A stretch of 38,527 nucleotides of DNA from a virus. How positions within the stretch are numbered: the stretch's first letter is position 1; the number at the start of each line of letters is the position of its first letter. Below are positions 1 to 38,527 of the stretch, in pieces. Location: positions 1 through 38,527 of the IMG/VR virus record IMGVR_UViG_3300031269_000037, one strand, 5' to 3'. The translations under genes were made by a program, and so were the position numbers. The notes under the pieces were generated by a model. It searched no databases. It saw only the letters and a program-made list of their open reading frames with translations, and was not told the DNA's origin.

Positions 1-127
1 GCTTAAATGCCCCGCTATGCCCTAGCTTGCGCAGTCCTAGCTTCTCGTATGCGACGTTCCAGTAAACGGCCTTCTGGATTCCATTGTGTCCAAGCCTGCC
101 CATACTACCCCACTTATGGAACGGCAA
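1..127. repeat. Left copy of the 127-bp terminal direct repeat
   Basis: These bases are identical to 38401-38527. An exact repeat of this length at both ends of a contig is the usual sign of a circular assembly graph (127 is a common assembler k-mer). It therefore marks a circularly permuted or circular genome of 38,400 bp. A genuine short terminal repeat is possible but less likely, because the repeat lies inside a coding gene. Confidence 0.95.
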
Positions 128-538
128 CCATGAAGCGGCGCGAACGATCCAGTCGGACTTGGTATGGAACACGAGGACTCCCGATACGATTGGCGACTGG
201 CTTGCGTCTCGATCGAGTGCGGGATTCAGAAACATGCAGCGAACTTTGAAGGTCGGATCCATCTGTGCCAAAAGCCAGCAAGCCATCGTAATAACCGCAC
301 ACCCGTTGCTATGACCTACGATCACGTCATCGGGACGTATAGCGCTGGCTAGGCGATCTGCTCGATTGCCGTTGCCAAAGCGCACACTAAGCAGGTCACG
401 GAAGATTCCACGGCTCCAGCGGCTATCATGCTCAAGCACAGAAAAGCCCCGATCCTCAAATGAAGAACGGAGCTTGTCGAGTGTTGAAGCGCCACCGTCG
501 CTGACGTTGAAGCCGTGGACTAGGTGAGCTGTCGGCAT
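1..538 (-). CDS. Alpha/beta hydrolase, N-terminal part (gene continues across the contig junction)
   Basis: Reading continues without a stop from the ATG at 538 to base 1 and, on the circle, from 38400 to a TAG at 38336, giving 200 residues. The sequence shows an HGF oxyanion-type loop near residue 8, a GHSNG nucleophile elbow with Ser77, an NPALD motif near 105, FHTKSDW with Asp129, a WGSMG motif near 142 and LGHS with His174. That is a complete Ser-Asp-His triad. It resembles a compact alpha/beta hydrolase family often seen in tailed phages. The start overlaps the stop of the upstream lipoprotein gene (TAATG), so the two are translationally coupled. It is the last gene of the lysis-end operon. 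The substrate is unknown; an esterase or lipase acting on an envelope layer during exit is an inference. The ORF is cut here only because the contig was linearised inside it. Confidence 0.9.
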   Translation of the reverse strand, partial: MPTAHLVHGFNVSDGGASTLDKLRSSFEDRGFSVLEHDSRWSRGIFRDLLSVRFGNGNRADRLASAIRPDDVIVGHSNGCAVITMACWLLAQMDPTFKVRCMFLNPALDRDASQSPIVSGVLVFHTKSDWIVRAASWLPFHKWGSMGRLGHNGIQKAVYWNVAYEKLGLRKLGHSGAFK

Positions 539-957
539 TACTCAGTTGCCCTTAGTAGCGGTAAGCCAGCACGAGCACGGTCGAAGTCACTAGATGGACT
601 CGGGCTAGGTTGACCCTCAAGCACTGACGTAGCGTTATTGCCAAGAGCCTGCACTGCTACGCTAAGAGCTTGCGCTTGCGCTAACGATGCTTGAGCTGTT
701 ACGGACTCACGCTCAGCCTGCGCCCGTGCTGCACTGGATGCTTCAGCTCGGAACTCGACTTGCTCAAGGATGCCAGTTTCGGGATGAGTGGAGGTTCGCT
801 TGTAGAGAACGTCCTTTTCCGAGCTGTAGTCGAGCTGTGGAATGCCACTGGCATTAGCGGTGATACCAAGCTCGGTCTTGATTGGTCGCGGCGTTCCCAC
901 GCAGCCAGAGGCCAGCGCTAAGGCTAGCAGGGATAGGAGGAGTGTTATTAGTTTCAT
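538..957 (-). CDS. Phage lipoprotein with coiled-coil region
   Basis: This 139-residue protein starts with MKLITLLLSLLALALASGC, a signal peptide ending in a lipobox, so Cys19 would be lipidated and the protein anchored to a membrane. The middle (about residues 60-115) is rich in Ala, Gln, Glu and Ser and looks helical or coiled-coil. It lies after a single-TM coiled-coil protein and before the hydrolase, with a TAATG overlap into the latter. Position and topology fit an outer-membrane spanin (o-spanin) partner, but spanin lipoproteins are usually smaller and I see no family-specific motif. It could also be a superinfection-exclusion lipoprotein. Confidence 0.75.
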   Translation of the reverse strand: MKLITLLLSLLALALASGCVGTPRPIKTELGITANASGIPQLDYSSEKDVLYKRTSTHPETGILEQVEFRAEASSAARAQAERESVTAQASLAQAQALSVAVQALGNNATSVLEGQPSPSPSSDFDRARAGLPLLRATE

Positions 958-972
958 GGTTTTATTTATGGT

Positions 973-1323
973 TTACTGGAGAGGGAATCCCGCCAGTCTG
1001 GAGAGGTCGTCGTAAATAGGCCACGGGTCGCCGCGCCCAACTGATTTTCTCAATGCCTCATAATGAGACTTCTTGAACGGAGATGTATCGGCTTGTAGCG
1101 CTTGGAGAATCACGAAAATCTCGTCTACTTTGTCCTGCAACGGTTGCCTCTCCCGCGCTACCGAAGCAAGAAGATTGGCTTCGGATTCTAACTGCCAAGC
1201 TCGGATGTTTCCACTAACTCCCCAGACCGCGAACGCAGAGAGTCCAGCTAAGCAAGCAATAGTAAAACTTACAACCAGAACGGTTGGTATATGCGATTTT
1301 GATAGATCAGTATTTTGGGTCAT
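973..1323 (-). CDS. Single-TM coiled-coil protein, inner-membrane spanin candidate
   Basis: The reading frame is open back to 1365, but GGAG lies eight bases before the ATG at 1323, so the 116-residue form (MTQNTDLSK...) is preferred. One hydrophobic segment (roughly residues 13-36 of this form, containing VLVVSFTIACLAGLSAFAVW) follows a short N-terminal tail. A charged, probably helical, domain follows. This N-in single-anchor layout, placed between a holin-like gene and a lipoprotein gene, resembles an i-spanin/o-spanin pair. The function is inferred from topology and order only. Confidence 0.65.
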   Translation of the reverse strand: MTQNTDLSKSHIPTVLVVSFTIACLAGLSAFAVWGVSGNIRAWQLESEANLLASVARERQPLQDKVDEIFVILQALQADTSPFKKSHYEALRKSVGRGDPWPIYDDLSRLAGFPLQ

Positions 1324-1407
1324 TTTAGTGTCTCCAGTATTCGGTGCCTGTGAATTGTTTGACAAGCTCGGCTCCGAGCACCTGTAAGGAGTCGTTTTGA
1401 ATTGGTT

Positions 1408-1659
1408 TCACTTCCTTGCGGATTGAGTGCAGCGGTAGGCCGTTACTATTTCACGCACTATCTTTTGATGCTCTTGATCCTTCCGCTCTAAGTGCGCAAT
1501 CAGCATAGGAAAGAACTTGAGCAGCAGCAGGACAACCACCCCAGCCATGCCAGCTTGAATTGCCAAGCTATGCCAGCTACCAGCAGCAGGCTGAACTTGA
1601 CCGATGAACGAGGAGAAGGCAAAGAACCCGCTTGCGATGTAAGGTAGTGAGTTTGTCAT
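1408..1659 (-). CDS. Holin-like small membrane protein
   Basis: This 83-residue protein has a weakly hydrophobic N-terminus (residues 5-20), a clear membrane segment near residues 35-55 (GMAGVVVLLLLKFFPMLIA) and a charged C-terminal tail ending in Lys. Size, one or two TM segments and a basic, hydrophilic tail are typical of phage holins. It is the first gene of the exit cassette, after the tail-fibre genes. It has no Shine-Dalgarno site; the leader is A/C-rich (AAACAAACACA). The holin role is inferred. Confidence 0.65.
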   Translation of the reverse strand: MTNSLPYIASGFFAFSSFIGQVQPAAGSWHSLAIQAGMAGVVVLLLLKFFPMLIAHLERKDQEHQKIVREIVTAYRCTQSARK

Positions 1660-1668
1660 TGTGTTTGT

Positions 1669-2187
1669 TTACAATTTAGCAGGGTCAATCAGTGCCGCTG
1701 CAATGAACAACTCATCAAGTTCTGTGGGGGAAAAACCCGCAAGTCCCCCAAGTGTGTTGACCATACTTGCAGACCGAACAAAGAAATCAGAATCACTCAC
1801 AAGGATATTTGCAACTTCCTTTGACTCATCTGGTAACTGGTCTAGGATTGCTGAAAGGTCCACACCTTTCAAAACTAAGGCAATTTTTAGCTGTGCTTTT
1901 GTGACACGTTCTGGGACAACAACAGGCGGAACAAAACCCAAAGCCGCGTTCAACTGTGCATCCGAAAGAGTCAAAGTGTGCTCAGTGTCAACGACTGGGT
2001 TGCCCTCGGCGTCCGGTTCATTGGCCATGCTGAATGTCAGCGTGTTGGTCTCGGCGTCCCATAGCAAGTCAATCGCCTCCATTGGGATCTCGACACCATC
2101 CGGCAAAGGTGACAAACGCTCATTGCCTCGGGCGCTTATCAAAACAAAGCCCTGTGGTGTAACTGTTTTAATGCTTAAATTTTTCAT
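1669..2187 (-). CDS. Tail-fibre-associated protein
   Basis: This 172-residue acidic protein directly follows the tail fibre, sharing a TAATG stop/start, so it is made together with it. The N-terminal half looks beta-rich. The C-terminal half contains VTKAQLKIALVLKG, an SDFFVRSASMVN stretch and FSPTELDELFIAAA. That arrangement (Val-x-x-x-Gln-x-x-x-Ala-Leu, then helices, then a terminal Leu-Phe-x-x-Ala helix) recurs in small proteins encoded after phage fibres and baseplates. It may be a chaperone or tip subunit. The family assignment is from memory of the pattern and uncertain. Confidence 0.6.
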   Translation of the reverse strand: MKNLSIKTVTPQGFVLISARGNERLSPLPDGVEIPMEAIDLLWDAETNTLTFSMANEPDAEGNPVVDTEHTLTLSDAQLNAALGFVPPVVVPERVTKAQLKIALVLKGVDLSAILDQLPDESKEVANILVSDSDFFVRSASMVNTLGGLAGFSPTELDELFIAAALIDPAKL

Positions 2188-4607
2188 TATGAGTTAAGTT
2201 TTTTAAAGTTCGCCCGCACATCGATGTTTGTGGCCCCTGAAGATGTTGCTGTGCGGAGGCGTTGATCATTGGCAATCTGCGCGGCAGTGGTCGCGGCTGA
2301 GATCGAGCCGTCAGCTGCTAATGCAACGCCTGAGTGTAGGCCATTGTGATTGGATCCGTCGCTCCGCTGGATGATCGTGCCAGAGGAAGTCTCACCCCCC
2401 TGATCGATGATCTGGAGGGAATCGATCACACAGTCCGCCGGGATTAAATCCACCGATGCGGACCCTACAAAATCGTTTGAGCTGGCATCGAGGCCGAATC
2501 CCCGAATGTGGCCTGCATCTTTTGGTATTAGGTGTTGTGTGCCTGTCGCCGATAAAATCGCGTCGTTGTGATTTGTGGATGCGTCGTGAAGTTGTAGGCC
2601 TATACCTTCGTCCATTGGGAGGTGGAGAGATGCGCCGATGCGTGTTATTGTCATGCTGTCAATATACATCGTGCCGTTGTTGATTCTTACCAGTGGATTT
2701 CCTGGGTTCCCAACTCCCGTCTTCCATTTAAAACTTACTTTTGTCCAAGCGTCCTTAGCAGTGACATCCCCTGAAAAATTAGTTTGGGGTTTGATTTCCA
2801 TCGCGAAAGAGTTTGTCACATTGAAATTAGGATCCCCAGTTTTTATGTAAAACCACAACTCGCAAACAAAGGTGTAAGCCGCATTAGCCCCAGCTGATGA
2901 AATTTGAAACCCGTGGTTCCCTGTCGTGACAATCTTTGCACAAAAATCTCCTGCTTGAGCTCCGCCAATACTATCAGCATCACCAGCACCATCGTAGTTA
3001 GTGTGAGTCCCATTAAAGGCGGACGTATTAAGTAACGCTTGCGCTGTGCTCGCTGTTTCCCCATTTTCAAAATCCTCAATTCCTGTGGCTCCCCACTTGT
3101 AATCAGGGTTAGAAGCAAGCCAACCGCTGACCCCTTGCGCGTAAATCTCCGCCGCTTGGGTTGCTGTCAATGCGGTGTTGAAAGCGGACACGCCGCCAAG
3201 TTCCCCGGAGATGTAACCTGTCCAAAAAAACAATCCTAAGTCAGATGGGGGAAACGAGAATGTGTACGAAACTGTTTTCTCCTCGGCTAATACACCATTT
3301 TCAAACATGAAAATTTTAGAAGAGGCCGCGTCATAACCGACGATAATTGTTATACCGGCAGCTGGGTCTTTCGTACCTACCAGAGTCACATCGCCCTCGC
3401 TAGAACCAAATCGGAATTGTGTTGTGCCTGAAATCCGAGCGAGCCTTAGATATGGCACGCTCAGGCTGTTCCTGAAAAAATTATTTGCATTGAAACTAAC
3501 AGATTCAAAAACCATAGAAAAACTTTTGTCATTGGCACAGCCGGGAAACCTAACACTAACTTTTCCTGAAGTTCCGTCGAAAGCCACACCGCCCGCAAAT
3601 GCTTTGTGGTTCAGTTGTCGTGCTGGAATTGCTACTGCTGCTGCTGCACTCGCTGCTGATGCTGCTGCATCGATCCCGGTCAGCACCACGTCAGCATTAG
3701 TAGCAACCACGTCAGCATTAGTAGCAACCACATCAGCATTAGTCAGCACCACGTCAGCATTAGTAGCAACCACGTCAGCATTAGTAGCAACCACGTCCAG
3801 CCCTGTCAGCACCACATCAGCATTAGTCAGCACCACGTCAGCCGCTGCTTTAGCCGCATGATGGAGCGCTGAGAACTCAGTGGAACCATCTCCACCCGCA
3901 GCGACACTCACAGGCGAATCCTCCGCTTTATTCGCCCACTCCTCAGCATAGCCAGCTGCACCCAGTATAGCACTACCATCGATGATAATCGCTATATCCC
4001 CAGATGCCAGATCAGCCACGATACTATCAGAAGTGTGAGCAGTCAGAGCACGAAAAACAGAAGCAGTCGATGAGACTCTGAAAATGTCGTATTTGCTATA
4101 ATTAGCAGCTGTTACCCATTCACCACGCCAGTTGCCTAGCTCCATAGTAAGTGTTAATGCGCCGTTCTCATCGAAGCGAATCAGCTTTCCAATCCTAGCT
4201 GCTGCATCTGGTAACACAAGTGCCGTGCCATCGCTCAAGCTAGACTTCAAGCAGCGAGCAAGCTCTTCGTCTGTCTCCTGCAAGATACGAGTGATCTTGT
4301 CCAGCGCCTCGCCAATATCTGCAACGAAGAATTTACCATTCGTGCGCAAGGTAAGAAGCTGGCTTTTCGCTGTATTGCGGACGATTGAAATGCGCTCGCC
4401 TGCGGTTGCTCCAACCATTGTGACTGTGCCACCAGAAGCATCACCTGCGCCTGCAACCGTGTAATGATTCGTGAGCGCAAGCACGCCACGAGCATCGCTC
4501 ACGACGAGCAATTCGCCGTCAATAGAAAACGGGTAAGCAAAGGGTATGCTGTCCGTTGAAGTGGATAATGTTGCGTCCACTCGTGGTGTTTGTTCGGGAA
4601 GGCTCAT
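2187..4607 (-). CDS. Tail fibre protein with T7-type N-terminal anchor
   Basis: This is an 806-residue fibre. Residues 1-150 resemble the T7 gp17 N-terminal domain that binds the short tail (FPFSIDGE-like stretch, then a region around DIGEALDKITRILQETDEELARC). Residues about 250-312 form eight heptads based on ADVVxTN, probably a trimeric coiled or fibrous shaft. Residues about 330-480 (FDGTSGKVSVRF..., ending with FNTALTATQAAEIY) look like a LamG/concanavalin-type sugar-binding jelly roll. Residues 520-660 resemble a second carbohydrate-binding jelly roll (ending near MYIDSMTITRIG), followed by a C-terminal tip. No catalytic depolymerase motif is apparent. It should be the receptor-binding protein. 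No Shine-Dalgarno site precedes the start. Confidence 0.88.
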   Translation of the reverse strand: MSLPEQTPRVDATLSTSTDSIPFAYPFSIDGELLVVSDARGVLALTNHYTVAGAGDASGGTVTMVGATAGERISIVRNTAKSQLLTLRTNGKFFVADIGEALDKITRILQETDEELARCLKSSLSDGTALVLPDAAARIGKLIRFDENGALTLTMELGNWRGEWVTAANYSKYDIFRVSSTASVFRALTAHTSDSIVADLASGDIAIIIDGSAILGAAGYAEEWANKAEDSPVSVAAGGDGSTEFSALHHAAKAAADVVLTNADVVLTGLDVVATNADVVATNADVVLTNADVVATNADVVATNADVVLTGIDAAASAASAAAAVAIPARQLNHKAFAGGVAFDGTSGKVSVRFPGCANDKSFSMVFESVSFNANNFFRNSLSVPYLRLARISGTTQFRFGSSEGDVTLVGTKDPAAGITIIVGYDAASSKIFMFENGVLAEEKTVSYTFSFPPSDLGLFFWTGYISGELGGVSAFNTALTATQAAEIYAQGVSGWLASNPDYKWGATGIEDFENGETASTAQALLNTSAFNGTHTNYDGAGDADSIGGAQAGDFCAKIVTTGNHGFQISSAGANAAYTFVCELWFYIKTGDPNFNVTNSFAMEIKPQTNFSGDVTAKDAWTKVSFKWKTGVGNPGNPLVRINNGTMYIDSMTITRIGASLHLPMDEGIGLQLHDASTNHNDAILSATGTQHLIPKDAGHIRGFGLDASSNDFVGSASVDLIPADCVIDSLQIIDQGGETSSGTIIQRSDGSNHNGLHSGVALAADGSISAATTAAQIANDQRLRTATSSGATNIDVRANFKKLNS
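3673..3841 (-). repeat. 21-bp tandem repeats encoding the fibre heptads
   Basis: About eight copies of a 21-bp unit (plus-strand form GTCAGCATTAGTAGCAACCAC with variants) encode repeats of ADVVATN, ADVVLTN or ADVVLTG. Each unit is exactly seven codons, so copy number can change without breaking frame. Near-identity at DNA level between several units suggests recent expansion by slippage or recombination. Confidence 0.9.
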
Positions 4608-4652
4608 GCTTTTTAATTAGGTTGGAATGTGGCTATAGTCCACGGTTAAGGG

Positions 4653-7600
4653 TTAGGGCATTTGCACGCCCATCTCTCTCATACGCCTACGGGTTTCCTT
4701 GCGCTCCTCTTCGCGTTGACGCTGTTCACCGCCGCCTGCGTGCCAGTAATACATGGAACCAACGAACGGAACAGAACGCCATACTTCAGCGTTGCCTATC
4801 GACCAATCCGAATCACCAGTGACGATTGAACTGGAATCTCGGTATATTTGCTGAAACCACGGAACAGGGAAAGACGTAAGCATTGCAAGCGACAACACTG
4901 GATTCTTGTGCCGCTGAAAATCGTAGTAAAGGAATCGGTTGACTCCTAATATCTTGATGGCAGATGCCGCCAAGGTGTCATCTACTTTCGGCTCTTTGCC
5001 AGACAGCGTATCGCGAATGAAATCCACGGTTGCCCCGCCGACAAACCAAAGCATATAGAGCCACATCAGCTTGCGCATTCCGTCGCGGAATAATTTGTAG
5101 TCTCGCTTTTCAACTCCAAGTTTCATTTCGCGAATCCCTTCACGCCGCATAATGTCGAATCTCTTCAACATGAATGTCTTTAGCATGTAGAAGATTCGGA
5201 GGTTCGGGTGCTTTGCATAGCCCTCTGGCATCTCGCTGTAATCTAGCGGCTGGAAGTCCAGAAGGATATTCCAACCAAGCAGAACCACGTCTTCAGATTT
5301 TACGTTGTCGATCAAGTCTTGCTTGAGCTGTGCGATCCGCGCTGCGTCACCTCCGAAGTATTCCGTAAGCCTGCGCTCCTGTGTGTCCGTAAGGCGACCA
5401 CGTTGCGCTGAGTCGCGATATGCACGTATGCCAGAGTTCACTTGAGTGTTCGCCCCTCCTCGACCAAAGAAGGCAACTCCCGACTTCTTCATGCCCCAGT
5501 CCATAAAGCGAGCCATACCTTTTTTCGCGTCGTCGTAATCTTGGCTGAACGACTCTTGCCCAAAGTCTCGAACCATTGACATTTCATCCTTATCGAAAAG
5601 GCTCGCGAAGTAACGAAGGTTTCCAAATCCACGACCCGTAAATACCGCTGTCGATATGTCCTCGATCTGAATCATTGCCACCTCGAACTTCATCATCGTT
5701 GCGATGTAGCCAAGCGAGCGTAACACTTGCAGTCCTTTTTGCATTGCCCCGTTCGTGTGCATTGCTTCCAAGATCGTTTGAACTTCGGCCTGCTCTGCGC
5801 CAACGAGTTCACCCTTCGCCACCAAGTCAGCGACCACGGATGCGGCTGACTTCTCGACGTTAACCTTCTTTGTTCCGTTCACGTCTTCGACGATAGCGGA
5901 CTGTCCGAAAAACTTCTTCTTCTCAACGTCATCAACTACTCGGTTTATGTATCTGTCAACAGCCTCGAATGGCGTAGAATAGAACTCGTCGAACTGGCTT
6001 TGCTCAAGTGTTTCAATTGATCGAGCCTTGAAGTTTGGTGGAATGCCAGAACCTTTGTAAGTGCCAGCTAGAATTTGACCGATTATCTTTTCCTTGTCAG
6101 CGTCCGTAAGCGTGTGTCCACGAGCAGATGCTTCTAGCTTTGCGGATTCAATCGCCGTGTCGAAGATACCTTTAACTTCCATGCCGAACTCAGCAAGTAA
6201 GCCGTCGCGATCTTGCAACCAGCGAGGCCAGTAATTATCGCGCTTTGGTATCTCGTATCCAGATGCAATTGCGTATCTACGGATTTCATCCAGCACGATT
6301 CGGGTCTGACGGATCGCCTCCGCTAGTCCATCGACCTTATCCATGATGAGCATTGCCTGCTCTTGGTCTCCGTTCGCTAGGTGCAAGCCCAGCGCTTTAC
6401 GGTCAGCTTTGTCGAGTTGACGGTATAGGTCACGAGCTGGCTGAACTCGATCACTGTAACGCATCTTGCGCTGACTTACGTTCAATCTGTATTCGCGCAT
6501 TCGGCTGAAGATGCGAACATGCACATTGCGGAGCCGTGAACCCATCGACAAGCCGTTGCGTGCGTAAAGCCATCCTAAGAGTCCTCTCTCGCTGAAATCG
6601 CCTTTAAGCTGTTCTTGGTTTTTCCGCTGGCGTGCCTGCTCTTCTGCGAAGTATGGCATATCCAGTTTTTCGCGTTGCTCATTTGACTCGCGCTCTGCGG
6701 CTTCCATTCGGACGACTTCAGCGCTGCCACCGTGGTGAGCGTTGAACACTTCATCGGAGACTGTAATCTGCAATGTCGGCTCTTGCGGAAGTGATTGTGA
6801 CATGACAACACCAGCGCCTCCAACAGCTCGTGGCAATACCCCTGCTTCAAGTGACTCTGCAATCTCTCGATACTGCTCAAAAGTAAATGACATCGGAGAC
6901 TCGCCAGACTCACCAGTTTTTACATTCTCAGGGGTGTCCAAATCGAATAGCGACTCTTGGCCTGCCAGCTTACCGAACTCAAGCGCTACAGCTCTATTCG
7001 CAGCGGGAACCACCACATTCAAGTCAATTAAAATGTCTGCCGAGTCGGGAAACTTGTATAGCCCGATCTTGGATGCGTTGCTAAAGATGACCTCACGGTT
7101 AGACTCCAAGAACGATTGAACCATTGCTGGGGTGATTGTCCACGAGTTTGTGTTCACGGAGTTGACGGTTATTACAAGGCCACCACCTTCGTAGTTTGTT
7201 CCGTCAACATTGAGCGTTGCGCCGTCCTCGTCTTTTCGTGGAACCACTTTCAATCGGTCTAGTTGCTCTTGCACACGAGACGTAAAGCTCGCGGCCTTTC
7301 CTTCGCGGTAAGCCTTAATATCACTCCACCATTCAGAGGTAAGACTTTCGCCTGTAGGTATGCGGTGAAAGATTGCAGCCGCCTCACGACCCTTTACCAC
7401 GTAACCCAGATACCCTGCGTCAATGATTTTGCGTTCAGCTATCAATCCAGCAGCACGGCTGTCGAATGGAGCATACTTAGTTTTGCGTTGGCGAACGTCC
7501 AAGGCCGCTTTTGATCGGAACTCTTCTGGGTCATTCTCGAAGTCGTAAAGCAATCCCTCTTCGATCTTCATTGCGTAAAAGTTGTCTGGAAGATTCGGCT

Positions 7601-10600
7601 CTTTTTCATAGTCGTCAGTTCCAATGTAAATGCGATCCATGAACAGGTCTGGATACTCCTGCTTTAGCCGCTTCTCCGTCCCGTTGATACCGCTTCCGTG
7701 GAAGTTAGGATCAAGGTAATCAAGGCCAGCGACTCGGCTGAAATGAACCATTGGAACAACTTGAAATGTCGGTTGCCCCTGCTGCACGGAATCGCGCATT
7801 GCGTCGGTGATGGTGACGCGATGGATGGGGGCGGTTACTGCGCCTTGATTGGCCGCTCGATAACCTTCTGACCATTTCATGCCACGCTGTCTCATTACAA
7901 CCATTGCGTCAGACTCAGAATTATAAACATCGTCAACGACTTGATTGCCTTTACTGTCAACAACAGACCAGCCGCCTACTTGTTCTTCAATAACACCAGC
8001 CTCGACCTTCGGCTTGTTCTTTGAATCAAGCTTCTTGAGGTATCCATTTACATCGTTGACCATCATACGGTCGTAGAACCCCTTCATGCCTTCGCCGCCG
8101 ACTTTGAGTCCGTTTCCTTCTATCTTTTTGGTTTCCCCTTCAACTGCTGTATCGACGATCTTCTGCGCAAGCTCCTTGCCTATAGTGTCCGACAGTTCGG
8201 ATACTGTAGCCTTATGGTTGTAATAGATCGATTGGCGACTCTGACCATTCACCCCAACAGTGTAATTTTCTCCGTTCTTCTTATATTCGATAGACTCAAC
8301 CTGCTTACTCAAGTCATACCGACCCGCTTGCGTCTCGCCCGTAGTCCAGCCGATCCATGACTTGCCAGATGCTACGGCATCACGCAGAGCACGCTTGAAC
8401 ATTTGGATATGCCAGTCTTTGCGAAATGGCGCATCAGCGATGAGGTCTTGCACGGAAGTTTTTGGTTTCCATGCCTCCATTCGGCGAATGAATTCTTCGC
8501 GGCTTATTTCCCCCGCGTCGTGCGCCCTGTAAATCTCATCGCGTGTTGCTAAGGCTTCTTCAGCGGAAATTTCCGGTGTGTCGCCACGATAACCGCTCTT
8601 CCTTGCCGTCTGATGGCGATCCGATTGCAGCTCCTCGATGAACAGACCGCCATCGCGCTCATTTAATCGCATATGTGCGACGTAGTTCGGAATGTCAGCG
8701 AAGTGCGAGGATGTGTATTCGCTTGAACGCTTCTGCCTTGATTCCGCAAGCCGCTCATTGTGAGCGATTACATCATCCAAAGTAGCAAACTCAGTATATT
8801 CGTCCAATGTGGATCTTGCTGTCCCTGCTTCTGGATTGAAATCAACCCGTTGGACTCCGATACCATCCTTGACTCCAGCAACCTTGACCCCACTGGACAG
8901 GAGGGTTTTAGCTTTCTCAGCATCGAACGTCACAAGACCCTTAGTAACCACTGGCATGGTCAGCACGACCTCGCGGTAGTTCTCGCCGTTCGGCAGCACG
9001 TATCTGCTGTATCGGGTATCCGTCGCGTTGCCAGTTCCGTAGAACACATTCATCGCAACCGTCTCTGCCCAGTCTTCACGTTGCACGATTTGAGGGTCGA
9101 GTGCCTTTAGTTGGTCAAATGCCTCGCGGTCGTTCTCGATTCGTAGCGCTAGCGCATCGTCGGCTTCGCCTTGCCACTCTTTGCCTAGCTCAATAACACG
9201 AGGGACAGCGAATGGGCTATCGTAGTCGATCTTCAAGTTGCCGTTGCCACGAGTCACCTCCTCGAACTTCACACGTCCTACATCACGCAGATACGCCATC
9301 AAGTCATCCTTAGCGACTTTGCCTTTCGAGTCCTTGTTGTCGTCGAGCCACTGCTCAATCCCGCTCCACTTCACCTCGTCGGCTTTGATGCCGTGCTTCG
9401 GGTCTAGTAGTCCCTTGATTTGCTGTGCGGTTGCGGCCTTGCCTTGAATCTTTGCGTCCAGCGTGCGTTCAAGCTGGCTGTAGAATGCAGACTCTTCGGC
9501 GTTGCGTGTGACTTGGAATGTTGCGTCAGACATTGGCGCTGCCCTTCCCTCTTCCCATGTCCACGAAGGCATCAGCCCTGTCTTCTGATCTGCAAAGATA
9601 GTGTCTTCGACCTTAGCGGTCTGATTGTGATCTCCGTGCTTGCCAAAGTTTAGCCACGAGTTCTGTCCACGAGTTTCGCTTGTCATCGCTCCTACGGCTG
9701 AACCTTGGAATAAGCGGATGTGTGCCTGCCATGCGTTCTCCTCGCCTCGTGCGCGGAACCCAGAGCCCTCTAAGCCATGACCGAAAGCATCATGCACTGC
9801 GCGGAATAGATCGTTTGCCAAGACCCTACGCTTCTTGCCCTCACTCGATCCGTAAGCCCATTCAATGCCCGTATCTAGCATTAGCGGATTGTCGGATACG
9901 TCCAACTCTGAATCACCAGAACCGAAGCCTGCTTCAGTAGGATAGACTCCCATCGACTTGTTCGCTCGCAAGTCACGCATCGCGTTGTATGGCGAGTCTC
10001 CGTAACCTTTGTCGTTGGATGGATCAATGAACCAGAAGTCAAAGCCAGCGGCTTCTAGTGCTCGGTATTGATCCATTGTCTGCTGGATCAAATCGTCATA
10101 CGCTTCACGGACTATTGGATCGCTTGGCGCGTGCTCCATTTCCTCGTATGCCTGCGCAATCCGTACTGCTCTATCAACGTCAACTTTGACGTATTCAGCC
10201 TGCCGCTTTACGTCAATTCCTATACTTCTTGCGTAGTCTTCTGCGACTTTGACGAGGGCTTCGTTTGGCCCTGTTGCGCCTTCGATTTTTGGAGTGCCTT
10301 GAAGCGCCGTAAGCTGCCCACTCGTAGGCCGTCCGCTTCCGTCTCCTCTCGATTGTGATCTATTTGATTGGTCTGTTTCATAAATATCGTATCCAGCAGC
10401 TCGAAGCGCTGCTTCATCTTTCATAGTGAAGTCACTCGGCATTCCAAGCAATTTCCGCATAGCACCTTCCATGTCTTGCGGAAGGTTTCCGTTTCGACGC
10501 ATCTTCACCATTAGCTCTGCTTTGTCCCAGATGACCTTGGCGAAGCGACGAACTAGAGCCATGAAGCCTTTTAGCTCGTCTGGGAATAGAGCACGCTCTG

Positions 10601-13274
10601 CGGCCTTGTCATTCATCGCGTAGGTCGATGTGACGTAATCAATCGTGCGACTAGAAAACCATTCGATTAGTCCGCTGTCAGACTTGTTGTAGCCTTCGCC
10701 GCCATCGTTACCTGTCTCGGCTTCCCATTGCTCGCGCCAGCTCATCACCATGCTGCGGACTGCTGGGGATAGCGTGCCAGCTTCAGCGCCGTCTGCGATA
10801 GACAGAAGCTTCAGATACGACTCGGAAACTTCCTCGATAGGAGCCAGCGGTGAAGCTTTATTTGAAATGCGATTCACCGCTTTGCCGATCTTTGTGAAGA
10901 CAGCCTGCGGACTCTTACCAAGCACTGCAATTCGCGCTACGTGATCCGCTGCACTTACCTCGCCACGACTACTCGAAGTCAACCCAGAGAGCCATGCGAT
11001 CAGCTCAACGCCTTCTAGGGATGCTGTAGAGGTTCCCGCTACGCTCATGTTGTCGAGAACTTGATCGTCAGTCATGCCTTGCGTGATCTTTGGAGCTGAA
11101 GATCGCGCAGTAGAGACGGCTTGATCTCGTGTCATTTCACCAATGTCAACCATCGCTCGAAGGCTTTGATTCTTTACGACATCAGCAGATTGTCCACCGT
11201 GCAGGCCGATTAAATAATCAAGTGTGGACTTGGTAGCACCCGCTAGTTCATCAAGCTTAGTTTGTTGCCACTCCCATGCGGCATTATTCGCGGCATCTTT
11301 CGTGTCAAATTCACCGATAGGCTCACTCGTGATAGGGTCAATTAAAAGGTGTTTGCCACCCTTCTCGGATTGAGCAGGCGCTTCGACTCGACCTGCTGGG
11401 ATTCTTCCACCATCAGAGGAAGCTGGAAGGTCAACCATGACTGGAACAACGTATGTTCCTTTTGGCGCTTTAGCTTCGACTGCTTCATTGTGTTCGCGAA
11501 CTGCTGCAAGCATAGGAGTTGCTTGCTGAAGGGCTTTAACCTGCTCTGCTGTCGTCGCATTCTCAAGGTCGATAGCAGTGCTACCAGAGAACTCGTCAAA
11601 CACGTAGGTCGAACCTTTGTGCGTGAATACAACTTGATCCGTATCGTGTCGGTTGCCTGCTACAATCTCTGTGTCGGGGATTGCTTCGAGCATACTGTCC
11701 TTGTAGGTGTCGTATGCTGCCTTGTCGCCGTTTGCCGCCTTTAGAATGGTGTCGCCTATGCCAGCGCTTTCACCCATTTGTCGAAGCTCTTTATCGCTAC
11801 GAACTCTGCGCAACGATCCGCTCATTTCCTTAAAGCCGAAAGGAGTTCCGTCTTTAGCCATGAAATCGTGTTGAAGCTCAGCTTTGACATCTTGGTTGCC
11901 CTTGAATGTCACGGCTCCACCCATAACAAATCCCGCGATACCTCCGTAGAAGGCATCTACCCCACGAGCTTTAACAAACTCTTCAAGGGTCATGTCAAAG
12001 TCATCGTCAATAAACATATTCCGAAACTCCTCAGCCGCTCCCTGTAGAGGTTCTTCAACGGCTTCTTCTAAGCCAGACATTCCAGCGGCCTTTAATACTG
12101 CCTTTAAATTCTCAACTTTCCCCATGTAAGCAACAGTCTCGCGAACACTCTTGTTTTTAAACATAGAGAAAACTTTATCTGCCGCTCGATTCACACCTAG
12201 CATACGTTCAATCGCAATTTGAACTGCCGTAAGAAATGCTCGGGAACCGTAGTTCTTTTTCGGATCGAAGACTTCGCCCTTTGCCTCTACCATTTCTTTT
12301 TCAGCTTGCCTTACATACTCATACATTGTTGCCGCTCCGAGCGGAGACGTAGCTGGATTCATCAATGAAATAATCATTGGCAATGACTCGGAAATCACAG
12401 TAGTTGCTTTGCCTACGATAGACCTTCTGACGTTTTCACCGATGTATTCTAAGTCGCCATATTCTTTATCTATTTCGACTATCCAATCGCCAATCTTGCT
12501 GGCCTCTTCCCCATACTCTTTAACCCAATTCCCCGTTCGTGCAGTGAAATCAAGCGACCCTCCTACAATGCCTTCCTTACTTCGCGCTACGATCTCCTCA
12601 ACCTTAGCAGTAAGCTTGCCTCGAAACTCTTCCTCGACGGCGTTCTGGGACGCTGACACATCTTCAAAAGTAGATACAGACATGTCTCCACCGAGCAAAG
12701 ATTTTACGATGCCAGTTGTTGCCTCTTCGCTTGTAGCATTCCGTAATTTCTCACGGTAATCCATGAGTTCGATCCGATCTTCGTCGGTCATTTCTAGGCT
12801 GTAGGCAAGTGACTCTGCGCCCCTTTCAATGAAGTCTCCAACAACTTGGCTAGTGTCACCAATGGCGTGTTCTGTTCCAGCGGCAAGTTGACGGGTTCCC
12901 CTGCCTAAACCTTCGGCAGCTAGCGAAGGGACATCCCATGCGTATCGCGCTTTGTCTAAGACGGGAGTTTTGCTTTTAATAGGCCGCTTCCCTTGCATCT
13001 CAGCATACCTCTTCCCGATCTCTGCATAAACTTTGCTTAGATCAGAACTATCGAAGTTTTGCCTTGCGAAGCCGTCAAAGTTGTCCATCACGAATTGGTA
13101 ACGATTAACATTTCCGAACGCACGCTTAGCAAGCCACATAGAGGCGTGCCGCTTGTCCATCTCGGAATCGCGTGTCTCTGGGTCTTGAAGATCATAAAAC
13201 TCCCTACCCTTCTGAGAGAGTGTATTGAATCGGTTATCACCAGAGGTGAAGTAGTCTTGAAGTTGGTCAGCCAT
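4653..13274 (-). CDS. Giant internal virion / large polyvalent protein (2873 aa)
   Basis: This one ORF takes up over a fifth of the genome and sits where T7-like phages encode the ejected core protein gp16. Residues 1-480 are helical, with a Gly-rich hydrophobic patch near 450. Residues 1040-1250 hold an unassigned domain with HDAFGHG near 1160 and many conserved Trp, Gly and Asp. Residues 1840-1980 resemble the ADP-ribosyltransferase-like module of polyvalent phage proteins (HFSRVAGLDYLDPNFHGSG, later a YxGTDDY-like stretch). Residues 2260-2400 include a DNYWPRW motif. The end (2690-2800) has RIFYMLKTF and a membrane-like segment (LWFVGGATVDFI), as seen at the C-terminus of such giants. It is probably packaged and ejected with the DNA. 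I see no lysozyme or transglycosylase motif and no RNA-polymerase signature. Enzymatic roles are inferred. Confidence 0.85.
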   Translation of the reverse strand: MADQLQDYFTSGDNRFNTLSQKGREFYDLQDPETRDSEMDKRHASMWLAKRAFGNVNRYQFVMDNFDGFARQNFDSSDLSKVYAEIGKRYAEMQGKRPIKSKTPVLDKARYAWDVPSLAAEGLGRGTRQLAAGTEHAIGDTSQVVGDFIERGAESLAYSLEMTDEDRIELMDYREKLRNATSEEATTGIVKSLLGGDMSVSTFEDVSASQNAVEEEFRGKLTAKVEEIVARSKEGIVGGSLDFTARTGNWVKEYGEEASKIGDWIVEIDKEYGDLEYIGENVRRSIVGKATTVISESLPMIISLMNPATSPLGAATMYEYVRQAEKEMVEAKGEVFDPKKNYGSRAFLTAVQIAIERMLGVNRAADKVFSMFKNKSVRETVAYMGKVENLKAVLKAAGMSGLEEAVEEPLQGAAEEFRNMFIDDDFDMTLEEFVKARGVDAFYGGIAGFVMGGAVTFKGNQDVKAELQHDFMAKDGTPFGFKEMSGSLRRVRSDKELRQMGESAGIGDTILKAANGDKAAYDTYKDSMLEAIPDTEIVAGNRHDTDQVVFTHKGSTYVFDEFSGSTAIDLENATTAEQVKALQQATPMLAAVREHNEAVEAKAPKGTYVVPVMVDLPASSDGGRIPAGRVEAPAQSEKGGKHLLIDPITSEPIGEFDTKDAANNAAWEWQQTKLDELAGATKSTLDYLIGLHGGQSADVVKNQSLRAMVDIGEMTRDQAVSTARSSAPKITQGMTDDQVLDNMSVAGTSTASLEGVELIAWLSGLTSSSRGEVSAADHVARIAVLGKSPQAVFTKIGKAVNRISNKASPLAPIEEVSESYLKLLSIADGAEAGTLSPAVRSMVMSWREQWEAETGNDGGEGYNKSDSGLIEWFSSRTIDYVTSTYAMNDKAAERALFPDELKGFMALVRRFAKVIWDKAELMVKMRRNGNLPQDMEGAMRKLLGMPSDFTMKDEAALRAAGYDIYETDQSNRSQSRGDGSGRPTSGQLTALQGTPKIEGATGPNEALVKVAEDYARSIGIDVKRQAEYVKVDVDRAVRIAQAYEEMEHAPSDPIVREAYDDLIQQTMDQYRALEAAGFDFWFIDPSNDKGYGDSPYNAMRDLRANKSMGVYPTEAGFGSGDSELDVSDNPLMLDTGIEWAYGSSEGKKRRVLANDLFRAVHDAFGHGLEGSGFRARGEENAWQAHIRLFQGSAVGAMTSETRGQNSWLNFGKHGDHNQTAKVEDTIFADQKTGLMPSWTWEEGRAAPMSDATFQVTRNAEESAFYSQLERTLDAKIQGKAATAQQIKGLLDPKHGIKADEVKWSGIEQWLDDNKDSKGKVAKDDLMAYLRDVGRVKFEEVTRGNGNLKIDYDSPFAVPRVIELGKEWQGEADDALALRIENDREAFDQLKALDPQIVQREDWAETVAMNVFYGTGNATDTRYSRYVLPNGENYREVVLTMPVVTKGLVTFDAEKAKTLLSSGVKVAGVKDGIGVQRVDFNPEAGTARSTLDEYTEFATLDDVIAHNERLAESRQKRSSEYTSSHFADIPNYVAHMRLNERDGGLFIEELQSDRHQTARKSGYRGDTPEISAEEALATRDEIYRAHDAGEISREEFIRRMEAWKPKTSVQDLIADAPFRKDWHIQMFKRALRDAVASGKSWIGWTTGETQAGRYDLSKQVESIEYKKNGENYTVGVNGQSRQSIYYNHKATVSELSDTIGKELAQKIVDTAVEGETKKIEGNGLKVGGEGMKGFYDRMMVNDVNGYLKKLDSKNKPKVEAGVIEEQVGGWSVVDSKGNQVVDDVYNSESDAMVVMRQRGMKWSEGYRAANQGAVTAPIHRVTITDAMRDSVQQGQPTFQVVPMVHFSRVAGLDYLDPNFHGSGINGTEKRLKQEYPDLFMDRIYIGTDDYEKEPNLPDNFYAMKIEEGLLYDFENDPEEFRSKAALDVRQRKTKYAPFDSRAAGLIAERKIIDAGYLGYVVKGREAAAIFHRIPTGESLTSEWWSDIKAYREGKAASFTSRVQEQLDRLKVVPRKDEDGATLNVDGTNYEGGGLVITVNSVNTNSWTITPAMVQSFLESNREVIFSNASKIGLYKFPDSADILIDLNVVVPAANRAVALEFGKLAGQESLFDLDTPENVKTGESGESPMSFTFEQYREIAESLEAGVLPRAVGGAGVVMSQSLPQEPTLQITVSDEVFNAHHGGSAEVVRMEAAERESNEQREKLDMPYFAEEQARQRKNQEQLKGDFSERGLLGWLYARNGLSMGSRLRNVHVRIFSRMREYRLNVSQRKMRYSDRVQPARDLYRQLDKADRKALGLHLANGDQEQAMLIMDKVDGLAEAIRQTRIVLDEIRRYAIASGYEIPKRDNYWPRWLQDRDGLLAEFGMEVKGIFDTAIESAKLEASARGHTLTDADKEKIIGQILAGTYKGSGIPPNFKARSIETLEQSQFDEFYSTPFEAVDRYINRVVDDVEKKKFFGQSAIVEDVNGTKKVNVEKSAASVVADLVAKGELVGAEQAEVQTILEAMHTNGAMQKGLQVLRSLGYIATMMKFEVAMIQIEDISTAVFTGRGFGNLRYFASLFDKDEMSMVRDFGQESFSQDYDDAKKGMARFMDWGMKKSGVAFFGRGGANTQVNSGIRAYRDSAQRGRLTDTQERRLTEYFGGDAARIAQLKQDLIDNVKSEDVVLLGWNILLDFQPLDYSEMPEGYAKHPNLRIFYMLKTFMLKRFDIMRREGIREMKLGVEKRDYKLFRDGMRKLMWLYMLWFVGGATVDFIRDTLSGKEPKVDDTLAASAIKILGVNRFLYYDFQRHKNPVLSLAMLTSFPVPWFQQIYRDSSSIVTGDSDWSIGNAEVWRSVPFVGSMYYWHAGGGEQRQREEERKETRRRMREMGVQMP

Positions 13275-13276
13275 AA

Positions 13277-14734
13277 TTACTTATACATGATAGTGTCGAG
13301 GGCTTCTTGCGTAGCCTTTGACATGTGGTCATTCCATAAAGCAGGAACGTCCGTCTTGATGAATTTCTCGGCATCTTTTTCGTCTAGCCCTTTGAGCGAT
13401 TGCTCAAGCTCATCCATCGCTTCGACGAAACCTAAAAACGGCTCACTGCTTCGGCCTTCGCCTAGACCCTCAATAATCAGATCAGCCTCACGAATGTATC
13501 GGGATACTAGCGACTCTTGAATCTTCTGCTTGAAAGCTGGAATGTCTGGATCGACAAAGAACCCCTTCATTCCGTTTCCGCGAATCTCGTCTCTGCCAGC
13601 TCGCAGTTCTTCAACTGACAACATGCGGCGAACTAGAGCCATTTGCGCCGACTCAGAAAGCCCAGCCGACTCAATGCTTTTCCATAGCTTTTTGCGAGCT
13701 GACTCTTTCATACCTAAATGATTTTCATCTTCGAGATATAGTGATTGCTCTTCGACTATTTGAAACTGCAACTGCATGAACTCTGCGCTAGACATTCCAA
13801 GCTTTCCCACGTCTCCGATCCTAATGTCTTCTAGCGACTCGCGAACATCAATTGGAAGGTTCGGGTCTAGCTGCATAATGTCTTCTTTGTAGTAAGTCTT
13901 GATAGCCTTGCGCTGGCCTCTGACGCTTGAAACTTCAAGACGTGAAATCTTTGAATCAATCTCCTCAATCGACTGGCGACGTGCTCCAATACTTAAACCT
14001 CCAGCAGCAACGTCCTGCCCATTGTGATTGATCGTGTATTCGTAAGCCGAATGGCGACCATCATCACCTTTAGCCTCAAGCTCTTCCTTGAGCATTTCGA
14101 GCTGCTCAATGTCCGTAGAATTGTAAGCTGACTGAATCCGGCTTCCCACCTCAAATGATACTCCCTCAGAGAAGATAGTTTCCATCTTGTCGTGAAGCTC
14201 GGCATCGCTTACAGACATCTTCTTGAGCGCGTCAAATGCTGCCTGCGGATTGCCTGCACGTCGCATTGCTTCGGCCTGATTGAAGAACACAGCATTCGCG
14301 TTCTGGACTTCCATTTGCGTAACCTTGCCGTTGACCCCAATCTTGGTTCGCTCAGCTTGGTGTGCGTATTTTTGATTCAGCAATTGGTATGCTTCGCCGT
14401 CAACCTTCTTTCGATCTACGCCATCCCAGACTCGGCCTAATCGTTCGTCGGCAAACGTGCGAATACTGTCTGGGTCTTGCTGGTTTTTTAAGGCGTATTC
14501 GTCGATCTCACCATTCGCTCGCATCATCTCTAAGTCGAGCTGTGACTCTGCGGCATCGTTGAGTAGCTTCTGGCGCTTCTCAGCAAACATATGAAACGTC
14601 TTTCCAGTCTCAGCAATAGCCCCGCCTGCCCCGACCAGTGCGCGGTAAGGCGCGGTTCCCGTCGATGGATCAACCTGCTGGTATCCAGTGGCGCTCTTAA
14701 CGTCAGAAGTTTTAGGTAATGGGATATTTGCCAT
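13277..14734 (-). CDS. Internal virion protein (gp15-like position)
   Basis: This 485-residue, strongly helical and charged protein has no membrane segment. It lies between a small gp14-like protein and the giant core protein, the order of T7 gp14-gp15-gp16, so a structural role in the ejected internal core is likely. The N-terminus (IPLPKTSDVKSATGYQQVDP) and the following Ala/Gly-rich helix resemble openings of podovirus internal proteins. Internal repeats or catalytic motifs were not recognised. The next gene begins three bases after its stop. Confidence 0.7.
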   Translation of the reverse strand: MANIPLPKTSDVKSATGYQQVDPSTGTAPYRALVGAGGAIAETGKTFHMFAEKRQKLLNDAAESQLDLEMMRANGEIDEYALKNQQDPDSIRTFADERLGRVWDGVDRKKVDGEAYQLLNQKYAHQAERTKIGVNGKVTQMEVQNANAVFFNQAEAMRRAGNPQAAFDALKKMSVSDAELHDKMETIFSEGVSFEVGSRIQSAYNSTDIEQLEMLKEELEAKGDDGRHSAYEYTINHNGQDVAAGGLSIGARRQSIEEIDSKISRLEVSSVRGQRKAIKTYYKEDIMQLDPNLPIDVRESLEDIRIGDVGKLGMSSAEFMQLQFQIVEEQSLYLEDENHLGMKESARKKLWKSIESAGLSESAQMALVRRMLSVEELRAGRDEIRGNGMKGFFVDPDIPAFKQKIQESLVSRYIREADLIIEGLGEGRSSEPFLGFVEAMDELEQSLKGLDEKDAEKFIKTDVPALWNDHMSKATQEALDTIMYK

Positions 14735-14735
14735 G

Positions 14736-15194
14736 CTAGAGTTTCATTCTTGCTAATTGATTGGCTCCACCGAGAAGCGTAGTTCCCACTGCAAGCGGTG
14801 CAGCGCGACGAATTGATTTCGATTGGTAACGATTCACTGCGCCCTGCTGCATGAGCGCCTGCGCTCTGGACTCCCCAGCATAGGCGGTATCCAGTGCGGC
14901 CAGTTCAAGGTCGGCTGCTGTCTGACTCATTACGGATAGCGGTGTGCCAGTCGATGTGATCCCAGATTTAGCGTATACTGCCCTCTGGCGCTTCTTGAAG
15001 CGGTCGTTCTCCTTGCGCTGGCGGCTTACCCTCTCAGAAGTTTCTAGGCGCGTCTGCTCGGCCTGAGACTCTGCAACTTGAGCGTTATATTTGGACATAT
15101 CGCTCTGCTGCTGCATAGATTGATACGTCCCGTAAGCCGAAACTGCTGTTCCGACTACGGTAAGGATTGGAGCTAAAACTGCTGCGAATGCCAT
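14736..15194 (-). CDS. Internal virion protein (gp14-like)
   Basis: This 152-residue protein opens with a hydrophobic Ala/Val-rich segment (residues 2-25, VLAPILTVVGTAVSAYGTY). A Gln-rich helical region and a basic stretch (KENDRFKKRQRAVYAKSGI) follow, then VMSQTAADLELAA and a C-terminal Gly/Leu-rich end. This pattern is shared by T7 gp14-type internal core proteins, which insert into the outer membrane after ejection. Its gene order supports that. TAG ends two bases after it and the next ATG follows at once. Confidence 0.78.
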   Translation of the reverse strand: MAFAAVLAPILTVVGTAVSAYGTYQSMQQQSDMSKYNAQVAESQAEQTRLETSERVSRQRKENDRFKKRQRAVYAKSGITSTGTPLSVMSQTAADLELAALDTAYAGESRAQALMQQGAVNRYQSKSIRRAAPLAVGTTLLGGANQLARMKL

Positions 15195-15198
15195 ACGA

Positions 15199-15594
15199 TT
15201 AACCTTTTAAAAGAATTTCCACGCCTTTAGACGCAATTTCAAAACCATGCAGCTTCATTAGTTTAGAGATAGATGGAATTGCGGACATCGAAACCATTAC
15301 GCCGTAACCAAGGTTTTCGCCGTGGTCAGTAAGGTATCGAATACAATGGTTCAGTCCGTCGAACTTTTCCATAGAGCGAGCAGCGGGATTTACAATCATC
15401 CACGACATAAATGAAACTGGAACGCTATTGTCGAGATACAGCCAAGCTGCTGCACAGAGAACGCCATCCTCGTTAACTGCAATGCAACCTGTCTTTGGTA
15501 GCGCTGCATGTGGAATCGACATTGCTTCGTGAGCTATCCACCACGCTTCAATGGTTGCATGGTTGCATTCTTCGTATGGTTTAAGTTGCATCAT
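15199..15594 (-). CDS. GNAT-like acetyltransferase-fold protein
   Basis: The frame is open to 15612, but the ATG at 15594 directly follows the stop of the tail nozzle gene (TAATATG), a coupling used elsewhere in this genome, so the 131-residue form is chosen. The protein looks like a compact GNAT fold: an N-terminal helix (ATIEAWW), a beta hairpin (TGCIAVNEDGVLCAAAWLYL), an SWMIVNP strand and the C-terminal LMKLHGFEIASKG strand. Podoviruses often carry such a gene beside the tail nozzle. The acetyl-CoA pyrophosphate loop (Q/RxxGxG/A) is not obvious, so catalytic activity is doubtful. Confidence 0.65.
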   Translation of the reverse strand: MMQLKPYEECNHATIEAWWIAHEAMSIPHAALPKTGCIAVNEDGVLCAAAWLYLDNSVPVSFMSWMIVNPAARSMEKFDGLNHCIRYLTDHGENLGYGVMVSMSAIPSISKLMKLHGFEIASKGVEILLKG

Positions 15595-15595
15595 A

Positions 15596-18500
15596 TTATT
15601 CGCCCGTAACATCGTAGTGAATTATCAATCCAGCAAGAGTGAATGGCAGTGGCGCGTCGTGCTTTAAGATAAGAATCGGGTCACGCTCGTGTCCTGTGTT
15701 CATTATCAACTCGACCTCACCATTGAATAGCTGAGGTGGTAATGACTGGTCTTGATTGCCCCCTCGAAACGTCACGTCTCGATACTTTATAGCCCCATCA
15801 GCGCTCTTCGATCCGTCGCTATACTTCAGTCCTATCGTGTCGATCAAGTCAGCATAGACGGAACTCATAACCTTCGTGTAGCCAGTTGACGAACCGACTA
15901 CGCTATCAGCATTAATCTGAAGCGGTTGAACGAATACTTCATATTTCAAGCCGACAAAGACGGTCGAGAATAAACTATCGAAAACGATTGCCCCATTCGT
16001 CACGGTTAAACCTTGAACGTGATAGCCATCAGCCAGCACTTCTACGGCCTCTCCCTCAAGATGCCATAGCCCTCGAATCGTCAAGTCAGAGTTTTGATCG
16101 TAGTATTTAGAGCAATCAACGAAGCGCTTTTTAGAATCCGATTCGGGAACTGTCGTAGAAGTTTTAAGTTTTGATAGGAAGTCTTCTAAGCTATTGAAAT
16201 TAAAGCCTCCCGTTTGATCCGACAAGAACTGGTATCCAGCGTTACTGACGGTTCCAAAATGGAATACAGCGTCAATCGAGTTAAGTGCGCTCAATGCTTG
16301 AGATTGCGTAGCTCCCCTTTCGTGGCTCGATTCGTCAGTAAACATAAGCACTTCGTGTGCGTATCGTTCGTTCCATGAGTATGAATTACAAGCCTGCACG
16401 ATTGATCCGTAGCCATTCTCTGGGCCATCTCCACCACCACTTGTGCTAATTCCCTCTAAAGCAATCTTAAATGAGGTATAACTCGTGAAGTCGAGGTTCG
16501 GCTCGAACACTGGACTGTCATCTTCATCTTTAAATCCGATCAAAGCAAATTGAACGTCTCGATAAGCTGAACCGTAAACAGATGCTATCTGGTCAGCTAA
16601 CTCAAGAATGTCGTCAATAATCCCCCTCATGCTTAAAGTCGTATCAACGCAGAATGCTATTTGAGCGTCCTGCTTAATGCTGCGGTCATCGAGCGATAAC
16701 GAAGGATTGTAGTCTCCAGACATTCGTTCGAGGAAGCGGCGCGTGACTCCAGATATAGTGCGATTGGTTGCAACCCATACCTCGTCATCTTGCGATCCGT
16801 AGATAACTTCTACGCCCTCAAAGTCTCCGTCTGTATCATGCGGATTCCATGCGTAGACATTTTGATCTCGCTCGTATGTAAACGACAAAAGCTTACCGTC
16901 TCCAGTGCAGCACCATACTATGGGGTCTGGCGTTGGCTGATAAGCGATAGACCGCAATCCACCTGCTGTTAAATGATCGCTGAACTCTTGCATGTCGAGC
17001 GCGTGAAACTTGTCTCTCTCAATACTGAAAGACAGCGCACGGAGGCTCTGAGAGCTTCCACGCTGCACATACATCACAACATCATCAACCGTCTCTGGAC
17101 GGATTGCTTGAGAGCCTTTGTTCTCCTGTCTACGGGCGACGATGTTTGTAGGAGAGATTACAGAGTTCAAATCAGTTCCCGCTAGCGTCCACTCACTCCC
17201 AGAAGTGCCGATCATGAGCTTATCTTGGTCAACCATCCAGAGAATGTCATTTCGCTCTTTAGAATCCAGTTCAATGAATAGTGCGCTTGTGTCGTCAGTT
17301 CCAAGTTGAAAGCTGTCGAAGAGGTCTGTTTCCGATTTCCAGATGCCTTGAGGGTATGCGCTCGTGTTGGCAAACCAAATGGCTTTCTCAAATAAACACA
17401 TTGCTCGTGGGTATCCTTGTAATCTGCTCCATGCGCCTTCAGACCAGTCTTCGGTTATGTCAGTAGATTCAAGCTCCCTTACGATGTCCACCGTAACCTC
17501 TGTAGCGCTAGTGAATCCCGTAATCTTGACGGCTCCTTCGATCAATACTGCTTCAGACCGTAGGGTTGCCTTAGCGTCTCCCACGCTACCGCCCATGTGA
17601 TAGTATCGAGATTCATCATCTTGCGTAAATCTTACGTTGAAATTCTTACCGTCGCCATCTGTAGAATTATTAGAAGTATATGAACCCACCTCAGTCCACT
17701 CGGAAGCCGTATAAGTCGCAAGGTTCGGAGACTGAACTTGAGCCTTATAGACGATGACGGTTCCGCTCCATTTGCCAGATGTCTCTAGTGTCAGATTGCC
17801 TATTGCCTTAATAGCGTTTGTCACTCCAGAAGCGGTGACTTCAGAAGACTTGCGAAAGTGGCGAAGAACCCAATACGATCCTACATGAGCAGAGCTAAAT
17901 GGAGTATGCCCACCCGCAGTCATGGTTGCCCCTGTGCCAGTCTTTGCGTCAACTTCAAGCAGTTGCCCCGCTTCGACATTCGGATCAAGCGCAGGAGGAA
18001 AGGCGAACTCGTATTCGCTGATCGTCCAGCTTGTGAGCCCAAATCGTATCATTTGCTGGACTGGATGCGCCCCATCGCAGAACCACATCACGTCATTCTT
18101 CTGTGCATAGTCTAAATTGTATAAGTCGGCTTCAGTGTAGATCGAAGCAATCTCGTAAACCTTTTCAGCCGTCCCTCCAGTTGCCTCGGCTGTCCACGCG
18201 CTACCATCAATGTCATTTCCATCGCGGTCTTGAATCTCGAATGTATCGGACGTAGAACTGGCAACCTTTACCCAGCGTTCGTTCATCTCTGGCATCTCGA
18301 CAAATCCCTGCAAGTAAATCTCGTTTCCGTCACTGTAACCGTGACCCGTTGCAGTAGCTACGATTGGATTTGCAGCGCTCATACTGCCGATGCCAGTAGG
18401 AGCTTCACGGACTTGTTGACCGTTCACATGGAAGCGGACATACTCATGCCCCATCTCAAGCAACATCGTGTCAGATTTGCTGAAGCGGAAGCGAACAGGA

Positions 18501-18700
18501 CGACAAATCTTATCGTCATATTTCGTTGGTGCTACGAGTTCAAACCCTTTGCGCTTGCTTACAGCTCCGTGAGGCCAGCTTATCACATTCCTTGCCTGCC
18601 TGCACGCGCTTGAATGCTTTTCGTGATCGACTCGACCGTAAACCTTGCGTGACCATTCACCAGCGTTTAGGTGATAAATATCTTTCCGTGATTTAGGCAT
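15596..18700 (-). CDS. Tail nozzle (gp12 / tail tubular protein B-like) with von Willebrand A domain
   Basis: This 1034-residue protein begins with a typical podovirus nozzle N-terminus: LNAGEWSRKVYGRVD, then CRQARNVISWPHGAVSKRKG, then VRFRFSKSDTMLLEMGHEYVRF. The central part keeps nozzle features (LQGYPRAMCLFEKAIWFANT, QDKLMIGTSGSEWTL). Residues about 675-880 form an inserted VWA domain: IAFCVDTTLSM gives a MIDAS-like D-x-T-x-S, SGGGDGPENG a second loop, and VLMFTDESSHE the third-loop Asp. The nozzle resumes with RGLWHLEGEAVEVLADGYHV. T7 gp12 is about 790 residues, so the excess matches one VWA domain. GGAG precedes the start, which overlaps the adaptor gene by eight bases. It should form the tail tube end. 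The VWA domain could bind metal-dependent ligands on the cell. Confidence 0.88.
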   Translation of the reverse strand: MPKSRKDIYHLNAGEWSRKVYGRVDHEKHSSACRQARNVISWPHGAVSKRKGFELVAPTKYDDKICRPVRFRFSKSDTMLLEMGHEYVRFHVNGQQVREAPTGIGSMSAANPIVATATGHGYSDGNEIYLQGFVEMPEMNERWVKVASSTSDTFEIQDRDGNDIDGSAWTAEATGGTAEKVYEIASIYTEADLYNLDYAQKNDVMWFCDGAHPVQQMIRFGLTSWTISEYEFAFPPALDPNVEAGQLLEVDAKTGTGATMTAGGHTPFSSAHVGSYWVLRHFRKSSEVTASGVTNAIKAIGNLTLETSGKWSGTVIVYKAQVQSPNLATYTASEWTEVGSYTSNNSTDGDGKNFNVRFTQDDESRYYHMGGSVGDAKATLRSEAVLIEGAVKITGFTSATEVTVDIVRELESTDITEDWSEGAWSRLQGYPRAMCLFEKAIWFANTSAYPQGIWKSETDLFDSFQLGTDDTSALFIELDSKERNDILWMVDQDKLMIGTSGSEWTLAGTDLNSVISPTNIVARRQENKGSQAIRPETVDDVVMYVQRGSSQSLRALSFSIERDKFHALDMQEFSDHLTAGGLRSIAYQPTPDPIVWCCTGDGKLLSFTYERDQNVYAWNPHDTDGDFEGVEVIYGSQDDEVWVATNRTISGVTRRFLERMSGDYNPSLSLDDRSIKQDAQIAFCVDTTLSMRGIIDDILELADQIASVYGSAYRDVQFALIGFKDEDDSPVFEPNLDFTSYTSFKIALEGISTSGGGDGPENGYGSIVQACNSYSWNERYAHEVLMFTDESSHERGATQSQALSALNSIDAVFHFGTVSNAGYQFLSDQTGGFNFNSLEDFLSKLKTSTTVPESDSKKRFVDCSKYYDQNSDLTIRGLWHLEGEAVEVLADGYHVQGLTVTNGAIVFDSLFSTVFVGLKYEVFVQPLQINADSVVGSSTGYTKVMSSVYADLIDTIGLKYSDGSKSADGAIKYRDVTFRGGNQDQSLPPQLFNGEVELIMNTGHERDPILILKHDAPLPFTLAGLIIHYDVTGE

Positions 18701-19337
18701 CGTAGCTTACTCCAGTATTTCCGTTCGTTGTTTCGTTCGTGCTCTTGCGTCTTGTCGAACCTGTCCACCTTGAAGAGCGCTGAACCTTGTCGCGTGAGTT
18801 GTATCTACGGCTACTCTGAGCGGCCTTAGTGCTGGACTCTGAGGCTTTACGCTCGGACTGCACTAGAAGAGACTCAGCGCGTTCCTTATCGCCCCTGCGA
18901 GCATTCACGATCTTTGATGCCAGTAGTAATGCGAAGGCTTCGATAAACTCGGCTTCGTAGAGTGAGGTGTCAGTCTCGTATCGAATATAAACGATCTTCG
19001 CCTGCCCCTCGTCGGTAAGCAGGTTGCGACCTTCGATCTCATAAAAGTCGTCGTTGACCATGACTTCATCACCGTTGAAGCGAACCATCTCAACGTAGTC
19101 AGTTGGCAGGATAAACGAATGAGCGTATTCAAAGTCTGGAGACGCTGCATTCATTGCAAGACCTTTGCGGCCTTGAGCAAAGCGGGGGCGAACTCGGCCT
19201 AGCATCTCGCGGAGGGCTTGTTCGTAATGCAGCAGGACGGTTTCAGCCATCAGCTCGTCGGTTGTGTCCACATTGCCATTGAGAGACTGCTCTCGTGCGT
19301 GGCTAAGTGCTAGGTTGGCTATCTCGGTCTTGTTCAT
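18693..19337 (-). CDS. Tail adaptor / tail tubular protein A (gp11-like)
   Basis: This 214-residue protein starts MNKTEIANLALSHARE, followed by ALREMLGRVRPRFAQGRKGL and FILPTDYVEMVRFNG. These are hallmark features of the gp11/gp4-type head-to-tail adaptor (an N-terminal helix, then a W/R-rich 'P-x-F-A' segment, then 'LP-x-D-Y'). A low-complexity Ser/Arg/Thr tail (residues 165-214) replaces the usual short end. It joins portal to nozzle. It is the first gene after a terminator, and its leader is A/C-rich (ACAACAGAATCAC) without a Shine-Dalgarno site. Confidence 0.88.
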   Translation of the reverse strand: MNKTEIANLALSHAREQSLNGNVDTTDELMAETVLLHYEQALREMLGRVRPRFAQGRKGLAMNAASPDFEYAHSFILPTDYVEMVRFNGDEVMVNDDFYEIEGRNLLTDEGQAKIVYIRYETDTSLYEAEFIEAFALLLASKIVNARRGDKERAESLLVQSERKASESSTKAAQSSRRYNSRDKVQRSSRWTGSTRRKSTNETTNGNTGVSYDA

Positions 19338-19350
19338 GTGATTCTGTTGT

Positions 19351-19388
19351 AAAAGTAAAAAGGCCGCAACCGTTTCCAGTTGCGGCCT
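19351..19388 (-). terminator. Intrinsic terminator after the head genes
   Basis: Read on the minus strand, a perfect 10-bp stem (AGGCCGCAAC with GTTGCGGCCT, loop of eight) is followed by TTTTTACTTTT. It lies between the 157-aa head gene and the tail adaptor. It should end or attenuate the head transcript so that tail genes are read at a lower level or from read-through. Confidence 0.88.
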
Positions 19389-19413
19389 AAACTAACCCAT
19401 TATGAAAGCGAAC

Positions 19414-19887
19414 TTAGTTCGCAGAGTTGATCGCCGTGTAGAAGTCAATCTTCTGGCCAGTGTAAGTGTTGCCTGTGACGGCTTTCACCTCGGCAACGAT
19501 CCAGTATTCGTTCTGGACGGTTGGGACTGCTAAAGGACGTGCAGCGTAAACGCCGCCCCCCGCGAAGTCCACGCCATCAGCGAGGTTGTCACCGTCCACT
19601 TCTGCGCCGATACCACGGTCAGCAGCTACTTCGTAGATACCAACGTCAAGCCTCAGCTCGGAAGCAAAGGTTGCTTCAACGATGTCGGACAGGACAGGAA
19701 GGATTTCAGAGCCTCCCTGCACGATACGAACGCGAATCTTGTCGCCTGCTGCAAGTGCTCCTGCGCAAGTGAAGGTGTCAACTACGACGCGATGATCTGG
19801 CGTTCCACGAACCGTGGAAAGCTTGTTCTTCGCGGTGGGCGCATTCTGCACTGCGGCAGTTGCGGTTGTGAGTGTTAAGTCTGGCAT
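19414..19887 (-). CDS. Capsid-associated (decoration-like) protein
   Basis: This 157-residue, acidic, Gly/Ala/Thr-rich and probably all-beta protein lies between the major capsid gene and a terminator. A strong site (AGGAGAAACATATT) precedes its ATG, suggesting high expression. There is no membrane segment or enzyme motif. Place, predicted beta content and small size fit a head decoration or stabilising protein, but I do not recognise the family. Confidence 0.6.
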   Translation of the reverse strand: MPDLTLTTATAAVQNAPTAKNKLSTVRGTPDHRVVVDTFTCAGALAAGDKIRVRIVQGGSEILPVLSDIVEATFASELRLDVGIYEVAADRGIGAEVDGDNLADGVDFAGGGVYAARPLAVPTVQNEYWIVAEVKAVTGNTYTGQKIDFYTAINSAN

Positions 19888-19920
19888 AATATGTTTCTCC
19901 TATGTTTCTAGGCCTAAGAT

Positions 19921-20829
19921 TTAGGCGGTTACGAGAGAGTTGATAGCCACGACAGCCTTCTCTTCGTTACGGTAAGCGCCCATTCGAGCGGTTGTGCGGA
20001 TTTGTAATGCGTGACTGCGCTCTGGAAGCACATCAGCGTATGCGCGACGTTCGCCGTCTGCAAAGCGGATGTGATCCTTAGCCCATGCCAAGTTGCGAAC
20101 GATGTCGCCACCTTGACCACCACCACCAGCCACTTGAGTCAAGCCTGTGTGGGAGACCCACTGGAAGCCCATCCAAGTCATGCCTTCCATGCTGCCTGCT
20201 GTGATTGCGCCAGCGATGACGTAATCAGAGCTTTTCACTTCTTCAGCGGTCAGCAGGAGGTTGTCTTCTGCTTCTGGATCGAAGGCAAAGCAGCGAGCTG
20301 CACGCTTTAGATCGTTGTCCTTGAAGAAGCGGTTAGCGCGGATGACTTGCTTGAGCGACAAGCCTGCATCAGTTGCTCCATCAGCGTAGTCGGAATCGAC
20401 AACCTGAGTGAGCGCTTGAGTGCTCGTGCCTTCAGCACCAACGGTTGCGAGTCCTTCGACCGCTTCCTTGATCGTGCGGTCAACCTCGCGATTGTAGGCA
20501 TCGACCTGTTGAGTCATGATGTCGGAATCTGGAAGAGCAATGTCTCCAAGGTTCTTTGCGTCCCACTCGTCAAGGACTTCAGCGAGGTCAACCTCGTGAG
20601 CCAAGAGCCAGCGGAAGAAGGTTTGACGCTCCGAGATGCGAGTCTTCTGAGCACGGCCTGTCTTGCGCTGCATATCCAGAATCTCGGACTGGTTGTAGCG
20701 CTTCTTGTAGCCATTTAGATCGACCTTCTTGACGAGTCCGTAGAAGTCAGAAACGCGACGTGCGATTCGTGCCTCCCATGTGGTCGAGAAATCTTCTCGG
20801 AAGTGTGCGGGTAAAGCTTTGTAAGCCAT
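19921..20829 (-). CDS. Major capsid protein
   Basis: This 302-residue protein has the pattern of HK97-fold podovirus capsid proteins. An N-terminal helix (FREDFSTTWEARIARRVSDF) opens it. The middle has ISERQTFFRWLLAHEVDLAEVLDEWDAKNL. The C-terminal part has GMTWMGFQWVSHTGL and RIRFADGERRAYADVLPER-like strands, ending with an 'ARMGAYRNEEKAVVAI' P-domain segment. AGGAGAACACATACT gives it one of the best ribosome-binding sites in the genome. It is followed by the decoration-like gene. The 195 bases upstream, between a terminator and this start, contain no gene and probably hold its own promoter, although no convincing -10/-35 pair was found. Confidence 0.9.
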   Translation of the reverse strand: MAYKALPAHFREDFSTTWEARIARRVSDFYGLVKKVDLNGYKKRYNQSEILDMQRKTGRAQKTRISERQTFFRWLLAHEVDLAEVLDEWDAKNLGDIALPDSDIMTQQVDAYNREVDRTIKEAVEGLATVGAEGTSTQALTQVVDSDYADGATDAGLSLKQVIRANRFFKDNDLKRAARCFAFDPEAEDNLLLTAEEVKSSDYVIAGAITAGSMEGMTWMGFQWVSHTGLTQVAGGGGQGGDIVRNLAWAKDHIRFADGERRAYADVLPERSHALQIRTTARMGAYRNEEKAVVAINSLVTA

Positions 20830-21023
20830 AGTATGTGTTCTCCTGTATTATTGATTAACGATTGTTGGATCGTCATCGGGTATCAGTCATTCGACTGGCC
20901 TACGACATACTGGAATCTCCCCCAGCAGGACGAAAGGCTTCAAGGCTGTAAACAGGTATCTTTCCGCTTCTCTCTGAAATCAACGTGCAACCTCGAAATG
21001 TTTCGGTCAAGGGATAAGGCCAC

Positions 21024-21052
21024 AAAAAAGCCCCACCGATAAAGGTGAGGCT
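21024..21052 (-). terminator. Intrinsic terminator upstream of the capsid gene
   Basis: On the minus strand, AGCCTCACC pairs with GGTGGGGCT (one G-U pair, loop of six) and is followed by TTTTTG. It lies just after the HTH gene stop (21075), so it separates the scaffold/HTH transcript from the capsid gene. Confidence 0.85.
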
Positions 21053-21074
21053 GTGTATGCAATGTTGCGTCGAG

Positions 21075-21557
21075 CTATACCGCTTCTGGGATAAGCGCTC
21101 TTTGTTGCGACATGTGTTGCTCGATCTCTCGAAGCGTAGGGCGGTTCGGCAAGCACTGGCTGTAGTTACGGGTTTCGTAGTCAACAGCCTTCTTCGACTC
21201 AAGTATAGGGTGTCCGTCTGCGTCCTTATCGAACTCCCATTCACAAGCGCACTTGATGCTGTATTCCAGCGTCCACTTGTGATTGCTCGTCTGCTTAGTC
21301 TTCGGCTCGTAGAGTTTCACGCCTTTAGGCAATTCGTCGTCAGTCGCGGAGTCTTCCTTGCGGGATACGCCGTGAGCACGAGGAGCGATTGTGCGAGTCA
21401 CTTTGTAGCCGATACGCTGAGCTGCATCCTTGACGGCTTTAATCGTCTCGATGTCGCCAGTGTAAGTGCCAGACAGTATCTTGCTCACAGTGTTGCGGTG
21501 AACGCCTCCACACGCTTCTGAAACGTCCGCTAGGGTTGCTTTCTTAGTGGTATCCAT
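21075..21557 (-). CDS. LacI-type helix-turn-helix protein in the head operon
   Basis: Residues 6-55 (ATLADVSEACGGVHRNTVSK, then ILSGTY..., later AAQRIGYKV) match the DNA-binding headpiece of LacI-family regulators: recognition helix, then hinge-like 'A-A-x-x-I-G-Y'. The usual sugar-binding domain is absent. Instead there are about 100 residues with a possible Cys pair (KCACEWEF) and a charged helical tail, total 160. GGAGG and a TAATG overlap tie it to the scaffold gene, and a terminator follows. It may regulate late transcription, for example at the capsid promoter just downstream, but this is inferred. It could also be a structural protein that reused an HTH. Confidence 0.72.
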   Translation of the reverse strand: MDTTKKATLADVSEACGGVHRNTVSKILSGTYTGDIETIKAVKDAAQRIGYKVTRTIAPRAHGVSRKEDSATDDELPKGVKLYEPKTKQTSNHKWTLEYSIKCACEWEFDKDADGHPILESKKAVDYETRNYSQCLPNRPTLREIEQHMSQQRALIPEAV

Positions 21558-22453
21558 TATCGACCACCTCCAAGCGCATCAGACAGATTCATCAAGCGGT
21601 TGAACTCAGCTTGCGCCTTCTTCTGGCGTGCTGGGTCTTCGCTGTTGAAGTCCGCATTGAACGGATTGGCTGGATCGGCCTTGATCGCCTTCGCCTGTTC
21701 CTTGTAGGAGCCAGCATTGTTGCCAGCCTTATCGCGATTAGCCTCACGGCTCACAGTGTCCTCAGAGATGAGTTGCGTCATGCGCTGCCCTGCCTTGAGG
21801 ATTTCTGGATAGCCGATCTTCAAGTCGGAGATGTTGCCCGACTCTGGAACCTGTATTCCGAGCGCTGCAAGCCCCTTCAAGCCCTCTTGACTGATTGCGG
21901 GTAGATCGTTACCGAACGCCTCGGCAAGCTGCTTGTTCACATCGTCGATGCGAGCCTGCTCTTGTTGTGGAGCCTTGGCAATCTCAGCCTCGAAGCCTGC
22001 CACTTGATGCGCGGCTAATGCCTTCACGAGTTCGGGCGATGCGTTGTGCTTGTGCAATATGCCCAGCAGCGCGTCTGTGCCTTCTTGATCCCAGACTTCA
22101 TCGGGAATGTTTTCTGGCTTTTGAACACCGTAGCCATCGACCGCATCTGGAACACCGAAGTATTCTTTAACCATCGTGTTGTGACGGTGAACCTCGGTGT
22201 CATCCGCATCAGCGGATAAGCGTTCAAGCCCTTTGCTGGATGCCGTAGCACGTAGATGCTGGATGCCCTTGTAAAGCTCGGCCTCACTTGGATACTTCTC
22301 GATCAGCGAGCGAATAGACTTAGCATCTTCGGGAAGAGCTTCGACTGCCTCACGGTTGACCCCAGATTCGTTGTAGAACGATCCGAACGGTGTAGAAGTG
22401 GTAGAGGGCTCAACGGGAGCGACTGGCTCCACTGGTGTTATTTCTTCAACCAT
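21557..22453 (-). CDS. Scaffolding protein
   Basis: This 298-residue, very acidic and largely helical protein is encoded between portal-side genes and the capsid gene, the standard scaffold position. The N-terminus is Pro/Val/Glu-rich and disordered. The middle has repeated helices (KYPSEAELYKGIQHLRATAS, EYFGVPDAVDGYGVQKPEN, IPDEVWDQEG). The end has 'DPANPFNADFNSEDPARQKK', with a terminal helix that should contact the capsid protein. The 'F-G-V-P-x-x-x-x-Y-x-x' segment is typical for podovirus scaffolds. A GGGAG site and TAATG overlap precede the start. Confidence 0.82.
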   Translation of the reverse strand: MVEEITPVEPVAPVEPSTTSTPFGSFYNESGVNREAVEALPEDAKSIRSLIEKYPSEAELYKGIQHLRATASSKGLERLSADADDTEVHRHNTMVKEYFGVPDAVDGYGVQKPENIPDEVWDQEGTDALLGILHKHNASPELVKALAAHQVAGFEAEIAKAPQQEQARIDDVNKQLAEAFGNDLPAISQEGLKGLAALGIQVPESGNISDLKIGYPEILKAGQRMTQLISEDTVSREANRDKAGNNAGSYKEQAKAIKADPANPFNADFNSEDPARQKKAQAEFNRLMNLSDALGGGR

Positions 22454-22590
22454 TATTTCGCACTCCCTTCTGCTTTAGCTGAATCATCTGGCTCTTTAGC
22501 TTTCAGTGCTTCGGCGCGTTGGGCTTTTTCCGCTTGGCGTGCTGGGTTGCCTGTTCTGCGGTCGGATATTCTTTTATTCAATCTACTCAT
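22453..22590 (-). CDS. Small basic protein, 45 aa
   Basis: ATG at 22590 is preceded by AGAGGAAACAACCC, a usable Shine-Dalgarno site, and the TAA overlaps the scaffold start (TAATG). The product begins MSRLNKRISDRRTGNPARQ and is Arg/Lys/Ala-rich, with no hydrophobic segment. Coupling on both sides suggests a real gene, perhaps a scaffold or portal accessory. I do not recognise a family. Confidence 0.7.
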   Translation of the reverse strand: MSRLNKRISDRRTGNPARQAEKAQRAEALKAKEPDDSAKAEGSAK

Positions 22591-22603
22591 GGGTTGTTTC
22601 CTC

Positions 22604-22918
22604 TTACTTTGTTACTGTTGGTTTCGCTACTTGGACTACAGGCTCGCGCTTGATGTCCGTTAGAAATGCTCTTGCTAGAGCGCGTTCGCCTTCACGCATA
22701 GCTGCATGAGTGGCATCGTATTCAAACGTGCGCGGATTCTGCTGAAAGGTCTGCTGGTCGATAATCTTCTCCAGCATCTCTACAACGTGCTTCTGCGACG
22801 TGTTGCGGTCAGCATCATCACGCCCGAACACCCTGTGAAGGTGCTGAGTGTGGATGTCTGCCTGTTTCTCAGCCTCGGTGGGCTGGCGTTCGTTTTCTTT
22901 GGGTTGTTTCTCTGACAT
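22604..22918 (-). CDS. Bbp19-like phage protein
   Basis: This 104-residue charged protein has LHRVFGRDD, then VVEMLEKIIDQQTF, then ATHAAMREGERALARAFLTDI. This spacing (F-G, hydrophobic helix, T-F, E-G-x-R-A-x-x) resembles the Bbp19 family found beside portal genes in BPP-1-like podoviruses. It begins six bases after the portal stop. The role in head assembly is unknown. Confidence 0.6.
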   Translation of the reverse strand: MSEKQPKENERQPTEAEKQADIHTQHLHRVFGRDDADRNTSQKHVVEMLEKIIDQQTFQQNPRTFEYDATHAAMREGERALARAFLTDIKREPVVQVAKPTVTK

Positions 22919-22924
22919 AAGTTC

Positions 22925-24604
22925 TTACACGTCGATAGCATCTGCGAACTCTTTACGTGCTCCCGCTGGGACTTGCCCTAGATTGCGAGCTGCTTCTGAT
23001 CCCTGCTTAGCCATCTCCATTGCCTGCTGTTGCTCGGCCTGCTGTTGACGTGCTGCTCTGATCTCATTGCGCTGCTTCTCTGGTCGCTTGTATTCTGTAG
23101 GCAGTGAATTGTTGTCGCCGAACCCGCGCATCATTGCATCAAGGTTGTAGTTATCATAAAGCAACATTGGATCAACCTCAAGCAAGAATGCAACCTGCTG
23201 CAAGAAGTCCAGAGTGCTCTTATTTTCGAGTGCTCGCATTGCTCGTGCGATCTTGGAAACGTAAGTCGGCCTCGGTTCTGGAATGGATAGCTCACCATTC
23301 GATTCGACGATCACCTCTGGTGGAACAGGAGGGAAGCGACCATCACGAAACGCCATCTTGAACATGCGCTGTAATAGCGTGTCTAGCGTCTCGCTCGTAA
23401 AGCGTGCAAAGGTAGGACGGAAGTTCACGAGCTTTTCCTGCACAAGCTCAAGAACTTCGGTTGCAGTCATGGTCTTCGTGCGCTCTGCTAGCGCTTTGAA
23501 TAGATCGACGTGGTATGCGTCCTTAATCATTTCACGGAAGTCAGTCACGAGGTCTTTGCCTTCAGCATAACCACGAGGTTCGCCCCATACCTGCGGAGCA
23601 TTAGCAGAGGAGTCTGGATAGACTGTAACGCCTCCAGCTTCCCACTGGATCACGTCCTTGAGCGTGTCAGGAACCATCGTGCGAGGCCATACCGAAATCT
23701 CACCAATAGTCACCAGTGATTTCATGATGTCCTGCAACGTGCGCACTGAAGGCATAATGAGAATCGCTGGACTCCAACCGAACTCTTCATCTCCCCATTG
23801 TGCGAATCGTGAACCAACGAACGGTTGCTCATCGTATCCAGACTCGTAGAGAACATGCTTTGCCTTCTCTTCGACCCAGACCGATTCAAACTCCTTGTTC
23901 AGTGCGTCAATCTTACCTGCTTCACGAGCTTTGAGCGGACGTGGGGCAACCTTACGCCAGAGCTTGAACTTCTCTTTGGCTTTGCGGCTATCGTCCTTGT
24001 AAGCGTCCATAACGTCCGAGCTGACGTTATCCTCTCCGAACTTGTCCACGATCTTCTTAGCTGTCCAATCGTAGCAGTAGAACATCGTGTCGATGTATCC
24101 GTCGTCATTAGACTGCGGAAAGAACTTGCCGACTTGAGTAGTGGCGAAGCTGTAGAGCGTTCCGTTCTTGCCCTGCTCCAAGTCGATGTTCGCAGTGCCG
24201 AACGTGTTGCGGTCTTGAAGGTGTTCTTGAATCTTCAGCGCCCAATTGGACTCGTTGATGAGCTCAAGGACGATTTCAGCGCATTTGTGATACCAGTCTT
24301 TAGCAATAGGATTCGATACGCCATCCTTCTTTGGAGCCTCGAAGTCGAAGAACTCGCCACTCAGCATGTAGTCATAGCAACCTGCTGTGAACGTCTGCGC
24401 TGCATGGACTGCGGTCGTGTCGAAGATACCCTCCGTCCACCCTGCGGTGTCTGGAGTCTTGAGCGTGTTGATAGCGCTATTCTGCGGAATGTAGTAATCC
24501 CCGATAGCGCGGTGCAGCGTTGCCCACATTCCATCATAGTGAGACTTCGCGGCCTTCGCTTCGTCGATCACCACGGACGCATTTGCTTTGGTAGAGTTGC
24601 GCAT
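22925..24604 (-). CDS. Portal protein
   Basis: The frame is open to 24739, but the upstream stretch is the overlapping coding region of the 59-aa gene. The ATG at 24604 sits one base after that gene's stop (TAATATG), so the 559-residue form is preferred. The sequence fits the podovirus head-to-tail connector: N-terminal helix with DEAKAAKSHYDGMWATLHRA, then FDTTAVHAAQTFTAGCYDYMLSG, GTANIDLEQG, GWSPAILIMPSVRTLQDIMKS, and RTKTMTATEVLELVQEKL. The C-terminal barrel helix is Gln/Ala-rich (residues 500-545). It forms the ring through which DNA is packaged. Confidence 0.9.
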   Translation of the reverse strand: MRNSTKANASVVIDEAKAAKSHYDGMWATLHRAIGDYYIPQNSAINTLKTPDTAGWTEGIFDTTAVHAAQTFTAGCYDYMLSGEFFDFEAPKKDGVSNPIAKDWYHKCAEIVLELINESNWALKIQEHLQDRNTFGTANIDLEQGKNGTLYSFATTQVGKFFPQSNDDGYIDTMFYCYDWTAKKIVDKFGEDNVSSDVMDAYKDDSRKAKEKFKLWRKVAPRPLKAREAGKIDALNKEFESVWVEEKAKHVLYESGYDEQPFVGSRFAQWGDEEFGWSPAILIMPSVRTLQDIMKSLVTIGEISVWPRTMVPDTLKDVIQWEAGGVTVYPDSSANAPQVWGEPRGYAEGKDLVTDFREMIKDAYHVDLFKALAERTKTMTATEVLELVQEKLVNFRPTFARFTSETLDTLLQRMFKMAFRDGRFPPVPPEVIVESNGELSIPEPRPTYVSKIARAMRALENKSTLDFLQQVAFLLEVDPMLLYDNYNLDAMMRGFGDNNSLPTEYKRPEKQRNEIRAARQQQAEQQQAMEMAKQGSEAARNLGQVPAGARKEFADAIDV

Positions 24605-24605
24605 A

Positions 24606-24785
24606 TTATCCAAGGACGTTTTCAGAACCGAAGTCATTGCCTCCAGAGAACACCGTTTGCTGGCGCTTCTTACGCTTGATCTCGTCTTGCTGGCTTGATC
24701 GTGCTGCTTGCGCTGTGTCGGCCTCGGTTGGCGTTGCAATTGGCGCTGCTTTAGGTGGTGGTTTTGGTTTTGATCCTTTGCCCAT
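24606..24785 (-). CDS. Small pre-portal protein, 59 aa
   Basis: TTAGGAGATTATCAC gives an excellent ribosome-binding site before the ATG at 24785. The product starts MGKGSKPKPPPKAAPIATP, has a charged helix (SQQDEIKRKKRQQTVF) and ends in ENVLG. Small proteins with this design (Pro/Lys N-terminus, Arg-rich helix, LLTG/LG-like end) lie just before portal genes in many podoviruses. It overlaps the previous gene by 35 bases and feeds directly into portal translation. Confidence 0.82.
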   Translation of the reverse strand: MGKGSKPKPPPKAAPIATPTEADTAQAARSSQQDEIKRKKRQQTVFSGGNDFGSENVLG

Positions 24786-25137
24786 GTGATAATCTCCTAA
24801 TTCGTTCGTTACTGAAGACTCGAAGACAGTAGCTATCGAGCCTGTAATAGATTACCCACGGTAAATCTAAAGGTTGCACTGTCCATAGTGAAGCGAGTGC
24901 ATTACCAGCCGCCATGTAAACGAACCACGCATTGCAATGTTGCAACGGGAACTCGAAGTTCGGGTCAATCAACTCGCACTCTGGCGCGTCCTTGACGACT
25001 GGACGGGCGCAAATGAAATACTCTGTAGTGCTCACGCAGTAACCTTGCCCGAGGTGAGCGTTAATCATCTCGTCCCACGGATACGGAGGCTCACACGCCT
25101 CGTATGCGGCTTTAGCTTTCCAGATTGGGGCTATCAT
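24751..25137 (-). CDS. Conserved-position phage protein, 128 aa
   Basis: This is encoded between large terminase (ATGA overlap) and the pre-portal gene (35-base overlap). The sequence is aromatic-rich: MIAPIWKAKAAYEACEPPYPW, then a Cys-containing TTEYFICARPVV, a hydrophobic helix (AWFVYMAAGNALASLW), LPWVIYYRLDSY and a basic tail. It looks like a small soluble alpha/beta protein, possibly degenerate GNAT-like. Podoviruses often have a protein of this kind at this place. No function can be given. Confidence 0.65.
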   Translation of the reverse strand: MIAPIWKAKAAYEACEPPYPWDEMINAHLGQGYCVSTTEYFICARPVVKDAPECELIDPNFEFPLQHCNAWFVYMAAGNALASLWTVQPLDLPWVIYYRLDSYCLRVFSNERIRRLSHGQRIKTKTTT

Positions 25138-26768
25138 CTCCTGCGCCTACCCATGCTCACCTGTGGCTTTGTAGGCAGTCCTTGGAGGCTTGTGATTGCA
25201 GTCCTGTCAACGAGCAAGCCTAAGTGCATTGCTTGATGAGCATAACCAAAACATGTGCAGTAGTGTGATGCCCAATTATGAACAGGAACCTCCTTGACTG
25301 ATTGATTATCTCGTTCCATTGCGCAGTGCCAAGCTTCAGCGGAACCAATCAAGCCCACATCGTCCTCTCCGTTCTTTTCGATAAGACCATCAATCGAGAA
25401 CTCGCATCGCCCGAACTGCATCTGTGCGATCTTAACGTTATCCCATACATCCATTGGCTTCGGAAGCGGCGGGGCAACAGACTGCATCCCCATTTGCTGG
25501 AAGATCGGATACCACAGTGTCTTTCCGTCATGCGGAAGGAAAATCCCGCCATACCTGTAAGGCTTTTCCGATAACCACTTGCCCCAGTCTTTAGGAGTTT
25601 GAATTTCACTTCCTCCAGACTTCCCCTCTAGGAATAGTATTCTATCTCCAACAGGCTGAAAGATTAAGCATTTAGTATTTTCAGCGGCTCCTAAGTCGAA
25701 TACTGCGTAAGTTGGAACCTGCTCATGCCAGCGTATATTATTACTGATACGGCCTTCAGCCCTAGCCTTATCAATCATAGGTGCATAAATCTGACCATCA
25801 TCACGAACAGACCACATCTCTTCGAGTGTAGACGGATATTCGCGCTTCATAAGTGCTCCCTGTCTAGTGGTCTTCTCGACGTAATACCAAAGCTTTTGAC
25901 CTGCCGTTAATTCAATACCATCTGCCGCTAATAAATCAAAATACTCATTATGCTCCTTGTCGATACGATCAGGCGAGCCTTCTAGCGTGTAGTTAGGTTC
26001 CAGCCACCAAGCAAAGAACAACACTGTCCAATCCCGTTTAGTCCTAAGCTCTTCACTAACCTCCAACCCGCTGCGGATAATACCATACCAGTCGCCCGCC
26101 TTACCGCCCTTGTAAGTGCTTTCAACGAAGCATACGGCATTACTGCCTGATGCGGACGGAATAGCACCAGACATTATCTCTTCAGACCTTCTAGGGTCTT
26201 CGTATGCTATCGGGCCAAGCTCTGAAATGTGGACAAGCTGATTCGTTCCACCGCGAGCATTCTTCCCAGCGGAAACGCTTGAATCGTTCGACCACGCCAT
26301 TTCGCTGTTACGATTCGTAATAAGCCCTGCACCTATCTTCAACTCATGATCGAGGTTATTAAACGCAAACTTGACCTTAGCTAACTTTTCCTCCGCATCG
26401 TCTCTGGACTGGTCAACGATAGAACATTGCTGACCTTCATCCCAGTAGGATTTGTCGAACGCAATTAAAGCAATAAGAGTGCTAAATCCAAGCTGCCTTG
26501 CTTTTGGAATAGCAAGCCACTGCCTACCGAGAATGAAAACGTAATAAAGAACGACTCGCTGAGGCCAATTAGGGATAAATGGTTCGGCAGAACCGCCTTC
26601 CTTTATCTGAATGCTGTAAAGGTTGCAGATACGAAAAAGAGCGTCACTCACGCAACGCTCCTCGAACTGCTCGTCAGTCATGCCGTCAGTCACGGCATAG
26701 TCTGCGAGGTCAATAGATGGGTAGTCAGTCTTCATTACGCATCGTCTTATGCCACAATTGATAGTCAT
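25134..26768 (-). CDS. terL: Terminase large subunit
   Basis: In this 544-residue protein the ATPase part shows an adenine-pocket segment (NLYSIQIKEGGSAEPFIPNWPQ), a Walker A variant IPKARQLGFST at 87-97, a Walker B and catalytic Glu in LVHISELG at 178-185, and coupling motif VCFVESTYKG near 212-221. The RNase H-like nuclease half includes YAVFDLGAAENT near residue 352 (first Asp), LPHDGK and WHCAMERDN. The C-terminus is basic (GRRRR). It cuts and packages DNA with the small terminase encoded 0.5 kb upstream. A second in-frame Met (residue 12) is an alternative start; neither has a Shine-Dalgarno site. Confidence 0.93.
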   Translation of the reverse strand: MTINCGIRRCVMKTDYPSIDLADYAVTDGMTDEQFEERCVSDALFRICNLYSIQIKEGGSAEPFIPNWPQRVVLYYVFILGRQWLAIPKARQLGFSTLIALIAFDKSYWDEGQQCSIVDQSRDDAEEKLAKVKFAFNNLDHELKIGAGLITNRNSEMAWSNDSSVSAGKNARGGTNQLVHISELGPIAYEDPRRSEEIMSGAIPSASGSNAVCFVESTYKGGKAGDWYGIIRSGLEVSEELRTKRDWTVLFFAWWLEPNYTLEGSPDRIDKEHNEYFDLLAADGIELTAGQKLWYYVEKTTRQGALMKREYPSTLEEMWSVRDDGQIYAPMIDKARAEGRISNNIRWHEQVPTYAVFDLGAAENTKCLIFQPVGDRILFLEGKSGGSEIQTPKDWGKWLSEKPYRYGGIFLPHDGKTLWYPIFQQMGMQSVAPPLPKPMDVWDNVKIAQMQFGRCEFSIDGLIEKNGEDDVGLIGSAEAWHCAMERDNQSVKEVPVHNWASHYCTCFGYAHQAMHLGLLVDRTAITSLQGLPTKPQVSMGRRRR

Positions 26769-26785
26769 GGCGAGGCGAATCTAAC

Positions 26786-27061
26786 TCATCGCTTCAGATT
26801 GAACCTTTGATCCATCGCCCTTAATAGGCTACAAAATGCTACTGAGTTAGGAGCGCCAAAAGACTCCTTCCCTTTATGCAAAACCGTATCCGTGTCACCA
26901 AAATGAACAATAACCCCAGATGCAGCATATAAGCTGAGGCCGATTGCGAGTCTCTGCGAACGGTCTAAATCCTCTATTTTAGTCGTCATTAGATCGACGT
27001 AAACAGACTGTAATTCTTTGGGGCAAATTCTGTCCCACGCTTTTTTTTCTGATGCTTTCAT
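26786..27061 (-). CDS. Small protein between terminase genes, 91 aa
   Basis: The frame is open to 27106, but the ATG at 27061 overlaps the stop of the preceding small gene (ATGA) and is preceded by an ACATCA-rich leader, so the 91-residue form is preferred. It begins MKASEKKAWDRICPKELQ and contains DLMTTKIEDLDRSQRLAIG, a Gly/Ala-rich hydrophobic piece (LSLYAASGVIVHFG) and a basic C-terminus. The family was not recognised; location suggests a packaging accessory. Confidence 0.65.
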   Translation of the reverse strand: MKASEKKAWDRICPKELQSVYVDLMTTKIEDLDRSQRLAIGLSLYAASGVIVHFGDTDTVLHKGKESFGAPNSVAFCSLLRAMDQRFNLKR

Positions 27062-27237
27062 AATTTTGATTTCGTTGATGTTGTTGATGTTGCGGGATTC
27101 CCGCATAGATTGCGCTTGACGGATTCGTTTCGCTGTTTATTGCGAGGAGGCACGAGCGAGCATGTTAGGGCTGCTTCAGCCAGCGCGATGTAGCGGCATG
27201 CGATAAGCCACTCTCGATAGTATTCGTCCTGCGTCAT
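27058..27237 (-). CDS. Small protein, 59 aa, coupled to small terminase
   Basis: Its ATG overlaps the terS stop (ATGA at 27234-27237) and its stop overlaps the next gene's ATG (ATGA at 27058-27061). The product starts MTQDEYYREWLIACRYIALA, a helix seen in small phage proteins near terminase, and ends in a Thr/Ser/Lys tail encoded by ACATCA-type repeats. The tail appears to double as the translation leader of the next gene. Confidence 0.65.
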   Translation of the reverse strand: MTQDEYYREWLIACRYIALAEAALTCSLVPPRNKQRNESVKRNLCGNPATSTTSTKSKL

Positions 27238-27650
27238 TTGCTACGTCCTTTTTTCCTGATGCGGTCAACAAGCGATCCTGAGACCTCCTGCTTTTCGGGC
27301 TCGTAGAAACCGCTTATCTTGCTGACTTCCCGAAGCGCTCCTGTTGCCTCTGACCCGCTAGACTGAGAGAAGCGCCCTCCACCACTGGCAATCTGTGCGA
27401 GCGTCTTCAACACGTCCTCTCGGGTCATCACTGCGTTACTGGACTGCTTCTTCCTGCAAAGACTGATGTATTGACTTACTTTTACATTATTCAGCGCGTG
27501 GCTCGTAGCGGACTCGGAAGCATACTCAGCAATCTTTCCAGCCTCCCACGGCCTCTCGCCGTCGAGGATCGCCTCACACAGCTTGAACTGCTTCGTGGTC
27601 ATGGAATCGCGTAGCTCGGCTATGCGGGAGTCGTCGGTAATATTACTCAT
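27234..27650 (-). CDS. terS: Terminase small subunit
   Basis: This 138-residue protein has an N-terminal HTH-like half (MTTKQFKLCEAILDG, then GKIAEYASESATSHALNNVKV, then YISLCRKK). A TREDVLKTLAQIASG helix follows, then ALREVSKISGFYEPEKQEV. That ends in the basic tail typical of small terminases that recognise pac or cos sites. GGGAGGAT lies before the start. It sits three genes upstream of terL in the same operon. Confidence 0.88.
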   Translation of the reverse strand: MSNITDDSRIAELRDSMTTKQFKLCEAILDGERPWEAGKIAEYASESATSHALNNVKVSQYISLCRKKQSSNAVMTREDVLKTLAQIASGGGRFSQSSGSEATGALREVSKISGFYEPEKQEVSGSLVDRIRKKGRSK

Positions 27651-27711
27651 TGGTTAAATCCTCCCAGAATGTTGACTCATCGGTTGGCGTTGTCGAGCGT
27701 GTAACTAGCCG

Positions 27712-27930
27712 CTATCCGCAACTGCGTTCCTTGTGCGGAAGCTCTATATTCTCGAAATAAAAATGAGTCTCGCAATTATTACACCAGTCATTCCAAGCGC
27801 CCTCGATCTCCTCGGTGTCATCACAGCCGCAACCGGGGCATACGTGTCGAGAGCCAGTCGAGCGGATCAATTCCGAAGCCGCTGGTGAATTTGTGGCATC
27901 AGGTGCCGATTGTTGATTTTGATTATCCAT
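27712..27930 (-). CDS. Zinc-ribbon-like small protein
   Basis: This 72-residue protein has a Pro/Ala/Ser-rich N-terminus, then CPGCGCDDTEEIEGAWNDWC and NNC. This gives two pairs of Cys (CxxC ... CxxC) spaced as in a zinc ribbon, with extra Cys in the first knuckle, and an aromatic segment (THFYFENIEL). GGAG lies ahead of the ATG. It could be a nucleic-acid or protein adaptor; function unknown. Confidence 0.7.
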   Translation of the reverse strand: MDNQNQQSAPDATNSPAASELIRSTGSRHVCPGCGCDDTEEIEGAWNDWCNNCETHFYFENIELPHKERSCG

Positions 27931-27946
27931 AATTTTATCTCCGATC

Positions 27947-28222
27947 CTATTCGGAATTATCCCTCTCTACGTTCTGGCAATTAAACCTACGGGCTTTCCC
28001 TTTGTGCGAAGCAAGCAAACCATCTTGCCCACATCGTAGTTGACCTAGTGCGTTACCAATGGCCATTTCAGCGTCTTCCACGGTGAACAAGATTTGCCCA
28101 TCCAGTAGCCAGCCGCAGACATATTCCGCTATCTCAAATTGAGAGAATCGCGGTTGATTTCGGCGAGGCTCAGAACCAATCGGTTGTATCAATTCCTTTC
28201 GTTCATTCTTCACTTCAGTCAT
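27947..28222 (-). CDS. Hypothetical protein, 91 aa
   Basis: It overlaps the preceding gene by eight bases. The sequence is charged with one short hydrophobic patch (IAEYVCGWLLDGQILF) and Cys residues at two further sites (LRCGQDG, FNCQN). No family was recognised. It is part of a run of small genes between the DNA-metabolism genes and the terminase genes. Confidence 0.6.
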   Translation of the reverse strand: MTEVKNERKELIQPIGSEPRRNQPRFSQFEIAEYVCGWLLDGQILFTVEDAEMAIGNALGQLRCGQDGLLASHKGKARRFNCQNVERDNSE

Positions 28223-28517
28223 TATACACCCCCACGTTCGCAGAAGAAACTTCGCGTAGGTGATACCACTGGTCTTCCATCCGTTTCGTTCGCCCTCCTC
28301 CGTCTAGGATATGGCTACAAAGCTCGCAGGAATCTTCTTCTTCTCTGTCGATCATCGTTTGCCTTAGTTCGTCGGGACTAGGTTTCTTGTGGAACCACGC
28401 GATGAAGTATTCCCCCATCTGGTCATAGTGATTGTATTCGGTAGTTAGTATATATGCTTTCATGGTATCAAAAAAAATGCGAACAACGGGATGCACGTCA
28501 ATTCCGCTATCGCTCAT
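28215..28517 (-). CDS. Hypothetical protein with two candidate starts, 100 aa
   Basis: GGAAAGGATCACTC before the ATG at 28517 favours the 100-residue form. An in-frame Met at residue 19 begins MKAYILTTEYNHYDQMGEYF, which reads like the natural start of a known type of small phage protein (K-A-Y-I-L-T-x-E-x-N-x-Y-D-Q-x-G-E-Y-F). A possible explanation is an N-terminal extension that provides the better ribosome-binding site. A CELC motif occurs near residue 64. Function is unknown. Confidence 0.65.
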   Translation of the reverse strand: MSDSGIDVHPVVRIFFDTMKAYILTTEYNHYDQMGEYFIAWFHKKPSPDELRQTMIDREEEDSCELCSHILDGGGRTKRMEDQWYHLREVSSANVGVYND

Positions 28518-28532
28518 GAGTGATCCTTTCCG

Positions 28533-28715
28533 TTATCCAAAAGAATTAATGATCGCTCGCGCCTGATCGAACTTCTCTTTTTCGAGCAGTCCAGCGGCAA
28601 GTATGATCTCTTCAATCTTCCAACAATCTCGGAGTTGCTTCGTTAGTTTGGCGATGCGCTCGTCCTTGGCATCAAGGTCGGCGTATGCTTTTTGTAGTTC
28701 TTCGGCTTTGGTCAT
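28533..28715 (-). CDS. Small helical protein, 60 aa
   Basis: The frame is open much further upstream, but that part is Arg-rich shadow sequence of the neighbouring gene. The ATG at 28715 gives MTKAEELQKAYADLDAKDER, followed by IAKLTKQLRDCWKIEEI: a two-helix, coiled-coil-like protein. There is no Shine-Dalgarno site (CATTTACGATT). Function is unknown. Confidence 0.6.
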   Translation of the reverse strand: MTKAEELQKAYADLDAKDERIAKLTKQLRDCWKIEEIILAAGLLEKEKFDQARAIINSFG

Positions 28716-28752
28716 AATCGTAAATGGATAACAAGTCGCGGATGTCCAATCC

Positions 28753-28965
28753 TCATTCTTCGGATTGCATCGCTTCGACGTTCTCCCGCATTGCCAGAAT
28801 CCCAGCGAGCGCCTTACGTCGAGTGTTCGCCTTACGCTTCGAGTCGGCCTTAACGTGCTTAACAAAGCTCTGGTAGTCCTTGTCCTCAAACCTGTCCGAC
28901 TCTGGGACTTCGGCTCGATAGCTAGCGCCTAATCCAAGTTCATTTCTGTGCTTTGGCTGTGTCAT
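28753..28965 (-). CDS. Small basic protein, 70 aa
   Basis: AAGGGAGGTCGGAAATA precedes the ATG at 28965, a strong ribosome-binding site that fixes the start despite a longer open frame. The product (MTQPKHRNELGLGASYRAEV..., later KADSKRKANTRRKALAGILA) is charged and helical. Its ATG overlaps the stop of the 37-aa membrane peptide (TAATG). Function is unknown. Confidence 0.68.
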   Translation of the reverse strand: MTQPKHRNELGLGASYRAEVPESDRFEDKDYQSFVKHVKADSKRKANTRRKALAGILAMRENVEAMQSEE

Positions 28966-29078
28966 TATTTCCGACCTCCCTTTTCGTAGAAATTGACTAA
29001 ATGTAGCAAAGCGCCACCCATTGCCGAAGCAATAAAGATGACGCTTGCGCATAAGATTGTTGAGGCGGCGATCCCCAC
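28965..29078 (-). CDS. 37-aa single-TM membrane peptide
   Basis: A GTG start at 29078 shares bases with the TAG of the previous gene (TAGTG) and has GGAGG ten bases before it. The stop overlaps the next ATG (TAATG). The product is almost all membrane segment (GIAASTILCASVIFIASAMG, then GALLHLVNFYEKGGRK) with a basic tail. This would be an inner-membrane peptide expressed early; similar peptides in phages block receptors or host membrane functions. Function is inferred only. Confidence 0.6.
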   Translation of the reverse strand: MGIAASTILCASVIFIASAMGGALLHLVNFYEKGGRK

Positions 29079-29467
29079 TATACAAGAGCCTCCAAAGCTT
29101 CAGTTAACTCGTCTTGATCGTCGTCAAGCTGCTCGATCTCTTCGATGACCAACTGGAGCTCTGTGTAGAGTTCTTGAGATACCTCGTTATATGTGATCCA
29201 GTATGCGAGCTGCACGAAGCGATTAGCCATCGTCTTTACTTCGCCAAATCCTCCGGAATCTTCGACCGACTGTTCGGCTTGATCGCGTTGCTCGCTTGAT
29301 GTGCGGCTGTATAGCGATTCCGCTTTGGCATAGTAGATTACGTCCGCGCTGCTGTCAGCATATTCGTGTGCATAATCACTTACGCAATCTGCACCTGAGT
29401 CCAAGAAGTCCTGAAACTCACTGCTTATGTTGATGTTTAATTCTTCGATTTTTTCGATGATGTTCAT
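29078..29467 (-). CDS. Acidic helical protein, 129 aa
   Basis: The upstream open frame continues to 29599, but the ATG at 29467, directly after an ACATCA-repeat leader, gives MNIIEKIEELNINISSEFQD. The product is very acidic, with a C-terminal helix rich in Glu, Asp and Leu (ELQLVIEEIEQLDDDQDELT). Strong negative charge could point to a DNA mimic or inhibitor, but no family was recognised. Confidence 0.65.
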   Translation of the reverse strand: MNIIEKIEELNINISSEFQDFLDSGADCVSDYAHEYADSSADVIYYAKAESLYSRTSSEQRDQAEQSVEDSGGFGEVKTMANRFVQLAYWITYNEVSQELYTELQLVIEEIEQLDDDQDELTEALEALV

Positions 29468-29532
29468 GATTTTGATGTGTTTGATGTGGTTTATTTTCAG
29501 ACGCGACGTGCGCCGATATGATGAAATTACCA

Positions 29533-29820
29533 TTACTCTGTTTCCACCTTGTTCCAGCCAATGTCCGATACTTCTCTGGTTCCAACGTGCGCAACCCATT
29601 GCTTATTATATACGCCTGCATCAACGATGCCATTTATACGCTCACGAGTAGTAACAGTGTTCCATCCTGCTAGCGTCCATTCGATGCTACCATCCTCGGT
29701 AGTGCGGATGATCTTGTTTCCGTGGAGCCAAACGGATTCACCGTCCGTGCGAGTGTTGCCCACTGAGAGGCTACGACCTGCGTGAAATGCTGCTGCGATT
29801 TGTGATGTTATTTTTTTCAT
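29533..29820 (-). CDS. Hypothetical phage protein, 95 aa
   Basis: It begins MKKITSQIAAAFHAGRSLSV, then NTRTDGESVWLHGNKIIRTT and WTLAGWNTVTTRERINGI. This arrangement (N-terminal amphipathic helix, then a beta-rich W-L-H-G-N-x-I segment and a W-x-T-x-T-x-x-R-I-N motif) is found in small conserved phage proteins of unknown role. The start is preceded by an ACATCA leader and, further up, by a dyad element with TTGACA, so it probably begins its own transcript. Confidence 0.7.
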   Translation of the reverse strand: MKKITSQIAAAFHAGRSLSVGNTRTDGESVWLHGNKIIRTTEDGSIEWTLAGWNTVTTRERINGIVDAGVYNKQWVAHVGTREVSDIGWNKVETE

Positions 29821-29853
29821 GTGATGTATTGTTCGATGTTGATGTGATGTCGT
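29821..29853 (-). promoter_or_regulatory. ACATCA-repeat leader of the 29820 gene
   Basis: On the minus strand this leader reads GACATCACATCAACATCG, then AACAATACATCAC, and runs directly into the ATG. It has no purine-rich Shine-Dalgarno site. It is one of about eleven such leaders in this genome. Confidence 0.6.
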
Positions 29854-29873
29854 GTTGACGACCCCAACATGCA

Positions 29874-29913
29874 GATACTTTAGTAGGTGTCAAGCAAAAC
29901 CTACTAAAGTATC
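29874..29913 (-). promoter_or_regulatory. Dyad element with embedded TTGACA, copy 1
   Basis: Two perfect 14-bp arms (GATACTTTAGTAGG and CCTACTAAAGTATC on the plus strand) flank 12 bases. On the minus strand the core reads GCTTGACACCTACTAAAGT, so a -35-like TTGACA sits between the arms and points to the gene starting at 29820. The -10 is poor (ATGTTG at 17 bp). The stop of the upstream gene overlaps the edge. It probably is a regulated promoter or operator; a transcript hairpin is also possible. Confidence 0.65.
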
Positions 29914-30193
29914 AATAATTCTTTTTCTTTGGACTACCATGCTCACTCATGCAATCGAACCCAGTGCTTTTTGCTATAAAGCTGGCTATGCCCATACACT
30001 CAATTCGATCCTCCATCGGCATAATGCGGACGGCTCCATCTGGCAGCTTCTGCGGTTGATGGTCTGGTAGTTCGAGAATTTCAAACGTCACCTTGCCGTT
30101 GGCAATACGCTTGACCTCCACCTTGTTGTCTTGGCTGTCGTGCCAGATTCCCCCTACCCTCAGTTTTTTTCTGCGTTCTGATAATGTGCTCAT
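29912..30193 (-). CDS. Hypothetical protein, 93 aa
   Basis: The product begins MSTLSERRKKLRVGGIWHD and contains VKRIANGKVTFEILELPD, a small beta-barrel-like (SH3/Tudor-type) arrangement with G-x-I-W and G-x-V-x-F. Its ATG overlaps the stop of a short upstream ORF (ATGA), and its own stop lies inside dyad copy 1. Function is unknown. Confidence 0.62.
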   Translation of the reverse strand: MSTLSERRKKLRVGGIWHDSQDNKVEVKRIANGKVTFEILELPDHQPQKLPDGAVRIMPMEDRIECMGIASFIAKSTGFDCMSEHGSPKKKNY

Positions 30194-30285
30194 ATTTTCG
30201 CTGGCTCTGGCTTGAAGTTTAATGCTTCTATAGCGTATCCGTTAGACAAGGCATAGGCATAATAGAGGTCTTCAAAAAGATTCAA
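30190..30285 (-). CDS. Possible 31-aa ORF or frameshift tail of the resolvase
   Basis: From a TTG at 30285 this frame encodes an acidic peptide (LNLFEDLYYAYALSNGYAIE..., ending KPEPAKI) and ends in ATGA overlapping the next gene. It overlaps the resolvase stop, where TTT TGA A would allow a +1 slip from TTT onto TTT and join this peptide to the resolvase. It is either an independent tiny gene or a frameshifted extension. Confidence 0.35.
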   Translation of the reverse strand: MNLFEDLYYAYALSNGYAIEALNFKPEPAKI

Positions 30286-30796
30286 GTTGGTATTTCGTGC
30301 TCATTCCGTAGCACAAGATATGCACAGCGTCAGCAGCGTTGTCATCGACGACATCCAAGCCCTTGAATTTCTGCTTCAATGCGTGCTCCATATCTTCTTT
30401 CTGCGCCCTTCCGCTACCAGTCGCATACTTCTTTATGGTCGTAGCTGCGTAACCCTCCAGAGGGATACTGAGGCGTGCGCAACAAGCCTGCATCAATGCT
30501 CTGTATCCGTAGGCGGCGGCTGCTGCATCTCGGCTCTGGTATTTACCAGCGGGAGCCTCGTAAAAAACAATGTCTGGTTGCTGTTCCTTGAGCAGCTTCC
30601 AAAACCATATTTCCATACGGCTGAATCTGATCCCAGAATGTTCGTCCTCTTTGGTTTTACGGCCTTTCCTTCGCTGGAAATGCTCTGTTCCAGCTTCAAG
30701 GATTCCATTGTCTAGGGTTGCCCATCCGAACCTTTCCGCTGGATCGCAAGCGAGGATACGGTGATGCTTCGGAAATGATGTCGATATTTTGTTCAT
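30272..30796 (-). CDS. RuvC-like Holliday junction resolvase
   Basis: This 174-residue protein has the RNase H-like fold pattern of phage RuvC relatives: ILACDPAERFGWA with Asp18, IVFYEAP with Glu80, ATTIKKYATGSGRAQKEDME (the conserved K-K-x-x-x-G-x-G-x-A-x-K segment) and VVDDNAADAVHI with Asp152 and Asp156. It should resolve branched DNA before packaging. Its start follows a repeat leader of AACATCAAACATCAAACATCAC without a Shine-Dalgarno site. Confidence 0.88.
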   Translation of the reverse strand: MNKISTSFPKHHRILACDPAERFGWATLDNGILEAGTEHFQRRKGRKTKEDEHSGIRFSRMEIWFWKLLKEQQPDIVFYEAPAGKYQSRDAAAAAYGYRALMQACCARLSIPLEGYAATTIKKYATGSGRAQKEDMEHALKQKFKGLDVVDDNAADAVHILCYGMSTKYQLESF

Positions 30797-30819
30797 GTGA
30801 TGTTTGATGTTTGATGTTA
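30797..30819 (-). promoter_or_regulatory. ACATCA-repeat leader of the resolvase gene
   Basis: Three tandem copies of ACATCAA/ACATCAC directly precede the ATG at 30796 on the minus strand, and no purine-rich site is present. Confidence 0.6.
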
Positions 30820-31119
30820 CGGTCTTTTAGTGATGCCTTTTTTCATTGCGGCTCGGACTGACTTGTAGTTTGAAAAGCTGATTCCCACGATGTCGCAAGC
30901 ATCGACTATCGTGATGCCTCTATCTTTTGCTGTAGAGCGGACTAAGTCGGACTGTCTGACTCGCTCGGCAAATGGTAGAGGCGACGTAGACTTCTTCGCT
31001 TGCGGCAACTGTGAGTCATGCAGGTTTGTTTCGTCCTCCGTCATCGGCCTGCATGTGATCCCCAACTCGGTAAGCCTCTGCATTGACCGCTTAATTGATT
31101 CTTGAAATTCTGGTGTCAT
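30817..31119 (-). CDS. Putative HTH-containing protein, 100 aa
   Basis: The C-terminal half (DLVRSTAKDRGITIVDACDI, then VGISFSNYKSVRAAMKKG) reads like a helix-turn-helix with a basic tail. The N-terminal half is helical (FQESIKRSMQRLTELGI), followed by a flexible linker. The ATG overlaps the preceding stop (ATGA). It is probably a small DNA-binding regulator; the family is not identified. Confidence 0.6.
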   Translation of the reverse strand: MTPEFQESIKRSMQRLTELGITCRPMTEDETNLHDSQLPQAKKSTSPLPFAERVRQSDLVRSTAKDRGITIVDACDIVGISFSNYKSVRAAMKKGITKRP

Positions 31120-31463
31120 TCTTGCCCTCTCGCTTTGGTGTGTTTTGCTACGTCCTCGTCAGCCTCGCTAAACGAATGATAAATCTGGCCGTGATTTCCT
31201 AGCATTTTAATCTTAATCCTAGCGCCTGTCCTACCCTCTACTTCGATGTCAAAGTCTGGCAGGTTGTGTCGATTATCTCTCCCTAGTGGAGTCATACTGC
31301 GAATCTTGCCAGCAGCACGAATCAAGGTCGGATGGTCGAACGCAATCGGCATATCAACATCAACGCCCTTTTCGCATAGCATCACAGCTTTGTCGTATGC
31401 CCATATTCTAGGCTCTGCTGGGATCGGTGGTATCTCTACCTCAATTTTAGGTTTGCGAGCCAT
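31116..31463 (-). CDS. Hypothetical protein, 115 aa
   Basis: Lys/Pro-rich N-terminus (MARKPKIEVEIPPIP), then a helix with AVMLCEKGVDV and a beta-rich part (DFDIEVEGRTGARIKIKMLG). It lies between NinB-like and HTH-like genes, with a one-base overlap upstream and ATGA downstream. No family was recognised. Confidence 0.6.
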   Translation of the reverse strand: MARKPKIEVEIPPIPAEPRIWAYDKAVMLCEKGVDVDMPIAFDHPTLIRAAGKIRSMTPLGRDNRHNLPDFDIEVEGRTGARIKIKMLGNHGQIYHSFSEADEDVAKHTKARGQE

Positions 31464-31939
31464 TAGCGGTCATCTGGTTGCGGTAGCGCAATTCCCTGCT
31501 CGGACACGTCGCGCTCTATGCAGTTCATATATTCACTAAACTGCTTTGTCGTCAATACTGAGGTGCTGGTCAGAAACATAATCTGTGAGCGCATAGCTTC
31601 TGCTATCTCATGGGCTCCATCGGCTCTGACCTTTTTAACCTGCATCGACATTTCGGAATACTTCGGATCGTCGCGAACTAGGATGCGAGCAAGGAATTTC
31701 CCCTTGTAGTGCTCGTGCAAGCTTTCTCGGTCTTGTCCAGTCTCCATTTCGATGACTGTGAGCCATTTCCAATAGAGCGAGTTCTGCTCTCGTGAGCGGT
31801 TTCGCTTGTATAGGCGAATAATGATTTCGAGCTGATTCTTTTCATCGACTCCAATCATGTTTGTGAGGATTCTGATCGCTTGATTTACGCGCTCTTGATT
31901 GTAAGCGACGATGCGGAAGTCTTTTCGTGATGTGGTCAT
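31463..31939 (-). CDS. ninB: NinB-like recombination protein
   Basis: The ATG at 31939, one base after the loader stop (TAATATG), gives 158 residues; the longer upstream frame is shadow sequence. The hallmark is KRNRSREQNSLYWKWLTVIE (R-S-x-x-Q-N-x-x-x-W-x-x-L), the signature of lambda NinB/YbcN. The C-terminus has the expected EYMNCIERDVSEQGIALP. NinB binds single-stranded DNA and helps annealing recombination, consistent with the nearby ERF gene. Confidence 0.82.
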   Translation of the reverse strand: MTTSRKDFRIVAYNQERVNQAIRILTNMIGVDEKNQLEIIIRLYKRNRSREQNSLYWKWLTVIEMETGQDRESLHEHYKGKFLARILVRDDPKYSEMSMQVKKVRADGAHEIAEAMRSQIMFLTSTSVLTTKQFSEYMNCIERDVSEQGIALPQPDDR

Positions 31940-31940
31940 A

Positions 31941-32726
31941 TTAAAACTTTCCGTCGAAATTACCTGCATCGAAATCAACTGTCTTATACTCGCCACGGAT
32001 GCGACGAATAATGGCTTGAACACGTTGCTGATCGGCCTTGGTAGCGTTTCCAAACTTTTCCGAGTCAGCTTCTATATCACGAGCTAATAGGTTAGTCGTT
32101 AATATCGTCGTCTTGCCCTCGCGTAGCCTCGCATCAATCAATCCCTTTAGGAACTTCGTGCAACCCTCTAGCGAGCTTCCAGACGTGAGGAAATCGTCAA
32201 TTCCAACAATGTCTGGTGTTTCAAACCTGTCTCTCAATTTAGACACGTTCAATTCACGGTAGTCACGATCCAATGCCTTATCGAGATGGTCTGCCCACAG
32301 GACATCAATCGACTTGCCATTCAAAAAAGCCAACTTGAGGCGGTGCATCATTGCTCGCGTCTTGCACGATCCAGATGCTCCGCAAAAAACTAGGTTCTGA
32401 GTGTATTCTTTGTAACCAGCCACGACCGTCCAGATACGCGAAAAGTCTTCATGCTTCAAATCGGTGTCGCGATATAGCTTAGGGCAGAACTTATTCCAGA
32501 ACTTCTTCATGGATTCTATCTTTCGATCATATTCGGCCTTCTCAACACACTTATCACAGCACAAGGAATGCGCATACGCTTTCACCACACTGCCTATCGG
32601 AGTTTCGCAAATCCTGCAATTCGATTCAACCTCAGTATCTAGGTCTAAACCATGATTTCCAATGGCAACTCCGATACTAACTGGAGAATTTGAGTCGATG
32701 TAAGTTTCTTTGTTTTGATGTTCCAT
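31941..32726 (-). CDS. DnaC-like AAA+ helicase loader
   Basis: This 261-residue protein has a Cys cluster (CRIC at 37-40, then CCDKC at 56-60), a likely zinc-binding N-terminus, followed by the ATPase: NLVFCGASGSCKTRA with Walker A 116-123, DIVGIDDF with Walker B 172-179, a sensor TTILTTNL and a terminal IIRRIRGEYKTVDF with arginine fingers. Loaders of this type put the host replicative helicase onto phage DNA. No phage helicase is visible here, so the host DnaB is the probable client. ACATCAGTCATCA precedes the start. Confidence 0.85.
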   Translation of the reverse strand: MEHQNKETYIDSNSPVSIGVAIGNHGLDLDTEVESNCRICETPIGSVVKAYAHSLCCDKCVEKAEYDRKIESMKKFWNKFCPKLYRDTDLKHEDFSRIWTVVAGYKEYTQNLVFCGASGSCKTRAMMHRLKLAFLNGKSIDVLWADHLDKALDRDYRELNVSKLRDRFETPDIVGIDDFLTSGSSLEGCTKFLKGLIDARLREGKTTILTTNLLARDIEADSEKFGNATKADQQRVQAIIRRIRGEYKTVDFDAGNFDGKF

Positions 32727-32814
32727 TGATGACTGATGTTTAAAATTTTGAGCGTTATTTTGCTAGCTATTTGTTGGTATGCGCTCCCCACCAACGAGCC
32801 ATTATCTAGGCTGA

Positions 32815-33414
32815 TTATTTTGCCGCTGGCTTTTTCTTGCGGCTGGCACGAGTTGGCTTCTTCGGTTGAGTGGACTCATCCTTATTCGATTCCTCGGCAG
32901 GATCGCTCAGATTAAGTTCATCGCCCTCTTTAGGGTCTGCTCCCGTATTGGACTTCTCTACGCCCTCAAGGGTCATTTGCAGGCGATCCCCGTTGATGTA
33001 TGCTTCGACAGCCTCGATAGCCAGAACGCACTGTGACGCTTGCTCTAGGCTTACTGCACGAGGGACATCGTCCTCTCCGTTTTCTGGAGGGTCGATGCGA
33101 AACGCTGGAGTCGAGTATTCTTTCGTGACCTCTGGTTGCTTGAATCCCTTTCGGAACTTGACGACCATTGAGCGAACACCCGCCTCGGTTCGCTTCACGG
33201 AAAAGTCGATGACCTTGACGGTTTCCATCCACTTGCTTGTCACGCCCATGATGATCTGCACGCATTCATTCAAATCTTGAATGCAGGTGTCAAACACTGG
33301 CAGAGGCGCTTCTTTGAACTTGTGTGACTGCTCTTCGTAGTCGCCTTGAGAATTTCTAGTTTCCCAAGTTGGCTCGATGAAAGTCGGTTTGATTGTTACT
33401 GATTTTAGACGCAT
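32815..33414 (-). CDS. Conserved phage protein with basic tail, 199 aa
   Basis: It begins MRLKSVTIKPTFIEPTWETR, then YEEQSHKFKEAPLPVFDTCI, then VKVIDFSVKRTEAGVRSMVV. The middle is beta-rich. The last 50 residues alternate acid and Lys/Ser/Pro, ending in a KKPTRASRKKKPAAK histone-like tail. It lies between the loader and exonuclease-side genes and may bind DNA. The family has no function known to me. Confidence 0.68.
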   Translation of the reverse strand: MRLKSVTIKPTFIEPTWETRNSQGDYEEQSHKFKEAPLPVFDTCIQDLNECVQIIMGVTSKWMETVKVIDFSVKRTEAGVRSMVVKFRKGFKQPEVTKEYSTPAFRIDPPENGEDDVPRAVSLEQASQCVLAIEAVEAYINGDRLQMTLEGVEKSNTGADPKEGDELNLSDPAEESNKDESTQPKKPTRASRKKKPAAK

Positions 33415-33418
33415 AATT

Positions 33419-33565
33419 TTACTGGTTGATGTTGTGCTTTCTGTCTTTGACGACAGGAGAGTATTTGCTACGAGACGGACGTGGAAACTTTTTTCGACCT
33501 CGGGAATGAATTGAGTTCGGTATGCCCGAACTTGGAAAACGAAGGAAGTAAGGAAGTGGATTCAT
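33419..33565 (-). CDS. Small basic protein, 48 aa
   Basis: ATG at 33565 overlaps the stop of the membrane-protein gene (ATGA). The product begins MNPLPYFLRFPSSGIPNS and is Arg/Lys/Pro/Ser-rich. Its final codons (KHNINQ) lie in the ACATCA-type leader of the next gene, so this region codes and acts as a leader at once. The family was not recognised. Confidence 0.5.
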   Translation of the reverse strand: MNPLPYFLRFPSSGIPNSIHSRGRKKFPRPSRSKYSPVVKDRKHNINQ

Positions 33566-33813
33566 AATATAATTAGTTTGATTGATTCGGAGATAATGTA
33601 TGCCCACGCCCAGAGCGTAAGCGGGATGGCGATTGCCAGTATAAAAACAAGAGCCGTCTTTGTGCGACGAACGGCTGGCTTGGAGTTCTCACGTAGCACT
33701 GTGATTTGACGGAGGATCGAGCGGTAGCGCTTACTGTCCATCGGGTCATGCTTGAAAGTAATGCAGAGCTGTCGCTCTTCTTCCGCTTGGTATAACAGTC
33801 GTTCGATACTCAT
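33562..33813 (-). CDS. Small membrane protein with coiled N-terminus, 83 aa
   Basis: Residues 1-50 are helical and charged (MSIERLLYQAEEERQLCITF, then YRSILRQITVLREN). Residues 51-74 form a TM helix (TALVFILAIAIPLTLWAWAY), with a short tail. The start overlaps the exonuclease stop (ATGA). The role is unknown. Confidence 0.62.
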   Translation of the reverse strand: MSIERLLYQAEEERQLCITFKHDPMDSKRYRSILRQITVLRENSKPAVRRTKTALVFILAIAIPLTLWAWAYIISESIKLIIL

Positions 33814-34460
33814 AACCCGACGACCTTATTTATTTCTACGAGCGCCATCACGTCTTGACGCAAGTAATCGTGAAAAAGTTGATACTCAGAATCGAAGATG
33901 TCATAAGGAAGCTTGCCATCGAGATCGACCTTCAATGGCATTCCTAGGTGCGCCAGTGCTCCGTTAAGCGAAGCATAGCGCTCGTCAGAGCCTATACACC
34001 AGTGCTGCATCAAATCCTTGTATCGAGCATTTAAGAAGCTGCGACCACGGTAGTTCTCAAGAGCGGTAGGTGGAATCTTAACGCGATTCGCCCAGCTTCG
34101 CTTTATCAAAAATGGCAGGTCGAAGTTGTTAAGGTTCCATCCTATCACATCCGTAGTCATTGCGCCGTGGGCTGCGATTCTAGCCCAGAGTTCTTGAATC
34201 ATGAATTTCTCAGATACGCATAAGCATTCATCGCCAGCGTTATACTCCTCAGTTTCTTCGTCGTAAAAACCGTATGCCTGTATGGTTCCAGTAAACGGAC
34301 TCAGCGCTGCTTTCTCGATGAATGCGGCCTGTTTTTTAGCGATGTCCGCTGCGATCTTAGCAGGGTCTTTGATGTTCTTTGCGGCCTCGAACTTTGGCAT
34401 AATTGCTTCAAGTTCTGCTAGCGGTTTTGGTTTCGTTTCTAGGTCGATATATTTACTCAT
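33810..34460 (-). CDS. DEDDy 3'-5' exonuclease
   Basis: This 216-residue protein is RNase H-like: YIDLET gives the first D-x-E (Asp6, Glu8), GWNLNNFDLPFLIKR gives the second Asp, and YLRQD (Tyr199/Asp203) the DEDDy signature. The long insertion after the first strand (KNIKDPAKIAADIAKKQAAF, then ALSPFTGTIQAYGF) recurs in phage exonucleases of this kind. No DNA polymerase is encoded here, so it may edit or resect ends for ERF-driven annealing. An ACATCA leader precedes the start. Confidence 0.85.
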   Translation of the reverse strand: MSKYIDLETKPKPLAELEAIMPKFEAAKNIKDPAKIAADIAKKQAAFIEKAALSPFTGTIQAYGFYDEETEEYNAGDECLCVSEKFMIQELWARIAAHGAMTTDVIGWNLNNFDLPFLIKRSWANRVKIPPTALENYRGRSFLNARYKDLMQHWCIGSDERYASLNGALAHLGMPLKVDLDGKLPYDIFDSEYQLFHDYLRQDVMALVEINKVVGL

Positions 34461-34526
34461 AATGATGTGTCTTTGATGTTATTTTAGTTAATGCAGTGTA
34501 AGGTGCTGCGCCCTGTAGATATCATC

Positions 34527-34886
34527 TTAGAACGGAACCTCCTCGTCGAGCACAACATCGTCAGCATCAAAATCCTGCTGTCGATCATCCTTCGGTTGCT
34601 GCTTTCTAGCCTCGCCTAGACGTTCCAGCTTCCAGACGTTGTTCGAGCCGAACCAGCGATCTTTCCAAGCACGACCGCGCAGGTCGAACGTGACAGTTAC
34701 CTTGTCGCCCTTGCGGATGCCTTTGCTGTCTAGCAGGTCACACGCTTTGTTTGCGCACTCAAACGGTATCTGCTGTGGATACTTGTCGGCCTCGTCGTCA
34801 AGCACGAGGAGGCGCTTGTAGAACTTGTCCGTGATGTCTTCGCGTGGTGTCACTTCGACGACTTTTCCTGTAAATTCGTAGCTCAT
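34527..34886 (-). CDS. DUF3127 OB-fold protein with SSB-like acidic tail
   Basis: The ATG at 34886 (AAGGATCATAATATG, TAATATG coupling after the ERF stop) gives 119 residues. The pattern YEFTGKVVEVTPREDITDKF, then QIPFECANKACDLLDSKG, then GDKVTVTFDLRGRAW, then RWFGSNNVWKLERL matches the DUF3127 OB-fold. The tail ends DDVVLDEEVPF, very like the C-terminus of bacterial SSB that recruits partner enzymes. It may serve as the phage single-stranded DNA-binding protein, working with ERF. Confidence 0.82.
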   Translation of the reverse strand: MSYEFTGKVVEVTPREDITDKFYKRLLVLDDEADKYPQQIPFECANKACDLLDSKGIRKGDKVTVTFDLRGRAWKDRWFGSNNVWKLERLGEARKQQPKDDRQQDFDADDVVLDEEVPF

Positions 34887-34887
34887 A

Positions 34888-35598
34888 TTATGATCCTTGT
34901 GTTTGTTTGGTGTCGAAGTTTTCCTTCGATGAAAGCGGCTCGTCTTTACGTTCCGCAAAATTCTGCGACTCTACGATAGCTGATTCGAGACGCTTCTTAG
35001 CAAGCTCGTGATCCAAGATGCACGAATCAATGAACTTCAAGACAGCTTGAAGCGCCTTAGTATCGCCTTCACCAGCGACATCGCCTAAGCTCTTGCCCTT
35101 GTGCGGTTCTTTGGATGACGGAAACGGGACTTCAAACCACTTAGCTTCTGGATCAGTTTCGAGTGCTTCAGCGATCTTCTGCTGTGCTGACTTCTTTGGC
35201 GCTGGCTTGCCCTCGTTGGTGTTATCACGAGTATCAGCATCCTTTGTGTCGTCGATGGCAAATAGGCCGTTTAAGGCGTATTTACGTGCATAGGATGATG
35301 CGGCTCCTGTCACCTGCGCTTCGTCCATCCCTTTTTTAGACAGAGCTTCACGAGCAAATGCGTTTACTTCCCAACTCTTGTCACCCTCGCAGTCGGACAA
35401 TTTAGCCGTGGCCTTGACGTAGACCCGATCCCCAACACAAACAATGTCGTCGGAGATGACCAGCGAGCACGAGTGCTTCTGTAATAATGGCTTCAGAGCT
35501 TCAAGGATGCTTTCGCAGCTTCGGTATTTGTAGCCTCCAAAAGAATTATTTAAGTCCTTCGGTGCTTTAAGTTCATTTTGTATTAATATGAGTTTCAT
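34888..35598 (-). CDS. erf: ERF-family single-strand annealing protein
   Basis: This 236-residue protein has the ERF core: N-terminal FGGYKYRSCESILEALKPLL, strand SLVISDDIV, KATAKLSDC, then the diagnostic AQVTGAASSYARKYALNGLF and AIDDTKDADT. A Pro/Lys linker and a C-terminal helical region follow (residues 155-236). It should anneal single strands during phage recombination, helped by the DUF3127, NinB and RuvC products encoded in the same operon. Confidence 0.9.
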   Translation of the reverse strand: MKLILIQNELKAPKDLNNSFGGYKYRSCESILEALKPLLQKHSCSLVISDDIVCVGDRVYVKATAKLSDCEGDKSWEVNAFAREALSKKGMDEAQVTGAASSYARKYALNGLFAIDDTKDADTRDNTNEGKPAPKKSAQQKIAEALETDPEAKWFEVPFPSSKEPHKGKSLGDVAGEGDTKALQAVLKFIDSCILDHELAKKRLESAIVESQNFAERKDEPLSSKENFDTKQTQGS

Positions 35599-35612
35599 GA
35601 TGATTTCGATGG

Positions 35613-35807
35613 TTAGATTGTCGTATTAAATCGACGGTTGACGTGATTCTTGTAGTGCTCGATTGCGCTGTCCATGACAACGCCCTCGGAGCGAGATTCA
35701 GTGATGCCCTTGATAGCCTTGATAGCCTCCAAGTTTTCGGGCTTCACCATACAGCCTAAACGGACTCGCTTTGATGGCTCAGTTTTAACTTCAGTTTTAT
35801 TGCTCAT
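35613..35807 (-). CDS. Small ribbon-helix-helix-like protein, 64 aa
   Basis: The sequence (KRVRLGCMVKPENLEAIKAI, then TESRSEGVVMDSAIEHYKNH) fits a basic beta-strand followed by two helices, as in Arc/MetJ-type regulators. It is the second gene of the early minus-strand operon. A 13-bp tandem duplication just precedes its start. It could bind an early operator; not proven. Confidence 0.6.
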   Translation of the reverse strand: MSNKTEVKTEPSKRVRLGCMVKPENLEAIKAIKGITESRSEGVVMDSAIEHYKNHVNRRFNTTI

Positions 35808-35819
35808 TATTCGTGGTGA

Positions 35820-36161
35820 TTATTCGTGGTGATTAACGCGACGTGGCGTGTTGTGAAATCGGCCTTCCGCTTCCTTTTCGGCAGTGGACTGGCTCGATGG
35901 TGATTGCTCGATAAACGCAGGCTTGCCATGTAGCCATTGAGCTACGTTTGCAGACTTGTAGCCTAGCACTATTTCGCCTTCCGCTTGGTCGGCCTTTAGA
36001 GAGTATGCTAGATGCTCGGAAGCGATACTGTAAGCGGTGTGAACACCAAACTGTAACGCCTCGCGATAAGAGTCGCCGCTTTCCTTGTGCTTGTTCGCTT
36101 CGATCAAAGCTTCGTTTGACCATTTTTGAAATGCTTCGATAGCATGGATTACTTTTTTCAT
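35820..36161 (-). CDS. First early gene product, 113 aa
   Basis: The product (MKKVIHAIEAFQKWSNEALI...) is helical through residue 65, then has a VLGYKSANVAQWLHGKPAFI segment and a polar tail. It is the first gene after dyad copy 2. Its leader is the best example of the repeat leader (two copies of ACATCAACCATC). Being first in the early operon it may act on the host, but no family was recognised. Confidence 0.65.
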   Translation of the reverse strand: MKKVIHAIEAFQKWSNEALIEANKHKESGDSYREALQFGVHTAYSIASEHLAYSLKADQAEGEIVLGYKSANVAQWLHGKPAFIEQSPSSQSTAEKEAEGRFHNTPRRVNHHE

Positions 36162-36202
36162 GATGATGATGTGATGGTTGATGTGATGGTTGATGTGATT
36201 AA
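36162..36202 (-). promoter_or_regulatory. ACATCA-repeat leader of the first early gene
   Basis: Read on the minus strand, ACATCAACCATC occurs twice in tandem, followed by ACATCATCATC and the ATG at 36161. No Shine-Dalgarno site is present. It is the richest copy of this leader type. Confidence 0.65.
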
Positions 36203-36284
36203 GTGGAGTGGGTTTCGTGACATCCGTTACGCCAGCGTGTCAGTGCTGACTTCCAAAAGTGGCGATTCACAAATAAGATCACAG

Positions 36285-36316
36285 ACCTTAGTAGGTGTCA
36301 AGCAACTTACTAAAGT
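36285..36316 (-). promoter_or_regulatory. Dyad element with embedded TTGACA, copy 2 (early leftward promoter candidate)
   Basis: ACCTTAGTA and TACTAAAGT flank 14 bases. On the minus strand it reads ACTTTAGTA ... GCTTGACACCTACTAAGGT. TTGACA at 36301-36296 is followed after 17 bp by TCTTAT, a fair -10, about 110 bases before the first early gene. It faces away from copy 3, so the two bracket the control region. Confidence 0.68.
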
Positions 36317-36364
36317 TTCTGAAAATAATTATTCAGACCACCCTTAACCATTGAAACCCTGCAT

Positions 36365-36415
36365 CTAAATGCCATCTATCAGCAGTGCAGCTTGGTGATG
36401 CTTGCTGTGATTCAT
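36365..36415 (-). CDS. 16-codon mini-ORF with an early-type leader
   Basis: The ATG at 36415 is preceded on the minus strand by CCATCAAACATCATCATT, the same leader as that of the pentapeptide gene (ACATCATCATTATG). It encodes MNHSKHHQAALLIDGI and stops. It may be a leader peptide, or the remains of a deleted early gene whose start survived. Confidence 0.35.
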   Translation of the reverse strand: MNHSKHHQAALLIDGI

Positions 36416-36433
36416 AATGATGATGTTTGATGG

Positions 36434-36467
36434 AAGCCCTACCGATTTCGATTGGTAGGGCTTTTTT
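36434..36467 (+). terminator. Intrinsic terminator with UUCG loop
   Basis: AAGCCCTACCGAT pairs with ATTGGTAGGGCTT (one G-U pair) closing a TTCG tetraloop, followed by T6. It is a very strong plus-strand terminator, but no plus-strand gene lies upstream. It would end a short RNA beginning near 36320-36400. Confidence 0.9.
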
Positions 36468-36581
36468 CATTTAGGGCTTGACCTGCGTGCTGAACGGGTA
36501 ATTGATGCTCTTAATTCACTTGGTCGCACTTGTGTAGAATCTTAACTTTTGCGCTGGAATGATAACTTCCCCAGCAAATTT

Positions 36582-36619
36582 AAGCCCTTACGAATGCGAC
36601 CTCGTAAGGGCTTTTTTTT
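36582..36619 (+). terminator. Intrinsic terminator, 12-bp stem
   Basis: AAGCCCTTACGA pairs perfectly with TCGTAAGGGCTT, with a loop of eight, followed by T8. It is the second plus-strand terminator without an upstream gene. A smaller hairpin (GCTGG/CCAGC near 36553-36575) lies just before it, so a structured small RNA may end here. Confidence 0.9.
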
Positions 36620-36951
36620 GGCCCTGACCGAAGGGACAGGCAACGACTTGAGGGAGTTTTCAGCGTGACAACTGACTAGCCCTCGCCACTGGTGCAGTCA
36701 GCTATGCAAAATGATGGCTGCTTAATATGGATCGCTCGATTTACTGAGCGTGTGAACTCTCCTGCCACCATGCCTATTCATCGGAAACTGAAGCCAGCAT
36801 CGGGGAGAGTAGCGAAAGGTCATCCCCTGTTATTTCAAGGATACTCTACGTGCATTGTTTTCCTCTATCAGTTCTATGGGGTAGGGGGAAACTGTGCCGT
36901 AGCCACCACAGCAGTCATTTCAATTAAGGATAAACGATAACCTAAGACACC

Positions 36952-37183
36952 ATGAAATTATATATCATACAGGCAAACGAGTATTTCAAAGTAGGCATCA
37001 GTGTTAATTAGCAAAAGGAATTTGAGATATATAATGACTGCGGGGATCGGTATAACTAAAAATGGCGTAAGGCTACTAGGAATGAGTTATCCACTTAAAA
37101 GTGAATGGATGAAAAATGTCTCAAGTATGGAGGTGGACAAGAATAAGTTCCTAGCCTTAGCGGAAGTAGCACGAACCAAGTAG
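36952..37183 (+). pseudogene. Frameshifted GIY-YIG/T5orf172-like remnant
   Basis: The ATG at 36952 reads MKLYIIQANEYFKVGISVN and then stops at 37009-37011. In the next frame reading goes on as ISKRNLRYIMTAG... to 37183 (60 codons from a GTG at 37001). The combined start (Y-I-I-Q-x-x-x-x-x-K-V-G-I-S, then K-R-x-L-R) resembles the opening of GIY-YIG-superfamily T5orf172 proteins. The rest does not align well. Homing-type or nuclease remnants in a control region would be plausible. Resemblance is short, so confidence is low. Confidence 0.35.
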
Positions 37184-37221
37184 ACTTTAGTAAGTCCAAG
37201 CTTGACACCTACTAAAGTCTA
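37181..37221 (+). promoter_or_regulatory. Dyad element with embedded TTGACA, copy 3 (early rightward promoter candidate)
   Basis: Perfect 12-bp arms (TAGACTTTAGTA and TACTAAAGTCTA) flank 17 bases, with GCTTGACACCTACTAAAGT at the right side. TTGACA is at 37202-37207 and points to the pentapeptide gene 62 bases on. Outer arm bases differ from copy 1 yet still pair (GAT/ATC there, TAG/CTA here). The -10 (AATCTG) is weak. Confidence 0.68.
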
Positions 37222-37235
37222 CGCAATCTGAATCA

Positions 37236-37269
37236 CGGCAATCACGCCACATCAACCAACATCATCATT
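37236..37269 (+). promoter_or_regulatory. ACATCA-repeat leader of the pentapeptide gene
   Basis: CCACATCAACC then AACATCATCATT leads directly into the ATG at 37270. No Shine-Dalgarno site is present. The last 14 bases including ATG equal those before the minus-strand mini-ORF at 36415. Confidence 0.6.
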
Positions 37270-37800
37270 ATGAAAACATACACACCATCCGAACTCACAG
37301 AAATCATCCGCAAGCATCACTTATACTTAGAACACGAAAAAGGCGGTGAACGTGCTAACCTCCGCTATGCTGACCTCCGCTTTGCTGACCTCCGCTATGC
37401 TAACCTCCGCTCTGCTGACCTCAGCTATGCTAACCTCAGCTCTGCTAACCTCAGCTTTGCTAACCTCAGCTATGCTAACCTCAGCTCTGCTGACCTCAGC
37501 TATGCTAACCTCAGCTTTGCTGACCTCAGCTCTGCTGACCTCAGCTCTGCTGACCTCAGCTATGCTTCGGCTGGAAATAACATTGAAGTTAAAACGCTAC
37601 AACTCGGAAAATACTACACTGTCATCAGCGCGTATAAGGTGCGTGTCGGTTGCCAGTCACACACGCTCGAAGAATGGAAAGGTTTCGATGATCGCGCCAT
37701 ACTAGAAATGGACGGTAAAGACGGACTGATCTGGTGGAAACAATGGCGTGACGTTATTTTTCAAGTCGCTGCAACTATCCCTACGCCCGAAGTTAAATAA
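37270..37800 (+). CDS. Pentapeptide-repeat protein
   Basis: In this 176-residue protein, residues 27-100 are about 15 pentapeptide units of the form A(N/D)L(R/S)(Y/F/S), which fold as a right-handed beta-helix. A helical N-terminus (TPSELTEIIRKHHLYLEHEK) and a 75-residue C-terminal domain flank it. That C-terminal domain (VISAYKVRVGCQSHTLEEWK, then WWKQWRDVIF) often accompanies phage pentapeptide proteins. Some pentapeptide proteins mimic DNA and bind gyrase or other DNA-binding enzymes. Here it is the first gene of the rightward early arm, so a host-directed role is an inference. Confidence 0.88.
   Translation: MKTYTPSELTEIIRKHHLYLEHEKGGERANLRYADLRFADLRYANLRSADLSYANLSSANLSFANLSYANLSSADLSYANLSFADLSSADLSSADLSYASAGNNIEVKTLQLGKYYTVISAYKVRVGCQSHTLEEWKGFDDRAILEMDGKDGLIWWKQWRDVIFQVAATIPTPEVK
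37345..37564 (+). repeat. 15-bp tandem repeats of the pentapeptide gene
   Basis: About 14-15 units of GCTAACCTCAGCTCT or GCTGACCTCCGCTAT type. High identity at DNA level, including third positions, suggests recent expansion by recombination or slippage. Confidence 0.9.
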
Positions 37801-37823
37801 TCAACACATCATATCCCATAACT

Positions 37824-38265
37824 ATGAAAGACCGATACACAAGACAATGGATCACCGACAACAGCATCGAAATCGTATCCCAATACGAGGACGGCGAACT
37901 AACTATTCGTGCGCTACACTATCAGCTCGTGGCTATCGGGATGACTAACACCCTCCAGCACTATAAGCGAGTAGTCGGAGCAATGATCGCCTCAAGACGC
38001 GACGGAATCATTGGCTACTCTAAGTTTTCTGACCACCGACCGCGAGGCCATTGGCGAAACAGAATGGGAGCCAGTCAAACTCGAAGCAGAGATAAGCAAA
38101 GGGAAGCGTCAGATTGCCCTCTGGATGGAGAGCTATAATCGAAACCGATGGGAAAACCAAGAAAACTACGTCGAAGTATGGATCGAGAAGAAAGCCCTGC
38201 AAGGTGTGTTCGCTCCGATCTGCGCTGCCAATGACGTTGCCCTCTGCCCATGCAAAGGCCGTTAA
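37824..38265 (+). pseudogene. Frameshifted Spo11/TOPRIM-like phage protein
   Basis: The first frame (from ATG 37824) reads MKDRYTRQWITDNSIEIVSQ, then ALHYQLVAIGMTNTLQHYKR and MIASRRDGIIGYSKFSDHR, and becomes nonsense near 38040. The +1 frame continues with TTDREAIGETEWEPVKLEAE, then SYNRNRWENQENYVEVWIEK and KALQGVFAPICAANDVALCP, and stops at 38265. Together they match the first half of a phage and bacterial family with LxYQLVxxG, F-x-D-x-D-R, and YVEVWIEKxAL...C-x-G motifs that I associate with TOPRIM/Spo11-like folds. The rest of the family's length is missing. The gene is therefore broken, unless the shift is programmed or a sequencing error. Confidence 0.6.
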
Positions 38266-38335
38266 TGAAACCCTGTCTAAAAGGCAGAAGAGCTTCATCC
38301 TTAGATCAGTAGTGACCTATACTGATGAGTAAACC

Positions 38336-38527
38336 CTAAAGCTCCAGCTCTTCCGTCCAATCATCGAAGCCCTGCATAATCAAGTGCAGGGCTTCTTTGT
38401 GCTTAAATGCCCCGCTATGCCCTAGCTTGCGCAGTCCTAGCTTCTCGTATGCGACGTTCCAGTAAACGGCCTTCTGGATTCCATTGTGTCCAAGCCTGCC
38501 CATACTACCCCACTTATGGAACGGCAA
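38336..38527 (-). CDS. Alpha/beta hydrolase, C-terminal part (continues from the left end)
   Basis: This is residues 138-200 of the protein that begins at 538, and the first 42 of them are encoded twice because of the terminal repeat. It carries the WGSMG motif and the catalytic His (LGHS, His174), then the C-terminal acidic stretch (DDWTEELEL). There is no start codon at the window edge; the leading codon is TTG inside the gene. Confidence 0.88.
   Translation of the reverse strand: MPFHKWGSMGRLGHNGIQKAVYWNVAYEKLGLRKLGHSGAFKHKEALHLIMQGFDDWTEELEL
38366..38400 (+). terminator. Hairpin terminator candidate inside the 3' end of the antisense hydrolase
   Basis: GAAGCCCTGCA pairs perfectly with TGCAGGGCTTC (loop of eight) and is followed by TTTGT on the plus strand. 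It would stop the rightward early transcript where it meets the leftward late transcript. The same bases encode hydrolase residues around 179-190. Confidence 0.65.
38401..38527. repeat. Right copy of the 127-bp terminal direct repeat
   Basis: These bases are identical to 1-127. Removing one copy restores a continuous hydrolase gene, supporting circular closure. Confidence 0.95.

Follow-up and report, generated by a model that had tools for sequence, protein, structure and literature searches.

Inverted pairs of a conserved arm motif around −35-like boxes at three putative early promoters of a phage and its relative

The phage genome analysed here is the IMG/VR virus record IMGVR_UViG_3300031269_000037, all 38,527 bases of which are referred to as the window. 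Another contig of this phage (L002) spans the window ends with an overlap of 127 bases, which makes it probable that the genome is circular and complete. Its leftward early operon opens with genes for a 113-aa protein for which no family was found (35820–36161, minus strand) and a 64-aa protein (35613–35807, minus strand), and also encodes an Erf annealing protein, an SSB-like protein, an exonuclease-like protein, a DnaC-like loader, NinB/Orf, and a RuvC-like protein. Within this operon, an inverted repeat (dyad A, 29874–29913) lies between a gene for a 93-aa protein (29912–30193, minus strand) and a gene for a 95-aa protein (29533–29820, minus strand; phrog_554, Kyano_Gp96-like), which has a CA-rich leader without a Shine-Dalgarno sequence. 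Two further dyads are located ahead of the leftward early operon (dyad B, 36283–36318) and ahead of the rightward genes (dyad C, 37180–37222), the first of which encodes a 176-aa protein with pentapeptide repeats (37270–37800, plus strand). B and C flank a noncoding stretch on its two sides.

Dyad A consists of two 15-nt arms (29874–29888, GATACTTTAGTAGGT; 29899–29913, ACCTACTAAAGTATC) that are complementary at all 15 positions and separated by a loop of 10 nt. It is the top-scoring inverted repeat within the window. In 100 first-order Markov shuffles of the window, the longest perfect arm did not exceed 12 nt (mean 9.2), which establishes that the mirrored sequence reported in the original prediction is real. 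The outer arm bases are likewise as claimed (GAT/ATC at A; (G)TAG/CTA(C) at C); the claimed spacing of 12–17 bases between the arms has to be corrected to loops of 10 (A), 8 (B), and 11 nt (C). On the minus strand, the upstream core arm of A (29899–29910, ACTTTAGTAGGT) is followed by a −35-like box, TTGACA, in the loop (29888–29893, part of the conserved GCTTGACA), and the downstream core arm (29877–29888) falls within the spacer between this box and a weak, predicted −10 box (CATGTT, 29866–29871, minus strand; spacer of 16 nt, three of six matches to TATAAT). TTGACA is oriented toward the gene starting at 29820, and the outer bases of the dyad (29911–29913) overlap the TGA stop codon of the 93-aa gene (29914–29912, minus strand), both in agreement with the earlier description.

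The other two dyads share the layout of A. Dyad B has its cores at 36285–36296 and 36305–36316, with TTGACA at 36301–36296 (minus strand) and a weak candidate −10 box, TCTTAT, at 36278–36273 after a spacer of 17 nt; it is an imperfect copy whose outer bases are unpaired. In dyad C, the cores (37184–37195 and 37207–37218) enclose TTGACA at 37202–37207 (plus strand), and the candidate −10 box (CAATCT, after a 16-nt spacer) is weak. In the direction of the downstream gene, the elements of a site are the upstream arm ACTTTAGTARGT, a loop with GCTTGAC, and the downstream arm ACCTACTAARGT. The final loop bases together with the first arm base form TTGACA, which is on the plus strand at C and on the minus strand at the other two sites. 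The box is present in the loop at all three sites and is directed each time at a gene start approximately 60–140 nt further on. The centres of the 12-nt cores are 22 (A), 20 (B), and 23 bp (C) apart, and every arm is itself near-palindromic (ACYT-N4-ARGT, in full ACYT-TAGT-ARGT). With as many as two mismatches allowed, the 12-nt arm core ACTTTAGTARGT has 12 occurrences in the window, compared with 3.3 expected, a count that was not reached in any of 100 shuffles; the arms of A, B, and C account for six of the 12. This motif count and the maximal arm length of 12 nt in the shuffles rule out a chance match. No third arm (up to two mismatches) was found near the sites, save for a match with two mismatches at 36249–36260. 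A consensus promoter scan of the window, which requires a good −10 box, called none of the three putative promoters.

An exact 16-mer comprising the −35 box and an arm matched one other phage in IMG/VR (IMGVR_UViG_3300045738_000688, 40,445 bp; hereafter G004), which is collinear with the window over much of its length. The two phages share identities of 82% (capsid protein), 62% (terminase), 68% (RuvC), 60% (93-aa protein), and 54% (64-aa protein). Site S4 of G004, located after the 93-aa gene that adjoins RuvC, is the ortholog of A. Sites S2, located before the Erf operon, and S1, located on the divergent side, match B and C, respectively. A further site (S3) has kept the upstream arm and GCTTGAC and lacks the downstream arm. 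TTGAC is retained in seven of seven promoters of the two phages, including the one-armed S3, and two arms flank the −35 box at all three sites of the window and at the three two-arm sites of G004. The conservation of both arms at three matching places in a second phage bears out the view that the dyads are more than a −35 box. Searches with other queries returned little beyond the phage itself: an exact 17-mer search recovered L002 only, the protein of 113 aa and a 49-aa ORF matched only the contig of L002 in protein scans, and no phage match was obtained by tblastn with a 60-aa ORF, a 56-aa candidate, the capsid protein, or the 113-aa protein. The region of A is absent from contigs L083 and L084. 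L084 (2072–3730) is 96–99% identical to the window on both sides of a terminase that is only 56% identical, a mosaic that suggests gene exchange. The matches listed in a full-text search for CTTTAGTAGG were unrelated by title, and no paper on the motif was found in the literature searched.

It had also been proposed that the arms co-vary and that base pairing or symmetry itself is selected. The sample for this question comprises the six two-arm sites, three in the window and three in G004, the single divergent relative found; L002 represents the same phage and offers no usable divergence. Across the 15 pairs of the six sites, 81 of 90 cells pair if G-U is allowed. Unpaired arm changes, the result that speaks against selected pairing, occur in the remaining nine cells, all of them at B-type sites (three in the window, three in G004) and C-type sites (one and two, respectively), which amounts to 9 of the 60 cells of these two types and none of those of the A type. 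The proposal holds for the outer edge, as two-sided changes are restricted to positions −3 and −1 (five cells; shuffles give 2.0, and 4 of 500 attain five), where 7 of 12 cells match without G-U (3.3 on average in 720 permutations, 4.4% of which do as well). It also agrees with the comparison of A and S4, which keeps 15 of 15 pairs as sense-strand RNA (G-U allowed) through two double changes and two G-U changes, a weak test because it involves two sequences and 131 of 500 shuffles pair as well. It fails at B, where pairs are broken, and for the 12 core pairs, none of which shows a two-sided change among the six sites; core positions vary on one side or not at all, and the core match count of 63 equals the permutation mean of 63.

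Core position 10 is A in three of the six upstream arms and in none of the six downstream arms. Because of this bias and the one-sidedness of the core changes, the arms appear to evolve as separate sites, and the loss of one arm in S3 suggests that they also change as separate units. Selection of base pairing as such is not shown by the alignment. Since the core changes are one-sided, 9 of 90 cells are unpaired, S3 is one-armed, and the test on the A pair is weak, a pair of distinct binding sites on either side of a −35 box gives the better fit. Arm symmetry alone is no proof of selected base pairing when core positions change in this one-sided manner.

We regard it as likely that each dyad is an inverted pair of operators for one sequence-specific regulator at an early promoter and that this arrangement recurs at three early promoters of both the window and G004. 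This reading is based on the presence of three dyads with one arm motif far above chance, on the TTGACA in the loop of all three sites and its direction toward gene starts, and on the matching three sites at matching places in G004; it is further favoured by the separate evolution of the arms, the one-armed S3, and the similar layout of inverted repeats in other Erf phages (see below). The sites, their recurrence, their location, and their conservation in G004 are demonstrated; promoter function, repression, and co-operativity are inferred. One operator would immediately precede the −35 box, and the other would occupy the spacer that separates this box from the −10 box. Each near-palindromic arm would probably be occupied by a dimer, and the two dimers, approximately two helical turns apart (20–23 bp from centre to centre), would probably be in contact and block RNA polymerase. 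B and C would then be divergent early promoters beside the noncoding stretch, and A an internal promoter of the leftward early operon that starts the gene set at 29820. Two binding sites around a −35 box would explain why the spacing keeps to a conserved range, why the loop contains a promoter box, and why the arrangement is repeated at early promoters. Repression would be the likeliest effect because one site lies within the spacer, with some room for activation given the weak −10 boxes. Several observations count against the operator reading: A and C have poor −10 boxes, and no promoter was called by the scan at any of the three sites; the two-sided changes at −1 and −3 are not predicted by simple independent sites; the full RNA pairing of copy A is kept in its ortholog; and the analysis recognised no CI-like repressor or integrase and found only one related phage.

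The closest parallel is found in phage lambda, where two operators for CI and Cro (OR1/OR2 at PR, OL1/OL2 at PL) lie on either side of an early promoter's −35 box, with one of them in the spacer. Passages of PMC5481185 describe the co-operative binding of CI to OR1 and OR2 and its competition with polymerase. As with OR1 and OR2, the present phage has two operator-like copies astride the −35 box, one of them in the −35/−10 spacer, with centres about two turns apart and divergent early promoters. Unlike lambda, which has three sites per promoter, it has two, which are arranged in strictly inverted orientation and have a 12-nt core; it also has an extra copy within the early operon, and no cI- or cro-like gene was found. 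The scattering of a repeated site through the genome resembles the stoperators of mycobacteriophages. Stoperators, however, are reported to be single asymmetric repressor sites in numerous places, whereas the sites of the present phage are paired, inverted, and confined to three promoters.

A different function is conceivable for copy A, which is the only one of the three sites to lie within a transcription unit. In read-through mRNA from promoter B, it could form a hairpin with a 15-bp stem at the end of the 93-aa gene and take part in the processing or stability of the mRNA, whether or not it is also an operator in DNA. Folding of the sense strand yields −20.7 kcal/mol for A and −20.3 kcal/mol for S4 (0 of 200 shuffles as good) and −18.8 kcal/mol for C (0 of 200); B folds at chance level (22 of 200). 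The energies of A and S4, the complete set of pairs retained in S4, and the restriction of broken pairs to B- and C-type sites all accord with a hairpin at A, which we nevertheless consider unlikely: the comparison is limited to two sequences that many shuffles equal in pairing, the same sequence is present at B upstream of its own start site and with broken pairing, and a hairpin has no need for a conserved TTGAC in its loop. An intrinsic terminator at A can be rejected, since none was called in the scan and the AT-rich stem is not followed by a U-run in the RNA (T-run in the DNA). The dyad is also ruled out as a known RNA, as the Rfam covariance models gave no match in the window at gathering score. 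A combination of both functions is a quite improbable reading, according to which A would be a two-level switch, acting in DNA as a paired operator around an internal early promoter and, in read-through RNA from B, as a conserved hairpin where the upstream gene ends; the same letters would govern new starts and the fate of passing transcripts, and the regulator would be a small protein of an undescribed family.

The arms might instead be activator sites, at which an early phage protein binds to turn on middle promoters with weak −10 boxes. The weak −10 boxes of A and C and the retention of only the upstream arm in S3 would suit this explanation, which is rendered improbable by the near-perfect −35 box at every site, the arm inside the −35/−10 spacer (a location typical of repressors), the arm-to-arm distance that ranges over 20–23 bp, and the position of B ahead of the apparent first early operon. 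The outer symmetry could also have arisen by mutation and without selection, through quasi-palindrome correction during replication, which would yield matched outer bases that vary between sites without any function and is compatible with the two-sided changes; such an origin accounts neither for the presence of a −35 box in the loop nor for the conserved placement and seems a rather poor candidate. Very unlikely is the notion that the phage has borrowed the sites of a host regulator. It draws on the lack of a clear phage regulator among our findings and on a similar, perfect dyad in a Crocosphaera MAG (contig L094, 3419–3456; loop TTGACA on the minus strand), which lies 17 nt upstream of where an 85-aa HTH_3 gene starts. 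However, the six genome matches in a collection of 257 Gb are near chance (about three by our own estimate), and the dyad is present in only 1 of 50 genomes of the Crocosphaera family; the Crocosphaera dyad is a lead only and may itself be due to chance.

The regulator of the proposed operators would most likely be a protein of the phage. Searches of the window and G004 with HTH_3 and RHH_1 gave nothing above the cut-off, with no RHH_1 match at all in either phage. No cI- or cro-like HTH gene adjoins the sites, as the HTH_3 search of the window yielded only a sub-threshold match (21435–21536) in a gene of the structural module. This gene, located near the capsid gene, encodes a 160-aa protein (21075–21557, minus strand) with sub-threshold matches to HTH_3 and LacI-type domains; an HTH_3-like match is found also in G004. 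A weak candidate for a protein that binds the arms is the 64-aa product of the second gene after B, which is best conserved in a KRVRLGCM stretch that precedes helical residues. By eye, the protein resembles ribbon-helix-helix (RHH) proteins, with a strand (RVRLGCM), two helices, and RSE. It has no match in Pfam or PHROGs at E values of up to 10, and an hmmsearch with a profile of 14 RHH sequences gave an E value of 11. In hhalign comparisons with RHH, it ranked 4 and 8 among 534 ORFs, with a probability of only 5.5% for the pair. AlphaFold2 models are of low confidence (pLDDT 67.7 and 68.6) and differ in helix layout, with either one long helix or an extended N-terminus and two helices, and no Foldseek match was obtained. 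Arc and Mnt of phage P22 are small RHH repressors of early promoters. If it binds the arms, the 64-aa protein would be like them in being a very small protein of the early operon that controls early promoters, but unlike Arc and Mnt, its RHH identity is confirmed by neither Pfam, PDB sequence, AlphaFold2, nor Foldseek.

The noncoding stretch between B and C contains a segment (36670–36935, plus strand) that is conserved in G004 (L108, 12745–13020, minus strand). A consensus fold of the two sequences has 53 pairs, nine of which are changed on both sides; a shorter consensus fold of the stretch has 38 pairs, seven of them with two-sided changes. The stretch has no Rfam match at gathering score or at relaxed thresholds, and a model of 36691–36842, run against 56 sources, has matches only in G004, L002, and the window. 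Single-strand folding of 36640–36950 is unremarkable compared with shuffles (z −1.3). The conserved segment is probably an undescribed phage RNA that is apparently structured, and it is more unusual than the probable paired operator. Two stems resembling rightward intrinsic terminators lie upstream of it (36432–36465 and 36582–36613), and G004 has a similar stem (L108, 13036–13070). An ORF of 50–60 aa (37001–37183) is situated between the conserved RNA and dyad C, with its stop codon overlapping the outer arm of C. Relatives of this ORF outside the phage were not found by a protein scan or by tblastn in phages, and it is missing from G004, where the conserved RNA abuts the dyad. The early genes (29533–38138) also differ from other genes in their leaders: a Shine-Dalgarno sequence precedes 3 of 18 early genes versus 13 of 28 others, and CATCA, ACATC, or ATCAT is present within 30 nt of the start in 9 of 18 versus 2 of 28. 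ACATCA-like leaders occur also in G004, after S1 and S3.

A comparison with other phages that encode Erf gives a hint that the lambda-like layout may recur with unrelated arm sequences. In 80 loci of Erf phages, TTGA[CT][AT] is enclosed by 4 of 15 distinct strong inverted repeats (redundant arms removed), compared with zero to two in each of 11 decoy orderings. This count weighs more than our first survey of dyads (L013, L023, L064, and L082), which had a single shuffled control and included redundant loci and a terminator; the dyads in these four loci are analogies only, and that of L013 falls inside an ORF. Long dyads around TTGAC are present in L064 (237–285) and L023 (7875–7912), and the dyad of L064 lies upstream of its Erf gene and has a good −10 box. 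If the layout recurs with unrelated arms, it would serve to locate operators in phages with unrecognisable repressors. For the lineage studied here, which lacks a recognisable repressor, three putative promoters with one shared motif would provide a testable map of early gene control.
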